Below are positions 1 to 64,000 of a stretch of DNA of 64,000 bases, one piece after another; the first letter of the stretch is position 1; each line of letters starts with the position of its first letter. This DNA comes from Flavobacteriia bacterium (GTDB taxonomy: Bacteria > Bacteroidota > Bacteroidia > Flavobacteriales > Weeksellaceae). A model generated the notes under the pieces. It did not search any database. It had not been told where the DNA came from and saw only the letters and a program-made list of their open reading frames with translations. Both the position numbers and the translations under genes were made by a program. Location: NCBI GenBank assembly GCA_015999765.1, contig JAECQR010000001.1, forward strand, positions 1-64,000, read 5' to 3'.

Positions 1-59
1 CTTCGCTCGCGCCAAAAAGGATCTTCGTCAATATTTGGAAAGAATTTCTACAGAAACTT

Positions 60-165
60 CTAGCCCCGATTGAAGTGGAAATCCTGTCATTGCGAAATCA
101 CAAATATTTCAACGGATTGCTTCACTTCGTTCGCAATGACAGATTGGAACGGAAAGCGGGACCGA
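60..165. repeat. Composite interspersed repeat, copy A
   Basis: This intergenic element has outer arms beginning TAGCCCCGATTGAAGTGG and ending GGAACGGAAAGCGGGACC. Inside them is a second inverted repeat, GTCATTGCGAA at about 87 and TTCGCAATGAC at about 130-140. Two diverged copies of the outer arms occur at 12594-12716 and 37141-37222, and the inner part recurs in the 12.6 kb copy. It lies just beyond the speA terminator. Repeats like this are familiar from intergenic regions of Chryseobacterium and Flavobacterium. Its function is unknown. Confidence 0.65.
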
Positions 166-168
166 ACA

Positions 169-198
169 TAAAAAAGGAGCAAACTCTTGTTGCTCCTT
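169..198 (-). terminator. Rho-independent terminator of speA
   Basis: AAGGAGCAA and TTGCTCCTT form a 9-bp stem around a 7-base loop. On the minus strand the stem is followed by a run of six T. It lies directly downstream of the speA stop codon. Confidence 0.8.
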
Positions 199-204
199 AC
201 ATTT

Positions 205-1596
205 TTAATAACCTAAAAGTTTTAAAACTTCTTCGGGCCTCTGTTCTTCGCGGAAAACTTCGTAGGTGAAATTTCCGTCTTCGTCTTTGTTGATCAGGAT
301 ATGTTTTGGCTGTGGCATCAAACAGTGGTGCACGCCGCCGTAACCGCCAATGGTTTCCTGATAAGCTCCGGTATGGAAAAAGCCGATATACAAAGGTTTT
401 GTATCGCTGAAAACCGGAAGGTAAATCGCATTGGTGTGCTGCTCAGAATTATAATAGTCATCTGAATCACAAGTCAAACCGCCCAAGAAGACTCTTTCAT
501 ACGTATCTTCCCAACGGTTAAGCGGAAGCATGATAAAGTGACGCGAAATCGCCCAGGTATCGGGCAGAGTCGTCATAAAAGACGAGTCGATCATGTTCCA
601 TTTTTCTCTGTCGTTCTGGCGCTTCTGGGAAATGATTTTGTAAAGGTGCCCGCCACTTTCGCCAACGGTAAAACTACCGAATTCGGTATAAATATTTGGT
701 TCCTCAACGCCTTCTTCTTCACAGAATTTTTTGATTTGCGAAACGATTTCGTTCACCATATACTGGTAATCATAATCAAAATTCAAAGAAGTTTTAATTG
801 GAAAGCCACCGCCGATATTAAGGGAGTCAACTTCCGGAGCAATTTTTTTCAGTCTAGCATATACACGAAGACATTTGTAGAGTTCGTTCCAGTAATACGC
901 AGTATCCTTAATTCCGGTATTGATGAAAAAGTGAAGCATTTTCAGCCTTGCATTCGGATGCTCTGCAATTTTCTGGCTGTAATAAGGAATAATATCTTTA
1001 TACCCAATTCCTAACCGTGACGTATAGAATTCAAACTTCGGCTCTTCCTCGGAAGCGATTCTGATTCCGATATTGAAAGTGGAATCAATACTTTCCGTAA
1101 GTTTATCAAGTTCACGGTAATTATCAAGAATCGGAATAATATTTTGGAAACCGCTGTTAATTAAATCTGAAATTTTTGCTAAATAATCATCGGTTTTAAA
1201 ACCGTTGCAGATCACCTCAACATCTTTACCGTACTTTCCTTTTTCGTAAAGCGACTTAATGATATCCATATCATAGGCCGAAGAAGTTTCCAGAGAAATG
1301 TCGTTCTTCAGAGCTTCTTCTACAACAAAAGCAAACTGGCTCGATTTGGTACAGTAGCAGTAGGTATATCCTTTTTTATAGTCGTTTTTTTCGATGGCTT
1401 CTTTAAACCACGCTTTCGCCCGCTGAATATTGGTGGAAATTTTCGGCAGATAATTAAATTTCAACGGCGTACCAAACTTTTCGACTACCTCCATCAAAGG
1501 AATATCGTGAAACTGAAGTGTATTTTCCGAAACGTTGAATTCTTCAGTCGGGAAATACAGGGTTTGGTCAATAAGTTCTGAATATTTAATTTTCAT
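205..1596 (-). CDS. speA: Arginine decarboxylase (biosynthetic, PLP-dependent)
   Basis: The product decarboxylates arginine to agmatine, the first step of the agmatine route to polyamines, in the cytoplasm. At 463 residues it is the compact form usual in Bacteroidota, not the roughly 650-residue enterobacterial SpeA. It has the alanine-racemase-like fold of the Orn/DAP/Arg decarboxylase group IV family. Visible landmarks are YCTKSSQ with the PLP lysine at about K84, the phosphate-binding IGGGFP at about 261-266, EFGSFTVGESGG at about 305-316, and the catalytic Cys-Asp in GLTCDSDD at about 373-380. The gene stands alone, with its own terminator and about 145 bp without a gene upstream. A deoxyhypusine-synthase-like gene at 60067 could belong to the same pathway. 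Confidence 0.9.
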   Translation of the reverse strand: MKIKYSELIDQTLYFPTEEFNVSENTLQFHDIPLMEVVEKFGTPLKFNYLPKISTNIQRAKAWFKEAIEKNDYKKGYTYCYCTKSSQFAFVVEEALKNDISLETSSAYDMDIIKSLYEKGKYGKDVEVICNGFKTDDYLAKISDLINSGFQNIIPILDNYRELDKLTESIDSTFNIGIRIASEEEPKFEFYTSRLGIGYKDIIPYYSQKIAEHPNARLKMLHFFINTGIKDTAYYWNELYKCLRVYARLKKIAPEVDSLNIGGGFPIKTSLNFDYDYQYMVNEIVSQIKKFCEEEGVEEPNIYTEFGSFTVGESGGHLYKIISQKRQNDREKWNMIDSSFMTTLPDTWAISRHFIMLPLNRWEDTYERVFLGGLTCDSDDYYNSEQHTNAIYLPVFSDTKPLYIGFFHTGAYQETIGGYGGVHHCLMPQPKHILINKDEDGNFTYEVFREEQRPEEVLKLLGY

Positions 1597-1741
1597 TTCC
1601 TGGTAAAAGTATGTAAATGTTAAGACTGCAAATTTGGTGAAAAAAGTTGGTTTTTAGGTTTAAAATTCTTGAATTTTTAAGCAATGTCAACATCATCGAT
1701 CAGGGTAAATGAGAAGGTTTTAAGGTAACGGAGAAGAAGCT

Positions 1742-2362
1742 CTAATTCTCTACAAATACAACTAAGTCGCCTTTCCCGTAATTAATAATAACCGTTTCTT
1801 CGGCTGCAAAATTTCGGGTACCAATTCTATTTGAAAGTTCCAGGGTTTCGTTTTTCAATGACCAGTTTAATCCTTGGGTGGTAATATTTTCTGTGAGAGG
1901 AAATGGGTAAAGCGAAATGGTTTTCCCTTTCACATTTTCTAATATCAAGTTTTTCGGCGCAAAAAAATACGTTGAAAACTCATCGTAAAAAGTAATCTCC
2001 AATTCATTTTTAAAGAGAAAAGCTACTGTTAAATTTCCCAGAAAGTGATCCATTTCACCGCCACTAGCGCCGTAAACATGAACAGCTTTAATTTGTCTTT
2101 CCTTAATAATTTCTAAAGATTTATGAAAATCGGTTTTATCCTGATCTGGTGTGAAAATAAATTTCTCCTGATAAATTTCTCCGTCGCTCACTAGATGTGA
2201 ATCAAAATCGCCCGAAATGAAATCAAGCTTCTCCAGCGGAAAACTTTTCTCTCTTAAATAATGAAAAGCACCATCGGAACAGGCAATCAAAGAATAACCT
2301 ACTGTTTCGGGAAGATTTTCGGGCGGAACACCGTTGATGAAAAGTAGTGCTTTATCGGTCAT
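1742..2362 (-). CDS. Thiamine pyrophosphokinase
   Basis: The product transfers pyrophosphate from ATP to thiamine, giving the cofactor thiamine diphosphate. Family motifs are in the right order: SGDFDSH, then DQDKTDFHKSLE (the metal and nucleotide site), GASGGEMDHFLGN, and a C-terminal beta-rich thiamine-binding part containing GLNW and LSNR. The reading frame is open upstream to 2422, but the chosen start (MTDKALLF) gives about 206 residues, the family's usual length, and overlaps the end of the upstream gene by only 11 bp. That overlap suggests translational coupling to the cobalamin adenosyltransferase. Nothing nearby takes part in thiamine synthesis, so salvage is the likely role. Confidence 0.87.
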   Translation of the reverse strand: MTDKALLFINGVPPENLPETVGYSLIACSDGAFHYLREKSFPLEKLDFISGDFDSHLVSDGEIYQEKFIFTPDQDKTDFHKSLEIIKERQIKAVHVYGASGGEMDHFLGNLTVAFLFKNELEITFYDEFSTYFFAPKNLILENVKGKTISLYPFPLTENITTQGLNWSLKNETLELSNRIGTRNFAAEETVIINYGKGDLVVFVEN

Positions 2363-2921
2363 TGGGATTCCAGTATTCTTCTTTTTCGCCATTGATTTTT
2401 GAAACATACCTCGCAAGAACAAACAAATAATCTGAAAGTCGGTTAAGGTATTTGATCAGCTCGGGGCGCACTGTTTCAGATTCATTCAGAAAAACCAAGC
2501 TGCGCTCGCCTCTTCTGCAAACGGTGCGGCAAATATGAAGCGAAGTTGCGGCTTTTCCACCGCCCGGAAGAATAAAATATTGTAAAGGCTGAAGTTCTTC
2601 TTCAAAAGCGTCCATCCAGTTTTCGAGTTCTTCAATTTCGGTTTCAGAAATCATCAAAGCTAAACGTGATTTTCCGTTGGCTAAAGTGAGTTTATCGGTA
2701 GGCGTTGCAGACTCGGAACCGACTGTAAAAAGATCGAACTGAATTTTTCTGAGCTGCGCCAAAACTTTTTCATCATTAATTTCAGTTTTTGCAAAACCAA
2801 TAAATGAATTAAGTTCATCAATTGTTCCGTAGGCTTCAACTCTCGCTGATGCTTTGGAAACTCTGGTTCCGCCATATAAAGCGGTTTCGCCTTTATCACC
2901 TGTTTTGGTGTAGATTTTCAT
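2352..2921 (-). CDS. Cob(I)alamin adenosyltransferase, PduO type
   Basis: The product adenosylates cob(I)alamin with ATP to make coenzyme B12. At 189 residues it is a normal-length PduO-type ATR with a five-helix bundle. The N-terminal ATP loop KIYTKTGDKGETALYGGTRV is diagnostic, followed by YGTIDELNSFIG. Further on are FILPGGG (about 132-138) and CRRGERSLV (about 150-158), which line the ATP and cobalamin sites. It is the first gene of a two-gene unit with thiamine pyrophosphokinase. No other cobalamin gene is in the window, which fits a salvager that adenosylates imported corrinoid. Confidence 0.9.
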   Translation of the reverse strand: MKIYTKTGDKGETALYGGTRVSKASARVEAYGTIDELNSFIGFAKTEINDEKVLAQLRKIQFDLFTVGSESATPTDKLTLANGKSRLALMISETEIEELENWMDAFEEELQPLQYFILPGGGKAATSLHICRTVCRRGERSLVFLNESETVRPELIKYLNRLSDYLFVLARYVSKINGEKEEYWNPNDR

Positions 2922-2954
2922 AAATAAATTTTAAAAATTAAATTTCCTGACCTA

Positions 2955-3677
2955 TTATTCGGTCCATTTTTTAGACTTCTTCATGTACCGGATGCTGAAA
3001 TAATACACAGCAAAGACCAATACGGACATTATAGCCAAAATATTTCTCAAATTAGCATCGTCATGTGTAAAATGTGGATATTTAAACAGCAGAATAAGCG
3101 CAATTCCGGAAAGCCAGATGAACTGGGTATTGTACTCTTTGATCAGCCATCTTTTCCATTTGAAATTCATCGATGAAAAAGTTTTATTGATTCCCGAAAA
3201 ATTAGGAATCCAGCGGTTTACATGATTAGTATACTCAGTGAAACCTTCGCCAAATTTGCCGCGCAGGAAATGCTCTTCTGCCAAAACAATACACTGGTAA
3301 ATAAAAAGGAATACCGGCATTACAATCGCTACAAAATAAAGCGAATTGGCCAAAATACCGACTCCCAGCAGCATCAGGATATTCCCGACATATAGTGGAT
3401 TCCGCACATGGCTGAAAATACCTTCTGTCACCAAACCATCGGCATACACCTTTTTATCTTTTCCACCGCGAACAATATAAGCAAGGCCAATCGTAGCACC
3501 GCGGATGAGCTGCCCGAAAAAAGTCACCAAAAGCCCGAGGACTGTCGGAAAGCAGTAGAATTTCCGTCCAAAATGATCTTCCCCAAACAGCGGCGGCGAG
3601 GGAAGAAACAGGAGAAGATAAAGCACGATGAAAAGCTGGTTCCTGTATTTAAAGAAAAAATTGCCAATCTGTATCAT
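2955..3677 (-). CDS. Membrane methyltransferase, ICMT/phospholipid N-methyltransferase-like
   Basis: This 240-residue integral membrane protein has hydrophobic segments near residues 13-27, 45-68, 96-112 and 115-133 and a further one at about 185-198. Between the third and fifth lies the signature of isoprenylcysteine carboxyl methyltransferase and bacterial phospholipid methyltransferases: GIFSHVRNPLYVGN, then AEEHFLRGKFGEGFTEY. In that family these residues bind S-adenosylmethionine at the membrane face. The substrate cannot be told from sequence. Its start codon is inside the stop of the upstream cmoA (TAATG), so the two are translationally coupled. That is an odd partnership, because CmoA makes the unusual cofactor carboxy-SAM. 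Confidence 0.75.
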   Translation of the reverse strand: MIQIGNFFFKYRNQLFIVLYLLLFLPSPPLFGEDHFGRKFYCFPTVLGLLVTFFGQLIRGATIGLAYIVRGGKDKKVYADGLVTEGIFSHVRNPLYVGNILMLLGVGILANSLYFVAIVMPVFLFIYQCIVLAEEHFLRGKFGEGFTEYTNHVNRWIPNFSGINKTFSSMNFKWKRWLIKEYNTQFIWLSGIALILLFKYPHFTHDDANLRNILAIMSVLVFAVYYFSIRYMKKSKKWTE

Positions 3678-4417
3678 TATATTTTTTTTGCGATGATTCC
3701 GGCGAAATTATACCATTTGAAAAACACTTCAACTTCTTCAAAACCTGCGTCTTTCAGCATATTTAAATTTTCGCTCAGTTTATAGGGAATTAAAACATTC
3801 TCCAACGCTTCCCGTTTCTGGGAAATTTCGAGTTCACTGTAATTATTCCGCCTTTTGAATTTGTAATAATAATCAATAAAACTTCGGTTAAAGGATTTTT
3901 CTTCGGTAAGAACTTTTTCAATAAGAATGAAAGCACCCCCCCTATTCATTCCTTCATAAATTTTCCGCACAATGTCTAGCCGGTGAATCGGTCGAATGAA
4001 TTGAAGCACCAACACCATGGTTACTGCCGAAGCGTTTTCCACAGGTACATTTTGGGTTAAATCTGCGACTTTTAATGTGATTTCGCGATGCAGATTAAAC
4101 CTGCTGAGTTTTTCACGGCATTTCCCGAGCATTTGTTCGGAATCATCAATTCCTACAAATTTCACATCTGGATCTACGGTTTTGTCCATCAAAATCATGG
4201 TTGTCCCTGTAGAGCAGCCCAAATCATAAACCAATGAATCTTTTCCGGCAAAATCTTTCACCAGTTCGCTGGTCATGCGCTGCATTTCGTCGTAATAAGG
4301 CACCGAGCGGTTTACCATATCATCGAAAACACCGGCAACTTTATCATTGAACTCAAAGTCATTTAGCTGATCGAGTTTCTCGCGGAAAACCTCATCATTA
4401 TTTTGTGTTTCGCCCAT
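3677..4417 (-). CDS. cmoA: Carboxy-S-adenosyl-L-methionine synthase CmoA
   Basis: This 246-residue class I SAM-dependent enzyme resembles E. coli CmoA along its whole length. CmoA converts SAM and prephenate to carboxy-SAM, which CmoB uses to modify uridine 34 of tRNA. Shared stretches include VAGVFDDMVNRSVPYYDEM near residue 30, the SAM loop VYDLGCSTGTT at about 83-93, and NNYSELEISQKREALENVL near residue 190. That last block holds the conserved SQKR, whose arginine I recall as contacting the carboxylate. No CmoB-like gene is in the window. The next gene is instead an ICMT-like membrane methyltransferase whose start overlaps the cmoA stop. Confidence 0.85.
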   Translation of the reverse strand: MGETQNNDEVFREKLDQLNDFEFNDKVAGVFDDMVNRSVPYYDEMQRMTSELVKDFAGKDSLVYDLGCSTGTTMILMDKTVDPDVKFVGIDDSEQMLGKCREKLSRFNLHREITLKVADLTQNVPVENASAVTMVLVLQFIRPIHRLDIVRKIYEGMNRGGAFILIEKVLTEEKSFNRSFIDYYYKFKRRNNYSELEISQKREALENVLIPYKLSENLNMLKDAGFEEVEVFFKWYNFAGIIAKKI

Positions 4418-4479
4418 GATTTTTAATTTATTTATTCAAATATAAAGATTGCAGGGCATTATCTGCACAAAATTCTGGA

Positions 4480-5322
4480 TTATTGAATTTTATCTGAAAT
4501 GATCTTCCAGAGATTGCGGTTATAACTTCTGAAGAAATTGATGTGACCAATCTCTTTTTTCGGCGATTCTGCAACTTTTATTTCTCTATAAGTTTTCTTT
4601 AAATTGGGATAGGAATTATTCATGAGACTTTCCATTCCCTTCATTGTTACCCATGAATCGTCTTCGGCATGAATGATAAATGTTTCCTGATTTAGTTCTT
4701 TAGAATAATCTTTCCCTATTTTTTCGAAAAGCCTGCCGGTAGATTTTCGATTAAGAATTAAAGTACGCCAGTCATAAGCACTTCCTTTCGGCAGCGACTC
4801 TCCCAAACCAAAACGGTGGGCCGGAAAATAACCTTTTAAAATTACAGCGACCGGAAGGGCAAGCCCAAAACCGAGTGCAGCGCTAATCGCCACCTTCCAG
4901 GAAAGATGACCGATATACGCATCCTGAGTTGCTACGAAAATAAATTCTTCAAAAATTATTGAATCCTTGTTCATACCCAGAATCAGCGCACCCACTGAAT
5001 GACCGAGGCAGTATTTGGTATACTCCGGGTAATTTTCTTTAATAAAACCTGTGACTGCTTTGAAATCTCTGGTTCCCCAGATTCGCATCGAAGCTTCAAA
5101 TCCTTTCATTTTTTGGGGCTTCGACTCGCCGATGCCTCTGTAATCATAAGTAATTACGGTAAATCCCTGTTCGGCAAAATATTTGGCAAAGGAAAAGTAG
5201 ACCTGCTGTTTTACACCGGTTGCAGAATTGATGACCAATAATTTGCTGTTGGAGATTTCGGGTTCAAAAATCCTGGCGGATATCGGAAAATGATCTGAGG
5301 TTTGTAGAACTAATTCTTTCAT
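4480..5322 (-). CDS. Alpha/beta hydrolase, serine-peptidase-S33-like
   Basis: This protein of about 280 residues has an alpha/beta-hydrolase fold. The nucleophile elbow is GHSVG near residue 110, a plausible acid is in HAEDDSWV, and the catalytic histidine would be in GHINFF close to the C-terminus. The strand-turn ITYDYRGIGES is typical of lysophospholipase-like and S33 hydrolases. A hydrophobic stretch in the cap (about 145-165) might touch lipid. The substrate is unknown. I chose the second ATG (MKELVLQT); an ATG three codons upstream is also possible. About 60 bp separate it from cmoA, so it may be transcribed with it. Confidence 0.72.
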   Translation of the reverse strand: MKELVLQTSDHFPISARIFEPEISNSKLLVINSATGVKQQVYFSFAKYFAEQGFTVITYDYRGIGESKPQKMKGFEASMRIWGTRDFKAVTGFIKENYPEYTKYCLGHSVGALILGMNKDSIIFEEFIFVATQDAYIGHLSWKVAISAALGFGLALPVAVILKGYFPAHRFGLGESLPKGSAYDWRTLILNRKSTGRLFEKIGKDYSKELNQETFIIHAEDDSWVTMKGMESLMNNSYPNLKKTYREIKVAESPKKEIGHINFFRSYNRNLWKIISDKIQ

Positions 5323-5419
5323 AGAAAGCATTTCACATTTTTTAAAGTGAAAAATTAAGTTCTAAAATTAGCGAATTCCTGATATTGACAGATCATTTCA
5401 CTATGCAGAAAATAACTGT

Positions 5420-6313
5420 TTATTCTCCCGTGAAATCCTTAAGATAAGGCAGACCACGCTGCGAACCACGGTTTTTGGTTACCTTCAGTGAAACATCATT
5501 CCCAAACTTTACAGATTCATCAACAGAATTGCCGTGACAGAGTGCAATCGAAAGACCGGAGACAAAAGCGTCACCCATGCCCAGTTTGTGAAGTACAGAA
5601 TAGTGATCGTTCCTGTAGTATTTCATTTCAGAACCGTTGAAGTACGTGGTAGAATTTGAATCATCTCGTACAAAAAGTTTGTTCGCATACTTTTTCAGGA
5701 TGTCTTCTCGTTTTTCCTGTCCGAAAACAATGGATAATTCATTGCTCTTTGCTACAATGAAGCTTGCGCTTTCCAACACCTGAACTGAAAGCTCTTTCGC
5801 CGGTGAAGCATAGATGCCTACTTTTACATTGTTTTTCTTTGCTAACTCAACTGTAAATTCGACTACATCCATCGGAATTTCGAGTTGGAGCAAAACCAAA
5901 TCGGCAGTTTCAAAAAACTTTTCTGCACTGGCAATATGTTGTGGTTTGAGGCAATAATTAGACGCCGGAACCACGACAATAGAATTTACACCGCCGGCCG
6001 CGGTAACATATGCCGTTCCGGTGGCAGATTCTTCGGTTTCGGCTACATAATCTACATTCACGCCTTCATCAACCAGATTCCTGAGAATTTGCTGTCCGAA
6101 AGGATCTACACCAACACAACCTATAAAATATACGCTTGCACCGAGTCTTGCTGTTCCTACGGCCTGATTCGCGCCTTTGCCACCAAAGAAACTCTCCGAT
6201 TTTATTGCCATCACCGTTTCATTAGGGTTCGGGTGATGTTCAGTATTCAGCACCAAATCTATGGAAGAACTGCCAACAACAATAATTTTCGGTTGTTCAG
6301 AAGTGATATTCAT
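5420..6313 (-). CDS. rbsK: Ribokinase-like PfkB-family sugar kinase
   Basis: This 297-residue PfkB carbohydrate kinase is closest in layout to ribokinase, which makes ribose 5-phosphate. It shows the N-terminal GSSSID strand, the sugar-binding FFGGKGANQAVGTARLG at about 42-58, and the C-terminal anion hole with the catalytic base in LGMGDAFVSG. Most relatives have GAGD there; GMGD keeps the catalytic aspartate. The region between, with KSNELSIVFG, is typical. No ribose transporter or isomerase lies beside it, so the exact sugar is inferred. It appears to be transcribed alone. Confidence 0.75.
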   Translation of the reverse strand: MNITSEQPKIIVVGSSSIDLVLNTEHHPNPNETVMAIKSESFFGGKGANQAVGTARLGASVYFIGCVGVDPFGQQILRNLVDEGVNVDYVAETEESATGTAYVTAAGGVNSIVVVPASNYCLKPQHIASAEKFFETADLVLLQLEIPMDVVEFTVELAKKNNVKVGIYASPAKELSVQVLESASFIVAKSNELSIVFGQEKREDILKKYANKLFVRDDSNSTTYFNGSEMKYYRNDHYSVLHKLGMGDAFVSGLSIALCHGNSVDESVKFGNDVSLKVTKNRGSQRGLPYLKDFTGE

Positions 6314-6392
6314 AGTTTCTGTAGGGATTTAATAAATTTTGAAGACAAACAAAACTATTCTTTTAATTGCAGATTAAGAAATTATTTAACTT

Positions 6393-7034
6393 TTAATTAA
6401 CTTCGATTTCAATGAACTCTGATACAATTTTTACCGGTTCACCATCCACTCCGAAGCCGATGTAGCTCGCATAAAATCCTTCGCCATAACCTGTTTCGAA
6501 AGCAAAGATATTTCCGGATTTCTCCTCATCTGGCTTCAGGAACGCAAACTGGTCGATAGCCCCGTTTTGGTCAAAAAAATATTCATGGAAAAATTCTTCG
6601 TAAATTCCCATAAACTCGGCGCCTTTTCGGTGAAATAATCTTGTTTCAAGATGATTGAGGCAATCCTGAGTTTCCACATCCATAAAACATCCCATGCCGC
6701 TTTCAACGGGATATCCGAAAATCTCTTCACCTTTCAGTTCATCGATATCCTGACCCTCGGTTGTGGCAAGTCTCCAAGCAGAAATCTGCGCATCACTGAA
6801 AACGATTTCTACGTACGCAATACAGTTACTCTCCCTTTCTTTATGCACCAAAACCGGAAAATCACCTTGCGGGAAATTAATTTTAAAAGCAGCCATATCA
6901 TTGGTAATCAATGGGTCGCAGGCCACGATTTTTCCGGTGGAAAGATGTATTTTTCCTCCATCGAAGGTTTCAATCAAAGGACTTTCAACAAAATTTTTAT
7001 TGAAAAGTTTGGCGATATTTTTAAGGTGAGTCAT
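6393..7034 (-). CDS. DUF4241 domain protein
   Basis: This 213-residue soluble protein has the DUF4241 pattern: STGKIVACDPL near residue 32, a strand with FPVLVHKER, then SDAQISAWRLA, and the signature GYPVESGMGCFMD near residue 106. The C-terminal part contains GNIFAFETGYGEGFYASYIGF, which resembles the strand pattern seen in immunity or SMI1-like proteins that share this domain. No catalytic residues or partner toxin are visible. It lies 14 bp downstream of valS on the same strand and may be read through from it. The molecular function is unknown. Confidence 0.7.
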   Translation of the reverse strand: MTHLKNIAKLFNKNFVESPLIETFDGGKIHLSTGKIVACDPLITNDMAAFKINFPQGDFPVLVHKERESNCIAYVEIVFSDAQISAWRLATTEGQDIDELKGEEIFGYPVESGMGCFMDVETQDCLNHLETRLFHRKGAEFMGIYEEFFHEYFFDQNGAIDQFAFLKPDEEKSGNIFAFETGYGEGFYASYIGFGVDGEPVKIVSEFIEIEVN

Positions 7035-7048
7035 TTTTAAAATGATTG

Positions 7049-9667
7049 TTAGAGCGTTTTCATTTTTTCTTCCAATAAAGCAATCTTATCCTGTGCATCC
7101 TGCTGTTTTTTACGCTCAGCATCTACAATTTCCGGTTTTGCGTTAGCCACAAATTTTTCGTTGGAAAGTTTTTTCTCTACGGAAATCAGGAATCCTTTCA
7201 GGTATTTCAATTCTTCTTCTGTCTTGATTTTTTCTTCAGCAAGATCAAGGTTTTCGCTTAAAGGAATAGATATTTCGGTTCCACCGATAAGGAAAGTAAA
7301 ACTTGGTTTTTCGGTTTTTCGGGCAAAGTTAATTTCGGAAATATTTGCTAATTTCTTCACGAGATTTTCGTTGCTGAATGACTCAGCATTGGTGAAAACC
7401 TCCACCGCTTCTCTCGGTGAAATCCCTTTGCTCTGGCGGTAGTTTCTTACCCCTGAGACCATATCTTTTGAGGTTTCGAAATTCTTTATTAATTCGTCAC
7501 TGTAATTTTGAGATTTTTTCTGCTGCGTAATCACCAAAGCATTTTCGGGTGACCGTTCTGCAATATTCTGCCATAATTCCTCAGATAAAAACGGCATGAA
7601 TGGATGCAGCAATTTCATTAATTCCTCGAAATAAGCGATCGTCTGATCATAAACTTCTTTGGAAATCGGCTGACCGAATGCAGGTTTCACCGCTTCCAGA
7701 TACCAGGCGCAGAAATCATCCCAAACCAGTTTGTAAACAAGATGCAAAGCATCTGAAATTCTGAATTTTTCGAACTGGTCAGCAATTTCGGCAATGGTTT
7801 TATCCATTTGATTTCCGAACCATTCGATTGCCTGTCTGTCGGATTCGTTTGCTTTAATGGTTTCGTCTTTCGACCAACCTTGTGTTAGTTTGTAGGCATT
7901 CCAGATTTTTGTGGCGAAATTTCGTCCCTGAAGCATCAGTTCTTCGTCGAAAAGCAAGTCGTTTCCTGCAGCAGAACTCAATAAAATCCCTACACGAACT
8001 CCGTCCGCACCATATTTTTCGATAAGTTCGATCGGGTCCGGCGAATTGCCGAGCGATTTCGACATCTTGCGGCGCTGTTTATCCCGTACGATTCCTGTAA
8101 AATACACATTTTTGAAAGGAACTTCGTTTCTGTATTCCAAACCTGCCATAATCATCCGCGCTACCCAAAAGAAAATAATATCCGGACCGGTTACAAGGTC
8201 AGAAGTTGGGTAATAATAGTCGATTTCTTTATTTTCGGTATCCAGCATTCCATCGAAGACTGAGATTGGCCACAACCAGGAAGAGAACCAAGTATCGAGT
8301 GCGTCTTCGTCCTGCATTAAGTTGTCGGTTGTTAATTCTTGGTTGTTGGTCTTTTCTTTGGCTAAAACCAACGCTTCTTCAAAAGTTTCGGCAACTACGA
8401 AATCGTTTTCTCCTTCACCATAGAAATATGCCGGAATCTGCTGGCCCCACCACAACTGGCGTGAAATATTCCAATCACGGATGTTTTCCATCCAGTGTTT
8501 GTAGGTGTTTTTGAATTTTTCAGGGTGGAATTTCACCTCATCATTCATCACGACATCCAAAGCAGGTTTGGCGATTTCCGACATTTTAAGGAACCACTGA
8601 ACAGAAACTTTCGGTTCAATCACCGCACCCGTTCTCTCGGAAGTTCCCACTTTGTTCACATAATCTTCAGCTTTCAGCAAAAGTCCTTTTTCTTCCAATT
8701 CTTTCGCGATGGCTTTTCTTACTTCGAAACGGTTTTTTCCTGCATAATGCAAGCCGTGGCTGTTTAAGTTAGCATCATCATCCAAAGAATCAATCATCGC
8801 CAAACCATGACGTTGGCCGATTTCGTAATCGTTGGTATCGTGAGCAGGCGTAATTTTAAGTGCTCCGGTTCCGAATTCGATATCCACATAGTCATCCTCA
8901 ATAACAGGTATTACGCGATTAGCGATCGGAACGATTACATTTTTACCTTTTAAATGCGCATATCTTTCATCATCAGGATTGATGCAGACTGCGGTATCGC
9001 CGAAAATAGTTTCGGGGCGTGTGGTTGCAACTGAAAGAAAATCTTCAGTTCCTTCAATTTTATATTTTAAATAGTAAAGTTTTCCGTTCTGTTCCTTAAA
9101 GATTACTTCTTCGTCGGAAATATTGGTTTTTGCTTCCGGATCCCAATTAACCATGCGGTAGCCTCTGTAAATTAAACCTTTGTTGTATAAATCAACGAAA
9201 GATTTAATGACCTGCTGAGAAAGCTTCGGTTCCATGGTGAAACGGGTTCTTTCCCAGTCGCAGGAACAACCCAGTTTTTTCAGCTGCTCGAGGATGGTTC
9301 CGCCGTATTTGTCGGTCCAGTCCCAGGCGTGTTTCAGGAATTCTTCTCTTGTGATATCCGATTTGTTGATTCCTTCAGACTTCAGTTTTGCTACCACTTT
9401 AGCTTCAGTAGCAATCGATGCGTGATCTGTTCCGGGAACCCAGCATGTGTTGAAACCCTGCATTCTGGCGCGCCTAACCAAAACATCCTGAATGGTATTG
9501 TTCAGCATGTGACCCATGTGAAGGATTCCGGTTACATTGGGCGGCGGAATTACAATCGTATAAGGAGGCTTCTCATTCGGCTCTGAATGGAAATAGTTAT
9601 TTTCGAGCCAGTAACTGTACCACTTGTTTTCCGTTTCCTGCGGGCTATATTTGTCTGAAATCTGCAT
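7049..9667 (-). CDS. valS: Valine--tRNA ligase
   Basis: This class I aminoacyl-tRNA synthetase charges tRNA-Val and has an editing domain for mischarged threonine. I place the start at MQISDKYSP, giving 872 residues; the frame stays open 13 codons further upstream, but that extension is unlike the family. The HIGH motif reads HMGH at about residues 50-53, after PPPNVTG. The CP1 editing domain follows (TTRPETIFGDTAVC). KMSKS is intact in RRKMSKSLGNSPDP, then comes the anticodon-binding helical domain and a C-terminal coiled coil rich in K and E that ends the protein. It is full length. Confidence 0.97.
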   Translation of the reverse strand: MQISDKYSPQETENKWYSYWLENNYFHSEPNEKPPYTIVIPPPNVTGILHMGHMLNNTIQDVLVRRARMQGFNTCWVPGTDHASIATEAKVVAKLKSEGINKSDITREEFLKHAWDWTDKYGGTILEQLKKLGCSCDWERTRFTMEPKLSQQVIKSFVDLYNKGLIYRGYRMVNWDPEAKTNISDEEVIFKEQNGKLYYLKYKIEGTEDFLSVATTRPETIFGDTAVCINPDDERYAHLKGKNVIVPIANRVIPVIEDDYVDIEFGTGALKITPAHDTNDYEIGQRHGLAMIDSLDDDANLNSHGLHYAGKNRFEVRKAIAKELEEKGLLLKAEDYVNKVGTSERTGAVIEPKVSVQWFLKMSEIAKPALDVVMNDEVKFHPEKFKNTYKHWMENIRDWNISRQLWWGQQIPAYFYGEGENDFVVAETFEEALVLAKEKTNNQELTTDNLMQDEDALDTWFSSWLWPISVFDGMLDTENKEIDYYYPTSDLVTGPDIIFFWVARMIMAGLEYRNEVPFKNVYFTGIVRDKQRRKMSKSLGNSPDPIELIEKYGADGVRVGILLSSAAGNDLLFDEELMLQGRNFATKIWNAYKLTQGWSKDETIKANESDRQAIEWFGNQMDKTIAEIADQFEKFRISDALHLVYKLVWDDFCAWYLEAVKPAFGQPISKEVYDQTIAYFEELMKLLHPFMPFLSEELWQNIAERSPENALVITQQKKSQNYSDELIKNFETSKDMVSGVRNYRQSKGISPREAVEVFTNAESFSNENLVKKLANISEINFARKTEKPSFTFLIGGTEISIPLSENLDLAEEKIKTEEELKYLKGFLISVEKKLSNEKFVANAKPEIVDAERKKQQDAQDKIALLEEKMKTL

Positions 9668-9790
9668 AGGATCTTTCTTTATCTTAATACTTGCAAAAAT
9701 AGGCAAATAAAAAAAATTATTCAGGTATTGAAATAATTTTTAACTTTGTCCTTCAATTTTTATCAATAAATCAAAATAACAATTAAAAAT

Positions 9791-10285
9791 ATGAAAAAAC
9801 TATTTGCAGGTTTGTTTTTAACAGCATCTTTCGCATTTGCATCTGCCCAAACTATTTCTTTTGATAAGACTACTTACGATTATGGTACCGTGAAAACCGG
9901 TGCTGATGGTCACAGAATGTTCACTGTAAAAAATACAGGCGACAAGCCGCTTATTATTTCCAAAGTGCAAGCGTCCTGCGGATGTACTACTCCGGAATGG
10001 AGCCAGGATCCTATCATGCCCGGAAAAACTGCTCAAATTAAAGTAGGTTACAACACCACCATCGTAGGACCATTTACCAAAATTATTGAAGTATTTTCAA
10101 ACGATACAGAAAGCAGTAGATCCGTAATCACAATCAAAGGAACTGTAGACGGTAATGTAGCTCCTGAAGCTGCTGCCAGAAAAGAGGTACAAGCTGTCGC
10201 TGCACCCGCAGCTGAGTTATCTGCAAAAGCAACAGTTGCACCTGCAGCTACTGCCAGAAAAAATGCTAAAAAAGCAGCGAATTAA
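9791..10285 (+). CDS. Secreted DUF1573 protein
   Basis: This 164-residue exported protein has a clear signal peptide, MKKLFAGLFLTASFAFASAQ, with probable cleavage after position 18-20. The mature part is one DUF1573 beta-sandwich of the ASH/MSP-like kind, with the family core FTVKNTGDKPLIISKVQASCGCTTP (about residues 43-67) and the GxTAxIxVxYNT strand. The last 40 residues are alanine-rich and low-complexity (AAAARKE, KATVAPAATARK). A TAACTTTG element 43 bp upstream fits a promoter -7 box. The role is unknown. Such proteins are common in Bacteroidota, and the conserved CGC suggests an extracytoplasmic partner or metal. Confidence 0.8.
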   Translation: MKKLFAGLFLTASFAFASAQTISFDKTTYDYGTVKTGADGHRMFTVKNTGDKPLIISKVQASCGCTTPEWSQDPIMPGKTAQIKVGYNTTIVGPFTKIIEVFSNDTESSRSVITIKGTVDGNVAPEAAARKEVQAVAAPAAELSAKATVAPAATARKNAKKAAN

Positions 10286-10307
10286 TAATATTCTACAAAT
10301 TAAATAT

Positions 10308-10340
10308 AAAATCACTCCGTAAATGGAGTGATTTTTTTTA
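10308..10340 (+). terminator. Terminator after the DUF1573 gene
   Basis: ATCACTCC and GGAGTGAT form an 8-bp stem, extended by flanking A/T pairs, with a 6-base loop. A run of eight T follows. Confidence 0.85.
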
Positions 10341-10361
10341 TTTTTAAGGAAAATATGAATT

Positions 10362-11231
10362 ATGGAATTAGATTTCAGCGACAATTTTATTGTAAAAGGT
10401 AAATTTTCGATCAGTGATACCAAAACCGAATATAAAAGTAAGCTTGAAAAAGAAGACGGCCAGCAAATGCTTCTGAATGAAAAAGCAAAACTCCGGGAAT
10501 TGCAGGAGCGGCTTTATGCGGACTCCGGCAAATCTTTACTTGTAGTGCTCCAGGCCATGGATGCGGCGGGAAAAGATTCTCTGATTGAGCATGTTTTCGG
10601 GGGCGTAAATCCTCAGGGCTGCGAAGTTCACAGTTTTAAATCCCCAAGCCATAAAGAATATTCCCACGATTTTTTGTGGCGTCATTATATCGCACTTCCC
10701 GAAAAAGGAAAGATCGGAATCTTCAACAGAAGTCATTACGAAAGTGTTCTGGTCTGCAAAGTTCATCCGGAATATAACCTGAATGAGAAGGTCTGGGATT
10801 CCGTTTCCGATTTTGATGATAAATTTTGGGAAGAGCGCTACGAAAGCATCAGAAATTTTGAAAAACATCTTTCTGAAAACGGCACCACCGTTATAAAAAT
10901 TTTTCTTCACATCTCTAAAGAAGAACAGAAAAAACGATTTCTCGACCGGATTGATGAGCAGGAAAAAAACTGGAAATTCTCAATGGGAGATTTGCCTGAA
11001 CGCGCACTTTGGGACGAATACATGAAAGCTTACGAACGAGCCATCAACGAAACTTCGAAAGATTATGCACCGTGGTTTGTAATTCCCGGTGATGATAAAT
11101 GGTTTGCCAGAGTTGCGGCCATTCAGATTATTATCGACGCGCTGGAAGGTATGGATTTGAAATTCCCGAAACTTTCGGAAGCTGACCGGAAAGAATTGGA
11201 AGGAGCGAGAAAACAATTGGAAAACGAATAA
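10362..11231 (+). CDS. PPK2-family polyphosphate kinase
   Basis: This 289-residue polyphosphate:nucleotide phosphotransferase uses polyphosphate to phosphorylate AMP or ADP, or the reverse. The Walker A-like loop VLQAMDAAGKDSLIEHVFGG sits at about residues 62-81. The Walker B region is GKIGIFNRSHYESVL (about 117-131), and a lid with KKRFLDRIDEQEKNWKFS follows at about 190-207. The C-terminal WFVIPGDDKWFARVA is typical. Length and motifs match the single-domain PPK2 subgroup that makes ADP or ATP; the exact subclass is not decidable here. It has its own terminator. Confidence 0.88.
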   Translation: MELDFSDNFIVKGKFSISDTKTEYKSKLEKEDGQQMLLNEKAKLRELQERLYADSGKSLLVVLQAMDAAGKDSLIEHVFGGVNPQGCEVHSFKSPSHKEYSHDFLWRHYIALPEKGKIGIFNRSHYESVLVCKVHPEYNLNEKVWDSVSDFDDKFWEERYESIRNFEKHLSENGTTVIKIFLHISKEEQKKRFLDRIDEQEKNWKFSMGDLPERALWDEYMKAYERAINETSKDYAPWFVIPGDDKWFARVAAIQIIIDALEGMDLKFPKLSEADRKELEGARKQLENE

Positions 11232-11235
11232 TAAG

Positions 11236-11266
11236 AAAAAGCGGAAACCTAAATTTCTGCTTTTTT
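11236..11266 (+). terminator. Terminator after the PPK2 gene
   Basis: AAAAAGCGGAAA pairs with TTTCTGCTTTTT (one G-T pair) around a 6-base loop, ending in six T. It also separates the PPK2 gene from the converging rnpB transcript. Confidence 0.7.
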
Positions 11267-11286
11267 GTTTTCCATTAAAAAACCAC

Positions 11287-11607
11287 AAGAAAAACTGTAA
11301 GCCGGATTCTGTACATTCGCCGGAGCGAAAGTGCCTGTTATTTATCTGCGCTTTACATTGCTGCAAAGCTTTAGCTGTTTACCCCTCGGTTTTTGGAGCG
11401 AGCAACTCCTATCCCGGCGAACCGGGAAATCCGATATACTTAACATTGCACCGCAAAGAGTTTACCTGGTTTCACTATAAATTAATATACATACTTTCTG
11501 TTGCACTGGTCCTGATCTCACGACCGACGGGTGTTACCCGCTTTGCTGCTCTGTGGTGTCCGGACTTTCCTACCCCGGTTTCCCGGAATCAACAGGCCGT
11601 TTTTCTT
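11287..11607 (-). ncRNA. rnpB: RNase P RNA (bacterial type A)
   Basis: This is the RNA subunit of RNase P, which trims tRNA 5' ends. On the minus strand the 5' region contains the conserved GGAAAGTCCGGACACCACAG. The 3' region contains GTACAGAATCCGGCTTAC, the hallmark 3' end. The helix P1 is visible as AAGAAAAAC near 11599-11607 pairing with GTTTTTCTT at 11287-11295, which fixes both ends and gives about 321 nt. The conserved ACCCGTCGGTCGTGAGAT-like segment lies in between. The reading frames that cross this stretch are not genes. Confidence 0.95.
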
Positions 11608-11671
11608 ATGGAGGGCAAAGATAAAGAATTTTCAAGTTTTCCGGTTAACAATTGTCTGGACTAAAATTTGG

Positions 11672-11704
11672 TTGGTCAAAATCTTTTTAAAAAGGATATA
11701 TTTG
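11672..11704 (+). promoter_or_regulatory. Promoter of the MscS gene
   Basis: TTG at 11672-11674 and TATATTTG at 11697-11704 are separated by 22 bp, matching the Bacteroidota sigma-A consensus. Only four bases separate the -7 box from the ATG, so the mRNA would be leaderless or nearly so. Confidence 0.55.
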
Positions 11705-11708
11705 AAAT

Positions 11709-12575
11709 ATGGAAGTAGATGTAACAAAAATTAAATATGTAGATATTGTTTACCGCGTGCTGGAACGCTGGTACACCAAATTCGCAGAAAATACACCCAA
11801 TATTGTCGTGGGAATTATCGTCTTTATCTTAATTCTGATGATGAGCTCTTATCTTAGTAAAGTTTCCGTACGAATTTTTCATAAATTTTTCCCGAAAAGC
11901 ACCAATAATTCAATCGTAACCTTAATCGGCGTATTTAAATTTCTGATTATTTTGATGGGCGCTTTTATCGCTTTCGAAATTATGGGACTGGGTGGATTTG
12001 TTATGAAGTTCCTCGGAAGCTTAGGTGTTGCCGGTGTTATTGCCGGTGTGGCGCTGAAAGATTTGGTATCGTCGATGTTTTCCGGGATGCTGATCAGTTT
12101 TGACAAAGCATTTGCTGTAGGAGATTATGTTTCAATCAAAGGAATTTCAGGAACGGTAGAAACGATAGGATTTCTTACTACGAAAGTAATTACTGATGAA
12201 GGCAAGAAAGTTTATATCCCAAATCAGCTTATTTTCAGTGCGCCGTTTATCAATTATTCTGCCTCATCGCAGAGGAAAGTTTTTATAGATCTTGAAATTC
12301 CAAATAACGAGGATTTAGAGCAAGCCAAAAAAGTAATTGTAGATGAAATTCAAACTTTTGATTTTGCTGATAATAAGGACAATGTAGAAGTAATTTTCCT
12401 GAAACAAAGTCTGGGAATTTTTTACCTCGAAGCAAGATTTCAGATGAAAACCGGCGAAAAAATAGCACATGTAAGAAGTGAAGCGCTTTTAAGAATCAAG
12501 AAAAAACTCGATGATAATGGAATTCAGTTGGCGACACAAACTCAGATTGATTCCGGAAGTCCGGCTCAGGAATAG
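11709..12575 (+). CDS. Small-conductance mechanosensitive channel, MscS family
   Basis: This 288-residue channel opens under membrane tension and releases osmolytes during osmotic downshock. Three transmembrane helices are visible: about 32-50, 74-92, and the pore helix. The pore helix has the glycine/alanine pattern GSLGVAGVIAGVALKDLVSSM at about 103-123. The following beta domain contains FAVGDYVSIKGISGTVE and VYIPNQLIFSAPFINYS, both standard MscS sequences. A mixed alpha/beta cytoplasmic vestibule ends the protein. It is a minimal MscS with no extra N-terminal helices. Its promoter lies immediately upstream. Confidence 0.92.
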   Translation: MEVDVTKIKYVDIVYRVLERWYTKFAENTPNIVVGIIVFILILMMSSYLSKVSVRIFHKFFPKSTNNSIVTLIGVFKFLIILMGAFIAFEIMGLGGFVMKFLGSLGVAGVIAGVALKDLVSSMFSGMLISFDKAFAVGDYVSIKGISGTVETIGFLTTKVITDEGKKVYIPNQLIFSAPFINYSASSQRKVFIDLEIPNNEDLEQAKKVIVDEIQTFDFADNKDNVEVIFLKQSLGIFYLEARFQMKTGEKIAHVRSEALLRIKKKLDDNGIQLATQTQIDSGSPAQE

Positions 12576-12593
12576 TCTTCTTTGTTATCCCGA

Positions 12594-12716
12594 ACCCATA
12601 GCCCTGATTGAAGCGGCATCCTTTTTTGACATTGCGCCTCCGAATCTTCCGACGGGTTGCTTCACCCTTGTTCGCAATGACAAAAAAGATACAGCGGAAA
12701 GCAGGTTCCCGGCTCC
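12594..12716. repeat. Composite interspersed repeat, copy B
   Basis: The outer arms are TAGCCCTGATTGAAGCGGC and ATACAGCGGAAAGCAGG, ending CCCGGCT. A second inverted repeat (ACATTGCG and CGCAATGA) is nested between them. The short CTTTTTT and AAAAAAG runs flanking the insert pair with each other. It lies between the convergent MscS and sucC genes, next to their shared terminator. Related copies are at 60-165 and 37141-37222. Confidence 0.75.
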
Positions 12717-12733
12717 TAAAAACAAAATAAAAA

Positions 12734-12759
12734 ATCCGTTCAAAATTAATTGAACGGAT
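12734..12759. terminator. Bidirectional terminator between MscS and sucC genes
   Basis: ATCCGTTCAA and TTGAACGGAT form a perfect 10-bp stem with a 6-base loop. An A-run on the left gives a T-run when read from the minus strand, so it chiefly ends the sucC transcript. Confidence 0.85.
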
Positions 12760-12778
12760 CTTTATTTATCTTAAAATC

Positions 12779-13972
12779 TTAGTGACCTAAAACTTCTTTT
12801 ACTTTATTGGCAGCTTCTTCCAAAGTAATTGCGGAATGTACAGGAAGACCTGAATTGTCGATCAGCTGTTTCGCTTCAACAGCGTTGGTTCCCTGAAGTC
12901 GTACGATCAAAGGAACAGGAAGGCTTCCCATCGCTTTGTAAGCATCTACAACACCCTGTGCAACACGGTCGCAACGTACGATACCACCGAAAATGTTGAT
13001 CAAAATTGCTTTTACGTTAGGATCTTTAAGGATGATTCCGAAAGCTTTCTGAACTCTTTCTGCATCCGCAGTTCCACCAACATCAAGGAAGTTCGCAGGG
13101 TTACCACCGGATAATTTAATAATATCCATGGTCGCCATCGCCAAACCTGCTCCGTTTACCATACAGGCAACATCACCGTCAAGTTTCACGAAGTTTAGAC
13201 CGGCTTCACCAGCTTCAACATCAGTAGGATCCTCTTCTCTTGTATCTCTTAATACCGCCAAATCTTTGTGACGGAACAGTGCGTTGTCATCCAAAGAAAC
13301 TTTTGCATCTACCGCGATAATTTTATTGTCTGAAGTTTTCAGAACCGGGTTGATTTCGAAAAGCGACGCGTCAATACCTACGTAAGCGCTGTATAAATTA
13401 GTAATGAATTTTGTAAAATCTTTGAAAGCATCTCCGCTCAAACCTAAGTTGAAAGCTATTTTTCTCGCCTGGAAGCCCTGAAGACCAACCGCAGGATCAA
13501 TTACTTCGTTATGAATTAAATGTGGTGTTACTTCGGCAACATGCTCAATATCCATTCCACCTTCCGTAGAATAAACGATCATATTTTTCCCCTGTGCTCT
13601 GTCTAAAAGAATAGAAACATAAAATTCTTTAGTTTCTGTTTCTCCCGGATAATAAACATCTTCAGCAACCAAAACAAAGTTCACTTTTTTACCTTCAGCA
13701 GAAGTTTGTGGAGTTACCAGCTGCATTCCGATGATGTTTCCTGCGTTTTCTTTAAGTTTGTCCAAATTTGGAGAAAACTTCACGCCACCGCCTTTTCCAC
13801 GACCACCGGCATGAACCTGAGCTTTTACTACCCAGCCTTCATTTCCGTTCAGTTCTTTTAATTTATTAGCGGCATCTACTGCTTCCTCGACATTGTTTGC
13901 GACAAAACCTCTTTGGATGTTTACTCCGTATTTTGCCAAAATCTCTTTAGATTGGTATTCGTGAAGATTCAT
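12779..13972 (-). CDS. sucC: Succinyl-CoA synthetase, beta subunit (ADP-forming)
   Basis: This is the beta subunit of the TCA-cycle enzyme that converts succinyl-CoA to succinate with substrate-level phosphorylation. It has 397 residues, the normal length. The N-terminal ATP-grasp domain begins MNLHEYQSKEILAKYGV and has VKAQVHAGGRGKGGGVK at about 49-65. The C-terminal CoA-ligase domain has NGAGLAMATMDII, GGNPANFLDVGG and the loop INIFGGIVRCDRVA. The alpha subunit gene (sucD) is not adjacent; in many flavobacteria the two are apart. A TAAATTTG box 38 bp upstream could be its -7 element. Confidence 0.97.
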   Translation of the reverse strand: MNLHEYQSKEILAKYGVNIQRGFVANNVEEAVDAANKLKELNGNEGWVVKAQVHAGGRGKGGGVKFSPNLDKLKENAGNIIGMQLVTPQTSAEGKKVNFVLVAEDVYYPGETETKEFYVSILLDRAQGKNMIVYSTEGGMDIEHVAEVTPHLIHNEVIDPAVGLQGFQARKIAFNLGLSGDAFKDFTKFITNLYSAYVGIDASLFEINPVLKTSDNKIIAVDAKVSLDDNALFRHKDLAVLRDTREEDPTDVEAGEAGLNFVKLDGDVACMVNGAGLAMATMDIIKLSGGNPANFLDVGGTADAERVQKAFGIILKDPNVKAILINIFGGIVRCDRVAQGVVDAYKAMGSLPVPLIVRLQGTNAVEAKQLIDNSGLPVHSAITLEEAANKVKEVLGH

Positions 13973-14081
13973 AATATTTGAATTAGATTTAATTTTTTTT
14001 AAAGATTGACAAATTTAAGAAAATTTGAGAAGATAATGATTGAACGGGCGGAAATTTTTGTCATCAAAACAGTTTAAAAAA

Positions 14082-14954
14082 TTACGGTAGCTCGCTTTGC
14101 GCTTTTGCTTTTTCATAAAAGGTTGTTGCGATTCCTGCCAATATGATGACACTTCCAAGCATCTGAACAGATGTTATTTTCTCGCCGATAAACACTGCAG
14201 CTAAAAGAGCCGCAAAAATAGCCTGACTGAGAAGGCTCAGCGATACTCGGGTCGCCCTCATATTTTGGGTCGCATAACTGATGAGCAGCCACGCAATTAA
14301 CTGGCATACGATTCCCTGAACCAAAAGCGAAATCCAGGCTTGATTGGAAAACCCAACAAACGCCTCCCCGAAAGCAACATTTATTATGAAGAGAAAAACC
14401 GTTGAAAAAATCATACTGTAAGTGATAAAAGTTACCACTTCCAATTTCTCTAAAACAATTTTGCTTACTAAGATATATAAGGCGTACAGCAATCCCGATA
14501 ATACTCCGAGGAAAAAAGCGGTGTCTAATTTCAATTCTAAGATGGTATCAATTCCTACGAAAACCATCATTCCAATTAAAGCGATGAATGTACCCAACCA
14601 GAAACTTTTCCGGGGCCGGTAATTCAGAAAAACAAATGAAAAAACGCCCACCCAAATCGGTGAAAGGTTGGTTAGCAGCGTTGCCTGAGTTGCTGATGAT
14701 TGCTGAATCGAGATATTCCACACCGCAATATCTGAGGCGAAAAGTATTCCGCAAATCGCAATCGGAAATATCAGTTTACGGTTCTTTAAACCAAGTTTTC
14801 CTTTGTACAGGGCGACAGGAAAAAGAATGGCAGTCGCAATTGCCATCCGGTAAAATGCCGAAATCAATCCTGAAGTAAGATTCATGCGGACGATGACGGG
14901 AAATATGGAAATACACAAAATCCCGATGAATAATGCAATTCTTGCTTTGGTCAT
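14082..14954 (-). CDS. EamA/DMT-family transporter
   Basis: This 290-residue inner-membrane protein has ten predicted transmembrane helices in two repeated EamA halves, the drug/metabolite transporter fold. Typical segments are SAFYRMAIATAILFP near residue 32, LTNLSPIWVGVFSFVFL near 94, and the second-half RATRVSLSLLSQAIFAALLAAVFIGE near 233. The substrate is unknown; members export amino acids, purines or metabolites. It is the last gene of a tight minus-strand operon led by HMG-CoA reductase, with only three bases between it and its upstream neighbour. Confidence 0.85.
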   Translation of the reverse strand: MTKARIALFIGILCISIFPVIVRMNLTSGLISAFYRMAIATAILFPVALYKGKLGLKNRKLIFPIAICGILFASDIAVWNISIQQSSATQATLLTNLSPIWVGVFSFVFLNYRPRKSFWLGTFIALIGMMVFVGIDTILELKLDTAFFLGVLSGLLYALYILVSKIVLEKLEVVTFITYSMIFSTVFLFIINVAFGEAFVGFSNQAWISLLVQGIVCQLIAWLLISYATQNMRATRVSLSLLSQAIFAALLAAVFIGEKITSVQMLGSVIILAGIATTFYEKAKAQSELP

Positions 14955-14957
14955 CTT

Positions 14958-15218
14958 TTAAAATTTCCTACCGACTTCTTTACATATTTCTAAATATTCC
15001 TCCGGCATTTTCGAAAAATAATTATTCTCGTAATATTCATCAGTATGCGGAATATAGATGCTGTACTTTTTCCCTAACGGGATGAGCGGAATAAAAAATA
15101 AGGTGATGTAATTTTTGAACACTTTAATTTCGGCATTCACCATAAAACCGTTTTTATTGATTTTTCTGGTTTCCTGTCCTACTAATTTCCTCGTATTTCC
15201 TGCGATGAAAAAGAACAT
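14958..15218 (-). CDS. Small hypothetical protein, zinc-ribbon-family remnant without cysteine ligands
   Basis: These 86 residues contain the segment YITLFFIPLIPLGKKYSIYI at about 37-56. That resembles the conserved C-terminal core of small zinc-ribbon membrane-associated proteins, whose usual pattern is LFFIPLIP followed by KY. The CxxC pairs of that family are missing; the only cysteine is near the C-terminus (EICKEVGRKF). Homology to the family is an inference. It is the fourth gene of the HMG-CoA reductase operon, three bases from both neighbours. The function is unknown. Confidence 0.6.
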   Translation of the reverse strand: MFFFIAGNTRKLVGQETRKINKNGFMVNAEIKVFKNYITLFFIPLIPLGKKYSIYIPHTDEYYENNYFSKMPEEYLEICKEVGRKF

Positions 15219-15221
15219 GAA

Positions 15222-15608
15222 TTAAATTTTATTCTTTAGAAAATAAAAAATCAGCATCGCCCACGAAATAATCATCATCAGTCCTCCAAGCGGCGTAATG
15301 GGTCCTAAAAATTTAAAATTCATTCCAGAAACACCATTAAACGCCAACAGATAAATACTGAATGAAAAGATAAAGGTTCCGGCGATCATTAAAATGGAAA
15401 TCCATTTTTCAGCCGGTGTTTCGAATTTTAAGATATAGCCTACGATCAATAAAAACAGTGCGGAATACATCTGATATCTTACTCCGGTTTCAAAACTGGT
15501 GAGTTTTTCTACTGATAAAACTTTCTTTAACGCGTGCGCTCCGAAAGCTCCTAAAATCACTGAAAGCAGTCCGTAAACCGCACCTATAACTAATGTAAAT
15601 GTTTTCAT
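15222..15608 (-). CDS. DUF423 membrane protein
   Basis: This 128-residue protein has four transmembrane helices of the DUF423 (YgdD/TMEM256-like) family. It shows the N-terminal GAVYGLLSVILGAFGAHALK at about 9-28, then YQMYSALFLLIVGYIL, and the C-terminal FLGPITPLGGLMMIISWAML at about 100-119. The biochemical role is not known. It lies between the small 56-residue membrane protein and the 86-residue protein, with gaps of two and three bases. It therefore almost certainly shares their transcript. Confidence 0.88.
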   Translation of the reverse strand: MKTFTLVIGAVYGLLSVILGAFGAHALKKVLSVEKLTSFETGVRYQMYSALFLLIVGYILKFETPAEKWISILMIAGTFIFSFSIYLLAFNGVSGMNFKFLGPITPLGGLMMIISWAMLIFYFLKNKI

Positions 15609-15610
15609 AT

Positions 15611-15781
15611 TTATAATTCTCCTTTTTGATACATGATTAAAATTTGGCCGGCAATTGACAGGATTCCAATTCCAATAAACATCCAGGCAAACTTCTTCGA
15701 TTTTGCAAATCCGTGGACTTTCGTTGTTTTCAGAAAAATTCCGAAAATTAAAAGCAAAAGTCCTAAAAACAGTTGAAACAT
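15611..15781 (-). CDS. Small two-helix membrane protein (56 aa)
   Basis: This short gene starts MFQLFLGLLLLIFGIFLK and ends MYQKGEL. A hydrophobic helix spans about residues 3-17 and a second about 33-50, with a basic loop (KTTKVHGFAKSKK) between them. It fits exactly between HMG-CoA reductase (3-base gap) and the DUF423 gene (2-base gap) on the same strand, and this spacing is the best evidence that it is real. No family is recognised. A structural or regulatory role in the membrane is possible but not shown. Confidence 0.7.
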   Translation of the reverse strand: MFQLFLGLLLLIFGIFLKTTKVHGFAKSKKFAWMFIGIGILSIAGQILIMYQKGEL

Positions 15782-15784
15782 TTT

Positions 15785-17116
15785 CTAATTTTTGTTTCTT
15801 AAATTATTGAATTCTGTAATTACTTCGTGATGGGTCACGGTTTTATCTTTAAAATAGGTAACGAAATGATTTTTCTCTTCTTCAGTAGCTCCTAACTGAT
15901 TCAAAATATTGAACAGGTGCATTTTCATATGACCTTTCTGGATTCCGGTAGTTACCAGGGAACGCAGCGCTGCAAAATTCTGCGCTAAGCCTGAAACCGC
16001 AAGAATACTCATGAGTTCCTGAGCAGAAGGTTTTCCTAAAAGTGCCAGTGAAAATTTCACAAGCGGATGGAGATTTGTTAAACCGCCTACAACGCCGACA
16101 GAAATCGGCAGATCAATCCAGAATCTGAAAATTCCGTCGTCAATCGTGCAGTGTGTCAAACTGGTGTATTTTCCGTCCTTCGCTGCGTACGCATGAGCGC
16201 AGGCTGCTGTAGCCCGAAAATCATTCCCGGTCGCGATTACTACAGCGTCAACACCGTTCATGATTCCTTTGTTATGTGTGGTTGCGCGGAAAGGTTCGAT
16301 TTCAGCAATCGTTACAGCTCTCTTAAATTTAGTTGCAAATTCTTCATTGGAGATGCCGCTATCGTCTTTTAAATCTTCAATTTTACAGGAAACCTCAGCT
16401 CTAACGATACAGTCAGGTGTAAAATTCGATAAAATATTCATCACAATCTGCAGAGAATCTTTCTCTTCCTCAGTCAAAGCTTCTTCGTTCGCCACTTCTT
16501 CTTTCAAGGTTTTTCCGAATTGCTCCAGACAGGAGTTGATGAAATTAGCTCCCATAGAATCCACCGTATCGAAACTGGCTTTCAGCTGGAAATAATTCTC
16601 AAGATCCGCGGTTTTATCGATCAGACGGATATTAAGAATTCCGCCGCCGCGGTTTCTCATGTTTTTGGTGATTTCCTCTGTTGCTTCAAACAGTCTTTTC
16701 TTCAGTTTAAAATTGAAAAAATGCTGCAGTTTATGAGGCTCTACATTTAAGATAAAATGGGTGTGACCTAATTTTTTAGTATTAATGATGGTCGTTTTGA
16801 AACCGCCTTTATCGATCCAGAACTTGGCTGCTTTGGAAGCTGCTGCAACAACAGAACTTTCCTCAACTGCCATTGGTAGCGCCAGCAATTTACCATCGAT
16901 AAGGAAATTGGGTGCGATTCCGTACGGCATATAAAAGTTGGAAATTGTATTTTCGGAAAACTCTTCGTGAAGCTTCTGAAGCGTTGCATCGCCATTCCAG
17001 TATTGCTGTAAAATCTGCTCGTAACTACGATCGTCATTAAGATATTCTTTGATGAGCCAATCGATTTTTCTTTGTTTTGAAAGTTTAGAAAAACCTTCTA
17101 CAGGACTGTGATTCAT
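15785..17116 (-). CDS. mvaA: Hydroxymethylglutaryl-CoA reductase, class II
   Basis: This 443-residue enzyme interconverts HMG-CoA and mevalonate. Flavobacteria make isoprenoids by the mevalonate route, so a biosynthetic direction is likely even though class II enzymes are often labelled degradative. Visible motifs are ENTISNFYMPYGIAPNFLIDG (about 55-75), the catalytic glutamate in AVEESSVVAAAS (about 83-94), DSMGANFINSC with the catalytic aspartate region, and ATGNDFRATAACAHAYA for the nucleotide side. A conserved histidine lies in the C-terminal part. It heads a five-gene operon. A CAAAGATA (minus-strand TATCTTTG) 20 bp upstream may be the -7 box. Confidence 0.92.
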   Translation of the reverse strand: MNHSPVEGFSKLSKQRKIDWLIKEYLNDDRSYEQILQQYWNGDATLQKLHEEFSENTISNFYMPYGIAPNFLIDGKLLALPMAVEESSVVAAASKAAKFWIDKGGFKTTIINTKKLGHTHFILNVEPHKLQHFFNFKLKKRLFEATEEITKNMRNRGGGILNIRLIDKTADLENYFQLKASFDTVDSMGANFINSCLEQFGKTLKEEVANEEALTEEEKDSLQIVMNILSNFTPDCIVRAEVSCKIEDLKDDSGISNEEFATKFKRAVTIAEIEPFRATTHNKGIMNGVDAVVIATGNDFRATAACAHAYAAKDGKYTSLTHCTIDDGIFRFWIDLPISVGVVGGLTNLHPLVKFSLALLGKPSAQELMSILAVSGLAQNFAALRSLVTTGIQKGHMKMHLFNILNQLGATEEEKNHFVTYFKDKTVTHHEVITEFNNLRNKN

Positions 17117-17243
17117 TGAATTTTAATTTGAAATTCAAAGATAGGAAATTCGGTCGGATGTAAGGCAGTTGGTACTATGTTTTAGAATATGGGAACAGTG
17201 AAGAACGATAATCTCGCTTCGGAAATTTAATTATATTTAATAG

Positions 17244-18119
17244 ATGAAAACAGTATTTCTTTCTACTTTATTATTTCTCGTCTTAAGTTGTAATAAAACA
17301 ACAGATTCTTCAGCTAAAAACAACGGCAGTGAAGGCTCTGAAAGGTTGGAAACACCATCTCTTATAAAAATAAAAAAAGATCAAAACACGATCAAGGAAA
17401 GATTTCCTGCACCAGATGGTTACGAATATTCAACTTCACGACCATTTTCCTTTGCGGAATATATTGAATCTTTTCCACTGAAAGCATACGGCTCTCCTAT
17501 CCTGAAATATGACGGAACAGAAATCGAAACACAACATCTCCATGAAGCTATTTTTGATATTGATACTGGAACAAAAGATTTGCAGCAATGTGCCGATGCG
17601 ATTATTCGGTTACGGGCAGAATATTTATTTAAATTAAAAAAATACAACGAAATTAAATTTCATTTTACCAGCGGAGATTTAATGACGTGGAACGATTATA
17701 AAAACGGAACCCGCGCAATTGTCAATGGCAATGCGGTACAGTTTCGAAAAACAGAAAACTTTGATGATTCCAGAGAAAATTTCCGGAAGTACCTGGATCT
17801 GGTTTTTAATTATGCCGGAACGATTTCTCTAAATAAAGAAACAAAGCCTATCCTGAATACGCGGGATCTAAAAACTGGTGACATCCTGATTACTGCGGGA
17901 AGTCCGGGGCATATCGTTTTTATTGCAGGTGTTTCTGAAAATCAGCAGGGAAAGAAACTGTTTTTGCTGGCAGAAGGTTTTACGCCGGCTCAATCGATCC
18001 ATTTACTGAAAAATCCTTTTGATAAAGAAATTTCGCCGTGGTATGATTTAGATGTAAATGCTGACGAAACGAAAACCGCCAGATATTTCTTCAAACCCAC
18101 CAATTTTAGAAGTTTTTAA
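17244..18119 (+). CDS. DUF4846 lipoprotein
   Basis: This 291-residue protein has a lipoprotein signal, MKTVFLSTLLFLVLSC, with the lipobox cysteine at position 16 and a Ser/Asn-rich linker after it. The remainder is a DUF4846 domain: IKERFPAPDGYE, SFAEYIESFPLKAYGSP, QCADAIIRLRAEYLF, FHFTSGDLMTWNDYKNGTR, and the late GDILITAGSPGHIVFIAGV. That last strand-turn with a histidine resembles NlpC/P60-type hydrolase cores, so an envelope hydrolase is possible, but this is inference. It is transcribed alone. Confidence 0.82.
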   Translation: MKTVFLSTLLFLVLSCNKTTDSSAKNNGSEGSERLETPSLIKIKKDQNTIKERFPAPDGYEYSTSRPFSFAEYIESFPLKAYGSPILKYDGTEIETQHLHEAIFDIDTGTKDLQQCADAIIRLRAEYLFKLKKYNEIKFHFTSGDLMTWNDYKNGTRAIVNGNAVQFRKTENFDDSRENFRKYLDLVFNYAGTISLNKETKPILNTRDLKTGDILITAGSPGHIVFIAGVSENQQGKKLFLLAEGFTPAQSIHLLKNPFDKEISPWYDLDVNADETKTARYFFKPTNFRSF

Positions 18120-18164
18120 TCAAATTCCGACGCGACTTCTTATCAGCAGATCAGCACAAAAAAA

Positions 18165-18186
18165 ATCACCGAATTTCTTCGGTGAT
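18165..18186. terminator. Bidirectional terminator between DUF4846 and ABC-F genes
   Basis: ATCACCGAA and TTCGGTGAT form a 9-bp stem with a 4-base loop. The A-run on its left becomes a T-run for the minus-strand ABC-F transcript. Confidence 0.82.
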
Positions 18187-18211
18187 GATTTATAAATTTT
18201 CATCGACAGCT

Positions 18212-20134
18212 TTAATCCAGCTGCGTTCCAAGGAATTCCCATTCCTGCAAAGCCATATCCAGTTCAGCTTTTTGGCTATTGTATTTTTCCAAAACTTCCT
18301 CGGACGGATTTTCTTTGGTGAATGTCGCTTCCATTTCCTCGATCTTCAGTTCAAGTTCTGCGATTTTCTCTTCAACTTTCTTGATTTTGTTCTGAATGAC
18401 CTTCTGATCTTTGGAAACAATCACGGTTTTCTTTTCTACCGGTTTTTCAACCACTTTTTCTACAACAGGTTCGTTTCGTAATTCCTGCAGTTTCGATTTC
18501 TCGGCAGAAACCTCGCGGATACTTTCTTTCTGACGGAATTCCAGATATTCATTGACGTCTCCTAAAAACTCCTTCATTCTTCCATCGCGGAATTCAAATA
18601 TTTTGTCGCTCAGTCCCTGTAAAAATTCTCTGTCGTGAGAAATTACGATTAAGGTTCCTTCAAATTTCTGAAGCGCAAGTTTGATAATTTCTTTGGACTG
18701 AATATCAAGGTGATTCGTCGGCTCATCCATAATCAGCGTATTGAAAGGCCGAAGCAACAATTTACACAACGCTAAACGGTTTCTTTCACCTCCGGAAAGC
18801 ACTTTCGTCTTTTTCTGAACATCATCACCCTGGAAAAGAAAGCTTCCCAACAAGTCACGGACTCTCGGGCGGGTTTCTTCGGTTGCAGCGTCTTCCGCTT
18901 CCTCCAGAACCGTTTTATTCGGTGTTAAAACCTCTTCCTGATTCTGCGCGAAATAGCCGATGTTCACGTTATGACCAAGATTCCACTCACCTGAATAATC
19001 TTTAATTTCCCCGGAAAGAATTTTTGCCAAAGTTGTTTTTCCCTGTCCGTTCTGCCCAAGAAGCGCGATTCTGTCGCCGCGTTCTACAAAGAAATCAACT
19101 TTATCGAAAACCTGTTTGTGTCCGTAAGCTTTACCTAAATTTTTAGCTTCAAAAATTACTTTCCCAGGCACAACAGACTGTACAAAACGGATATTGAATT
19201 TGGAAACATCTTCGTTATCGATTTCAATTCTTTCGATTTTATCGAGTTTCTTAATTAAAGACTGCGCGAAAGATGATTTGGTTGCCGAAGCGCGGAAACG
19301 ATTGATGTTATCTTCCATCTGCTTGATTTCCACATCCTGATTTTTCTTTGCCTGCGTAAGTTTTTCTTTACGTTCTTTACTTAATTCAAGATATTTTGTA
19401 TAATTTGCTTTGTAATCATCAACTTTTTTATTGTTGATGTCGAAAGTCCTGTTACAGACGGAGGTCATAAACTGTTTATCGTGACTCACTAAAACGATAG
19501 CGCCCGGATAATCTTTCAGAAACTCTTCGAGCCAAATGATCGACTCCATATCCAAGTGATTCGTAGGCTCATCGAGAAGCATCAGATCATTCTTCTGAAG
19601 AAGCAGTTTTGCAAGTTCGATCCTCATTCTCCATCCTCCGGAAAATTCGTCGGTGATTTTATGAAAATCGTCGGCTTTAAAACCTAAACCTAACAAAACT
19701 TTTTCTACATCACCTTCCAGATTGTAGGCATCGTGATGCATTAAAAGATCATTCAATTCGGTCATTTTATGAATCAAATTCTCGTAAGAATCGCTTTCAT
19801 AATCAGTTCTCGTAACCAGCTGATGATTCACCTCATCCAACTCGTTTTTCATTGCGTTGATCTGTTCGAAAGCCTGCAGGGTTTCATTCCAAACAGTTCT
19901 GCCTTTTACAAAATCAAGATCCTGTTTCAGGAATCCGATGGTAATGTTACCTTCAGGAACGATATTTCCTTCGTAGAAATTAATTTCGCCGGTGAGCATT
20001 TTCAGAAGCGTAGATTTTCCGGCTCCGTTTTTACCGACGAGACCAATTTTATCGTCTTTCTTAATGGTAAAATTTACATTCTGAAAGAGATAATTCCCTG
20101 AGTGATGAAGACCTAGGCCCTGAACTGACAACAT
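18212..20134 (-). CDS. ABC-F ATPase (ribosome-associated)
   Basis: This 640-residue soluble protein has two ABC ATPase domains and no membrane part, as in ABC-F factors that act at the ribosomal E site. Domain 1 has Walker A GLVGKNGAGKSTLLKML near residue 32, signature SGGWRMRIELAKLL and Walker B LMLLDEPTNHLD. The inter-domain linker (about 240-310) is rich in K and E. Domain 2 has LLGQNGQGKTTLAKIL, LSGGERNRLALCKLL and LIMDEPTNHLD. A C-terminal coiled coil begins near residue 575. The coiled coil suggests the Uup or YheS type rather than an antibiotic-resistance factor. It is monocistronic. Confidence 0.92.
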   Translation of the reverse strand: MLSVQGLGLHHSGNYLFQNVNFTIKKDDKIGLVGKNGAGKSTLLKMLTGEINFYEGNIVPEGNITIGFLKQDLDFVKGRTVWNETLQAFEQINAMKNELDEVNHQLVTRTDYESDSYENLIHKMTELNDLLMHHDAYNLEGDVEKVLLGLGFKADDFHKITDEFSGGWRMRIELAKLLLQKNDLMLLDEPTNHLDMESIIWLEEFLKDYPGAIVLVSHDKQFMTSVCNRTFDINNKKVDDYKANYTKYLELSKERKEKLTQAKKNQDVEIKQMEDNINRFRASATKSSFAQSLIKKLDKIERIEIDNEDVSKFNIRFVQSVVPGKVIFEAKNLGKAYGHKQVFDKVDFFVERGDRIALLGQNGQGKTTLAKILSGEIKDYSGEWNLGHNVNIGYFAQNQEEVLTPNKTVLEEAEDAATEETRPRVRDLLGSFLFQGDDVQKKTKVLSGGERNRLALCKLLLRPFNTLIMDEPTNHLDIQSKEIIKLALQKFEGTLIVISHDREFLQGLSDKIFEFRDGRMKEFLGDVNEYLEFRQKESIREVSAEKSKLQELRNEPVVEKVVEKPVEKKTVIVSKDQKVIQNKIKKVEEKIAELELKIEEMEATFTKENPSEEVLEKYNSQKAELDMALQEWEFLGTQLD

Positions 20135-20279
20135 ATATATTAAGCAATTAGTAATGAGTATTTTCGAGGTGCAAAAGTAAGGAAAAGTTATTGAACTGAC
20201 CGTTTTTAAGAAAACAGCTTGGATTTCAGGAAAAGCGCATTAAAACATTTACCTTTAACCCTGTAAAATCCAACTTAAA

Positions 20280-21110
20280 ATGAAAAATCTAATCATCCTG
20301 ATCGGTACATTTTTATGTCTTAACATCAATGCTCAGAATTTAAATGTAATGACCTTTAACATCCGACTTTCGCTGGATTCCGACAAAGAAAACTCGTGGG
20401 TCAACAGAAAAGATGACGCCTTAAAACTGATGAATTATTATCACCCTGATGTAATGGGTGTTCAGGAAGCGGTTCCGCAACAGATGGCGGACATCAAAAC
20501 AGGTCTTAAAAATTATGATTTCGTAGGCGTTGGACGTGATGACGGAGCAAACAAAGGTGAATATTCAGCCATTTTCTACGATACGGAAAAGCTGCAGGTT
20601 CTGCAATCGGGAACTTTCTGGCTAAGCGAAACACCTGAAAAGCCCTCCAAAGGCTGGGACGCTGCTTACAACAGAGTCTGCACTTACGCATTATTTAAAA
20701 TGAAAAAGGGCGGTAAGAAGTTCTGGGCTTTTAATGTTCATTTCGATCATGTGGGAAATGTCGCACGGGAAAAGTCTGCGCAATTAATTCTGGATAAAAT
20801 TAAAAGCTTAAATACAAAAAATCTTCCCGTGGTTCTTACCGGCGATTTTAATCTTACAGATGATACGAAACCCATCAAACTTCTGTCAGAAAACCTCAAC
20901 GACTCATTCTACCATTCGGTAAAACCGCATTATGGCCCAACGGGGACTTTTACAGCTTTTGATGTAAACACGATACCAAAGGACAGAATCGATTATATTT
21001 TCACAAAAAGGTTTGAGTGCACCTCTATAAGAACCATTAATGACAGGCGAGAAAATTTGCTTTACCCGTCTGACCATTTACCGGTTTTAGCAGAATTAAA
21101 ATTCAGATAA
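20280..21110 (+). CDS. Secreted endonuclease/exonuclease/phosphatase-fold protein
   Basis: This 276-residue exported protein has a signal peptide ending near LCLNINAQ. The EEP (DNase I-like) fold is shown by LNVMTFNIRLSLD, then VMGVQEAVPQQM with the metal-binding glutamate, NVHFDHVGN, VVLTGDFNLTDDT near residue 190, and DRIDYIFTK and YPSDHLPVLAEL with the C-terminal catalytic Asp-His. In Bacteroidota such proteins act on nucleic acids, phospholipids or sugar phosphates outside the cytoplasm. The substrate cannot be told here. Confidence 0.88.
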   Translation: MKNLIILIGTFLCLNINAQNLNVMTFNIRLSLDSDKENSWVNRKDDALKLMNYYHPDVMGVQEAVPQQMADIKTGLKNYDFVGVGRDDGANKGEYSAIFYDTEKLQVLQSGTFWLSETPEKPSKGWDAAYNRVCTYALFKMKKGGKKFWAFNVHFDHVGNVAREKSAQLILDKIKSLNTKNLPVVLTGDFNLTDDTKPIKLLSENLNDSFYHSVKPHYGPTGTFTAFDVNTIPKDRIDYIFTKRFECTSIRTINDRRENLLYPSDHLPVLAELKFR

Positions 21111-21124
21111 TCAGCCAAAAAAAA

Positions 21125-21148
21125 ATCCACCGGATGACTCCGGTGGAT
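21125..21148 (+). terminator. Terminator after the EEP-fold gene
   Basis: ATCCACCGG and CCGGTGGAT form a 9-bp stem with a 6-base loop, 15 bases after the stop codon. The A-run on the left side also makes it usable on the opposite strand. Confidence 0.65.
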
Positions 21149-21292
21149 AAACACAAATGATGAAAAAAAATTTATTCTTTCGCTTTTGAAGGCATTAGAA
21201 TACAGCAAAGAAATATATAATTTCTGATATAACAAAATTAAAGTGAAATTATTTACTCAATTTGAATCTTTAGTCTGACAATCAATAAAATA

Positions 21293-21353
21293 AGAATCCA
21301 CGGCATGTTGCAGTGGATTCTAAAAACACAAATGTTGAAATTAAATTTCAACA
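21293..21353. other. Pair of hairpins in the convergent intergenic region
   Basis: AGAATCCAC (21293-21301) pairs with GTGGATTCT (21313-21321). Directly after it, TGTTGAAAT (21333-21341) pairs with ATTTCAACA (21345-21353). Neither has a T-run, so they are not typical terminators. They lie with two terminator-like hairpins in the 373 bp between convergent genes. The core GTGGAT of the first also occurs in the terminator at 21125, so it may be an old duplicate. Confidence 0.5.
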
Positions 21354-21438
21354 TTCAATATCAAAAACCGCGCAAACTAATGCTAAAAAAAGTTAATTTT
21401 TTAAATCAGTTGAAAACAAACGCTTTATAAATAAAAAA

Positions 21439-21462
21439 AATCTACCGGAAAACCGGTAGATT
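21439..21462 (-). terminator. Terminator of the metalloprotease gene
   Basis: AATCTACCGG and CCGGTAGATT form a perfect 10-bp stem with a 4-base loop. Read from the minus strand it is followed by a run of T. Confidence 0.82.
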
Positions 21463-21483
21463 ATCAATTGAAACAAGTTTTTT

Positions 21484-22473
21484 CTAGTAAATTCTAAGTC
21501 CTGATCTTGCACCTGATGCATTTGTAATCGCCTGCATTCTAGATTTTTGTCCTGCAGAGAACATATACATCGCAGCATCATCAACATAATCCATATAATT
21601 CATAAACTGTATTGAACGGTTAACTCCGCCGCAAAGATCGTACTGCGGATAAGTTGGTTTCCCGAAATTCTTGTCCTGTTGCGTTGGCGTATCATCTACA
21701 TAATCTGTAGCACAGTTTCCGTCGCCCCAAATATGACGAAGATTCAGGTAATGCCCAACTTCATGAGTTGCAGTTCGTCCCAAATTGTATGGCGCGTTTG
21801 CGGTAGTACCGAAATATTTTCCGGCAATTACCACACCGTCATTCCAAAGCCCTGCAGATTCAGGGAAAGTTGCGTAACCAAGAACTCCACCCATATCACC
21901 AACAACCCATATATTGAAATAGTTAGCTGGCTTAAAGGCATCCTGACCTTTTGACGAAGTCTTCTTCATGGCATCATTTGTTCTCCATGATCTTACCGTG
22001 GTCGATTTACGGATAACGCGGTCTAAACGGAATTTAATTTTGGTATCACCAGCCGCAACGGAAGCGAATTCGGAAGGAATTTTATTCACGTCGGAATTTG
22101 TTCCTCCAAAATCATTATTCAGCGTTGCGATTTGCGAAGCAATTTGCGCATCAGAAATGTTTTCGGCAGCAGTTCGGTAAAGTACATTTACAACGACAGG
22201 AATTTCTACTGTACCATCAGCCAATACTCTTCCCATCTTAAGATCGTCAATAAATTTTTCAGTTTTACTTTCGTTGTCAACAAATCTGGCCATCAGGTCA
22301 GGATTATTGGCCAAAGCCTCCTTCCTGATGTCCTCAGAAGGACATACTCTTTGGGTCACAGAACTACCCGATGTTAAATCATCAGTTTGTTCCTGATTAA
22401 GCAGGTGATCTTCACCCGCATTACACGCAGCTAGCATTGACAAAGCAAATGCGCCGAATAACAGTTTTTTCAT
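21484..22473 (-). CDS. Zinc metalloprotease lipoprotein, pappalysin/M43 type
   Basis: This 329-residue exported protease has a lipoprotein signal ending SMLAAC (cysteine near 17). A pro-region follows, with a catalytic domain from about residue 95. The extended zinc motif is HEVGHYLNLRHIWGD, the HEXXHXXGXXH form with L-N at the G position, and the downstream Met-turn FMNYMDYVDDAAMYMFSAGQ is intact. That combination is typical of the M43B pappalysin-like family of Bacteroidota. Cysteines in DGNCATDY and YDLCGG would form the family disulfide. There is no T9SS domain, so it is probably membrane-anchored. Confidence 0.87.
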   Translation of the reverse strand: MKKLLFGAFALSMLAACNAGEDHLLNQEQTDDLTSGSSVTQRVCPSEDIRKEALANNPDLMARFVDNESKTEKFIDDLKMGRVLADGTVEIPVVVNVLYRTAAENISDAQIASQIATLNNDFGGTNSDVNKIPSEFASVAAGDTKIKFRLDRVIRKSTTVRSWRTNDAMKKTSSKGQDAFKPANYFNIWVVGDMGGVLGYATFPESAGLWNDGVVIAGKYFGTTANAPYNLGRTATHEVGHYLNLRHIWGDGNCATDYVDDTPTQQDKNFGKPTYPQYDLCGGVNRSIQFMNYMDYVDDAAMYMFSAGQKSRMQAITNASGARSGLRIY

Positions 22474-22738
22474 TGTCTAAATTTTAAATTTTGTAGAAAC
22501 GAATTTATAGAGTTGAAAATTACTGTGCAATAGATTTCTTTCAAATAAACACAAGAACTAATGCGGTTTTATTTAAATAAATGATTTTCAGTTAATTATT
22601 TTTCATCATAAAATGATTATTGATAAATTAACTTAAAAACGCAATATTCAATTTAAATAATGAAAAACCAGTTAAACACACATCAAAATGGTGCTTTAAC
22701 AACAATATGATGAAATAAGTAAATATTCTATAAAAAGA

Positions 22739-22764
22739 AAAGCGGTCAAATAAATGACCGCTTT
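22739..22764 (-). terminator. Terminator of clpB
   Basis: AAAGCGGTCA and TGACCGCTTT form a perfect 10-bp stem with a 6-base loop, 20 bases after the clpB stop. The rest of the 22474-22784 gap is AT-rich, and I see nothing else in it. Confidence 0.82.
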
Positions 22765-22784
22765 ATATATATGGTAAACTGAAC

Positions 22785-25376
22785 TTATACCGTTGGCCGG
22801 AAAACCAATCCGGTTTCATCAAAATAATCAAGAGTAATTCTGTCGCCGTCATTTACAGTCCCGGCCAGAATTTCTTTGGATAATTTATTCAAAACTTCCT
22901 GCTGAAGAACCCTTTTCAGTGGTCTTGCACCAAAACTCGGATCGTAACCTTTATTCATCAGATAACTGACAGCATCGTCTGTAGCAGTCATGAAGATTCC
23001 ACGTTTCTCAAGCATCTTATTAAATCCGCGCAGCTGATAATTCACGATTTTTCCGATTTCTTTTCTGTTGAGAGGCTGGAAAAGAACAATTTCATCAATT
23101 CTGTTCAGAAACTCAGGTCTTAAAGTCTGCTTCAGCAAACCGAAAACCTCATCTTTGGTTTTGTCCACGATTTCGGAAATATTATCATCGGTGATATTTT
23201 CAAAATTTTCCTGAATAAGATGAGATCCTAAATTAGAAGTCATGATAATGATCGAATTCTTGAAATTTACCACCCGGCCTTTGTTATCCGTAAGCCTTCC
23301 GTCATCCAAAACCTGAAGCAGCGTGTTGAATACGTCTGGATGTGCTTTTTCGATTTCATCCAGAAGAACAACCGAATACGGTCTCCGTCTGACTGCTTCC
23401 GTTAACTGCCCGCCTTCATCATAACCCACATATCCTGGAGGCGCACCGACCAATCGTGATACAGAATGCCTTTCCTGATATTCACTCATATCGATTCTGG
23501 TCATATTGTTTTCGTCATCGAAAAGATATTCGGCAAGCGCCTTGGCGAGTTCAGTTTTTCCGACACCTGTTGTCCCAAGGAAAAGGAACGATCCAATAGG
23601 TTTTTTTTCGTCGTTAAGCCCCGCTCTATTTCTTCGGATCGCATCGGCAATCGAAACAATAGCTTCGTCCTGACCTACTACTCTCTTATGAAGTTCGTCT
23701 TCGAGGTGCAGCAGTTTTTGACGCTCGGACTGTAATAATTTAGTCACGGGAATACCGGTCCATTTCGAAATTACTTCTGAAATATTTTCTGCGGTAACTT
23801 CTTCTTTAATCAGCTCGTTAAGGTTGTTCTGCATCTCAAGTTCGAGCTTGTGCAGATCAGCTTCTTTTTCCTTGATTTTCCCGTATTGAATTTCGGCAAC
23901 TTTTGCATAATCACCAACTCTTGATGCGCGCTCAGCCTCAAGTTTCAACGCTTCAATTTCTTTCTTAATTGAGGTTAAATCCTCAGATTTCTGTTTTTCC
24001 TTCAGCCATTTTGCATTGATTTCATTACGCTGCTCCGAAACTTTTGAAATATCTTCTTTCAGGTGATTAATCTTCACCTCATTACCTTCCCTTGAAATAG
24101 CAGCCAGCTCAATTTCCATCTGCATGAGTTTTCTGTCTAAAACATCCAGTTCTTCAGGCTTGGAATTAATTTCCATTCTAAGTTTTGCTGACGCTTCGTC
24201 GATCAAATCGATGGCTTTATCCGGTAAAAAACGGTCCGAAATATAACGCTGAGACTGCTCTACCGCAGCAATAATTGCTTCATCTTTGATGCGTACTTTG
24301 TGGTGCGCTTCATATTTATCTTTAATTCCACGAAGAATTGAAATCGCAGATTCAGTATCAGGTTCTTCTACCATTACTTTCTGGAAACGTCTTTCGAGTG
24401 CTTTATCCTTCTCGAAATACTTCTGATATTCATTCAAAGTCGTTGCACCGATTGCCCTCAGTTCCCCGCGAGCAAGAGCAGGTTTCAGGATGTTTGCCGC
24501 ATCCATTGCGCCTTCACCGCCGCCGGCGCCTACCAAAGTGTGAATTTCGTCGATAAACAAAATAATCTGCCCGTCGGATTTTATAACTTCATTGATTACA
24601 GATTTCAGTCTTTCTTCAAACTCACCTTTGTATTTTGCGCCTGCAATCAAGGCACCCATGTCGAGCGAATACAATGTTTTATCCTGCAGATTTTCAGGAA
24701 TATCGCCGGAAATAATTCGGTGCGCGATTCCTTCAGCAATGGCCGTTTTACCAACACCAGGTTCACCGATGAGGATGGGATTATTTTTTGTTCTTCTGGA
24801 CAGGATTTGTAGAACCCTACGGATTTCTTCGTCACGTCCGATTACTGGATCCAGTTTTCCCTCAGCAGCAAGTTCGTTGAAGTTTTTCGCGTATTTATTT
24901 AAGCTTTGGTAAGTCTCTTCGGAACTGGCTGAAGTCGCTTTGGAGCCTTTCCGTAATTCATTAATAGCGGTTTCCAGGCCTTTCTTAGTCACGCCCATAT
25001 CCTTCAGCATTTTAGAAACTTCAGATCCACTCTCGAAAAGAGAAAGCCAAAGATGTTCGATGGTCACATATTCGTCACCCATTTTTTTGGCAACATTCGG
25101 CGCATCAAGCAATACCCTGTTTGCGGCTTGCGAGAGATAAATATTCCCCCCTTCCACTTTCGGGAGTTTTTCAATGTTCGAACGGTTTCTCTCACGTACC
25201 AATGCTAATTCTGCCTCGGATTTTTTTAAAAGGAAATCCGAGATGTTCTCATCCACCTGAAAAATTCCTTCAAGCAAATGTTGCGGCTCGATACTCTGGT
25301 TGCCAAATTCCATAGCAATCTGCTGTGCTTTCTGTATGGCTTCCTGTGATTTTACAGTATATTGATTTAAGTTCAT
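22785..25376 (-). CDS. clpB: ATP-dependent disaggregase ClpB
   Basis: This hexameric AAA+ chaperone extracts proteins from aggregates together with DnaK. From [15 protein letters not shown] it is 863 residues, the usual length; an upstream extension in the frame is rejected as non-family. The N-domain has two Clp repeats (about 1-145). AAA-1 has Walker [14 protein letters not shown] and Walker [12 protein letters not shown]. The coiled-coil middle domain spans about 410-530. AAA-2 has [16 protein letters not shown] and [15 protein letters not shown]. The aromatic pore loops [10 protein letters not shown] and GYVGYDEGG mark both rings. It has its own promoter and terminator. Confidence 0.97.
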
Positions 25377-25415
25377 TGTAATTTTTTTTAGTTTAAAAAA
25401 TATTAAGAACCCATA

Positions 25416-25446
25416 CAAATTTACGAATCCTTAATATCAATCTCAA
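25416..25446 (-). promoter_or_regulatory. Promoter of clpB
   Basis: On the minus strand, TTG (25446-25444) and TAAATTTG (25423-25416) are separated by 20 bp, matching the Bacteroidota consensus. The -7 box lies about 40 bases before the clpB start. No heat-shock operator (CIRCE) was seen near it. Confidence 0.6.
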
Positions 25447-25616
25447 TCATTTTCTAATCAAATTCTTTCTCACAAAAACTATTCTTAAAATTAATTCACC
25501 TTTTTTTTAAGACAAATTTTCCGATTTCAACAAATTGACTTCGTGTACTTTAAGACATAATTTCCGATTTAAACAAAATTTCACGCTAGATAACTTTAAC
25601 TGACGATATTGGTTTT

Positions 25617-25645
25617 TTGTACCATTCAAAAAAAAAGTATATTTG
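25617..25645 (+). promoter_or_regulatory. Promoter of paaE
   Basis: TTG (25617-25619), an 18-bp spacer and TATATTTG (25638-25645) match the Bacteroidota promoter consensus. The inferred start site, near 25652, leaves a leader of about 30 nt before the paaE ATG. It also shows that the frame opening at the TTG of this box is not the translation start. Confidence 0.65.
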
Positions 25646-25681
25646 TTGAACTCACCTTTATCGAGTTATTTTTATAAAAAT

Positions 25682-26770
25682 ATGCATCATTTTCATCTGT
25701 TAAAAACAGCCAGAGTAAAGAAGGAAACGAATGATTCCGTAAACATTGCTTTTGAAATTCCTCAACATCTACGACATGAATTCGCCTTCAAACAAGGTCA
25801 ATATCTTAACGTACGCTTTGTTTTCGGGAATGAAGATCTTCGGAGGTCGTACTCGATCGTCAACGCACCGAGTGAAGGAAATTCTGAACTTGAAATTCTG
25901 GTTAAACATTTGGAGAACGGGAAAGTTTCAACCTATCTAAATAACGAACTCAAAGAAGGTGACAATATTGAAGTGATGGCGCCAATGGGGCATTTCTATA
26001 CACACTACCACACCTCAAACGAGAAGACATACGTCGGACTTGCAGCAGGAAGCGGAATTTCACCTGTGCTCTCTAACCTTAAAGAAGCGCTTTATCAGGA
26101 ACCGAAAAGTAAAGGATATCTTTTCTTTAGCAATAAAAGCCTGAACGACATTATTTTCAAAAAAGAAATTGATGCTCTGGTCGGTAAATTTGAAGGCCGC
26201 TTAAAAGTGATTTACCTTCTTTCACGTGAAAAACATTTTGAAGATGAGCTTTTTGAAGGACGGATTTCGGCAGAGAAACTGGCGCAGATTTTTGAGAGAT
26301 TTCCGGAAATTCCCGCCCCGGAATCCACTTATTTTATCTGCGGGCCTGCAGAAATGATAAAGGACATTTCCGGATTTCTGAAAAACGAAGTAAAAGTACC
26401 ATCGCTTCAGATTATGTACGAATATTATGCAGCACCCGATGATGGCGAAAACGCAGAAATGAGCGACGAGTTCAAAGCAATTCCGAATTTGGAAAGTATG
26501 GTGACGTTAATTATTGATGATGATGAATATTCCTTCCACCTGAATTCAAAGAAAAGAAGCATTCTGGATCAGGCGCTGCATGACAAACTTCCGGTTCCAT
26601 TCGCATGCAAAGGCGGCGTTTGCTGCACCTGCAAAGCCCAGGTGATGGAAGGTGAAGTATTTATGGAAAAGAATTTCGCGCTTACCGAAGAAGAAGTGGA
26701 GCGCGGATTTGTACTTACCTGCCAGTGTCACCCTACTACCAACGTGGTGATGCTGAATTATGATGTATAA
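25682..26770 (+). CDS. paaE: Phenylacetyl-CoA epoxidase reductase subunit PaaE
   Basis: This 362-residue electron-transfer subunit passes electrons from NAD(P)H through FAD and a [2Fe-2S] cluster to the diiron oxygenase that epoxidises phenylacetyl-CoA. The FAD domain has LRRSYSIVNAPSEG with the RxYS motif (about 55-68). The nucleotide domain has AAGSGISPVLSNLK and YFICGPAEMI. The plant-type ferredoxin domain has CKGGVCCTC with CX4CX2C spacing, then LTCQCHP with the fourth ligand. The ATG chosen follows the promoter; an earlier in-frame TTG overlaps the -7 box. paaA lies 340 bp downstream. Confidence 0.9.
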   Translation: MHHFHLLKTARVKKETNDSVNIAFEIPQHLRHEFAFKQGQYLNVRFVFGNEDLRRSYSIVNAPSEGNSELEILVKHLENGKVSTYLNNELKEGDNIEVMAPMGHFYTHYHTSNEKTYVGLAAGSGISPVLSNLKEALYQEPKSKGYLFFSNKSLNDIIFKKEIDALVGKFEGRLKVIYLLSREKHFEDELFEGRISAEKLAQIFERFPEIPAPESTYFICGPAEMIKDISGFLKNEVKVPSLQIMYEYYAAPDDGENAEMSDEFKAIPNLESMVTLIIDDDEYSFHLNSKKRSILDQALHDKLPVPFACKGGVCCTCKAQVMEGEVFMEKNFALTEEEVERGFVLTCQCHPTTNVVMLNYDV

Positions 26771-26820
26771 TCAGTAGTGAGTTACCCTGGTAAATTCACT
26801 TTATTTAAAAATTTACAACC

Positions 26821-27077
26821 ATGACTAACTGGAAATTCGTAAAAGCAGTCAATGAAAATGAAGAGTTCAAAATCGAAGGACTTAACATTTGGAATCACTA
26901 TTGGCATTGCGTTGACAAAAAAGTTGAAGTAAAAGGTCCCGATAACGGAAATGTTTATTTCTTCAAAGAATATCAGATCGAAGGAAACGACAGACCATTA
27001 GTTTTGTTGCAGGCGAGTTTATTGACTCCAGCGTTGGGATTTATCTGAAAGATGATCTAAGCGAAGGAAAACTATAG
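26821..27077 (+). pseudogene. Small conserved-looking gene with a one-base frameshift
   Basis: The frame from MTNWKFVKAVNENEEFK runs to an early stop at 27048. From about 27003 the codons of another frame continue naturally (FVAGEFIDSSVGIYLKDDL) to a stop at 27077. One extra T in the short T-run near 27003 would join the two parts into about 85 residues. The joined product has alternating charged and aromatic strands and no recognised domain. Its place between paaE and paaA suggests a role linked to phenylacetate. Either the gene is broken or the T-run has a sequencing or assembly error. Confidence 0.6.
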
Positions 27078-27111
27078 GATTAATGGTGTTTTAACAATAA
27101 CATACAAAGAA

Positions 27112-28047
27112 ATGGATCAGGAAAAATTTTTAGCATACGTTCAGGCCGAGAATAAAGTGGAACCCAAAGATGTAATGCCCGACGATTACAGAAAACTGTT
27201 GGTAAGACAGATTTCTCAGCACGCCCATTCCGAAATTGTAGGGATGCTCCCGGAAGCCAACTGGATTACACGTGCACCATCTCTTCGGCGAAAAATGGCG
27301 CTTATGGCAAAAATTCAGGATGAAGCCGGACACGGGCTTTATTTATATGCAGCCACTGAAACTTTAAATAACGGCGAGATCGCTGCTGACAGAGACTCGA
27401 CTTACAACGATATGCTTTCCGGTAAAGCAAAATACTCCAGCATTTTCAATTACCCTGCGCTTTCGTGGGCAGATATTGGCGCAATTGGCTGGCTGGTTGA
27501 CGGCGCGGCAATTATGAACCAGGTGATGCTGATGGGAAATTCGTACGGACCTTACTCCAGAGCAATGGTCAGAATTTGTAAGGAAGAGTCTTTCCATCAA
27601 AGACAGGGTTATGAAATATTAATGACGCTTTGTCGTGGCACCAAAGAGCAGAAAGATTTAGCTCAGGAAGCATTGAACCGTTTCTGGTGGCCGGCATTGA
27701 TGATGTTCGGACCAAATGATGATGCTTCGCCGAACTCCCAGAAATCTATGAACTACCGTGTGAAAAGAGAAAGCAACGACTCTTTAAGACAAAGATTTGT
27801 GGATGTTACCGTGGGACAGGCAGAATTTTTAGGACTGAAAATTCCGGACGATAAACTGAAATGGAATGAAGAAACCCAGCATTACGACTTCGGAGAATTG
27901 CCTTGGGATGAATTCATGGAAGTTTTAAAAGGAAATGGGCCCTGCAATAAAAAACGTATCGAAACGAAACGAAAAGCACAGCGCGAACATTCCTGGGTGA
28001 AAGATGCTGCTATTGCGTATGCGGAAAGAGAACAGCGAGCGTTTTAA
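27112..28047 (+). CDS. paaA: Phenylacetyl-CoA epoxidase catalytic subunit PaaA
   Basis: This is the diiron catalytic subunit of the complex that epoxidises the ring of phenylacetyl-CoA. It has 311 residues, the normal length. Ferritin-like ligands are visible: the E in [10 protein letters not shown], the EXXH of [12 protein letters not shown] near residue 70, and a second carboxylate-rich helix with [15 protein letters not shown] near 155-170. The substrate-side sequence [19 protein letters not shown] is also conserved. The structural and coupling subunits PaaB, PaaC and PaaD, which normally follow paaA, are absent here. The next gene, 17 bp on, is an arginase-family hydrolase. Confidence 0.92.
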
Positions 28048-28064
28048 AAAACCCCATCATTTTT

Positions 28065-28982
28065 ATGATTTGGCAAGGACGTTTTGACGGCGAAGACCCG
28101 CTTTATCACCGGATTTTCCAGAGAGTTTCTCTGGAAACCGATTATGCTTCGATTTCACCGAACGATTTCGTTCTGCATGGATTTGCTGTGGATGAGGGCG
28201 TGAGAAGAAACAAAGGGAGAACCGGCGCAAAAGACGCTCCGGATATCATCCGGAAAAACATGTCGAATTTTCCTGTCGTAAATCCTGAATTTTCCCTCAA
28301 AGATTTCGGAAACATCAACTGCGACGACGGAAATTTAGATAAATCCCAAAACGAGCTCGCAGAAAAAGTTGCTGAAGTTTTAAAAAGGAACGGAAAATCT
28401 GTCGTCCTGGGCGGCGGGCACGAAGTTACCTATGCCCACTATTCAGGAATCAGAAAAGCATTCCCCGATAAGAAAATAGGAATCATCAATATCGACGCGC
28501 ATTTTGATAACCGCGAGCCCGAAGAATCCGTCGGTCCCAGCTCCGGCACGGGATTTTGGCAAATCGCTCAGGAAGGCCCGATAAATTCGCTGCACATCGG
28601 AATCCAGAGAAATTCAAATACCCTTAAATTATTCGATAATGCGCACCACTATGGCATGAAATACATTCTGGCGGAAGAACTTTTTTTTGAAAACCTTCCT
28701 GCAGTTTATCAGAAAATTGATGAAGTCACTGCTTCCTGTGATGTCTTATACCTCACGATTTGTATGGATGTATTTAATGCTTCCATTGCGCCGGGTGTTT
28801 CAGCCGCAGCATATAACGGCATTTTCGCTGATTCTGCCTTCATGCATTATTTCAAACACATTCTTAAGAGTGAGAAACTTTTAGCCTTCGATATTGCAGA
28901 AGTAAATCCCGTCTTTGATCTAAACGAACGCACCGCAAGACTTGCAGCAAGTTTAGCAAACGAATGGTTTCTGCTGAAATAA
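28065..28982 (+). CDS. hutG: Arginase-family hydrolase, formimidoylglutamase-like
   Basis: This 305-residue ureohydrolase-fold protein is most like formimidoylglutamase, which splits N-formimino-glutamate in histidine breakdown. Manganese-site motifs are VVLGGGHEVTY (first His), IINIDAHFDNR (DAHFD), and TICMDVFNASIAPGVSA in place of the usual DxDxxD. In that last motif a cysteine stands where arginases have the first aspartate, as I recall also for trypanosomal formiminoglutamase. Agmatinase activity cannot be excluded. No other hut gene is adjacent. It probably shares a transcript with paaA. Confidence 0.75.
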   Translation: MIWQGRFDGEDPLYHRIFQRVSLETDYASISPNDFVLHGFAVDEGVRRNKGRTGAKDAPDIIRKNMSNFPVVNPEFSLKDFGNINCDDGNLDKSQNELAEKVAEVLKRNGKSVVLGGGHEVTYAHYSGIRKAFPDKKIGIINIDAHFDNREPEESVGPSSGTGFWQIAQEGPINSLHIGIQRNSNTLKLFDNAHHYGMKYILAEELFFENLPAVYQKIDEVTASCDVLYLTICMDVFNASIAPGVSAAAYNGIFADSAFMHYFKHILKSEKLLAFDIAEVNPVFDLNERTARLAASLANEWFLLK

Positions 28983-29201
28983 GCATATTTTTTTTCTTCT
29001 ACCTCAAAAATGATAATTCCTGATAAGCAAGACTATCAGGGCGTTACAACTAATCTTTGTACATTCGAAAACCAATACAAAACATCACACTTCTCATAAA
29101 AACATCTATTTTATTGCTAAATAACTGAATTTAACTTTGTTTATTTGATATTTTTTTATAATTTGGTCAGAATTTAAAAACATTAATTAAATTTAAGACC
29201 T

Positions 29202-30989
29202 ATGAGAAAAAAATTACCTTTATTGATGTTGGCAGTCCTGCCAATGCTAACGTTTGCACAGAGTGCAAAATCTAAAATCTCGGTACATCCGAAAAAACAA
29301 TCAGTAACAAGCAAAGCCAAGGCCGACCTCGCGTATGCTCCCGCCGCATACTGCATACCGGTGGATATGGACTGTACAGATGGGGACATCATTACCAATG
29401 TTACTGTTGCAGGAATCAACAATACTACAACTTGCAGCCCCAACGGATACGGAAACTACACTGCTATGCAGGGACAGATTCAACCCGGACAATCCTACCC
29501 TATCTCAGTAACAGTAGGGGACGGATGGTTTGAAAGAGTATCTGCATGGATTGATTTCAATAACAACGAAACTTTTGAAGCTGGAGAATTTCTGGGAGAA
29601 ATTGGTGACGGTGCTGATTTAGAAGTTACTACACTTACCGGCAACATCGCTATTCCTTCAACCGTAACTCCCGGATCTTACCGTCTCAGAGTAATGGTTG
29701 CTGCTACAGGAAGTGACAATCCGGCAATTAGTGACGCTTGCTATGATGAAAGTTACGGTGAAGTGGAAGATTATACCCTAGTAGTTGCGCCAGTTGCACC
29801 CACAGGATGCCTAACAGCTACAAACGGGCAATGGCCAACCGCTACTTTTACTCCTAACTGTAACGGGGCTAATGCCAACGTAACTACTGCGGCGTATCTT
29901 AATGAATACTCAAAAGTTAATTTGGTAGCAGGTACCGCTTACACCTTCTCTACCTCGAACAGTGCTTATTTTATTACTATTGGTAATGAAGCTGGTACAG
30001 AAGTACTGGCATCAGGAACCGGATCTGTAGTTTACACACCAACAGTTTCAGGTGTAGTGAGATTCTATTCTCACCTTTCAAGCAACTGCGACGGCGGAAG
30101 TACAATTCACGCCAGAATAGTAAAATGCGGAACACCGCCGCCACCACCAGTAGAACCGGATTATGGTTGCGATCAAACTTATACAGGGGTGCCAGATACA
30201 GCGCATAATATGACGAAAAATTTAGCCGCAGCAACATATATGGTTGCCAACGACTTTTTTGTTCCTAAAGAAAGCGGAACTTATAAATTGCAGTCAGTGA
30301 AATTCGACATTGTATCTCAGGCGGCAGCAGGCGCATCTGATATCACATCATATGATTTAAAAATACTGGCAGATAGCGGTTCCAATACTCCTGGAAGCAC
30401 AGTGATGACAACATTAACAGGAGTTACTCCTACGAATGTACTTACACTGCCTGGCACTTTCGCAGCGTTGCCAACCTATAGAATAACCCTTGATCTTGGC
30501 AATTTTGAACTACCGGTTAACGCAGCAGCTGACACCAAGTATTGGGTAGCAATAACGGGTACTTCAGCATCGCAAACCAGTTTTTACTGGATTGGATCTA
30601 TATATAACGAGGGCTGGTTAACTTCTTCTGACTACCAGTCATCAGACAGCGGTGCAACTTGGGTACAAGGCGCTTCAACCGCCACTCCGGGCGTACATTA
30701 TGAAGGAATGATGATGATCGACGCAGAATGTGCTACAGCTGCAGTAAATGAAGCCGGAACTAAAGAAGTTTCTTTCTATCCTAACCCAGTGAAAGACTTC
30801 CTTACAATCAGCTCGAAGAAAACAATCGAAACTGTACATGTTTACAACATTGCAGGACAAAAGATCCCAGTTTCTTCAAAATTAGTTAACGGTAAACTTG
30901 ATATGAGCAGAATGGCACCAGGAACATATATCATCAGTACCATCCTTCAGGGAGGAAAAAATGAATCCTTCAAAGTGGTTAAGAAATAA
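29202..30989 (+). CDS. Secreted GEVED-domain protein with T9SS sorting domain
   Basis: This 595-residue exported protein has a signal peptide (MRKKLPLLMLAVLPMLTFAQ). A GEVED domain at about 100-198 is recognisable by VSAWIDFNNNETFEAGEF and YGEVEDYTLVV. It is followed by two beta-rich regions of unknown fold, separated by a proline stretch (TPPPPPVEP near 310). The C-terminal 75 residues form a type IX secretion type A sorting domain: VSFYPNPVKDFLTIS, YNIAGQKI and APGTYIISTILQ, ending in a basic tail. It should be carried across the outer membrane and attached or released. The role may be adhesion or binding; no protease residues are visible. Confidence 0.88.
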   Translation: MRKKLPLLMLAVLPMLTFAQSAKSKISVHPKKQSVTSKAKADLAYAPAAYCIPVDMDCTDGDIITNVTVAGINNTTTCSPNGYGNYTAMQGQIQPGQSYPISVTVGDGWFERVSAWIDFNNNETFEAGEFLGEIGDGADLEVTTLTGNIAIPSTVTPGSYRLRVMVAATGSDNPAISDACYDESYGEVEDYTLVVAPVAPTGCLTATNGQWPTATFTPNCNGANANVTTAAYLNEYSKVNLVAGTAYTFSTSNSAYFITIGNEAGTEVLASGTGSVVYTPTVSGVVRFYSHLSSNCDGGSTIHARIVKCGTPPPPPVEPDYGCDQTYTGVPDTAHNMTKNLAAATYMVANDFFVPKESGTYKLQSVKFDIVSQAAAGASDITSYDLKILADSGSNTPGSTVMTTLTGVTPTNVLTLPGTFAALPTYRITLDLGNFELPVNAAADTKYWVAITGTSASQTSFYWIGSIYNEGWLTSSDYQSSDSGATWVQGASTATPGVHYEGMMMIDAECATAAVNEAGTKEVSFYPNPVKDFLTISSKKTIETVHVYNIAGQKIPVSSKLVNGKLDMSRMAPGTYIISTILQGGKNESFKVVKK

Positions 30990-31014
30990 CTAAACTGCTC
31001 ATTAATTAATAAAT

Positions 31015-31041
31015 GGTCCGGTATTTCTACCGGACCTTTTT
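31015..31041 (+). terminator. Terminator after the GEVED gene
   Basis: GGTCCGGTA and TACCGGACC form a 9-bp stem with a 4-base loop and a T-run. The remaining 245 bp up to acpP show only a TATATTTG -7 box at 31246-31253 and no other clear signal. Confidence 0.85.
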
Positions 31042-31245
31042 CTTCTTTAAAAATAAAACCTGAAATATTTTCTGATGGAAATAAAGATGATTACGGAAAT
31101 ATTGTTGACGATCATCACCAAACCTATACTGAAAAGCAGATTATAAGCAACAAGACTTGTGTTAAGAGGGATAAAAATAACCCATTCACAGCCTAAATAA
31201 AAACGTAAATATTTGTAAAAAAACTTCTATTGATAAAGAATTTTA

Positions 31246-31253
31246 TATATTTG
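31246..31253 (+). promoter_or_regulatory. -7 box of the acpP operon promoter
   Basis: TATATTTG matches the Bacteroidota -7 consensus 33 bp before the acpP ATG. A TTG lies 13 bp upstream, shorter than the usual 17-23 bp spacer, so the -33 part is uncertain. Confidence 0.45.
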
Positions 31254-31286
31254 CACCAATTAACAACTAATTAAAATTAAATTACT

Positions 31287-31526
31287 ATGTCAGACATTGC
31301 ATCAAGAGTAAAAGCTATTATCGCTGATAAACTCGACGTTGAGGAAACAGAAGTAACTCCAGAAGCTAGCTTCACAAACGATCTAGGAGCAGATTCTTTG
31401 GATACTGTAGAATTAATCATGGAATTTGAAAAAGAATTCAACATTCAGATCCCTGATGATCAGGCAGAAAAGATTACAACTGTGGGTCACGCTATTACTT
31501 ATATTGAGGAAGTGGTGAACAAATAA
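31287..31526 (+). CDS. acpP: Acyl carrier protein
   Basis: This 79-residue acidic carrier holds growing fatty acids on a 4'-phosphopantetheine arm. The attachment site is Ser37 in [16 protein letters not shown]. The four-helix layout and length are standard. It is the first gene of the acpP-fabF-rnc-IPExxxVDY-pyk operon. The 27-bp gap to fabF means the carrier and its condensing enzyme are made together. A holo-ACP phosphodiesterase gene is at 43066. Confidence 0.97.
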
Positions 31527-31553
31527 TTTTCTATTAACAAGAATCTAAAATTT

Positions 31554-32798
31554 ATGGAATTAAAAAGAGTAGTTGTTACCGGTTTTGGTGCTATCACCCC
31601 TATTGGAAATAATGCCAAAGAATACTGGGAAAGTCTTATTAAAGGCGAGAGCGGTGCCGCTCCTATTACTCTTTTTGATGCCTCCCAATTTAAAACCAAA
31701 TTTGCCTGCGAGGTCAAAAATTTCAATCCACTGGATCACTTCGAAAAAAAAGAAGCGAAGAAGATGGACAGAAATACACAACTGGGAATTGTTGCTGCCA
31801 GAGAAGCGGTAGAACATTCCGGTATCCTGAACAGCGAACTCGATAAAAACAGAGTTGGGGTAATTTGGGGCTCGGGAATTGGCGGTTTAGAAACTTTCGA
31901 AAACGAAGTTCTGGGTTGGGCTAATACCGACATCCCACGTTTCAATCCATTCTTTATTCCAAAAATGATTGCGGACATTACCGGCGGCCAGATTTCTATT
32001 GAATACGGTTTCCACGGTCCCAATTATACCACTGTTTCTGCGTGTGCTTCATCTGCCAATGCACTTATCGATGCTAAAATGCTTATCCAACTGGGTAAAG
32101 CTGATGTTATCGTGTGCGGTGGTTCCGAAGCTGCAGTTACAGCAAGTGGTGTCGGTGGTTTTAACGCCATGATGGCACTTTCTACCAGAAATGATGATCC
32201 TACAACAGCTTCCAGACCTTTCGACAAAGACAGAGACGGATTTGTACTTGGTGAAGGAGCAGGTTCTATCATTTTAGAAGAATACGAACACGCGAAAAAA
32301 CGCGGTGCAACCATCTACGCTGAACTTAAGGGCGGGGGAATGAGTGCAGATGCCTATCACATGACCGCACCTCATCCGGAAGGACTTGGCGCTTACCTTG
32401 TAATGAAAAACTGCCTGGAAGACGCAGGTGTAACGGCTGACGAAGTAGATCACATCAATATGCATGGTACTTCTACTCCATTAGGCGACATCGCAGAATC
32501 TAATGCAATTTCTAAATTACTAGGAGATCACGCTTACGATATCCAGATCAATTCCACGAAATCAATGACCGGTCACTTATTGGGTGCAGCCGGAGTAATT
32601 GAGGCTATTGCCGCTATCCACACTATTATATACAACATTGTTCCGCCAACCATCAATCATTTTACTGATGATGAAAAAATAGACAGTCGCCTTAATTTCA
32701 CTTTCCACCATGCGGTAGAAAAAGAGGTTAATGTTGCGATGAGCAATACTTTCGGCTTTGGTGGCCACAATGCGTGTGTACTTTTCTCCAAAATCTAA
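31554..32798 (+). CDS. fabF: Beta-ketoacyl-ACP synthase II
   Basis: This 414-residue thiolase-fold enzyme condenses malonyl-ACP with acyl-ACP in fatty-acid elongation. The catalytic triad is complete: Cys164 in TVSACASSANAL, His304 in NMHGTSTPLGD and His341 in SMTGHLLGAAG. The C-terminal NTFGFGGHNACVLF is intact. The length is normal. It follows acpP and precedes rnc, an order common in flavobacteria. Nothing odd is seen. Confidence 0.97.
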   Translation: MELKRVVVTGFGAITPIGNNAKEYWESLIKGESGAAPITLFDASQFKTKFACEVKNFNPLDHFEKKEAKKMDRNTQLGIVAAREAVEHSGILNSELDKNRVGVIWGSGIGGLETFENEVLGWANTDIPRFNPFFIPKMIADITGGQISIEYGFHGPNYTTVSACASSANALIDAKMLIQLGKADVIVCGGSEAAVTASGVGGFNAMMALSTRNDDPTTASRPFDKDRDGFVLGEGAGSIILEEYEHAKKRGATIYAELKGGGMSADAYHMTAPHPEGLGAYLVMKNCLEDAGVTADEVDHINMHGTSTPLGDIAESNAISKLLGDHAYDIQINSTKSMTGHLLGAAGVIEAIAAIHTIIYNIVPPTINHFTDDEKIDSRLNFTFHHAVEKEVNVAMSNTFGFGGHNACVLFSKI

Positions 32799-32810
32799 AC
32801 AAAAAATTCG

Positions 32811-33575
32811 ATGGAGTTAAAGAAGTATTTTCCTAAATTCCTAGTTAACAGAAAAAAAAACCTTTCCGAAAAAGATTATTACCTCAGCAACGAAATCAGT
32901 AAAATTACCGGTTGCAGCGTGCAGAATATCAGTCTTTACCGGGAAGCATTTTCTTTAAAAACTTCCTCCTCAAAAAAGAACAATTACGAGAGACTCGAGT
33001 TTTTGGGCGATTCTGTTTTGGGCGCAATCATATCCTGCCATCTGTTTTCAACGTACCCCAATGCGAATGAAGGCTATCTAACGCAGATGAAATCCAAAAT
33101 CGTCAACCGGAAAAACCTTAACAAACTGGGCGATGAACTTTCACTTAAGAAATTTCTGCAGAACGATTCACCCAGCACCTTAAGCGAAAATATATCGGGG
33201 AATCTTTTCGAAGCGCTGATCGGTGCACTTTACCTAGATGTTGATTATGAAACCTGTAAAAAAGTGGTCCTCGAGAGGCTTTTAACACCCTCAGAAATCA
33301 ACAAGCTTGAAAATAAGATCGTAAGTTACAAAGGTCTGCTTCTGGAATGGAGCCAGAAAAAGAAAGTCTCAATCCGTTACGAAACCTGCGAAGAGCTGCA
33401 GCCCAACAAAAACCTGGTCTTCCGGACTTATGTATGGCTGGAAGAGGAAAAGATTGCCAACGCTACAGACACCTCAAAGAAGAAAGCCGAAGAGAAAGCC
33501 GCACAAAGAGCATTTTATATTCTAAATAAAAAACAAAGCATCCTTGAAAACTCAAAAGATCCTGCTGGATATTGA
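32811..33575 (+). CDS. rnc: Ribonuclease III
   Basis: This double-strand-specific RNase matures rRNA and cuts structured RNAs. It has 254 residues. The RNase III signature ERLEFLGDSVLGAI is at about 60-73, and the second acidic cluster is in NLFEALIGALYLD near 130-142. A double-stranded RNA-binding domain occupies about 165-240, beginning SYKGLLLEWSQKKK and ending KKKAEEKAAQRAFYIL. A basic N-terminal extension of some 20 residues is common in the group. Its 3' end overlaps the next gene by 32 bp. Confidence 0.95.
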   Translation: MELKKYFPKFLVNRKKNLSEKDYYLSNEISKITGCSVQNISLYREAFSLKTSSSKKNNYERLEFLGDSVLGAIISCHLFSTYPNANEGYLTQMKSKIVNRKNLNKLGDELSLKKFLQNDSPSTLSENISGNLFEALIGALYLDVDYETCKKVVLERLLTPSEINKLENKIVSYKGLLLEWSQKKKVSIRYETCEELQPNKNLVFRTYVWLEEEKIANATDTSKKKAEEKAAQRAFYILNKKQSILENSKDPAGY

Positions 33576-34017
33576 CGGAGAAGAAGAAGACCTCAACATA
33601 GGGTTAGTACGCCTTGCCAAAGATGTACCCGCTCACGAACTTTTCTACCACCTCAATTCGCAGAATTCTTTTACTTTTTCACGCATTTCAGACCTTGCTT
33701 TCGAGGGGAACTACAACGATTATTTTTTTCCGAGATTCCGTGCTTTTCACTGTGATTCCAAACTTTGCATCCATTTTATTTCAAATAAATCTTCTCACCA
33801 CATTCAGAAAAAAATTTCATCCGAACTCTTTTCCGGTGAAACTGAAACCAAATTCCTTTTCGAACATTTTCAGGACGTAGATTATATCATGAAAACATCA
33901 GAGCCATTTGATGATTTTTCCGTAATTTTGCTCCCTGAAAATCTGCTGTTCCAAATACAGAATTTTCGTCTGAGCCCCTCTGAGGAGCTTTATCAATTAA
34001 TTCAATATTATGAATAA
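33544..34017 (+). CDS. IPExxxVDY-family protein
   Basis: This 157-residue protein belongs to the Bacteroidota-only family named after a short conserved segment; here it reads FQDVDYIMK near residue 112. The only workable start is a TTG inside the end of rnc (MKTQKILLDID), because the next ATG would remove most of the protein. The 32-bp overlap with rnc and the 8-bp overlap with pyk point to translational coupling on both sides. It is mostly alpha/beta, with no signal peptide or membrane helix. The function is unknown. Confidence 0.8.
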   Translation: MKTQKILLDIDGEEEDLNIGLVRLAKDVPAHELFYHLNSQNSFTFSRISDLAFEGNYNDYFFPRFRAFHCDSKLCIHFISNKSSHHIQKKISSELFSGETETKFLFEHFQDVDYIMKTSEPFDDFSVILLPENLLFQIQNFRLSPSEELYQLIQYYE

Positions 34018-35455
34018 ATATCTAAAAAAAACCAAAATTATCGCAACACTTGGACCTGCTTCATCCGACAAGGAAACAATGCTGCAGCTCATCCAGGCAG
34101 GGACCGATATTTTCAGAATAAATTTTTCTCACGCCGATTACGATTTAGTTAAAAGAAACGTTTCCACCATTCGCGAACTCAACCAGGAACACGGTTTCTC
34201 GGTAGGGATTCTCGGTGACCTTCAGGGTCCGAAACTCCGCGTAGGTATTGTAAAGGAAGGCTCCTATCTTAACCCGGGAGATGTTCTTACTTTCACCAAC
34301 GAAAAAATAGAAGGAGACTCATCGAGGGTTTATATGACTTATCAGAAATTCCCTCAAGATGTAAAAGTCGGGGAAAGAATCCTTATTGATGACGGTAAAC
34401 TGGTTTTAGAAGTTATTGAAACCAACGAAATTGATACCGTAAGAGCAAAAACAATACAGGGTGGACCGCTGAGTTCTAAAAAAGGGGTGAACCTTCCGAA
34501 CACCAATGTTTCGCTTCCCGCACTTACTGAAAAAGATGTGGAAGACGCGAACTTCATGCTTGATCTGGAACTGGACTGGATCGCTTTATCCTTCGTGCGC
34601 CATGCACAGGATATTATAGACCTGAAGGAACTCATGAAAAAGCATCCTACCAACAAACTGAAAACTCCGATCATCGCAAAAATCGAGAAGCCGGAAGGGG
34701 TAAGAAACATTGAACATATCCTGCAGGAATGTGACGGACTGATGGTTGCCCGCGGAGATTTGGGTGTGGAAGTTCCTATGGAAGAAGTTCCTGCCATCCA
34801 GAAAAACCTGGTGGAAATCGCCCGAAAATACGCAAAACCTGTAATCATTGCTACCCAGATGATGGAGACGATGATCACAAGTTTAACGCCAACCAGAGCT
34901 GAAGTAAACGACGTTGCAAACTCGGTGCTCGATGGTGCTGATGCGGTGATGCTTTCCGGGGAAACTTCGGTGGGTAAATATCCGGTTGATGTGGTAAAAA
35001 ACATGTCGAAGATTGTGAAGAATATTGAGCAGACTCATTTCTACCAAAACAAAAACTCTCCAATCGAGCACGAATTCAACTGTGTTGATGAGCGTTTTAT
35101 TACGAACAGGGTTTGTCTGGCAGCGGTAAGGATTGCAAAATCTGCGAATGTAGAAGCGATTGTTACGCTGACCTACTCAGGTTACACGGCGTTCCAGATT
35201 TCGGCGCACAGACCGAACTCGAATATCATTGTATTCTCTTCCAACAAACGAGTTCTTACAATGCTGAACCTGCTTTGGGGCGTGCGTGCGTTCTATTACG
35301 ATATGCAGAAGTCTACTGACGAAACCATTATTCAGGTGAATATGCTGGCGCACAGCAACGGTTTTGTAGAGCAGGGCGATTTTGTAATCAACCTGAACGC
35401 AACACCGGCTTACGAAGGCGGTAAAACAAATACACTTAGATTAACGACGATTTAA
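34010..35455 (+). CDS. pyk: Pyruvate kinase
   Basis: This glycolytic enzyme makes pyruvate and ATP from phosphoenolpyruvate and ADP. It has 481 residues. The barrel domain starts KTKIIATLGPASSDKETM. The catalytic lysine and metal site are in TPIIAKIEKPEGVRNIEHI and GLMVARGDLGVEVPMEEVP. The effector-type C-domain has AIVTLTYSGYTAFQISAHRPN. The start overlaps the preceding gene by 8 bp. It ends the operon, with a strong terminator 20 bp downstream. Confidence 0.97.
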   Translation: MNKYLKKTKIIATLGPASSDKETMLQLIQAGTDIFRINFSHADYDLVKRNVSTIRELNQEHGFSVGILGDLQGPKLRVGIVKEGSYLNPGDVLTFTNEKIEGDSSRVYMTYQKFPQDVKVGERILIDDGKLVLEVIETNEIDTVRAKTIQGGPLSSKKGVNLPNTNVSLPALTEKDVEDANFMLDLELDWIALSFVRHAQDIIDLKELMKKHPTNKLKTPIIAKIEKPEGVRNIEHILQECDGLMVARGDLGVEVPMEEVPAIQKNLVEIARKYAKPVIIATQMMETMITSLTPTRAEVNDVANSVLDGADAVMLSGETSVGKYPVDVVKNMSKIVKNIEQTHFYQNKNSPIEHEFNCVDERFITNRVCLAAVRIAKSANVEAIVTLTYSGYTAFQISAHRPNSNIIVFSSNKRVLTMLNLLWGVRAFYYDMQKSTDETIIQVNMLAHSNGFVEQGDFVINLNATPAYEGGKTNTLRLTTI

Positions 35456-35475
35456 ACCGTTATTATTAAATATTT

Positions 35476-35503
35476 AAAGCCCGCCGATATGGTGGGCTTT
35501 TTT
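35476..35503 (+). terminator. Terminator of the acpP-pyk operon
   Basis: AAAGCCCGCC pairs with GGTGGGCTTT (one G-T pair) around a 5-base loop, followed by a T-run. Confidence 0.88.
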
Positions 35504-35548
35504 ATGTTTCGATGACTGAAGCGGAAGAATATCGTTCCATTCGACAAC

Positions 35549-35779
35549 GTTCCGGTTCTGGATGTGAATGTTTAGGTCCGGAACATCATCTTTTAGGTTC
35601 CCGACACCAATCTTTAGGTGCAGAGTGTAAAGTTTTAGGTTTCTGACTTAAAATTTTAGGTCGGTAACGTAAAGTTTTAGGCTATTGAGGTAAATCTTTA
35701 GGTTTCGGAGGTAAACTTTCTTGTACTGGACGTAAATCTTTAGGAACGGAACCGGAAGGTTTGAAATGGTGGGCGGAAT
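35549..35779. repeat. 21-bp degenerate tandem repeat array 1
   Basis: Eleven consecutive 21-bp units fill this gap between pyk and the unknown gene at 35815. The best units begin at 35591, 35612, 35633, 35654, 35675 and 35696. The consensus is YTTTAGGT, about five variable bases, then ACGTAAAN. Spacing is exactly 21 bp over all eleven units although identity is only partial. Weaker units extend to about 35507 and 35800. There are no unique spacers, so it is not a CRISPR array. Two arrays with the same period and different sequences occur at 50180 and 62391. Confidence 0.85.
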
Positions 35780-35814
35780 GTTGCGCCATACGAAAGGATT
35801 CGTGCAGCAGGGAA

Positions 35815-36633
35815 TTAAACGAATTCTTTCTTTAATTGATTAATCATAGATGTTGGTATATTTTGAACTTCTCCGTTATCATAGAGTAATACTATCTTGT
35901 AATCCCCATGAAATTCATTTGCAATTTCTTCTAAATAACTAGATGCAGAAAAGAAATCACTTTCAAAAAAAATAAAAACAAATGATCGGATCTCTTTTAT
36001 TATTTGATAATGTGAAGATATCAATGAAAGGGAATCTATATCATTATACTTTTCCATATCCCTTCTTGTTTCAAATCTCCAATGATAGTCTTGCGATAAA
36101 AGAGATTCTATATCTATTAAATAAAAAACTTTAGCAAGTGAAATATCAGCTTCACAACCGAATTTAGTTATTGGCAAATTTTTGTGTTGAGCAAAATTTC
36201 TTAATTGATCGCAAAATCTATATTCAAAATTTTTATCGAAAATCTCGCTTAAAAACGCTTTTAAAGATATTCTTTGGTATTGGTTGAGCAATCTTGGTAT
36301 GTGGTCTATTAATACTCTATAAGAACTTAAATAATTTAACAGTAATCTATTTAGATTTATCATTATTTTATTCAATATTTCTTCATTTGGTTTTAATGGA
36401 GATCCTGAACCTTTAATAAGTTCAACAGTGTTAGATTTTAACTGACTATCAAATTCATTGTAGTTCTGTTCCACGATTGAAAAATAACATTGAATTTCAT
36501 TTAGCAGATGAATTATTTTGAGGTTGAATGCGATCTCCTCTACTTCATCTGAATCTAAAATTCTCAAATTGTCAATTTTAATTGTATAATCTTTAATTAC
36601 CTCTTTTGCAAGCGTTATATTCATAAGATTCAT
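35815..36633 (-). CDS. Unknown AT-rich gene with HEPN-like RX4H motif
   Basis: I do not recognise this 272-residue protein. It is predicted mostly alpha-helical, acidic and soluble, with no signal peptide or membrane helix. One segment, CDQLRNFAQHKNLPI at about 141-155, has the RX4H pattern (R145, H150). HEPN-domain RNases and related nucleotide-binding proteins use that pattern, but assignment to HEPN is inference from this motif and the helical character alone. Codon use is clearly richer in A/T than in neighbouring genes, which suggests transfer. It is 8 bp downstream of a small membrane protein gene on the same strand. Confidence 0.7.
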   Translation of the reverse strand: MNLMNITLAKEVIKDYTIKIDNLRILDSDEVEEIAFNLKIIHLLNEIQCYFSIVEQNYNEFDSQLKSNTVELIKGSGSPLKPNEEILNKIMINLNRLLLNYLSSYRVLIDHIPRLLNQYQRISLKAFLSEIFDKNFEYRFCDQLRNFAQHKNLPITKFGCEADISLAKVFYLIDIESLLSQDYHWRFETRRDMEKYNDIDSLSLISSHYQIIKEIRSFVFIFFESDFFSASSYLEEIANEFHGDYKIVLLYDNGEVQNIPTSMINQLKKEFV

Positions 36634-36641
36634 TATCTAGT

Positions 36642-37004
36642 TCATTTTTCAATGAACTTTCTTATTTCTTTTATAATATTATAAAAACCAATTAAAACGT
36701 AGCCCACCACAATATATCCAAAGAATCCAACAAATAAAAGTATAATAGCACTTAGTAAAATATCAGATCCAGGATACTTTGTGCCGTTTAGAACACCTAC
36801 TATGATTAGTGATAAGATCAAATAAGCCGTATAACGAATTGATACTTTTTTAATCCTATTAACAAAAAACACGGCAACAATTGCGAATAAACAAATTACA
36901 CCAAAAAAAAGAAATGCATAACCTTTACAAATATCACAAAACCCCGAATTTCCTAATTCATCGGAATAATCTAGAAATTCGTTGTAATATCTATCCATAA
37001 TCAA
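36642..37004 (-). CDS. Unknown three-helix membrane protein
   Basis: This 120-residue protein has a short acidic N-terminus containing a CxxC pair (GFCDICKG at about 21-28). Three hydrophobic helices follow at about 28-48, 56-73 and 82-107, with a basic C-terminal tail. No family is recognised. The gene is AT-rich like its downstream neighbour and probably co-transcribed with it. The pair lies between a 21-bp repeat array and a composite repeat, an accessory-looking position between pyk and groEL. The start could also be the ATG two codons later. Confidence 0.65.
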   Translation of the reverse strand: MIMDRYYNEFLDYSDELGNSGFCDICKGYAFLFFGVICLFAIVAVFFVNRIKKVSIRYTAYLILSLIIVGVLNGTKYPGSDILLSAIILLFVGFFGYIVVGYVLIGFYNIIKEIRKFIEK

Positions 37005-37140
37005 TACAATAATTTTCCAAACTCAAATATCCGAAATACAACTCACTTTGCGACAATAATTTATTAAAAAAAAATCGCTTGTAAAACCCGGGCGGATTTA
37101 TATATGAAAACTTTAACAAAGTTGTATTGGGATTCTAAAC

Positions 37141-37222
37141 CCCTAGCCCTGATCGCAGCGACATCCTTTTTGTGACGAGGCACGAGGAACAAAAAGATAC
37201 AGCGGAGAGCAGGTTCCCGGCT
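37141..37222. repeat. Composite interspersed repeat, copy C
   Basis: The outer arms CCCTAGCCCTGATCGCAGCG and GATACAGCGGAGAGCAGG, ending CCCGGCT, match copy B at 12594 closely. The middle is a short GTGACGAGGCACGAGGAAC in place of the nested repeat. TTTTTGT and ACAAAAA flank the middle and pair with each other. It lies directly beyond the groEL terminator. The other copies also sit beyond the terminator of a minus-strand gene. Confidence 0.75.
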
Positions 37223-37228
37223 ACAAAA

Positions 37229-37258
37229 AAATCCGCCCAGAAAATTCTGAACGGATTT
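37229..37258 (-). terminator. Terminator of groES-groEL
   Basis: On the minus strand, AAATCCG and CGGATTT pair, with CAGAA and TTCTG continuing the stem after a two-base bulge on each side; seven T follow. A second hairpin, AACCTTAGGTTTC with its partner at 37279-37307, lies between it and the groEL stop and has no T-run. Confidence 0.7.
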
Positions 37259-37320
37259 ATATATTTCGACACCTTTGAAACCTTAGGTTTCGGAAACCTA
37301 TAAGGTTGAGGCAGCCGGTA

Positions 37321-38994
<1,674 letters not shown>

Positions 38995-39034
38995 CTATTA
39001 TTAAATTGATTATAAGGATAAAAGCCCGAAGCCA

Positions 39035-39313
39035 CTAGCCTATGATTCCCAATAGATCGCCTTCTTTTACGATTAAATAATCTTTACCATCCAGTTTTAA
39101 TTCAGAACCTGAATATTTCCCGTAAAGTACTTTGTCGCCTACCTGTACGGTTGTTGGCTCGTCTTTTTTGCCCGGACCTACTGCTACTACAATACCTTCC
39201 TGTGGTTTTTCTTTTGCGGTGTCGGGAATAATAATTCCTGATGCGGTGGTGGTTTCCGCAGCAGTTGGCTCTACCAGAACGCGGTCTGCTAATGGTTTAA
39301 AATTTACTGACAT
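39035..39313 (-). CDS. groES: Co-chaperonin GroES
   Basis: This 92-residue lid of the GroEL cage has the mobile loop [16 protein letters not shown] (about 25-40), which docks on GroEL. The conserved start [11 protein letters not shown] and the roof region follow the family. It precedes groEL by 91 bp on the same strand, the standard operon. A minus-strand TACTTTTG (39370-39377), about 60 bp upstream, could be the -7 box. I saw no clear CIRCE element. Confidence 0.97.
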
Positions 39314-39428
39314 ATTTTTTTGGGTTTAAATTATTAAAGATGTACTGTTTTTCTCTAAAACGGTGCCAACAAAAGTAATCTGAAAATCTGTCATTCACTG
39401 TTAAAGGAATGTGAAATTTTGGCAGAAA

Positions 39429-39455
39429 AAAAGCCATTCATTTACTGAATGACTT
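39429..39455 (-). terminator. Terminator of the M1 peptidase gene
   Basis: AAGCCATTCA and TGAATGACTT pair apart from one C-A mismatch, with a 5-base loop. On the minus strand a T-run follows. Confidence 0.65.
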
Positions 39456-39478
39456 TATTAGTCCTAATTACTAAAGAT

Positions 39479-41851
39479 TTAGTTTTTCTTACCCGCTGCC
39501 TGCATCGGATTTACCTGCCCCTGTGCGGCGCCTCTTGCAGTTGCTTCGTTTTTCTGCTTAAAGACTTCAAATTTGGAAGCCGGCGCTGGAACTTCGCCCC
39601 AGAAATTATTTGAGGTGTCAATATCTGCAGTTTCTCTCATCGGATCAAGCTGAATCGATTTTAATTTCTTGTCGAAATAATAGGTTTTGGAAACCTTCTG
39701 CTCGTTCTTTCTCCAGATCTGCGCAGAAGATTTATCAGTCAGCGTGGTTCCATCTTCAAATGTAAATTCAAGAATAATCGGCATTACCAACCCGCCTTTG
39801 TTGCTGAAATCGATCTGGTAAGCCATAACATTCTGAAGCTGCGCTTTGTCTTTTGAAGGCACTTTGTCCATATTATCCACTTTCATGGAATATTTCTTCG
39901 TATCATCCACTTTCTCAATTCCGCGGTTGTACCTCCAGTAAAAATCCTGAGTTGCTTTGTCATTGTCGGTATAAAACTCGATGTTTTTATCGTTTCGGTT
40001 TCTGATTTTAGAAATGTCCTCGAAATCATTTTGCAAAGGTTTTTCAATATTATAAGTGATTTCACGGGATTTTGGAGCGGCGTCTAAATCAGGCGCAGCA
40101 ACCGTAACTTTATCAATTGAAATATCTACCGCATCCGTACCGTAGAACCAGCCGCGCCAGAACCAATCCAGGTTTTCACCGCTGGCATCATTCATCGTTC
40201 TGAAAAAATCTGCAGGTTCCGGATGTTTGAAAGCCCATCTTTTTGAATACGTTTTAAAAGCCTCATCAAAAAGTTCTCTTCCCATAATAGTTTCGCGCAG
40301 AATATTAAGTCCTGTTGCCGGTTTTGCGTACGCGTTGGGACCAAAATGAATAATATTCTCTGAATTCACCATGATTGGCTCCAGCTGATCTTTCGGCAGC
40401 CTCATGTAATCAACAATTGTGTGTGCGGGACCTCTTCTTGAAGGGAATTTATTGTCCCATTTTTCTTCTGTTAAGTATTCAACAAAAGTATTCAAACCTT
40501 CGTCCATCCAGCTCCACTGTCTTTCGTCGGAGTTAATGATCATTGGGAAGAAGTTATGCCCGACTTCATGAATGATCACACCGATCATTCCGTTTTTAAT
40601 TCCTTCGGAATAGGTTCCGTCTTTCTCCGTTCTTCCGTAGTTGAAACAGATCATCGGATATTCCATTCCGTTAGCAGCCTCAACCGACTGGGCAACGGGG
40701 TAAGGATAAGGAACGGTAAATTCTGAATAGGTTTTGATGGTATGAGCAACCGCCTTCGTCGAAAACTTTCGGTAAAGGTTGTAAGCTTCTTTCGGATAAA
40801 GACTCATCGCCATTACCTGGTTATTGTTTTCAGGAATGACAACTTTCATGGCATCCCAAACGAATTTTCTTGAAGAAGTCCAGGCGAAATCACGCACGTT
40901 TTCTGCTTCGAAAATCCAGGTTTTTCTCTGTTTTGATTTATTCTTTTCAGCTTTTTTGGCTTCTTCTAAAGTCACAATTTCCAACGGCTCATTGGCATTT
41001 TGCGCCTGTTTCCATCGCTGGAGCTGTGCAGGGGTTAGAACCTGCTCGAAATTTTTACCAACACCCGTCGAAGCTACGATATGGTCAGCAGGAACATTCA
41101 TCGTTACTTTATAATCCCCAAATGCCAGGGCGAATTCGCCTCTTCCGGTGAATTGGTTATTCTGCCAGCCTTTGAAATCGCTATACACGCACATTCTAGG
41201 GAACCATTGTGTAATGGTGTATAAATCGTTACCGTCTTCAGGAAAATATTCGTAGCCGCCTCTTCCTCCCATCGTCATCCGGTTCGGAATATTATAATTC
41301 CAGTCTATTTTAAAGACGAATTTTTCACCTTTTTTCAAAACTTTAGGCAAATCAATACGCATCATGGTTTTATTCACCACATACTTTAACGGTTTTCCGG
41401 AAGCATCAGTTACTTTTTCGAGATTTACGCCGTATCCGTTATTTTTTTCAGGCAGATCTGTGACTTTCAAACGCTCGGTAGTGGTCTGTTTTGGAATAAA
41501 AGACGAATCATCATATCCGGCATTTTTTACAGATGATTGCTGATTTTCATCAAGCTGAAGCCACAAATAATCCAGATCGTCGGGTGAATTGTTGTAATAG
41601 GTAACAGTTTCCGAGCCTCTTAAATTTCTTTTATCCTCATCCAGATAAGCAGTAATATCATAATCTGCGCGGTTTTGCCAGTAACCCTGACCCGGCGCGC
41701 CGGAAGCAGTTCTATAGACATTGGGCGTCGGCAGGATTGTGCCAAGCTGCTCAAACTTATTTCCGTGGTTGCTGTTTGGATTGTTTTTAATATCCTGCGC
41801 AAAAATTCCCAAAGGAATAAAAAATGATAAAAAAATGGATTTGAACTTCAT
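39479..41851 (-). CDS. M1-family zinc metallopeptidase, secreted
   Basis: This aminopeptidase-N-like enzyme of about 790 residues has a signal peptide starting at MKFKSIFLSFFIPLGIFAQ. An ATG eleven codons upstream is less likely, because it would bury the signal. The zinc motif HEVGHNFFPMIINSDERQ, with the third ligand in WMDEGLNTFVEYL, is the full HEXXH-X18-E. The substrate strand reads NGMEYPM in place of GAMEN. A long beta-rich C-terminal part includes ITYNIEKPLQNDF. The tail is rich in alanine and lysine. It probably processes peptides in the periplasm. Confidence 0.92.
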   Translation of the reverse strand: MKFKSIFLSFFIPLGIFAQDIKNNPNSNHGNKFEQLGTILPTPNVYRTASGAPGQGYWQNRADYDITAYLDEDKRNLRGSETVTYYNNSPDDLDYLWLQLDENQQSSVKNAGYDDSSFIPKQTTTERLKVTDLPEKNNGYGVNLEKVTDASGKPLKYVVNKTMMRIDLPKVLKKGEKFVFKIDWNYNIPNRMTMGGRGGYEYFPEDGNDLYTITQWFPRMCVYSDFKGWQNNQFTGRGEFALAFGDYKVTMNVPADHIVASTGVGKNFEQVLTPAQLQRWKQAQNANEPLEIVTLEEAKKAEKNKSKQRKTWIFEAENVRDFAWTSSRKFVWDAMKVVIPENNNQVMAMSLYPKEAYNLYRKFSTKAVAHTIKTYSEFTVPYPYPVAQSVEAANGMEYPMICFNYGRTEKDGTYSEGIKNGMIGVIIHEVGHNFFPMIINSDERQWSWMDEGLNTFVEYLTEEKWDNKFPSRRGPAHTIVDYMRLPKDQLEPIMVNSENIIHFGPNAYAKPATGLNILRETIMGRELFDEAFKTYSKRWAFKHPEPADFFRTMNDASGENLDWFWRGWFYGTDAVDISIDKVTVAAPDLDAAPKSREITYNIEKPLQNDFEDISKIRNRNDKNIEFYTDNDKATQDFYWRYNRGIEKVDDTKKYSMKVDNMDKVPSKDKAQLQNVMAYQIDFSNKGGLVMPIILEFTFEDGTTLTDKSSAQIWRKNEQKVSKTYYFDKKLKSIQLDPMRETADIDTSNNFWGEVPAPASKFEVFKQKNEATARGAAQGQVNPMQAAGKKN

Positions 41852-41934
41852 AAGAATGTGGTGATATGATACAATAGTCATCAAAATTAAGAAATCGTTA
41901 CAGATAACCTATTATAAATGTAAACTTTTACAGC

Positions 41935-42513
41935 TTAAAACGGAATTCTTTCTAAAGTCATTTTCAGGGAAAGTGCAAAAACTCCTGATGATATAAACAT
42001 AATCCAGTCTTTTCGATTGACTTTAAAAAGGTTGAGAAGGATAAACTGTATAATCAAAATAGCCGCTACGACTGCAATCTGACCTAGCTCCAATCCAATA
42101 TTAAATCCAAGCAGAGGAACAAAAATATGCTGTTCATTTGCGATCATCATTCTCGCTGTGTTGGCAAATCCCATCCCGTGAATCAATCCGAAAAGCAGAG
42201 CAAGATAGAAGTTCATCTTCATAAGGTTATTGGGCCGGTTTCGCATCAGAATATTATCAAAAGCCGTGATGACAATTGTAAGAGGGATAAGAAATTCCAC
42301 CCATTTTGCCGGTGCCCGTACAATATCAAACACGCTTAAAGCCAAAGTAATTGAGTGCCCAATGGTAAATGCAGTAATAATCCACAGAATATCCTTCCAG
42401 TCTTTTATCAGAAAAACTGCCACCAAAACCAATACAAAAAGCTGATGATCAAGAGCGTCAAGTGAAATAATATGTTCCCAACCCAGATTCAGATAAAATA
42501 GAAAATCATTCAT
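41935..42513 (-). CDS. HupE/UreJ-like membrane protein
   Basis: This 192-residue protein has about six transmembrane helices and belongs to the HupE/UreJ_2 family, relatives of which are thought to import nickel or cobalt. The family pattern is seen in LGWEHIISLDALDHQLFVL, with His and Asp on the first helices, then TIGHSITLALS and LFGLIHGMGFAN with conserved histidines. GFNIGLELGQ follows. The start MNDFLFYL is preferred to an ATG eleven codons earlier. It is divergent from a DUF6702 gene; this neighbourhood is common in flavobacteria, but metal transport remains inference. Confidence 0.83.
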   Translation of the reverse strand: MNDFLFYLNLGWEHIISLDALDHQLFVLVLVAVFLIKDWKDILWIITAFTIGHSITLALSVFDIVRAPAKWVEFLIPLTIVITAFDNILMRNRPNNLMKMNFYLALLFGLIHGMGFANTARMMIANEQHIFVPLLGFNIGLELGQIAVVAAILIIQFILLNLFKVNRKDWIMFISSGVFALSLKMTLERIPF

Positions 42514-42568
42514 ATACCGCATATTTTTAGCGGCACGATAATACAAAATTTATTTCTATTTTTGACCC

Positions 42569-43069
42569 ATGCAAAAGTTATTTTTCATCCTCCTTTTTTC
42601 TGTTTTCAGCATTTGCTCAGCAAAAGAAATTCACCCTTATCACGTTGGTTCTGTGGAATTTAATTACAATTCAAAATCAGAGACATTCGAGATCAGCGGG
42701 AAGTTCTTTCTGGATGATCTGGAAAATGCTTTGAAGGAAAAATACGGAAAAGCCGTTCACTTCAATGATGCGACATATAAATCTCAAATCAACGCCTATC
42801 TCATTCAATATTGCGACGTATATTTAAAACTGAAAGCAGATAATAAGTTTTTGAAAATTAAATACTTAGGCTACGAAGAAGACAGCGAATCCGTAAATAT
42901 TTATCTGGAATCCGAGAAAGTCATTCACCCTAAAAAGGTGGAAACTGCAGTAAGTTTTCTCTATAATCTGTTCGATGATCAGATGAATATCGTTCATATT
43001 ATCGTCAACGGAAACCGAAAAAGCCAAAGATTAAATTATCCTGACCGTTATCTGTACCAGAACTTCTAA
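42569..43069 (+). CDS. Secreted DUF6702 protein
   Basis: This 166-residue exported protein has a signal peptide ending SICSAK. The DUF6702 core is visible as HPYHVGSVEFNYNSKSETFEISGKFFLDDLENAL, and the C-terminal strands run through NIVHIIVNGNRKSQRL. Its 3' end overlaps the converging ACP phosphodiesterase gene by 4 bp. It is divergent from the HupE/UreJ gene, and the family is often found with it, so the two may function together. No catalytic site is apparent. Confidence 0.83.
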   Translation: MQKLFFILLFSVFSICSAKEIHPYHVGSVEFNYNSKSETFEISGKFFLDDLENALKEKYGKAVHFNDATYKSQINAYLIQYCDVYLKLKADNKFLKIKYLGYEEDSESVNIYLESEKVIHPKKVETAVSFLYNLFDDQMNIVHIIVNGNRKSQRLNYPDRYLYQNF

Positions 43070-43644
43070 GAAGGAAATCCCGCATTAATTTTCTGCGCTT
43101 CCGCCACGAGATCAGGAAAAAAATGATCAAAATGATACTGGAGTTGCGGTTTGTTGTTCAGATAAACTTCAAAAACTGCCAGATTTTTATTCAGGTATTT
43201 CGCTTTGTTAAGGACATTCCGTATCGAAAATTCAATTCCCCAGTCTTCCCGATAATTGTAAAGCCAGTTGTCTTTTTCCATGCTGTCGAGCATTCTAAGG
43301 AAATTTGGTGGCAAAAATTCATCGTAATTTCTCAAAACGCGGTACACTTTTTCTGAATGTTCTTTTAAAGCTTTATCAGGCATGGAGTTGGCAAGAAAAT
43401 AATCGAATGCCACATCCACAAAAGCTCCGGAATACAGTCTTACCATAGGACTGAAAATCTTCTTAGCTTCATGAATTTCCGGATGCGAATCGGTAAAAGT
43501 ATCAATGGCGCGGTGTAAAGTAATGCCCTCGCCGATTTTTTCCGGAAACGAAAACCGGTCTTTGTTCCGGATGAAATCCTGCAGGAACTGCCCGACAATC
43601 TGTTCGTCGGTAAAAGTGAGGTACGAATGGGCAAGGAAATTCAT
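43066..43644 (-). CDS. Acyl carrier protein phosphodiesterase
   Basis: This 192-residue, mostly helical AcpH-family protein removes the phosphopantetheine arm from holo-ACP. It shows MNFLAHSYLTF, then the metal-site helix with FLQDFIRNK, GITLHRAIDTFTDSHPEI near residue 46, and FVDVAFDYFLA near 74. Histidines and aspartates sit as in HD-like phosphodiesterases. Its start lies 14 bp beyond a REP-like palindrome, so that palindrome falls in its promoter or leader region. Confidence 0.83.
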   Translation of the reverse strand: MNFLAHSYLTFTDEQIVGQFLQDFIRNKDRFSFPEKIGEGITLHRAIDTFTDSHPEIHEAKKIFSPMVRLYSGAFVDVAFDYFLANSMPDKALKEHSEKVYRVLRNYDEFLPPNFLRMLDSMEKDNWLYNYREDWGIEFSIRNVLNKAKYLNKNLAVFEVYLNNKPQLQYHFDHFFPDLVAEAQKINAGFPS

Positions 43645-43657
43645 ATAATCTATTTGG

Positions 43658-43690
43658 AGCGCTGTTAGAGCTTGAAGCTCTAACAGCGCT
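43658..43690. repeat. REP-like palindrome, left of RAYT
   Basis: AGCGCTGTTAGAGCTT and its exact complement form a perfect 16-bp inverted repeat around one base. A related palindrome is on the other side of the transposase pseudogene (44290-44322). Such pairs are expected substrates of REP-associated tyrosine transposases. Confidence 0.8.
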
Positions 43691-43698
43691 TTGTTTTC

Positions 43699-44277
43699 TT
43701 AAACGTTATAATCACTTAAGGCGGTTGCAAACTCATCAAAATTATCAAATAATGATAGAATAAAATGGCTTTCTACAAACACATTTTTATTTTTTATAAT
43801 TTCATCGAGTGACGAATATGGATAATTTAAATAGTCTGATGTAATCTTATGTTTTACAGGATTCTTGTTAATATACAAAACAGCGTTAATTAGTTGTAGG
43901 TTTGAAGTAATTTCCTTTCTTCTGAATGGCAATTCAAATAATTTCCCGGTTCTTCCGAAATGCTTGTTGATTGCTTGGGAATAACTGTTAAATGTGTTTG
44001 AAAACTGCTGACTAATTATATGGGTTATTAGCGTCTGACTTTTTTAAGGAAACCTTTCCCTTATCAGCACTTCTGTATGTATTTTCACAAGAATATGAAA
44101 ATGGCTTTTTAATAGACAATAGCTGTAAATCTGCGCAACTGGTTTTATTTTGTCGGCGATAAGTTTTAGAAAATAAAGATAGTTTTGGTGATTGAAAAAC
44201 AATTCACCTCCATTTATCCCTCGGTTGTAAATGTGATAAAAACGGTCAGGTTCTAAAGGGAATACATTCTTTTTCAT
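43699..44277 (-). pseudogene. REP-associated tyrosine transposase (RAYT) with an in-frame stop
   Basis: Read on the minus strand, the frame is continuous for 191 sense codons except for a TAA at codon 78 (44044-44046). The product is a Y1/IS200-like transposase: FYHIYNRGING near the start, the HUH motif SHFHILVKI (about 58-66), then FGRTGKLFELPFRRKEI and LYINKNPVKHK, with the tyrosine region of the family. The stop follows RERFP and precedes KSQTLITH in the same frame, so one base change inactivated it. REP-like palindromes lie at both ends, one 8 bp outside the stop and one 12 bp outside the start. Confidence 0.85.
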
Positions 44278-44289
44278 TCTAAGCTATGA

Positions 44290-44322
44290 AGCGTTGTTAG
44301 CACTTAGAGCGCTAACAACGCT
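44290..44322. repeat. REP-like palindrome, right of RAYT
   Basis: AGCGTTGTTAGC and GCTAACAACGCT form a 12-bp inverted repeat with a 9-base loop. It is a variant of the left palindrome (same AGCGYTGTTAG start). It lies 2 bp after the radA stop codon and could act as a radA terminator hairpin, although no T-run follows. Confidence 0.78.
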
Positions 44323-44324
44323 GT

Positions 44325-45671
44325 TTAAAATAAATATTCATGAAAATCCTCAATTTTACTTACTTCAATAATGGTAATTCCGAATTTCTTTTTGGGAATT
44401 TTATTTAAATTCGAAACAAAAATCTTTTCATAGCCGAGTTTTTCGGCTTCCGAAATGCGCTGTTCGATTTGAGAAACCGGCCGGATTTCTCCACTCAAGC
44501 CAATTTCTCCCGCAAAACAGAAATGTTCGGAAATCGCAATATCTTCGTTGGAGGAAAGCACGGAAGCCACAACAGCCAAATCCAGCGCCGGATCATCGGT
44601 TTTGATGCCGCCGGTAATATTGAGAAAAACATCTTTTGCGCCCAGCTGAAAACCTGCACGTTTTTCCAAAACCGCCAAAAGCATATTGAGCCTTTTCGAA
44701 TCGAAACCGGTGCAACTTCTTTGCGGCGTTCCGTAAACTGCTGTACTTACCAAGGCCTGAATTTCGATAAGCATCGGGCGGTTTCCTTCCAAAGTTACCG
44801 CCACAGAATTCCCTGAAAGTTCTTCGAATTTTTTCGTGATGAGGATTTCTGACGGATTTTTAATTTCCTTTAGCCCTTGCGAAACCATTTCATAAATCCC
44901 AATTTCTGATGTAGAACCGAAACGGTTTTTGTTCGCACGCAACAATCTGAACAAATGATTTCGGTCGCCGTCAAAATTCAGAACGACGTCGACCATGTGT
45001 TCCAAAACTTTGGGTCCGGCAATCTGGCCGTCTTTGGTGATGTGACCAACTAAAAATACCGGCGTGTTGCTTTCTTTAGCATATTTGATGATTTCATTTG
45101 AACATTCGCGGATTTGGGAAACCGTTCCGGGAGAACTTTCAATCAGTTGGCTTTGAAGCGTTTGGATTGAATCAATAATTACAAAATCAGGTTTCAGTTT
45201 TTTAGCTTCATGAAGAATCTTTTCTACAGAAGTTTCTGTAAAAAGATAGCAGTGCGGATTCTGCAGCTCGGTTAACCGGTCCGCGCGCATTTTAATCTGC
45301 GAAGCACTTTCTTCGCCGGATACATACAGAATTTTCTTCTTCATTTTTAAGGCAAGCTGCAGCAATAAAGTTGACTTACCGATTCCGGGTTCACCACCAA
45401 TTAATGTGACAGACCCTAAAACAATTCCGCCGCCGAGGACTCGGTTCAGTTCTTCGGAAGGAGTCGCGATCCTCGGTTCCTCGTGAGTTTCTACTTCGAT
45501 GATATTGATGATGTGCTGCTTGGAACGGTCGGAAAAACTTTTTACTGGAGACTTTTCTACAATTTCTTCCACCAGAGTATTCCATTCGCCGCAGCTTTTG
45601 CACTGTCCGAGCCATTGCGGATATTGGGTGCCGCAGTTCTGACAGAAATATGCCGTTTTCGCTTTTGCCAT
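44325..45671 (-). CDS. radA: DNA repair protein RadA
   Basis: This RecA-like ATPase promotes branch migration during recombination. It has 448 residues. The N-terminal zinc finger is C10-x2-C13 and C24-x2-C27 (FCQNCG and CKSCGEW). Walker A is GGEPGIGKSTLLLQ (about 92-105), then VIIDSIQTLQS as Walker B. The RadA-specific KNRFG sits in RANKNRFGSTSEIG. The C-terminal Lon-like domain includes NITGGIKTDDPALDLAVVASV. It is complete. Its 3' end abuts a REP-like palindrome. Confidence 0.97.
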   Translation of the reverse strand: MAKAKTAYFCQNCGTQYPQWLGQCKSCGEWNTLVEEIVEKSPVKSFSDRSKQHIINIIEVETHEEPRIATPSEELNRVLGGGIVLGSVTLIGGEPGIGKSTLLLQLALKMKKKILYVSGEESASQIKMRADRLTELQNPHCYLFTETSVEKILHEAKKLKPDFVIIDSIQTLQSQLIESSPGTVSQIRECSNEIIKYAKESNTPVFLVGHITKDGQIAGPKVLEHMVDVVLNFDGDRNHLFRLLRANKNRFGSTSEIGIYEMVSQGLKEIKNPSEILITKKFEELSGNSVAVTLEGNRPMLIEIQALVSTAVYGTPQRSCTGFDSKRLNMLLAVLEKRAGFQLGAKDVFLNITGGIKTDDPALDLAVVASVLSSNEDIAISEHFCFAGEIGLSGEIRPVSQIEQRISEAEKLGYEKIFVSNLNKIPKKKFGITIIEVSKIEDFHEYLF

Positions 45672-45715
45672 GTTGCGAATTTCCCGCTTTTTTTTGAATT
45701 GGGTAAATTTTGACC

Positions 45716-45741
45716 AAAAAAAATAACCGCTGGAAAGCGGC
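45716..45741 (-). terminator. Terminator of the YceI gene
   Basis: On the minus strand, CCGCT and AGCGG form a short GC-rich stem with a 4-base loop, followed by TTA and eight T. Confidence 0.7.
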
Positions 45742-45772
45742 CACTTTTTATTGAAGAGTATATTTTGTTTAA

Positions 45773-46300
45773 TTAGTTCGCAACAATATTTACAGTCACT
45801 TTAATCGCATCACCGGTTTTTACACCCATGAAACCAGGTCTTTCCATACCGTAAGTTGAAAGTTTCATATTTTCAGTACCTGTTATATGATATGATTTAC
45901 CGTTTTTGGTTACTGTTACAGGGAAATTCACCTCTTTGGTAACACCTGCTATCGTCATTTTACCGGCCAAATTTCCTTTTCCAACTGCTAATGTAGGTGC
46001 GGTGAAGGTAATGTTAGGATATTTATCTGATTTCAGCGCTCCATATGCTTTGTTATCCATCATTTTTCCTTTGGTACTTTTCAGGCTTTTTGCCGGCATT
46101 GTGAATTTTACGTTGGTGATGGTATTTCCGTTCGCAGTTCCTGTGAAGGTTGCAGAGGACCCATTCATCACCCAGTCGTGCATTGGGGAGGTTCCGGCGA
46201 TATTAACTGTTGTGGATCTGCCTGTAATGGTTTGCGCATTTACAAAACTAAAGAAGGTTACTGCGAATAAGAACATTGCAGATTTGAAAGTGTTTTTCAT
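45773..46300 (-). CDS. YceI-family periplasmic protein
   Basis: This 175-residue exported protein has a signal peptide MKNTFKSAMFLFAVTFFSFVNAQ; I start it there and not at the ATG 27 codons upstream. The YceI lipocalin-like barrel shows SPMHDWVMNGSS near the start, MPAKSLKSTKGKMMDNKAY, KYPNITFTAPTL and NLAGKMTIAGVTKEV. Members bind isoprenoid lipids or respond to stress; the ligand here is unknown. It has its own terminator and is transcribed alone. Confidence 0.88.
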   Translation of the reverse strand: MKNTFKSAMFLFAVTFFSFVNAQTITGRSTTVNIAGTSPMHDWVMNGSSATFTGTANGNTITNVKFTMPAKSLKSTKGKMMDNKAYGALKSDKYPNITFTAPTLAVGKGNLAGKMTIAGVTKEVNFPVTVTKNGKSYHITGTENMKLSTYGMERPGFMGVKTGDAIKVTVNIVAN

Positions 46301-46488
46301 TTTTTTAATATTTAAGTTAGGATTTCTCAACTGTTGGTTGGAGTTGAATTCCTTTGTAAAGTTAAGTGCAATTTCACACAACTAAAAATGACATATCTCA
46401 TACAACATACCTTTTAACTTATTGAAAACTAAATTATTAAAAGCAAAATGCCACTGTAGATGATTGACCGAGTTTCAACCTTATTAAT

Positions 46489-46519
46489 TTGCCCCGTGTT
46501 TCAAATTCCCTTAACTTTG
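46489..46519 (+). promoter_or_regulatory. Promoter of pyrG
   Basis: TTG (46489-46491), a 20-bp spacer and TAACTTTG (46512-46519) match the consensus. The pyrG ATG is only 15 bp after the -7 box, so the leader would be very short. Confidence 0.65.
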
Positions 46520-46534
46520 CACAAACCTAATCTA

Positions 46535-48142
46535 ATGAGTAAAAAGAACACGAAATACATCTTCGTTACAGGAGGTGTTACTTCATCTTTAGGGAAAGGA
46601 ATTGTTTCCGCTTCTTTGGGACTTCTGCTAAAATCCCGCGGCTTCAATGTCACCATCCAGAAACTTGACCCTTATATCAACATCGATCCCGGAACTTTAA
46701 ATCCTTACGAACACGGCGAATGTTACGTGACCGAAGACGGCGCCGAAACTGATCTGGATTTGGGACATTACGAAAGATTTCTGGATTCACAGACTTCACA
46801 AAACAACAATGTAACCACCGGTAAAATATACCAGACCGTTATCGAAAAAGAAAGAAAAGGCGACTTTCTGGGAAAAACGGTACAGGTTATTCCGCATATT
46901 ACCAACGAAATTAAGCGCAGAATTAAGATTCTTGCCAAACAGAATTACGATATCATCATCACCGAAATCGGGGGTACTGTCGGCGATATAGAATCACTTC
47001 CTTATATAGAGAGCGTGCGCCAGCTCAAGTGGGAACTTGGCGATACCAATTCTATGGTGATTCACCTTACGCTGCTTCCCTATCTTGCATCAAGCGGGGA
47101 ATTAAAAACAAAACCATCCCAACATTCTGTACGCCAGTTGATGGAATCAGGAGTGCAGGCAGACGTTTTAGTTTGCCGTACCGAGCATAAAATCCCGAAA
47201 GAACAGCGCGCTAAACTCGCCCAGTTCTGCAACGTATCACTTGATAACGTGATTGAATGTCGTGATTTAGAAACGATTTATGAAGTTCCGATTTATCTTC
47301 AGAAACAGAATTTTGATGATGTTGTACTTAAGGAACTTAATTTAAAGTCTGATAAAGATGCCGATCTAAAAGACTGGAAAAACTTCCTTAAAAGATACCA
47401 GAATCCTAAAAAATCAGTTGAAATCGCTCTGGTTGGGAAATATGTGTCACTGCAGGATTCCTATAAATCCATTGCAGAAGCATTTATTCATGCCGGCGCC
47501 GATCTGGAAACCGAAGTGAAAATCCGATGGGTTTACAGCGGGGAGATTACCGAAGAAAACACCAAAGAAACTTTTAAAGGTATTGATGGAATGCTGATTG
47601 CTCCCGGTTTTGGTGACAGAGGAATCGAAGGAAAAATTTCAGCTGCTAAATATGCCCGCGAAAACAATATTCCCCTCTTGGGCATCTGTCTTGGGATGCA
47701 GATAATGACCATAGAGTTTGCCCGCAATGTTTTGGGTTATAAAAAAGCCAACTCCATGGAGTTTGACACTTCGACTCCGGACCCTGTGATTTCTTTGATG
47801 GAAGAACAGAAAAACGTTGTCGACAAAGGTGGTACCATGCGATTGGGAGCCTGGAAATGCGCATTGAAACCCAATACCAAGCTTTTGGAAATCTATGGTT
47901 CAAAAAACATCTCTGAAAGACACCGCCACCGTTACGAATTCAATTCCGAATACAAGGAAGAGTTCGAGAAAAATGGCCTTATCCCAACCGGTCTGAATCC
48001 GGAAACTGCTTTGGTAGAAACTCTGGAACTTAAAAACCACCCTTTTTACATTGGCGTACAGTACCACCCGGAATATAAAAGTACAGTTGCCTCGCCCCAC
48101 CCTTTGTTTAAAGCACTGATAAAGGCAGCAAGCAAAAAATAA
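46535..48142 (+). CDS. pyrG: CTP synthase
   Basis: This enzyme aminates UTP to CTP with glutamine and ATP. From MSKKNTKYIFVTGGVTSSLG it has 535 residues. The 25 codons open upstream contain the promoter and are excluded. The synthetase domain has GGVTSSLGKGIVSASLG and EIGGTVGDIESLPYIE. The glutamine amidotransferase domain has the nucleophile elbow LLGICLGMQ and the late His-Glu in VQYHPEY. It is complete, monocistronic and followed by a terminator. Confidence 0.97.
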   Translation: MSKKNTKYIFVTGGVTSSLGKGIVSASLGLLLKSRGFNVTIQKLDPYINIDPGTLNPYEHGECYVTEDGAETDLDLGHYERFLDSQTSQNNNVTTGKIYQTVIEKERKGDFLGKTVQVIPHITNEIKRRIKILAKQNYDIIITEIGGTVGDIESLPYIESVRQLKWELGDTNSMVIHLTLLPYLASSGELKTKPSQHSVRQLMESGVQADVLVCRTEHKIPKEQRAKLAQFCNVSLDNVIECRDLETIYEVPIYLQKQNFDDVVLKELNLKSDKDADLKDWKNFLKRYQNPKKSVEIALVGKYVSLQDSYKSIAEAFIHAGADLETEVKIRWVYSGEITEENTKETFKGIDGMLIAPGFGDRGIEGKISAAKYARENNIPLLGICLGMQIMTIEFARNVLGYKKANSMEFDTSTPDPVISLMEEQKNVVDKGGTMRLGAWKCALKPNTKLLEIYGSKNISERHRHRYEFNSEYKEEFEKNGLIPTGLNPETALVETLELKNHPFYIGVQYHPEYKSTVASPHPLFKALIKAASKK

Positions 48143-48145
48143 AAG

Positions 48146-48185
48146 CAAGAGATAAAAGACGAAATGTTTTTTATCTCTTTGTTTT
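48146..48185 (+). terminator. Terminator of pyrG
   Basis: AAGAGATAAAA and TTTTATCTCTT form an 11-bp stem with an 11-base loop, followed by TGTTTTT. Confidence 0.75.
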
Positions 48186-48305
48186 TAAATGAGTTGACAA
48201 AAAATTCTTCATTGCCAAAAAAATCAGTATTTTTGTCAGCCAAAATTAAAGGGTTAATTTAATAATAGTTCATACCCAATAATCAAAAATTCAATATAAA
48301 GAAAG

Positions 48306-50120
48306 ATGCAACAAAATAGCGGTTTAGATAAAAACCAATTGATAAGTTTCGCCCTGTTTTCCATGATTCTGATTGGCGCCATGTTTTACTTCCAAAACAA
48401 ACAGGCTACAGAACAGCAGCTTTTGGATGCCCAAAATCAGGCGAAAACAACGCAAACCAACATTGCAAAAGCAACAAAACCTGCGTTAGTTACCAATTTA
48501 AACGACAGCGTAAAAGCAACTTCTATACAACAGGTCGAACTGAAAAACAAGGAATTGAGTGTTGGAATTTCTACATTGGGCGGACAAATCTCTACCGTTC
48601 AGCTTAATGAATACAAAGCATATAACAGACAGACCGATGCCAACGATAAAGCTTTAATGTTTTTCGATAAGAATAATTCTTCTTATGGTTTTCAGTTCAA
48701 AGACAAAACCGGCAAAACCTTCAATACCAAAGACCTGATTTTTACGCCTACGCAAAACGGAAACACCGTTACGATGCAGGCGAATGTAAACGGTGCGGTA
48801 ATTCAGTTTATTTATACGCTTCTGGATAAATATACGGTAGATTTCAATATCAAAACGCAGGGCTTGAGTCAATTGGTTTCTGACCAGAAAGCAGATTTCA
48901 TCTGGGATTTCAGTGCACGCGAAATGGAAAAAGGACGCGCGCAAGAGCAAACGCATACAGAATTCAATTATTCATTCGATAATTACAGCAGTTTCGATTA
49001 TGATGGACGAACCGAAATGGACGAACCGGATGAAACACTGAACTGGCTTGCTATAAAACAGCAGTTTTTCTCTGCTGTGATAGAACCTCAGCACGGTTTT
49101 AAAAATTCGAAAGGTTCTCAGGAAATGATTGATGAAGGCGAATTCCTGAAAAAATTTAATTTCAACGGGCAGGTTGATTTGGCAGGTAGCGAACTGAACC
49201 AGAACTTCAAATGGTATTTTCTCCCTTTGGATTTGCCGTTACTGAAATCATATGACAAAAATTTCGACGAGTTATTACCTTTAGGATGGTCATTTATCGG
49301 CAGCATGAACCGTTGGTTCTTCATCCCAATGTACAACTTGATCTCCAGCTGGGGACTGGCTGCAGGCTGGGTAATTTTCCTGATGACGATTATCGTTAAA
49401 ATCATTCTTTCGCCGGTAATGTTTAAGCAGCATAAACTAAGTGCGATGATGAAGGTAATCCGTCCGGAAATTGACGAAGTAAACGCAAAATTCAAGGATG
49501 CAGATCCGATGAAAAAGCAACAGGAAACGATGGCAGTTTACCGTAAAGCCGGGGTGAACCAAATGGCGGGATGTTTGCCGGCATTGCTTCAGATCCCGAT
49601 TTTCTATGCGCTTTTCCGGTTCTTCCCGAATATGATTGACCTTCGGGGGAAAAGCTTCTGGTTCGCTAAAGATTTGACTGCTTACGATGATGTGATTAAG
49701 CTTCCGTTCAATATTCCTTTCCTGGGCGAACATTTAAGTATTTTCGCGATTGCGTGTACGGTAGTGATTTTAATTTATACGGTAATGACTTCGGGGAACA
49801 TTCAGCAGCCACAGCAGGAAGGCATGCCGAATATGAAAGTGCTGATGTACATCTTCCCTATCACCTTCCTTTTCTTCCTGAACACTTCAGCGTCAGGACT
49901 TTCATGGTATTATTTTGTATCGAATGCTATTAACATCCTCATTATTCTTGTTATTAAATACTGGATTCTTGATGAGAAAAAAATTCATGCACAAATTCAG
50001 GCCAACAAAAAGAAAGAGCCTAAAAAAGAAGGGAAATTCCAGAAAAGAATGCGCGAAATGATGGAGAAAGCCCAAGAGCAGCAGAAAGCACAACAGCAAC
50101 AGGCGAATAAAAAGAAATAA
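48306..50120 (+). CDS. yidC: Membrane protein insertase YidC
   Basis: This 604-residue inner-membrane insertase works alone or with SecYEG. An N-terminal helix (about 8-26) is followed by a large periplasmic beta domain to about residue 340. The conserved YidC/Oxa1 core of five helices includes NLISSWGLAAGWVIFLMTII, LSAMMKVIRPEIDEVNAKFK and MAGCLPALLQIPIFYALFRF. The cytoplasmic tail is long, basic and rich in Lys and Gln (EKAQEQQKAQQQQAN), typical of Bacteroidota YidC and able to contact the ribosome. It is not linked to rnpA or rpmH here, unlike in many bacteria. Confidence 0.96.
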   Translation: MQQNSGLDKNQLISFALFSMILIGAMFYFQNKQATEQQLLDAQNQAKTTQTNIAKATKPALVTNLNDSVKATSIQQVELKNKELSVGISTLGGQISTVQLNEYKAYNRQTDANDKALMFFDKNNSSYGFQFKDKTGKTFNTKDLIFTPTQNGNTVTMQANVNGAVIQFIYTLLDKYTVDFNIKTQGLSQLVSDQKADFIWDFSAREMEKGRAQEQTHTEFNYSFDNYSSFDYDGRTEMDEPDETLNWLAIKQQFFSAVIEPQHGFKNSKGSQEMIDEGEFLKKFNFNGQVDLAGSELNQNFKWYFLPLDLPLLKSYDKNFDELLPLGWSFIGSMNRWFFIPMYNLISSWGLAAGWVIFLMTIIVKIILSPVMFKQHKLSAMMKVIRPEIDEVNAKFKDADPMKKQQETMAVYRKAGVNQMAGCLPALLQIPIFYALFRFFPNMIDLRGKSFWFAKDLTAYDDVIKLPFNIPFLGEHLSIFAIACTVVILIYTVMTSGNIQQPQQEGMPNMKVLMYIFPITFLFFLNTSASGLSWYYFVSNAINILIILVIKYWILDEKKIHAQIQANKKKEPKKEGKFQKRMREMMEKAQEQQKAQQQQANKKK

Positions 50121-50142
50121 TTGACACCTTATTATATAATAA

Positions 50143-50170
50143 AAAAAGCGGAATTCATTTTCCGCTTTTT
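50143..50170. terminator. Bidirectional terminator between yidC and array 2
   Basis: AAAAAGCGGAA and TTCCGCTTTTT form an 11-bp stem with a 6-base loop. An A-run is on its left and a T-run on its right. Confidence 0.88.
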
Positions 50171-50179
50171 TTTCGCCGA

Positions 50180-50284
50180 ATTTCAACTGTGAAAATAAGT
50201 TTTTTGTACTGATGAAATAAAATTTCGTATGTACGAACAGTTTAGTTTGTCCTTACGAAAATTTATTTCGTACTACTGAATCAG
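50180..50284. repeat. 21-bp degenerate tandem repeat array 2
   Basis: Five units with centres 21, 21, 22 and 21 bp apart occupy the convergent gap between yidC and rnhB. The common core is TTTCGTACTTACGAAA, itself nearly palindromic: units read TTTCGTATGTACGAA, TTTGTCCTTACGAAA and TTTCGTACTACTGAA. The last unit overlaps the rnhB stop codon. The period equals that of arrays 1 and 3, but the sequence differs. Confidence 0.7.
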
Positions 50285-50901
50285 AGAGTTGGAACAATTG
50301 CGGTTTGAACTTCGCTACACCGGTAATCTAGGCGAAAAGATTTCCGATGGTGAACCGTAGGGCCATATTGATTGAGTGCATCCCGATGCATCTTCGTCGC
50401 GTACCCCATATTGGTATCCCAACCATATTCCGGAAATTCATCATGAAGTTTCATCATTAGCTGATCTCTATAATTTTTCGCTAATATTGAGGCGCATGCA
50501 ATGGAAAGCAGCTTGGAATCTCCTTTTACAATACACTCATGAGGGATAAACTGGTATGGATGAAACCGGTTTCCATCAACCAGAATAAGCCCGGGCCGGT
50601 TTTTCAGCTGATCAAGCGCTTTATGCATCGCGTGGATGCTTGCATTAAGTATATTATGTTCATCGATAAGCTGGGGTGAAACTTCGGCAATCGCATATTC
50701 AACTGCGTTGCTTTTAATATATTCATCCAGTTGCATCCTGGTTTGGAATGTGAGTTTCTTAGAATCATTGACTAAATACTGGCTGAAAGTCTCGTCGATA
50801 ATAACGGTAGCTGCCACAACAGGACCGCATAAACAACCTCTTCCGACTTCATCACAGCCCGCTTCTACATCTGTTTTAGACCATCTTTTCAATAATTCCA
50901 T
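50281..50901 (-). CDS. rnhB: Ribonuclease HII
   Basis: This 206-residue enzyme removes RNA from RNA-DNA hybrids and single ribonucleotides from DNA. Active-site acids are in AGCDEVGRGCLCGPVVAA (D17 and E18), ILVDGNRF and the later YGWDTNMGYATKMH. DEVGRG in place of DEAGRG is usual in this phylum. The 3' end runs into repeat array 2, which supplies the stop-codon region. The gene stands alone. Confidence 0.94.
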   Translation of the reverse strand: MELLKRWSKTDVEAGCDEVGRGCLCGPVVAATVIIDETFSQYLVNDSKKLTFQTRMQLDEYIKSNAVEYAIAEVSPQLIDEHNILNASIHAMHKALDQLKNRPGLILVDGNRFHPYQFIPHECIVKGDSKLLSIACASILAKNYRDQLMMKLHDEFPEYGWDTNMGYATKMHRDALNQYGPTVHHRKSFRLDYRCSEVQTAIVPTL

Positions 50902-51298
50902 ATCCTTTTATGCGATGTTTCTCCTATAATTTGCGGGGTAAAATTACAAATATTTAAAGGGAATAGAAGCCTTCCACTATCCTATGTAAAAAAAGAAATT
51001 TGTGCTTAGGCTTTACTAATGTTTAATCAGGGACATTAGGATAAAATACACATTAGCATCATATTACAATTCTTAAATTAATACTTGATTAACCTAATTT
51101 AACTTAATTTTCACTACAGAATCATCAAAAAACACCGCGAAAAACTTATATCATTTTACCATTTTAAATAATATAACATGATAATTATCATAAAAAAGCC
51201 GCAAATTTTGACAAATTCACAGATTTAACACATTCTTTAGACATTATATGGCTATACAGTGCAATTATTAAATTATTAAGAATTATTTAACAAAAAGT

Positions 51299-51329
51299 TT
51301 GGTCATATTGTGAAAGTTTTGCACATTTG
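51299..51329 (+). promoter_or_regulatory. Likely promoter of susC-susD
   Basis: TTG (51299-51301), a 20-bp spacer and CACATTTG (51322-51329), a one-base variant of the TAnnTTTG box, lie 26 bp before the susC-type start. The rest of the 453-bp gap from 50902 is very AT-rich, and I see no operator in it. Confidence 0.45.
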
Positions 51330-51354
51330 CTACAATGAAAAAATTTAATTTGAT

Positions 51355-54273
51355 ATGAAGAAACTAACAACAAGCGTTTTAGCTGTAGTTTTAACCTCCT
51401 CATTTGCTTTGGTAAATGCACAGGTTGACACTGCCAGAACGCAGGATATCGAAGGCGTTGTAGTAACAGCCTTGGGTATTAAGAGAGAGAAAAAGTCTAT
51501 CGGGTATGCTGCCCAGGAGGTTTCAGGTGAAACTATCTCTGACGCAGGGCAAAACAATGCCTTGAGTGCTTTATCAGGTAACGTAGCGGGGGTTACAGTT
51601 ACATCTCCTTCGTCTATGGGTGGTTCTACCAGAATCACAATGAGAGGGGTAAGTTCAATCATCGGTGAAAACAGACCGCTTATTATTGTTGACGGTGTAC
51701 CATTAGACAACAGTAACATCAACGACACCAACACGCAAAGAGGTGCAGGAGGTAGAGATTACGGTGACACGACTTTTGATATCAACCCAGACGATATAGA
51801 GTCGGTAACCGTATTGAAAGGAGGTCCGGCTGCTGCACTTTATGGTTCAAGAGCTTCCAACGGGGTTATTATTTACACCACAAAACAAGCGAAGAGAGGT
51901 AAAACTTCTATTGAATTGAATACCGGTGTTTCTTTTGAGTCGATTTATATCCGTCCAGAACTACAGAATTACTATGGTGGTGGTTTAGCTGATGAATTAC
52001 CAACTGCTGTAATTAATGGTCAAACCTACAATATTGCAGATTATGGCATGGATGAATCTTGGGGTCCAAAATATGATCCTAATTTAATGTATCTTCCTTG
52101 GAATGCATTTGACCCGGAATTTGCAGGTGATTATATGAAAACAATCCCTTGGGTTGCGCCTGAGCACGGTGTAGATTCTTTCTTCGATACGGGAATTACC
52201 CTTACGAATAACATCTCGGTTTCAAAATCTTTTGAAAAATCAAACCTGAGAGTTTCTTACACCAATACAGATATTTCAGGTATCGTGCCAACCAGTAGTA
52301 TCAAGAAGCACAATTTTGGTATTAACCTTAACAGTGAACTAAGTGAAAAACTTAAGGTTGAAACAGGATTGAATTTTGTACAGACTCACGGTTTCAACAG
52401 ACCTGAACAAGGATATGGTGATAACTCTGTAGCTCAGAAATTTTACCAATGGGGACAAAGACAGTTGGACTTCTCTAAACTGAAAGACTATAAATTAGCA
52501 AACGGAAACCAAAGAAGCTGGAATAGAACAGCTTGGGATGACGGGACTCCTTTATATTCTGATAACCCTTACTGGACGATCTACGAAAACGTTTCAAACG
52601 ATAGAAGAAACAGGTTCTTCGGTAACGCTGGTTTAACTTATAACATTCTGGATAACTTATATGTTGTAGGTAAAGTGTATGCTGATATTTATGCACAGGA
52701 TAACGATTCCCGTGTAGCGATTGGTTCTCAGTCAACTTCGGGTTATGCGACCAATTCAAGAAACTTCTCAGAATTCAACTACGAAGGACGAGTTCACTGG
52801 AATCCAAGAATCTCTGATGATTTCACTTTGAATACTTTCGTTGGAGCAAACAGAAGAAACTCTAAATTAAGCAGACTTTTCGGCAACACGGTAGGTGGCT
52901 TGATTATCCCGAACTTCTATAACTTAAAAAACAGTATCGAAACTCCACTAGCTCAAAATGATGATTTCAACAGAAGAGTGAACTCTGTTTTCGGATCAGT
53001 TTCATTAGGATACAAAGAAACATTGTTCATTGAAGCTACTGGAAGAAACGACTGGTTCAGTACTACAGTTCATGACGGATTCTATCCTTCTATCACTGGT
53101 AGTTTCGTATTTTCTAATGTATTGAAAACAGATTGGTTGTCTTTCGGTAAAATTAGAGCAGGTTGGGCAAAAGTTGCGAGTGATACAGACCCTTATTCTG
53201 TAGTAAATGTTATGAGCCAGGCTGTTAACTTCAACGGTGTACCAAGATATACTCTAAGCACGCAGAACAACAATCCGGATCTTAGACCAGAACTTAAGGA
53301 AACTAAGGAAATTGGTATTGAAGCTAACTTCTTTAAAAACAGATTTGGTTTCGATGTGACTTATTACGATGTTAATATCACTGACGCAATTCTTCCGTTA
53401 ACAATTGATCCTGCAACTGGATTTAGAAGTAACGTGGTAAACGCTGGTGAAATCAGCAACAAAGGTATCGAAGCCATGGTATTTGTAACTCCGGTTAAAA
53501 CTGAGGATTTCTCATGGACACTTAACTGGAACTTTGCCCAGAACGACAACAAAATCATAAAACTGTATGAAGGCGTAACAACATATCAGCTTACAGTTGC
53601 TCCATTTAGAGCTCGTTTATTAGCGGTTGAAGGTGAATCTTACGGATCTATTTATGGAACAGATTTTGTTTATGATGCAAACGGAAACAAAGTAATTGCT
53701 TCAAACGGCCGTTACGCAGCTTCAGGAATCAAAAACCTAGGCTCTACATTGCCTGATTACAACATGGGTCTTAGAAATACCATGAAATATAAAAACCTAA
53801 GTTTATCATTCTTATTTGATATGCAGAAAGGCGGTAAATATTTCTCTACTTCACACATGTGGGGAATGTACTCAGGGATGATCGAAGAATCCGCACTTGG
53901 AGGCAACAGAGCAGATGGTGTAGTATTAGAAGGTGTTTTAGCTGATGGAACACCAAACACACGTAACATTTCTGCTCAGGCATGGGGGGCAATGCACTAT
54001 AATACTGTAGATGCTCTTAATGTTTTCGATGCAGATTACATTAAACTAAGAGATGTAACTCTTGGTTACGACTTACCGAAGTCTATTATCGGTGGGTTCC
54101 TTGAAGGAGTTAGAATTTCAGCATTTGGTAGAAACCTACTGGCATGGAATTTAGATTGGAAAGGTATGGATCCTGAAAATACCTCTTACGGTTCAGGAAA
54201 CATCCAGGGTCTTGAAGGTGGTTCACTTCCTTCAACAAGACAATTTGGATTTAACGTTAACTTTAAATTTTAA
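51355..54273 (+). CDS. SusC/RagA-family TonB-dependent outer-membrane receptor
   Basis: This 972-residue outer-membrane transporter forms a lidded channel with its SusD partner and imports bound nutrients with TonB energy. The signal peptide ends LVNAQ. The SusC signature begins DIEGVVVTALGIKREKKSIGYA, and the plug contains IRTM-like TRITMRGVSSIIGENRPLII (VDGVPLDN follows). The 22-strand barrel ends in the aromatic-rich RQFGFNVNFKF. It lacks the N-terminal carboxypeptidase-regulatory-like domain that many SusC proteins carry. The susD-type gene is 7 bp downstream. The substrate is unknown, and no glycan enzyme is nearby. Confidence 0.94.
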   Translation: MKKLTTSVLAVVLTSSFALVNAQVDTARTQDIEGVVVTALGIKREKKSIGYAAQEVSGETISDAGQNNALSALSGNVAGVTVTSPSSMGGSTRITMRGVSSIIGENRPLIIVDGVPLDNSNINDTNTQRGAGGRDYGDTTFDINPDDIESVTVLKGGPAAALYGSRASNGVIIYTTKQAKRGKTSIELNTGVSFESIYIRPELQNYYGGGLADELPTAVINGQTYNIADYGMDESWGPKYDPNLMYLPWNAFDPEFAGDYMKTIPWVAPEHGVDSFFDTGITLTNNISVSKSFEKSNLRVSYTNTDISGIVPTSSIKKHNFGINLNSELSEKLKVETGLNFVQTHGFNRPEQGYGDNSVAQKFYQWGQRQLDFSKLKDYKLANGNQRSWNRTAWDDGTPLYSDNPYWTIYENVSNDRRNRFFGNAGLTYNILDNLYVVGKVYADIYAQDNDSRVAIGSQSTSGYATNSRNFSEFNYEGRVHWNPRISDDFTLNTFVGANRRNSKLSRLFGNTVGGLIIPNFYNLKNSIETPLAQNDDFNRRVNSVFGSVSLGYKETLFIEATGRNDWFSTTVHDGFYPSITGSFVFSNVLKTDWLSFGKIRAGWAKVASDTDPYSVVNVMSQAVNFNGVPRYTLSTQNNNPDLRPELKETKEIGIEANFFKNRFGFDVTYYDVNITDAILPLTIDPATGFRSNVVNAGEISNKGIEAMVFVTPVKTEDFSWTLNWNFAQNDNKIIKLYEGVTTYQLTVAPFRARLLAVEGESYGSIYGTDFVYDANGNKVIASNGRYAASGIKNLGSTLPDYNMGLRNTMKYKNLSLSFLFDMQKGGKYFSTSHMWGMYSGMIEESALGGNRADGVVLEGVLADGTPNTRNISAQAWGAMHYNTVDALNVFDADYIKLRDVTLGYDLPKSIIGGFLEGVRISAFGRNLLAWNLDWKGMDPENTSYGSGNIQGLEGGSLPSTRQFGFNVNFKF

Positions 54274-54280
54274 TTAGACA

Positions 54281-55870
54281 ATGAAAAATATAAAAAAAAT
54301 TGCTTACGCTTTTGCCGCAGTTTTACTTACATCCACCGCAATTGTGAGTTGTACTCAGGATTTCGATGAGATTAATAAAAGTCCAAACAATCCAGAAACA
54401 GCTTTAAGTTATGGAGTTTGGAACGCAGCAAACAAAATAGTAACAGATGCTACCCGAAATTCATTCGAGTCAGCCAGAGTTACTTTACCATGGATGCAGT
54501 ATTCAGCTCAAGTAGCTTATACTGAAGAGGACAGATACCAATATAGGTTAACTAGCGGTGACGCTATCTGGACTCAACTTTTTACCGCAGCTTCTAACTA
54601 CAAGAAGATTATTGACATGAACACCGATCCTGCAACTGCAGGACCTACAAGCGCTTACGGTTCTAATGCTAACCAGATTGCAGCTTCTAGAGTAATGTTA
54701 TCTTATGTGTTCCTGAATCTTGCAGACACATTCGGTGATATTCCTTATTACTCCTATGGTAACAATGACGCAGACTTTCAGGCTTTAAATGCAAATGAGT
54801 ATCTAAGACCTAAATTTGCTTCTCAAGCAAAGGTTTATGCTGATATCATGAAAGAACTGAAAGAAGCTGCAGCGATGGTTGAAGTTGACCAGCCAGTTTT
54901 CATCCAAGGTGATATTCTTTTTGGAGGAGATGGTACTAAACTTAAAAAGTTTGCGAACTCCCTAAGATTAAGAGTTGCTACCCGAGTAAAAGGTGTAGTT
55001 CCTGGAGCTGAAGCTCATTTGGCTGAAGCTATTGCTGCTGGCGTTATGACGTCTAATGCAGATAACGTTGGGGTAACTTATGAAAACAATTTAGTAAACC
55101 CTTCTCCAATGTACAACGATTTCAGAACCCGTTCTGACTTCTCAGTATCTAAAACGTTCATTGATTTACTAAAAGGTACTAACGGTAACTTTGGTCTAGA
55201 TCCAAGATTGTTTAAGTATGCTGCACCTATGGGTACGCTTAAGGCTACGATCCTTGATGGTTCTTACACAGAATCTACAGATCCTGCCGATTACGTAGGT
55301 CAGCCATATGGTTTAGACCAGTCAATGTCAACGGCTCAGGCAGTTCAGTCTAACTTCTTCAGTAAATATGTTTACAAAAGAAACTATACTGAGATCCTAA
55401 TGGAATATTCTGAAGTAGAATTTTTATTAAGTGAGGCTAATGGCTGGAGCCAGTCTAACTATGAAAAAGGAGTTAAGGCTTCTATGACTAAATGGGGCGT
55501 TAGCGCAGCAGCAGCAGATGCTTTTGTAGCAACTTTGCCTCCTGCAAACATGAAAAATGTATTAACTCAGAAATATGTAGCATTATTCATGCAGCCTTAT
55601 GAAGCATGGGCAGATTACAGAAGAACAGGATACCCAGATACAAGCGTTCTTTTACTGCCAGGTGAGACTTATGCACTCAATGTACCTGACCCTGTAAGTG
55701 GAGCTACTACTTATGTTTTTGAACCACTAATTGCTGGTCTTACAGATTTGCCAACAAGATTGTTCTATCCAACGGTAATTCAAACATTGAATCCTGAAAA
55801 TTATGCTGCTGCTTCAGCTGCAATTGGAGGCGATACAATGAAAACCAAACTTATCTGGGATAAAAACTAA
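54281..55870 (+). CDS. SusD/RagB-family nutrient-binding lipoprotein
   Basis: This 529-residue surface lipoprotein is the lid of the SusC channel. The lipobox is TAIVSC, with cysteine near residue 24, followed by TQDFDEINKSPNNP, typical of the SusD-like_2 branch. Tetratricopeptide-like helices follow, with YVFLNLADTFGDIPYY and KFANSLRLRVATR. The late EAWADYRRTGYPD is strongly conserved. It ends at a terminator. The ligand cannot be inferred; this branch is often linked to peptides or non-starch glycans, but that is only a tendency. Confidence 0.92.
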   Translation: MKNIKKIAYAFAAVLLTSTAIVSCTQDFDEINKSPNNPETALSYGVWNAANKIVTDATRNSFESARVTLPWMQYSAQVAYTEEDRYQYRLTSGDAIWTQLFTAASNYKKIIDMNTDPATAGPTSAYGSNANQIAASRVMLSYVFLNLADTFGDIPYYSYGNNDADFQALNANEYLRPKFASQAKVYADIMKELKEAAAMVEVDQPVFIQGDILFGGDGTKLKKFANSLRLRVATRVKGVVPGAEAHLAEAIAAGVMTSNADNVGVTYENNLVNPSPMYNDFRTRSDFSVSKTFIDLLKGTNGNFGLDPRLFKYAAPMGTLKATILDGSYTESTDPADYVGQPYGLDQSMSTAQAVQSNFFSKYVYKRNYTEILMEYSEVEFLLSEANGWSQSNYEKGVKASMTKWGVSAAAADAFVATLPPANMKNVLTQKYVALFMQPYEAWADYRRTGYPDTSVLLLPGETYALNVPDPVSGATTYVFEPLIAGLTDLPTRLFYPTVIQTLNPENYAAASAAIGGDTMKTKLIWDKN

Positions 55871-55893
55871 GTAACTTAGTCTTATTTTTACTA

Positions 55894-55920
55894 AACCACT
55901 CTTCTGAGTGGTTTTTTTAT
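55894..55920 (+). terminator. Terminator of susC-susD
   Basis: AACCACTC and GAGTGGTT form an 8-bp stem with a 4-base loop and seven T. A TATATTTG -7 box for argS follows at 55926-55933. Confidence 0.85.
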
Positions 55921-55951
55921 TTCCGTATATTTGTAATTCAAAATTTTGAAG

Positions 55952-57730
55952 ATGAATATTAAAGATAGTATTGAGAACAAAATCGCTGAAGTCGTTCAAA
56001 ATGTTTTTCAGATTGATGATGTAAACCAGAGAAACAATGTCAAACTTGAAGTACAGCAGAACAAAACGGGTTTCGAAGGTGATTTCACCATCGTTACTTT
56101 CCCTTTAGTGAAAATCCTTAAGAAAAGTCCCGATCTTATTGCTATGGAACTTGGTGACGCACTATCAACTCAAGCGGACTTTGTTGAGAACTTCAACGTG
56201 GTAAAAGGATTTCTGAATCTGAAAATCAAAAACAGTTTCTTCCTCGATAATTTTAATTACGTAAAAGAAAATTTTGACGCTGTAGAGAAGAAAAACCAAA
56301 CCGTTATGGTAGAATATTCTTCTCCAAATACCAATAAGCCACTTCACTTAGGGCATATCCGTAATAACTTATTGGGCTACTCAGTCGCACAAATCCTTAA
56401 AGAAGATGGTTACGATGTGCTCAAAACCCAAATCATTAATGATCGCGGAATTCATATTTGCAAATCAATGCTCGCCTGGGAAAAATTCGGCAATCAGGAA
56501 ACACCACAGTCTACCGGGACCAAAGGTGATAAGTTCGTGGGAAACTATTACGTCGCATTCGACAAAAACTATAAAAAGGAAATCGCTGATTTGGTAACGC
56601 AGGGTCATGATGAAGAGACTGCAAAAAAACAGGCACCTATTATCCTGGAAGCCCAGAAAATGCTTTTGGACTGGGAAAAAGGTGACGAAAGCGTAAGAAC
56701 CCTTTGGAACGAAATGAACTCCTGGGTTTATGAAGGTTTCGGCCAAACGTATAAAAAGCTGGGTGTCGATTTTGATCAGGTTCAGTACGAAAGCAATACT
56801 TATTTACTGGGAAAAGACCTCATTCAGGAAGGTTTAGTAAGCGGCGTACTCTACAGAAAAGACGACGGTTCGGTTTGGTGCGATCTTACTGATGAAGGTC
56901 TCGACCACAAATTATTGATCCGTTCCGACGGAACATCGGTTTATATGACACAGGATTTGGGAACAGCGGTTCAGCGTTTCAAGGAAAATAATATTCAGAA
57001 ACTTATTTATACGGTAGGTAACGAACAGGATTATCATTTCGATGTATTGTTTAAAATCCTTAAGAAATTAGGTTATAGCTGGGCTGAAGATCTTCACCAC
57101 CTTTCCTATGGAATGGTAGAACTTCCCGAAGGCAAAATGAAATCCCGCGAAGGAACAGTGGTAGATGCTGATGATCTGATTCAGGAAATGGTAGAAACTG
57201 CCAAAGAAAAAGCAGAAGAACTCGGCAAACTCGAAAATCTTAGTGAAGAGGAAAAAGAAAAATCATACGAAACAGTTGGTTTAGGCGCTTTGAAATATTT
57301 CATACTCAAAGTGGATCCAAAGAAAAAAATGCTTTTCAATCCAAAAGAAAGCATAGATTTTAACGGGAATACAGGCCCTTTCATTCAGTATACCTACGCA
57401 AGAATTCAGTCTTTGCTTACCAAGGCAGAATACCGGGAGCAAACCATCTCAGATTACGAAATCAATGATTCCGAAAAAGATCTGATAATGAATCTGCTCA
57501 ACTTTAAAGACGTAGTTTCCAAAGCAGCCGAAACGCTCTCCCCTGCTTTGGTCGCCAACTATATATATGAACTTGTGAAATCTTATAATTCTTTTTATCA
57601 GAATAATCCGATTCTGAAGCAGGACGATGCTACCGCGAAACAGTTCCGCCTTGAACTTTCTGCAGTAACCGGAAAAACAATAAGAAAAGGACTCGCCCTT
57701 CTGGGAATCGGAACAGTTGACAGAATGTAA
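55952..57730 (+). CDS. argS: Arginine--tRNA ligase
   Basis: This class I synthetase charges tRNA-Arg and has 592 residues. I start at MNIKDSIENKIAEVVQ; an in-frame TTG two codons earlier is less likely. The HIGH motif reads HLGHIRNN after SSPNTNKPL. The KMSKS region is replaced by GKMKSREGT, as is usual for many ArgRS. The N-terminal Add-1 domain and the C-terminal anticodon helices (LVKSYNSFYQNNPIL) are present. The menE start overlaps its stop by one base. Confidence 0.96.
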   Translation: MNIKDSIENKIAEVVQNVFQIDDVNQRNNVKLEVQQNKTGFEGDFTIVTFPLVKILKKSPDLIAMELGDALSTQADFVENFNVVKGFLNLKIKNSFFLDNFNYVKENFDAVEKKNQTVMVEYSSPNTNKPLHLGHIRNNLLGYSVAQILKEDGYDVLKTQIINDRGIHICKSMLAWEKFGNQETPQSTGTKGDKFVGNYYVAFDKNYKKEIADLVTQGHDEETAKKQAPIILEAQKMLLDWEKGDESVRTLWNEMNSWVYEGFGQTYKKLGVDFDQVQYESNTYLLGKDLIQEGLVSGVLYRKDDGSVWCDLTDEGLDHKLLIRSDGTSVYMTQDLGTAVQRFKENNIQKLIYTVGNEQDYHFDVLFKILKKLGYSWAEDLHHLSYGMVELPEGKMKSREGTVVDADDLIQEMVETAKEKAEELGKLENLSEEEKEKSYETVGLGALKYFILKVDPKKKMLFNPKESIDFNGNTGPFIQYTYARIQSLLTKAEYREQTISDYEINDSEKDLIMNLLNFKDVVSKAAETLSPALVANYIYELVKSYNSFYQNNPILKQDDATAKQFRLELSAVTGKTIRKGLALLGIGTVDRM

Positions 57731-58776
57731 TGTTCATCGATTTCGCGCAAAATATCAATCTGGAATCACTTTCTCCCCAAACCGATTTTGAGGAAAAAGT
57801 GATTTCCTTTTTAAAGGAATGGTATTCCGATTCTCATTATGTTTCGGTCCAGACTTCAGGTTCTACGGGAACCCCAAAAGTTTTTGAAATCGAAAAAAGC
57901 AGAATGCTGAGTTCCGCAAAGATGACCTGCGATTTCCTGAACTTAAAACCTGGAAACACTGCATTAGTGTGTCTTCCGGTCGAATACATTTCGGGTAAGA
58001 TGATGATAGTGCGGGCTCTGGAAAGAAAACTGAAACTGTTGATTGCAACCCCTTCCTCAAAACCGCTGGAATATTTAGAAGAGAAAGTTGATTTCTGCGC
58101 GATGTCGCCGCTACAGGTTGAAAATTCTCTAGACAAAATTCATTTCATTAAAAACTTAATTATTGGTGGTGCTCAGGTTTCGGAAAGTTTAAAAACTAAA
58201 ATTCATAAGCAACTGCCACCCGACATCCATCATCCGGCACCCCGTATTTACGAAACTTACGGTATGAGCGAAACGCTTTCTCATATCGCCTTGAAACAGA
58301 TTTATCCTTCATCCGAAGAATACTTTTCTGTCTTTGAAGGTATTGAAATTTGTCTCGATGAGAGAGCTTGTTTAAAGATTGCAGCTCCGAAACTTAACCC
58401 GGAAATTCTTAAAACGAACGATTTAGTTGAGCTGAAAGAAAGCTATCAGTTCAAATTTTTAGGCAGAATCGATAATGTAATCAATTCCGGTGGACTTAAA
58501 ATTCGTCCCGAAGAAGTTGAAAATTTACTGAAAAGATATTTGCATAATGAAGTGGCTTTTCTTGGGATTAAAGACGAAAAATTGGGTCAGAAACTGATTT
58601 TAGTAATTGAAGGAAATGAAAATTCTAATCTAATCGGACTGCTGGAATTGGCCTTTACTGTAATCCAAAACACTTTCTCTAAAAATCATCTCCCGAAGGA
58701 AATTCATTTCATCACTAAATTTCCCAGGATTCCCAACGGAAAAATTAACCGCAAAGAATTGCTACATTTGTTTTAG
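57730..58776 (+). CDS. menE: o-Succinylbenzoate--CoA ligase, MenE type
   Basis: This 348-residue AMP-forming acyl-CoA ligase is likely to activate o-succinylbenzoate in menaquinone synthesis. Adenylation motifs are QTSGSTGTPKVFEIEKS (A3) near residue 41, IYETYGMSETLSHIALKQ (A5) and the C-terminal FPRIPNGKINRKELL with the A10 lysine. The protein is much shorter than the 480-500 residues of E. coli-type MenE, as is common in Bacteroidota. No other men gene is beside it. Overlap with argS suggests a shared transcript. Confidence 0.82.
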   Translation: MFIDFAQNINLESLSPQTDFEEKVISFLKEWYSDSHYVSVQTSGSTGTPKVFEIEKSRMLSSAKMTCDFLNLKPGNTALVCLPVEYISGKMMIVRALERKLKLLIATPSSKPLEYLEEKVDFCAMSPLQVENSLDKIHFIKNLIIGGAQVSESLKTKIHKQLPPDIHHPAPRIYETYGMSETLSHIALKQIYPSSEEYFSVFEGIEICLDERACLKIAAPKLNPEILKTNDLVELKESYQFKFLGRIDNVINSGGLKIRPEEVENLLKRYLHNEVAFLGIKDEKLGQKLILVIEGNENSNLIGLLELAFTVIQNTFSKNHLPKEIHFITKFPRIPNGKINRKELLHLF

Positions 58777-58790
58777 CCATTCTTATCTCC

Positions 58791-59183
58791 ATGAAAAATT
58801 TCACCAATGAACTTACTTACAAAACCTCCCGCAGCAGTGGCGCAGGCGGACAGAACGTAAATAAGGTAGAAACTTCCGTCACTGTAATGTGGAATATAGC
58901 TGGCACTGAATTTTTTAAAGAAGAAGAAAAAGAATTAATCGCGCTAAAACTAAAAAACAGGATTAATCTTGAAGGTATTCTTCAGCTCACCGTTTCGGAG
59001 AGCCGCACCCAACTTCAGAATAAAAAGATCGCGACTGAGAAAATACTGGATCTGGTAAATAAATCGCTCGTTAAACCAAAACTCCGCAAACCTACTAAAC
59101 CAAGCAAAAGACAGGTGGAAAAGAGAATTCAGGCAAAAAAACAGCTCTCAGAAAAAAAGGAGAACCGAAAATTCAGATTGTAG
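58791..59183 (+). CDS. arfB: Peptidyl-tRNA hydrolase ArfB (ribosome rescue)
   Basis: This 130-residue protein is a stand-alone release-factor catalytic domain. The GGQ motif is in SSGAGGQNVNKVET near residue 18. The C-terminal tail is rich in lysine (KPTKPSKRQVEKRIQAKKQLSEKK) and would insert into the empty mRNA channel of stalled ribosomes. This arrangement matches ArfB/YaeJ, which frees ribosomes stuck without a stop codon. It is third in the argS-menE-arfB unit, 14 bp after menE. Confidence 0.93.
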   Translation: MKNFTNELTYKTSRSSGAGGQNVNKVETSVTVMWNIAGTEFFKEEEKELIALKLKNRINLEGILQLTVSESRTQLQNKKIATEKILDLVNKSLVKPKLRKPTKPSKRQVEKRIQAKKQLSEKKENRKFRL

Positions 59184-59209
59184 CAGCAATGTTAATTTAT
59201 GCTAAACAC

Positions 59210-59240
59210 TTGTTTAGTAAATGGTTATTTCTTAAATTTG
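59210..59240 (+). promoter_or_regulatory. Promoter of the greA-like gene leader
   Basis: TTG (59210-59212), a 20-bp spacer and TAAATTTG (59233-59240) match the consensus well. Transcription would begin near 59247, leaving about 270 nt of leader before the GreA/GreB-family gene. Confidence 0.6.
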
Positions 59241-59262
59241 TAAAAATCAATTCAATAAGTTC

Positions 59263-59373
59263 ATGGTCACATCATTCTTTTTATCCGAAACCGGTATATC
59301 TAGGCTTTTGCTGTCCTTGCTTTATTTGCATACTGATTCATTTCTGAAAAGTTCAAAAGACTTCATCAATTAA
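59263..59373 (+). CDS. Possible 36-codon leader ORF
   Basis: This short frame, MVTSFFLSETGISRLLL and onward to DFIN, starts about 16 nt after the inferred transcription start. It ends just before a hairpin, inside the structured leader. It is rich in Leu (8) and Ser (8). Nothing shows that it is translated; its position alone suggests an upstream ORF that could tune the downstream gene. Confidence 0.25.
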   Translation: MVTSFFLSETGISRLLLSLLYLHTDSFLKSSKDFIN

Positions 59374-59456
59374 ACCCTGTCGGGTCCAAGACAGGGAATT
59401 CCAACATTTTAATCTCAATACCATTTGATGTGTTTTCACAGGCAAAACGTCTTTTG
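59354..59456 (+). promoter_or_regulatory. Structured 5' leader (nested hairpins)
   Basis: Three nested pairings are visible. CAAAAGAC (59354-59361) pairs with GTCTTTTG (59449-59456). CATCAA (59364-59369) pairs with TTGATG (59425-59430). CCCTGTC (59375-59381) pairs with GACAGGG (59390-59396). There is no T-run, so it is more like a regulatory leader or a small RNA than a terminator. Ligand or function is unknown. Confidence 0.45.
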
Positions 59457-59517
59457 ATGTTTACAGTCTGCGTTGGATCGCATAAAGCATGTCATGAATT
59501 CAAAAAAATATACAGAA

Positions 59518-59898
59518 ATGTCAGAAAACATAATTTTAACAACCGGAATCTACGACGCAATTAAGGATCACCTCAGAAGAAAAAAAGTAACCCCAAACGA
59601 AGAAGCAAGACTTACTTCCGAACTTCGGAATGCTAAGCAGGTTAGAAGAAGGGAACTTCCCGAAGATGTAGTGACGGTAGACCGCGTAGTTACTGTAAAA
59701 GACCACACCCTAAACAAAGAAGAAGAATATATTTTTGTGGGAGTTGCGCAGGCAAAGCCGAAAAAGAACAAACACTCTATCCTTTCTGATATGGCACTTG
59801 CAACGTTAGGATATAAAGTGGGTGACATCGTAGAATATCCTTTTAAAGACGGCGAAAGAACAATAGAAATTCTGAAAGTTGAACATTGGCAGAACTAA
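59518..59898 (+). CDS. GreA/GreB-family elongation-factor-like protein
   Basis: This protein of about 126 residues has the C-terminal GreA/GreB fold, whose full-length relatives rescue backtracked RNA polymerase. The family end reads YKVGDIVEYPFKDGERTIEILKVEHW. The N-terminal part is short, without the long coiled coil that carries the catalytic acids in GreA, so it may bind polymerase without cleavage activity, as Rnk does. I start at MSENIILTTGIYD; in-frame starts 8 codons (ATG) and 15 codons (TTG) earlier are possible. A terminator follows. Confidence 0.8.
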   Translation: MSENIILTTGIYDAIKDHLRRKKVTPNEEARLTSELRNAKQVRRRELPEDVVTVDRVVTVKDHTLNKEEEYIFVGVAQAKPKKNKHSILSDMALATLGYKVGDIVEYPFKDGERTIEILKVEHWQN

Positions 59899-59932
59899 TT
59901 TTCAGATAAATTCTACGCTCCATGATTTAATT

Positions 59933-59964
59933 AAAGTACAGCCTTTGCCAGGTTGTACTTTTTT
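59933..59964 (+). terminator. Terminator of the greA-like gene
   Basis: AAAGTACAGCC pairs with GGTTGTACTTT (one G-T pair) around a 7-base loop, then a T-run. Confidence 0.82.
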
Positions 59965-60019
59965 AATGAAAAATGCCGGAAGGATCAGTTAACGGGAATT
60001 TGATTTAGATTTTTGTGAA

Positions 60020-60050
60020 TTGAGACTTCCGTCCTAAAATATTATCTTTG
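60020..60050 (+). promoter_or_regulatory. Promoter of the deoxyhypusine-synthase-like gene
   Basis: TTG (60020-60022), a 20-bp spacer and TATCTTTG (60043-60050) match the consensus, 16 bp before the ATG. Confidence 0.65.
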
Positions 60051-60066
60051 CATAAACAATAAAAAA

Positions 60067-61041
60067 ATGAATAAACCGATTACAGAATTTTTAGAAAAAT
60101 ACTACCTCCACTTCAATGCAGCAGCTCTGGTCGATGCTTCCAAGGGTTATGTTGCTCACCTGAAAGACGGCGGAAAAATGATGATTACTTTGGCGGGAGC
60201 AATGTCTACTGCAGAATTGGGTAAAATTCTGGCTGAGATGATCCGTCAGGATAAAGTTGACATTATTTCTTGTACCGGCGCCAACCTTGAAGAAGATGTA
60301 ATGAATTTGGTGGCGCATTCTCATTATAAACGAGTACCGAATTACAGAGATTTAACACCTGAACAGGAAAGAGAACTTCTGGATCAGCACTTCAACCGCG
60401 TAACCGACACCTGTATTCCTGAGGAGGAAGCGTTCCGTCGTTTACAGACTCATTTGGAAGATGTCTGGCATGCTGCTGAAGAAAAAGGAGAGCGGTATTT
60501 CCCGCATGAATTTTTATATCAGGTGGTGAATTCAGGAGTTTTGGAACAGTATTATGAAATTGATCCGAAAGATTCATGGATTGTGGCTGCAGCGGAGAAA
60601 AACCTTCCGATTGTTTGTCCGGGCTGGGAAGATTCCACTACCGGGAATATCTTCACATCCAACGTAATTAAAGGAAAACTTAATGTTCATACGGTAAAAT
60701 CCGGAATTGAATACATGATTTACCTTACTGAATGGTACCGCGCGAATTCAGGCGGAAAAGGTGTTGGATTCTTCCAGATTGGAGGCGGAATCGCAGGAGA
60801 TTTCCCGATTTGTGTAGTACCGATGATGTATCAGGATTTAGAGTGGGAAGATGTTCCGTTCTGGGCGTATTTCTGCCAGATTTCTGATTCTACAACCTCT
60901 TACGGTTCATATTCCGGAGCTGTACCGAACGAAAAAATTACGTGGGGGAAACTCGATATCGATACCCCGAAATACATCGTTGAAAGTGATGCCACTATCT
61001 GTGCACCGCTGATGTTCACCTACATTTTAGAGAACTCTTAA
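60067..61041 (+). CDS. Deoxyhypusine-synthase-family protein
   Basis: This 324-residue NAD-dependent enzyme belongs to the deoxyhypusine synthase family. Eukaryotic members move an aminobutyl group from spermidine to eIF5A, a substrate bacteria lack, so bacterial members are thought to act on small polyamines. The NAD fold shows ISCTGANLEEDVMNLVAH and FFQIGGGIAGDFPICVVP. The catalytic lysine is K295 in EKITWGKLDID, matching the WGK of known enzymes. With the arginine decarboxylase at 205 it could form part of an agmatine-based polyamine route, but this is inference. It has its own promoter and terminator. Confidence 0.88.
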   Translation: MNKPITEFLEKYYLHFNAAALVDASKGYVAHLKDGGKMMITLAGAMSTAELGKILAEMIRQDKVDIISCTGANLEEDVMNLVAHSHYKRVPNYRDLTPEQERELLDQHFNRVTDTCIPEEEAFRRLQTHLEDVWHAAEEKGERYFPHEFLYQVVNSGVLEQYYEIDPKDSWIVAAAEKNLPIVCPGWEDSTTGNIFTSNVIKGKLNVHTVKSGIEYMIYLTEWYRANSGGKGVGFFQIGGGIAGDFPICVVPMMYQDLEWEDVPFWAYFCQISDSTTSYGSYSGAVPNEKITWGKLDIDTPKYIVESDATICAPLMFTYILENS

Positions 61042-61060
61042 AAGAGAATCTTATAAAATT

Positions 61061-61088
61061 AAACTCCTGCAATCTTTTGCGGGAGTTT
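61061..61088 (+). terminator. Terminator after the deoxyhypusine-synthase-like gene
   Basis: AAACTCCTGCAA pairs with TTGCGGGAGTTT (one T-G pair) around a 4-base loop, then a short T-run. Confidence 0.82.
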
Positions 61089-61161
61089 TCTGTTAAAGAA
61101 CTGACCTCAAAAACAATTAATTTTACTGGCGAAAAACTTTAGATTTTCAGAGATTTGCAGA

Positions 61162-62388
61162 ATGCATCCAAAACATTTAAAGATCGAAGACTTTACCTAC
61201 GATTTACCGGCAGAAAAAATTGCCTACAATCCGGTGAATCCACGCGATCAATCAAAATTATTAGTTTATAAGGACGAAAAAATATCTGAAAGCATTTACC
61301 GGAATATCTGTGATTATCTCCCTGAAAATGCTGTTTTAGTATTTAATGATACAAAGGTTGTTAAATCGAGACTGTTCTTTAAGAATGAAAACGGAGCAAA
61401 CATAGAAGTGTTCTGTCTGGAACCGTACGGTGAAGCCATTGACTATGAACAACATTTCTTAGAACAGCATTCGGTAACATGGATCTGTTTTATCGGCAAA
61501 GTTTCCAAATGGAGAGAGCAGCACCTCTCAAAAATTATAAACCTCGACGGAACTCAGGTAAAACTCTCTGCTGAAATTGTCGTCAAGCTGGAGGATGCTT
61601 ACCTCGTAAAATTCACTTGGTCGCCGGGAGAAATTCCTTTCGGGAAAGTAATGGATGCTGCCGGAGCAACCCCTTTGCCTCCTTACATCAAAAGAGTTGC
61701 AGAAAAAGTAGACGAAGATGCTTACCAGACCGTTTATTCCGAAAACGAAGGATCGGTAGCGGCACCTACGGCCGGCCTGCACTTTACAGAACGGGTACTG
61801 AATGATTTCGAGGAGAAAGGAATTTCATCTTTGTTCACCACTTTGCATGTGGGTGCAGGAACATTTAAGCCCGTGAAATCTGAAGTGATGGAAGATCACA
61901 TCATGCATGCTGAATACCTCAACATCACCACAGACTTTCTTGAAGATTTGATTACGAAAATTCAGCAGCCGATTATCACCGTTGGCACCACTTCTACCCG
62001 TACTTTGGAGAGCATCTACTGGATGGGAAATAAGATTGTTCAAAATCCTGAGATCAGCTACGAAGACCTCAAAATCACCCAATGGCTGCCCTACGAAACT
62101 GAAGCAGTGGCAACAGTTGAAGAGGCAGTTAACGCATTGCTAAACTGGATAAAGAATACCAATCAGGATCATTTATCAATTGAAACAGAAATTATTATTG
62201 CACCAGGCTATTCCTTCAAAATCGTAAAAGGGTTGATTACCAATTTTCATCAGCCACAATCTACTCTATTATTGTTGGTTTCAGCTTTAATTGGAAATGA
62301 CTGGAAAGAGATTTACAAACACGCTTTAGAAAATGATTTCCGCTTTCTAAGCTACGGTGACGGAAGTTTACTTCTGCCGAATAAATAA
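61162..62388 (+). CDS. queA: tRNA ribosyltransferase-isomerase QueA-like
   Basis: QueA moves the ribosyl part of SAM to preQ1 in tRNA, making epoxyqueuosine. The 408 residues exceed the usual 340-360 by a C-terminal region and an insertion near 90-130. Family blocks are present: FDLP-like FTYDLPAEKIAYNPVNPRD at the start, VFNDTKVVKSRL, GSVAAPTAGLHFTERVL, HVGAGTFKPV, GTTSTRTLES and LITNFHQPQSTLLLLVSA. Some longer Bacteroidota members are annotated only as QueA-like, so activity is probable, not certain. Repeat array 3 begins two bases after its stop. Confidence 0.87.
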   Translation: MHPKHLKIEDFTYDLPAEKIAYNPVNPRDQSKLLVYKDEKISESIYRNICDYLPENAVLVFNDTKVVKSRLFFKNENGANIEVFCLEPYGEAIDYEQHFLEQHSVTWICFIGKVSKWREQHLSKIINLDGTQVKLSAEIVVKLEDAYLVKFTWSPGEIPFGKVMDAAGATPLPPYIKRVAEKVDEDAYQTVYSENEGSVAAPTAGLHFTERVLNDFEEKGISSLFTTLHVGAGTFKPVKSEVMEDHIMHAEYLNITTDFLEDLITKIQQPIITVGTTSTRTLESIYWMGNKIVQNPEISYEDLKITQWLPYETEAVATVEEAVNALLNWIKNTNQDHLSIETEIIIAPGYSFKIVKGLITNFHQPQSTLLLLVSALIGNDWKEIYKHALENDFRFLSYGDGSLLLPNK

Positions 62389-62390
62389 CA

Positions 62391-62516
62391 TACATTCTTA
62401 TCTATGCAGAGTACATTCTTGCTTACGAAAGTTCAATTCTTGTGTATGCAAACCACATTCTTGTCTTTGTAAGTTCAGTTCTTGAGTATGTAAATAATAT
62501 TCCCACTTTTGTAATG
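62391..62516. repeat. 21-bp degenerate tandem repeat array 3
   Basis: Six units of exactly 21 bp start at 62391, 62412, 62433, 62454, 62475 and 62496. The consensus is ACATTCTTG, two to three bases, TATGTAAGT. The last unit is weaker, and a seventh may follow. The array begins right after the queA stop and ends 35 bp before the next gene. It shares its period and general form (T-rich box, variable core, GTAA box) with array 1. Confidence 0.8.
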
Positions 62517-62551
62517 AACAATCTCAACCTTCAAACCACCTCAACTACACG

Positions 62552-62857
62552 ATGAATGACTTATTCCAACATCAAGTCTGGGAAATCACCAAACTGATAC
62601 CCAAAGGTCGGGTAACTTCGTATGGTTCTATTGCGTCGGCGGTTGGGTTTCCCAATCATTCACGACATGTCGGCAAAGCAATGGGTGGTTGTCCGGCAGA
62701 TGTTCCTGCCCATCGCGTCTGCAATGCTTCCGGGCATATCACCGCGAGCTGCCTGGAGCTGTTTACCGAAAAATTATTGAAGGAAGGCGTTATGGTAGAA
62801 GGAAATAGAATTAAAGATTTTAAAAAGGTATTCTGGAATCCTCTGGAGGAATTATAG
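62552..62857 (+). CDS. Alkyltransferase-like protein (MGMT fold, no active-site Cys)
   Basis: This 101-residue protein is a stand-alone DNA-binding domain of O6-alkylguanine-DNA alkyltransferases. It shows FQHQVWEITKLIPKGRVTSYGSIA and the recognition-helix region NHSRHVGKAM. The active-site PCHRV motif reads PAHRVCNASGHI, with alanine in place of the acceptor cysteine. It therefore cannot be a self-inactivating transferase. Alkyltransferase-like proteins bind O6-alkylguanine and hand it to nucleotide excision repair. Cysteines at VC and ASC nearby are not at the acceptor position. Confidence 0.88.
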   Translation: MNDLFQHQVWEITKLIPKGRVTSYGSIASAVGFPNHSRHVGKAMGGCPADVPAHRVCNASGHITASCLELFTEKLLKEGVMVEGNRIKDFKKVFWNPLEEL

Positions 62858-62870
62858 GTGTTAAAATAAA

Positions 62871-62904
62871 AAAACCGGCAGAACAATGAGCTCCGCCGGT
62901 TTTT
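62871..62904. terminator. Bidirectional terminator between the ATL gene and htpG
   Basis: AAAACCGGC and GCCGGTTTT form a 9-bp stem with a 15-base loop. An A-run is on the left and T on the right, serving both converging genes. Confidence 0.8.
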
Positions 62905-62924
62905 GTAATGTTAAAAGCGAATAA

Positions 62925-64000
62925 CTACTTCGCCAGTTCCTGATAACTTCGCTGAATGAAATCCGTAAGTTCCTTTCCTTTCAAAAGATTCTGCGATAGT
63001 TTCGCAAGATCCAGTGCCTGTTTGATGTGCGATGTTTTTTCATCGGCACTTTCTGTGGAAAGAATTTTTCCGGCAAGGTCACTGTTTGTATTGACTACCA
63101 GATTATACATTTCCGGGAAATTACCCATGCCGAACATTCCGCCGCCACCTGTGGCCTGCATGTCTTTCATTCTTCTCATAAATTCCGGCTGCGTAATGAT
63201 AAAAGGTGCATCGCTGCTTTCCAAATCTTCCAGCTGAACGGTAAATTTAGAATCAGAGATTCCTTCTTCCACGCTTTTCTTCAGCGTTTCTTTATCCGTA
63301 TCATTTAATTTAGAAATTACAGGCTCATCTTTTTTAATAAGGTTATTAACGTGATCAGCATCTACCCTCGCAAACTGAATTTTTTCTTTCGAACTTTCCA
63401 ATTTTTGAATCAAATGCGGAACGATCGGTGAATCCAGCAATAAAACTTCGTAACCCTTATCCTGCGCTGCCTGAATATAGCTGTGCTGATCATGTTCGTT
63501 CGTCGCATAAAGAATCACCAGATTACCGTCTTTGTCGGTTTGGTTTGCCTTAATTTTTTCCTGCAGTTCATTCCAAAGGAAATATTTTCCTTCTACATTC
63601 GGATATAGGGCAAATTTGTCAGATTTTTCATAGAATTTATCTTCAGAGATCATTCCGTATTCAATGACAATTTTAATGTCATTCCATTTTTTCTCGTAAT
63701 CTTCCCGGTTTTCATTAATCAGTGAAGCCATCTTATCGCCCACCTTCTTGGTGATGTAAGACGAAATTTTCTTCACCGCACCATCAGCCTGAAGGTAAGA
63801 ACGTGATACATTCAGCGGAATATCGGGTGAATCAATGACACCGCGCAGAAGCATTAAAAAATCAGGAACAATTCCTTTCACCTCATCAGTTACATAAACC
63901 TGGTTCTGATAGAGTTGAATTTTATCTTTTTCGATATTCAGATTATTCGCAAGTTTCGGGAAAAACAAAACTCCGGTTAAGTTAAACGGATAATCTACAT
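62925..64000 (-). CDS. htpG: Chaperone HtpG (Hsp90), 3' part, truncated by window edge
   Basis: This is the C-terminal half of bacterial Hsp90. The frame stays open to the window edge (VDYPFNLTGVLFFPKLAN), so the N-terminal ATPase domain lies outside. The middle domain shows LFFPKLANNLNIEKDKIQLY, RGVIDSPDIPLNVSRSYLQ with the catalytic-loop arginine region, and YEKKWNDIKIVIEYGMI. The C-terminal dimerisation part includes FIITQPEFMRRMKDMQ and a glycine-rich GGGGMFGMG. It ends with a bidirectional terminator. Confidence 0.95.
   Translation of the reverse strand, partial: VDYPFNLTGVLFFPKLANNLNIEKDKIQLYQNQVYVTDEVKGIVPDFLMLLRGVIDSPDIPLNVSRSYLQADGAVKKISSYITKKVGDKMASLINENREDYEKKWNDIKIVIEYGMISEDKFYEKSDKFALYPNVEGKYFLWNELQEKIKANQTDKDGNLVILYATNEHDQHSYIQAAQDKGYEVLLLDSPIVPHLIQKLESSKEKIQFARVDADHVNNLIKKDEPVISKLNDTDKETLKKSVEEGISDSKFTVQLEDLESSDAPFIITQPEFMRRMKDMQATGGGGMFGMGNFPEMYNLVVNTNSDLAGKILSTESADEKTSHIKQALDLAKLSQNLLKGKELTDFIQRSYQELAK

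Follow-up and report, generated by a model that had tools for sequence, protein, structure and literature searches.

The window analysed here, that is the whole stretch of 64,000 nucleotides, carries a tandem array of short units between two convergent genes. On its left side lies pyk (34010–35455, plus strand), which encodes pyruvate kinase, was assigned by the Pfam PK domain in relatives and is present in all 36 Kaistella genomes. It is followed by a hairpin resembling an intrinsic terminator (about 35476–35504, plus strand, read from the sequence), and beyond this hairpin the array extends over 35549–35779, without an assigned strand. To the right, two AT-rich genes on the minus strand encode 272 amino acids (35815–36633) and 120 amino acids (36642–37004), neither of which matched a Pfam family, and next comes groEL (37321–38988, minus strand), recognized from its translation and found in the same order in relatives. 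The AT-rich pair, beside which the original prediction had placed the array, was without a tblastn match at 20 pyk loci of relatives, including one that stops 0.6 kb past pyk; it was rejected as a partner and is regarded as variable cargo outside the element. An Rfam scan of the window at gathering score yielded four matches, none over the array: three to Flavo-1 sRNA (58–167, 12596–12712 and 37141–37220, the last between the cargo genes and groEL) and one to RNase P (11282–11608).

A TTTAGGT box had been predicted to recur every 21 bp without slippage, and this was borne out. The first exact box occupies 35571–35577 on the plus strand, further exact boxes start at 35592, 35613, 35634, 35655 and 35697, and no indel is visible in this register (35571 + 21k with k = 0 to 8, to 35739) from 35549 to about 35779. 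Six of the nine units (k = 0–4 and 6) contain the exact box, and it is degenerate at k = 5 (TTTAGGC), 7 and 8. Autocorrelation reached z 8.38 at lag 21 and z 9.01 at lag 42, compared with maxima of z 5.73 over lags 12–59 and z 5.05 at lags 21/42 when the entire window of 64 kb was shuffled 120 times under a first-order Markov model; Tandem Repeats Finder reported periods of 21 and 42 bp here, too. With 14 matches to TTTAGGT in the whole window against 10.2 expected, the box alone is not rare, and what exceeds chance is its regular spacing. Concerning the alternating second box and the five-base core, the core of 5 bp was confirmed, but ACGTAAA is exact in only two of the nine units. The companion box fits better as a degenerate form of ACCTAAA, the reverse complement of TTTAGGT, for which reason the unit is an imperfect 21-bp palindrome, TTT[A/G]GGTTC-N-GAACC[T/C]AAA. 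Ten units (35549–35758) lie above the threshold of the unit profile; the eleventh of the eleven units originally counted is weak and appears at a lower threshold only. With its 21-bp units and about five variable core bases, the array does not show the layout of a CRISPR array, in which constant repeats alternate with unique spacers as long as the repeat.

The source genome belongs to Kaistella by its near relatives (K. montana, K. palustris), and a pattern search in it revealed a second array on the contig of the window, at a distance of about 445 kb. Among 30 Kaistella pyk loci examined, 11 carry an array at most 1.5 kb downstream of pyk, each with a top lag of 21 or 42 and two with an additional short lag-14 stretch; in K. 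montana the array stands in the same place with another box, TTTGGGGTTC..CCTCATT. A covariance model built from 41 three-unit segments matched 21 of the 36 Kaistella genomes at E 0.001. Between Kaistella species the boxes vary and the phase is retained: with a profile lacking any spacing constraint, 160 of 169 neighbouring unit pairs were spaced by 21 bp, nine by 22 and none by 20, three arrays being counted twice. The window array (G000) and its counterpart in G045 (312 of 360 aligned bases of the region identical) are separated by a single gap of 63 bp, equal to three units, and by no further indel inside the array. Alignments with G020 were poor and did not resolve the array (199 of 347 bases identical with G000, 226 of 391 with G045), and the gain or loss of whole units is documented by the one clean orthologue pair, G000/G045.

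The same spacing was encountered far outside Kaistella. At 36 loci of other genera GGTT–GGTT pairs accumulated at distances of 21 bp (30 pairs), 42 bp (21), 43 bp (8), 63 bp (19) and 64 bp (12), compared with one pair at 16 bp and three at 26 bp, and two control regions contained no such pair at 21 or 42 bp. In other genera, families and classes, arrays whose sequences are unrelated hold a period of 21 to 22 bp; the two-turn period was retained at 19 of 24 loci within the class and at all seven loci outside it, and the distant consensus units have no sequence in common by eye. It is therefore the spacing that is conserved rather than the sequence, as the original prediction had supposed. The profile check that it proposed uncovered further arrays, the change in unit number with the phase kept was observed, and the outcomes named as speaking against it, namely a lack of other arrays, random spacing or insertions breaking the phase, were not seen. 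A coding repeat, for which 21 bp would correspond to seven codons, was rejected, since relatives use periods of 22 and 43 bp. Two 21-bp arrays of Chryseobacterium (L055, 18990–19238, and L064, 18467–18704) can be read as seven-residue repeats (e.g., LGITLLT and HYGNSLL) and may be either coding or spurious ORFs. Likewise in Chryseobacterium, runs of the heptamers GCAATAA or GCAGTAA with lags of 14, 21 and 28 follow directly after pyk at L050, L067 and L070.

Dyad symmetry is a second property shared by the arrays: for 62 of 77 arrays at most 10 of 200 column permutations equalled the observed symmetry, and for 56 of them at most two did. Compensation between the unit halves beyond the array consensus was not detected, the observed value being reached in 505 of 2000 shuffles; a high covariation count was obtained mainly for the pair 4–18 and is taken as a reflection of differences between arrays. 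Arrays that share a genome but not a site score higher in mutual similarity than arrays differing in both (0.692 vs 0.626; 0 of 2000 label shuffles), as would follow from a single factor reading them or from sequence exchange between arrays. Same-site arrays of different genomes reach 0.689, as high as within a genome, in values uncorrected for phylogeny.

At many unrelated sites an unnamed gene family encoding proteins of about 160 amino acids, which start with MP[IL]xNLNN, was found directly 5′ of the arrays. A second subfamily is about 40% identical, and the proteins of the two subfamilies are acidic (mean pI 5.5 and 4.9). The AlphaFold2 model of the family protein is all-alpha (pLDDT 86). 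No cut-off was reached in Pfam or NCBIfam, the best weak match being the MobP3 relaxase (E 0.0021; 17.8 bits where the cut-off is 150); PHROG gave weak matches only, none below E 0.02. A DNA-binding domain was not recognized, no relative in the PDB was found by sequence, and Foldseek returned no structure at E 0.001 or better for the model; in a second structural comparison the best Z was 3.6, a value of little meaning for long helices. In overlapping genome samples, the family was present in 19 of 36 Kaistella genomes, 123 of 296 genomes (15 of 33 genera) of the taxonomic family and 39 of 395 genomes of the order, and with a broader alignment in 33 of 395 genomes of the class and 21 of 296 of the phylum. 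In every group the G+C content of the gene lies above that of its locus (Kaistella 0.48 vs 0.40). A phage origin was rejected, as 17 pattern matches in viral contigs included no relative and one query protein remained unmatched in phages; a plasmid origin was rejected likewise, one query protein being unmatched in the plasmid collection. At L288, L295 and L317 a small helix-turn-helix gene ends 26–29 nt before the family gene, with which it may form one operon. At four further loci (L305, L306, L316 and L318, recognized by eye) the upstream gene lies on the opposite strand and belongs to a single family, DUF559 according to the neighbour tally.

Starting from the gene, an array was scored when autocorrelation within 700 nt gave a z of at least 4.5 with a top lag of 20–22, 41–44, 63 or 64. 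By this measure an array lies downstream of 26 of 27 family genes in Kaistella, of 35 of 36 in other genera and of 17 of 20 genes of the second subfamily, as well as at three of seven further loci of the order and 19 of 24 of the class, and upstream in five of the 114 rows of the main scan. Since L333 and L356 are the same place, 113 distinct loci remain, with an array 3′ of the gene at 100 and 5′ at four of them; one Kaistella remnant (L262) could not be scored. The same scan was applied to 12 loci, two of them already counted; the ten new ones contributed seven downstream arrays (top lag 21, 42 or 43; z 6.1–13.5) and one upstream array, and all seven new loci from outside the class have a downstream array. 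Across the phylum, a two-turn array (21–22 or 42–44 bp) is thus situated directly 3′ of the gene at 107 and 5′ at five of 123 loci, counts that are not independent because the loci are best-scoring matches with many close relatives among them (e.g., L311 and L312). For a rough comparison, 1.65 Mb of named pyk contigs, scanned at the stricter threshold of z 6, yielded four lag-21/42 arrays that lie neither in long ORFs nor near family genes. The linkage of gene and array extends across the Bacteroidota. At L264 a lag-22 signal (z 6.3) was noted upstream of the family gene.

Starting from the array, the association was looser. Of 47 Kaistella arrays found in this way (36 away from pyk, 11 at pyk), 19 have a family gene or gene remnant next to them and 28 have neither, and five genomes (G012, G015, G044, G045 and G023) contain arrays and no family gene. 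Arrays consequently do not need the gene nearby; at such orphan arrays it may have been lost, may act in trans or may not be the sole user. Between pyk and the array, the family gene is found in five relatives (G003, G043, G049, G010 and G002), in G010 broken by a stop, and six pyk-site arrays, that of the window included, are without it. The window array is an orphan, and of the gene family the source genome has a single match, a C-terminal remnant next to the second array. For the pyk site, loss of the gene would be the simpler explanation. In the source genome, a 22-bp palindromic array, TGAAAC..GTTTCA (L009, 4160–4260; z 9.1), is located upstream of the gene remnant.

The window array is one of many arrays in the Bacteroidota whose sequence is free to change and whose spacing amounts to two helical turns, and the gene family with an array usually directly behind it points to a previously undescribed protein–DNA element. 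Its arrays are phased and palindromic and gain or lose whole units. The two-turn period across unrelated sequences, the dyad symmetry and the change by whole units fit binding sites on one face of the DNA. We tentatively propose, with a probability of roughly 45%, that the array is a series of protein-binding sites with helical phasing and dyad symmetry, whose probable user is the linked protein of about 160 amino acids; the 28 of 47 Kaistella arrays without the gene lower our confidence. Also against it stand the acidity of the protein, for which neither a DNA-binding domain nor a structural relative was recognized, the lack of compensation between unit halves, and the family genes with no array downstream. 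With one palindrome per two turns, the sites would share one face of the helix. A protein would bind there, and the candidate binder is the family protein or a complex that it joins, by analogy with initiators on iterons or ParR on parC. Such a putative nucleoprotein array may silence or insulate its neighbours, or have a part in maintenance or defence. If this holds, an undescribed pairing of gene and array exists across a major bacterial phylum, in which helical phase and symmetry are selected and sequence is not, and the pairing may also bear on where certain defence genes come to sit in these genomes. The reading would predict that the linked protein binds its own array and that a half-turn shift of one unit abolishes the binding.

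Known systems offer partial parallels. Iterons of plasmid replication, e.g., of R6K and RK2, are tandem sites of about 20–22 bp on one helix face, in cis to the gene of their partner protein. The arrays resemble them in being helically phased tandem repeats, within the range of 17–22 bp, with a protein gene linked in cis; they differ by their location on chromosomal contigs, at several sites per genome, by palindromic units, by the lack of a recognized initiator and by the query protein unmatched among plasmids. The ParR/parC centromeres, e.g., of pSK41, combine tandem repeats of about 20 bp with an actin-like ParM and a ribbon-helix-helix (RHH) ParR. Phased repeats adjoining the gene of a small helical protein are common to both, whereas here the array lies 3′ of the gene, no fold match for the family protein was found, and the 25 most frequent families in each set of neighbours included neither a ParM-like nor an RHH ParR gene. 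With the REP, BIME and REPIN palindromes that are associated with RAYT (PMC3733652, PMC3116915), the arrays share their short, intergenic, palindromic nature; they differ in being tandem and phase-locked, few per genome and nearly free in sequence, and, unlike RAYT, the linked gene has no recognized transposase domain. No earlier description of the element was found in full-text literature, a weak absence given that preprints and most subscription journals lie outside the scope of that search.

An alternative that we consider rather unlikely is a neutral satellite, in which palindromic units multiplied by slippage hitch-hike behind the gene and the mutational process sets the period. Degenerate edge units and the likeness of units within one array would agree with it, as would near-identical units at L352 and L374 and the arrays standing without a gene. 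The period has, however, survived the turnover of sequence within and beyond the class, the sole clean orthologue pair differs by whole units, and the arrays are linked to a single gene family, at its 3′ side.

Variable, often AT-rich genes lie beyond the arrays, and an array marking or promoting the acquisition of such cargo on its far side, as a landing or recombination platform, is a further explanation, which we judge unlikely. At the pyk–groEL site, no two of 15 cargo proteins from eight genomes matched each other at E 1e-4; at the esterase site the genomes have only the constant far gene in common. At 16 of 57 loci the two nearest downstream genes include one of defence type (restriction-modification, GmrSD, RloA/RloB-like, TIR or ParE), assigned by scans of single proteins (L161, L162, L174, L217, L227, L296, L304 and L308), by neighbour similarity together with family tallies (L207, L226, L311, L312 and L316) or by reading, a methyltransferase-type motif and the tallies (L163, L165 and L325); L238, ParE-like by eye, and L323, with a candidate model only, were left out of this count. 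On the upstream side one methyltransferase (L238) and one restriction enzyme were found among 102 proteins, within the families listed and including five cut pyk ends. Neighbouring genes were called by a plain ORF finder, 99 of 100 downstream proteins were scanned (L314, 1051 amino acids, was left out), and the four neighbour tallies give the commonest 25 of 148, 68, 91 and 93 families. Against a platform, cargo is still present in five of seven genomes whose pyk–groEL interval has no array, so that the array is not needed for cargo, and in G020 a HigBA-like pair, recognized by eye, stands to the left of the array. Moreover, there is no fixed point of the array at which the cargo begins, no second two-turn array was found beyond it in the pyk–groEL intervals scanned, and no recombinase was noticed in the element, short of a profile search. 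Nor do the intervals resemble integron attC arrays, where each cassette is flanked by recombination sites at both ends, as each contains a single two-turn array on one side of the cargo.

Returning to phased binding sites, a broader version would be a chromosomal element found throughout the Bacteroidota, in which a helical protein reads or builds DNA by geometry, with a two-turn ruler, a dyad and a nearly free sequence, and which marks sites where defence genes accumulate. We regard this extension as doubtful.

An element acting as RNA, in which transcribed tandem hairpins regulate or neutralize the linked protein, appears quite unlikely. The model would be the type III toxin-antitoxin loci, which consist of a repeat array 5′ of the gene of a toxin with a ToxN-like fold. 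A small protein gene with tandem repeats, a patchy multi-copy distribution and defence-rich neighbours are reminiscent of them; read along the strand of the upstream gene, 12 Kaistella arrays contain more G.T than A.C mismatches (152 vs 49), and in 36 of 54 arrays the strand that carries the family gene has the lower folding z. On the other hand, repeat length and symmetry differ, the family protein is predicted to be all-alpha, and the order of gene and array is reversed, an array 5′ of the gene being found at four and 3′ at 100 of the 113 loci. Terminator-like hairpins precede the array in 51 of 101 cases, follow it in 14 and were found on neither side in 41; the strand bias is absent from arrays of the order and class (two G.T-rich and three A.C-rich of 19), folding is weak (mean z −1.8 and −1.4), the window array is without an Rfam match, compensation within the unit was not found, and RNA repeats have no need of a two-turn spacing.

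The array might instead terminate transcription in both directions, or act as an insulator, between convergent genes. The position of the window array and several others and the Kaistella units resembling short stems followed by T would speak for this reading, which is very unlikely in view of co-directional flanks at 62394 of the window, L042 and L053, units without T runs (L165, L368) and separate terminator-like hairpins beside about half of the arrays.

The array at 62394–62494 represents another 21/42-bp array of the window (z 6.7 and 7.8) with a different sequence, ATTCTTGT..CAAA. It is neighboured by a gene on the plus strand and by a gene encoding an O6-methylguanine methyltransferase DNA-binding domain.
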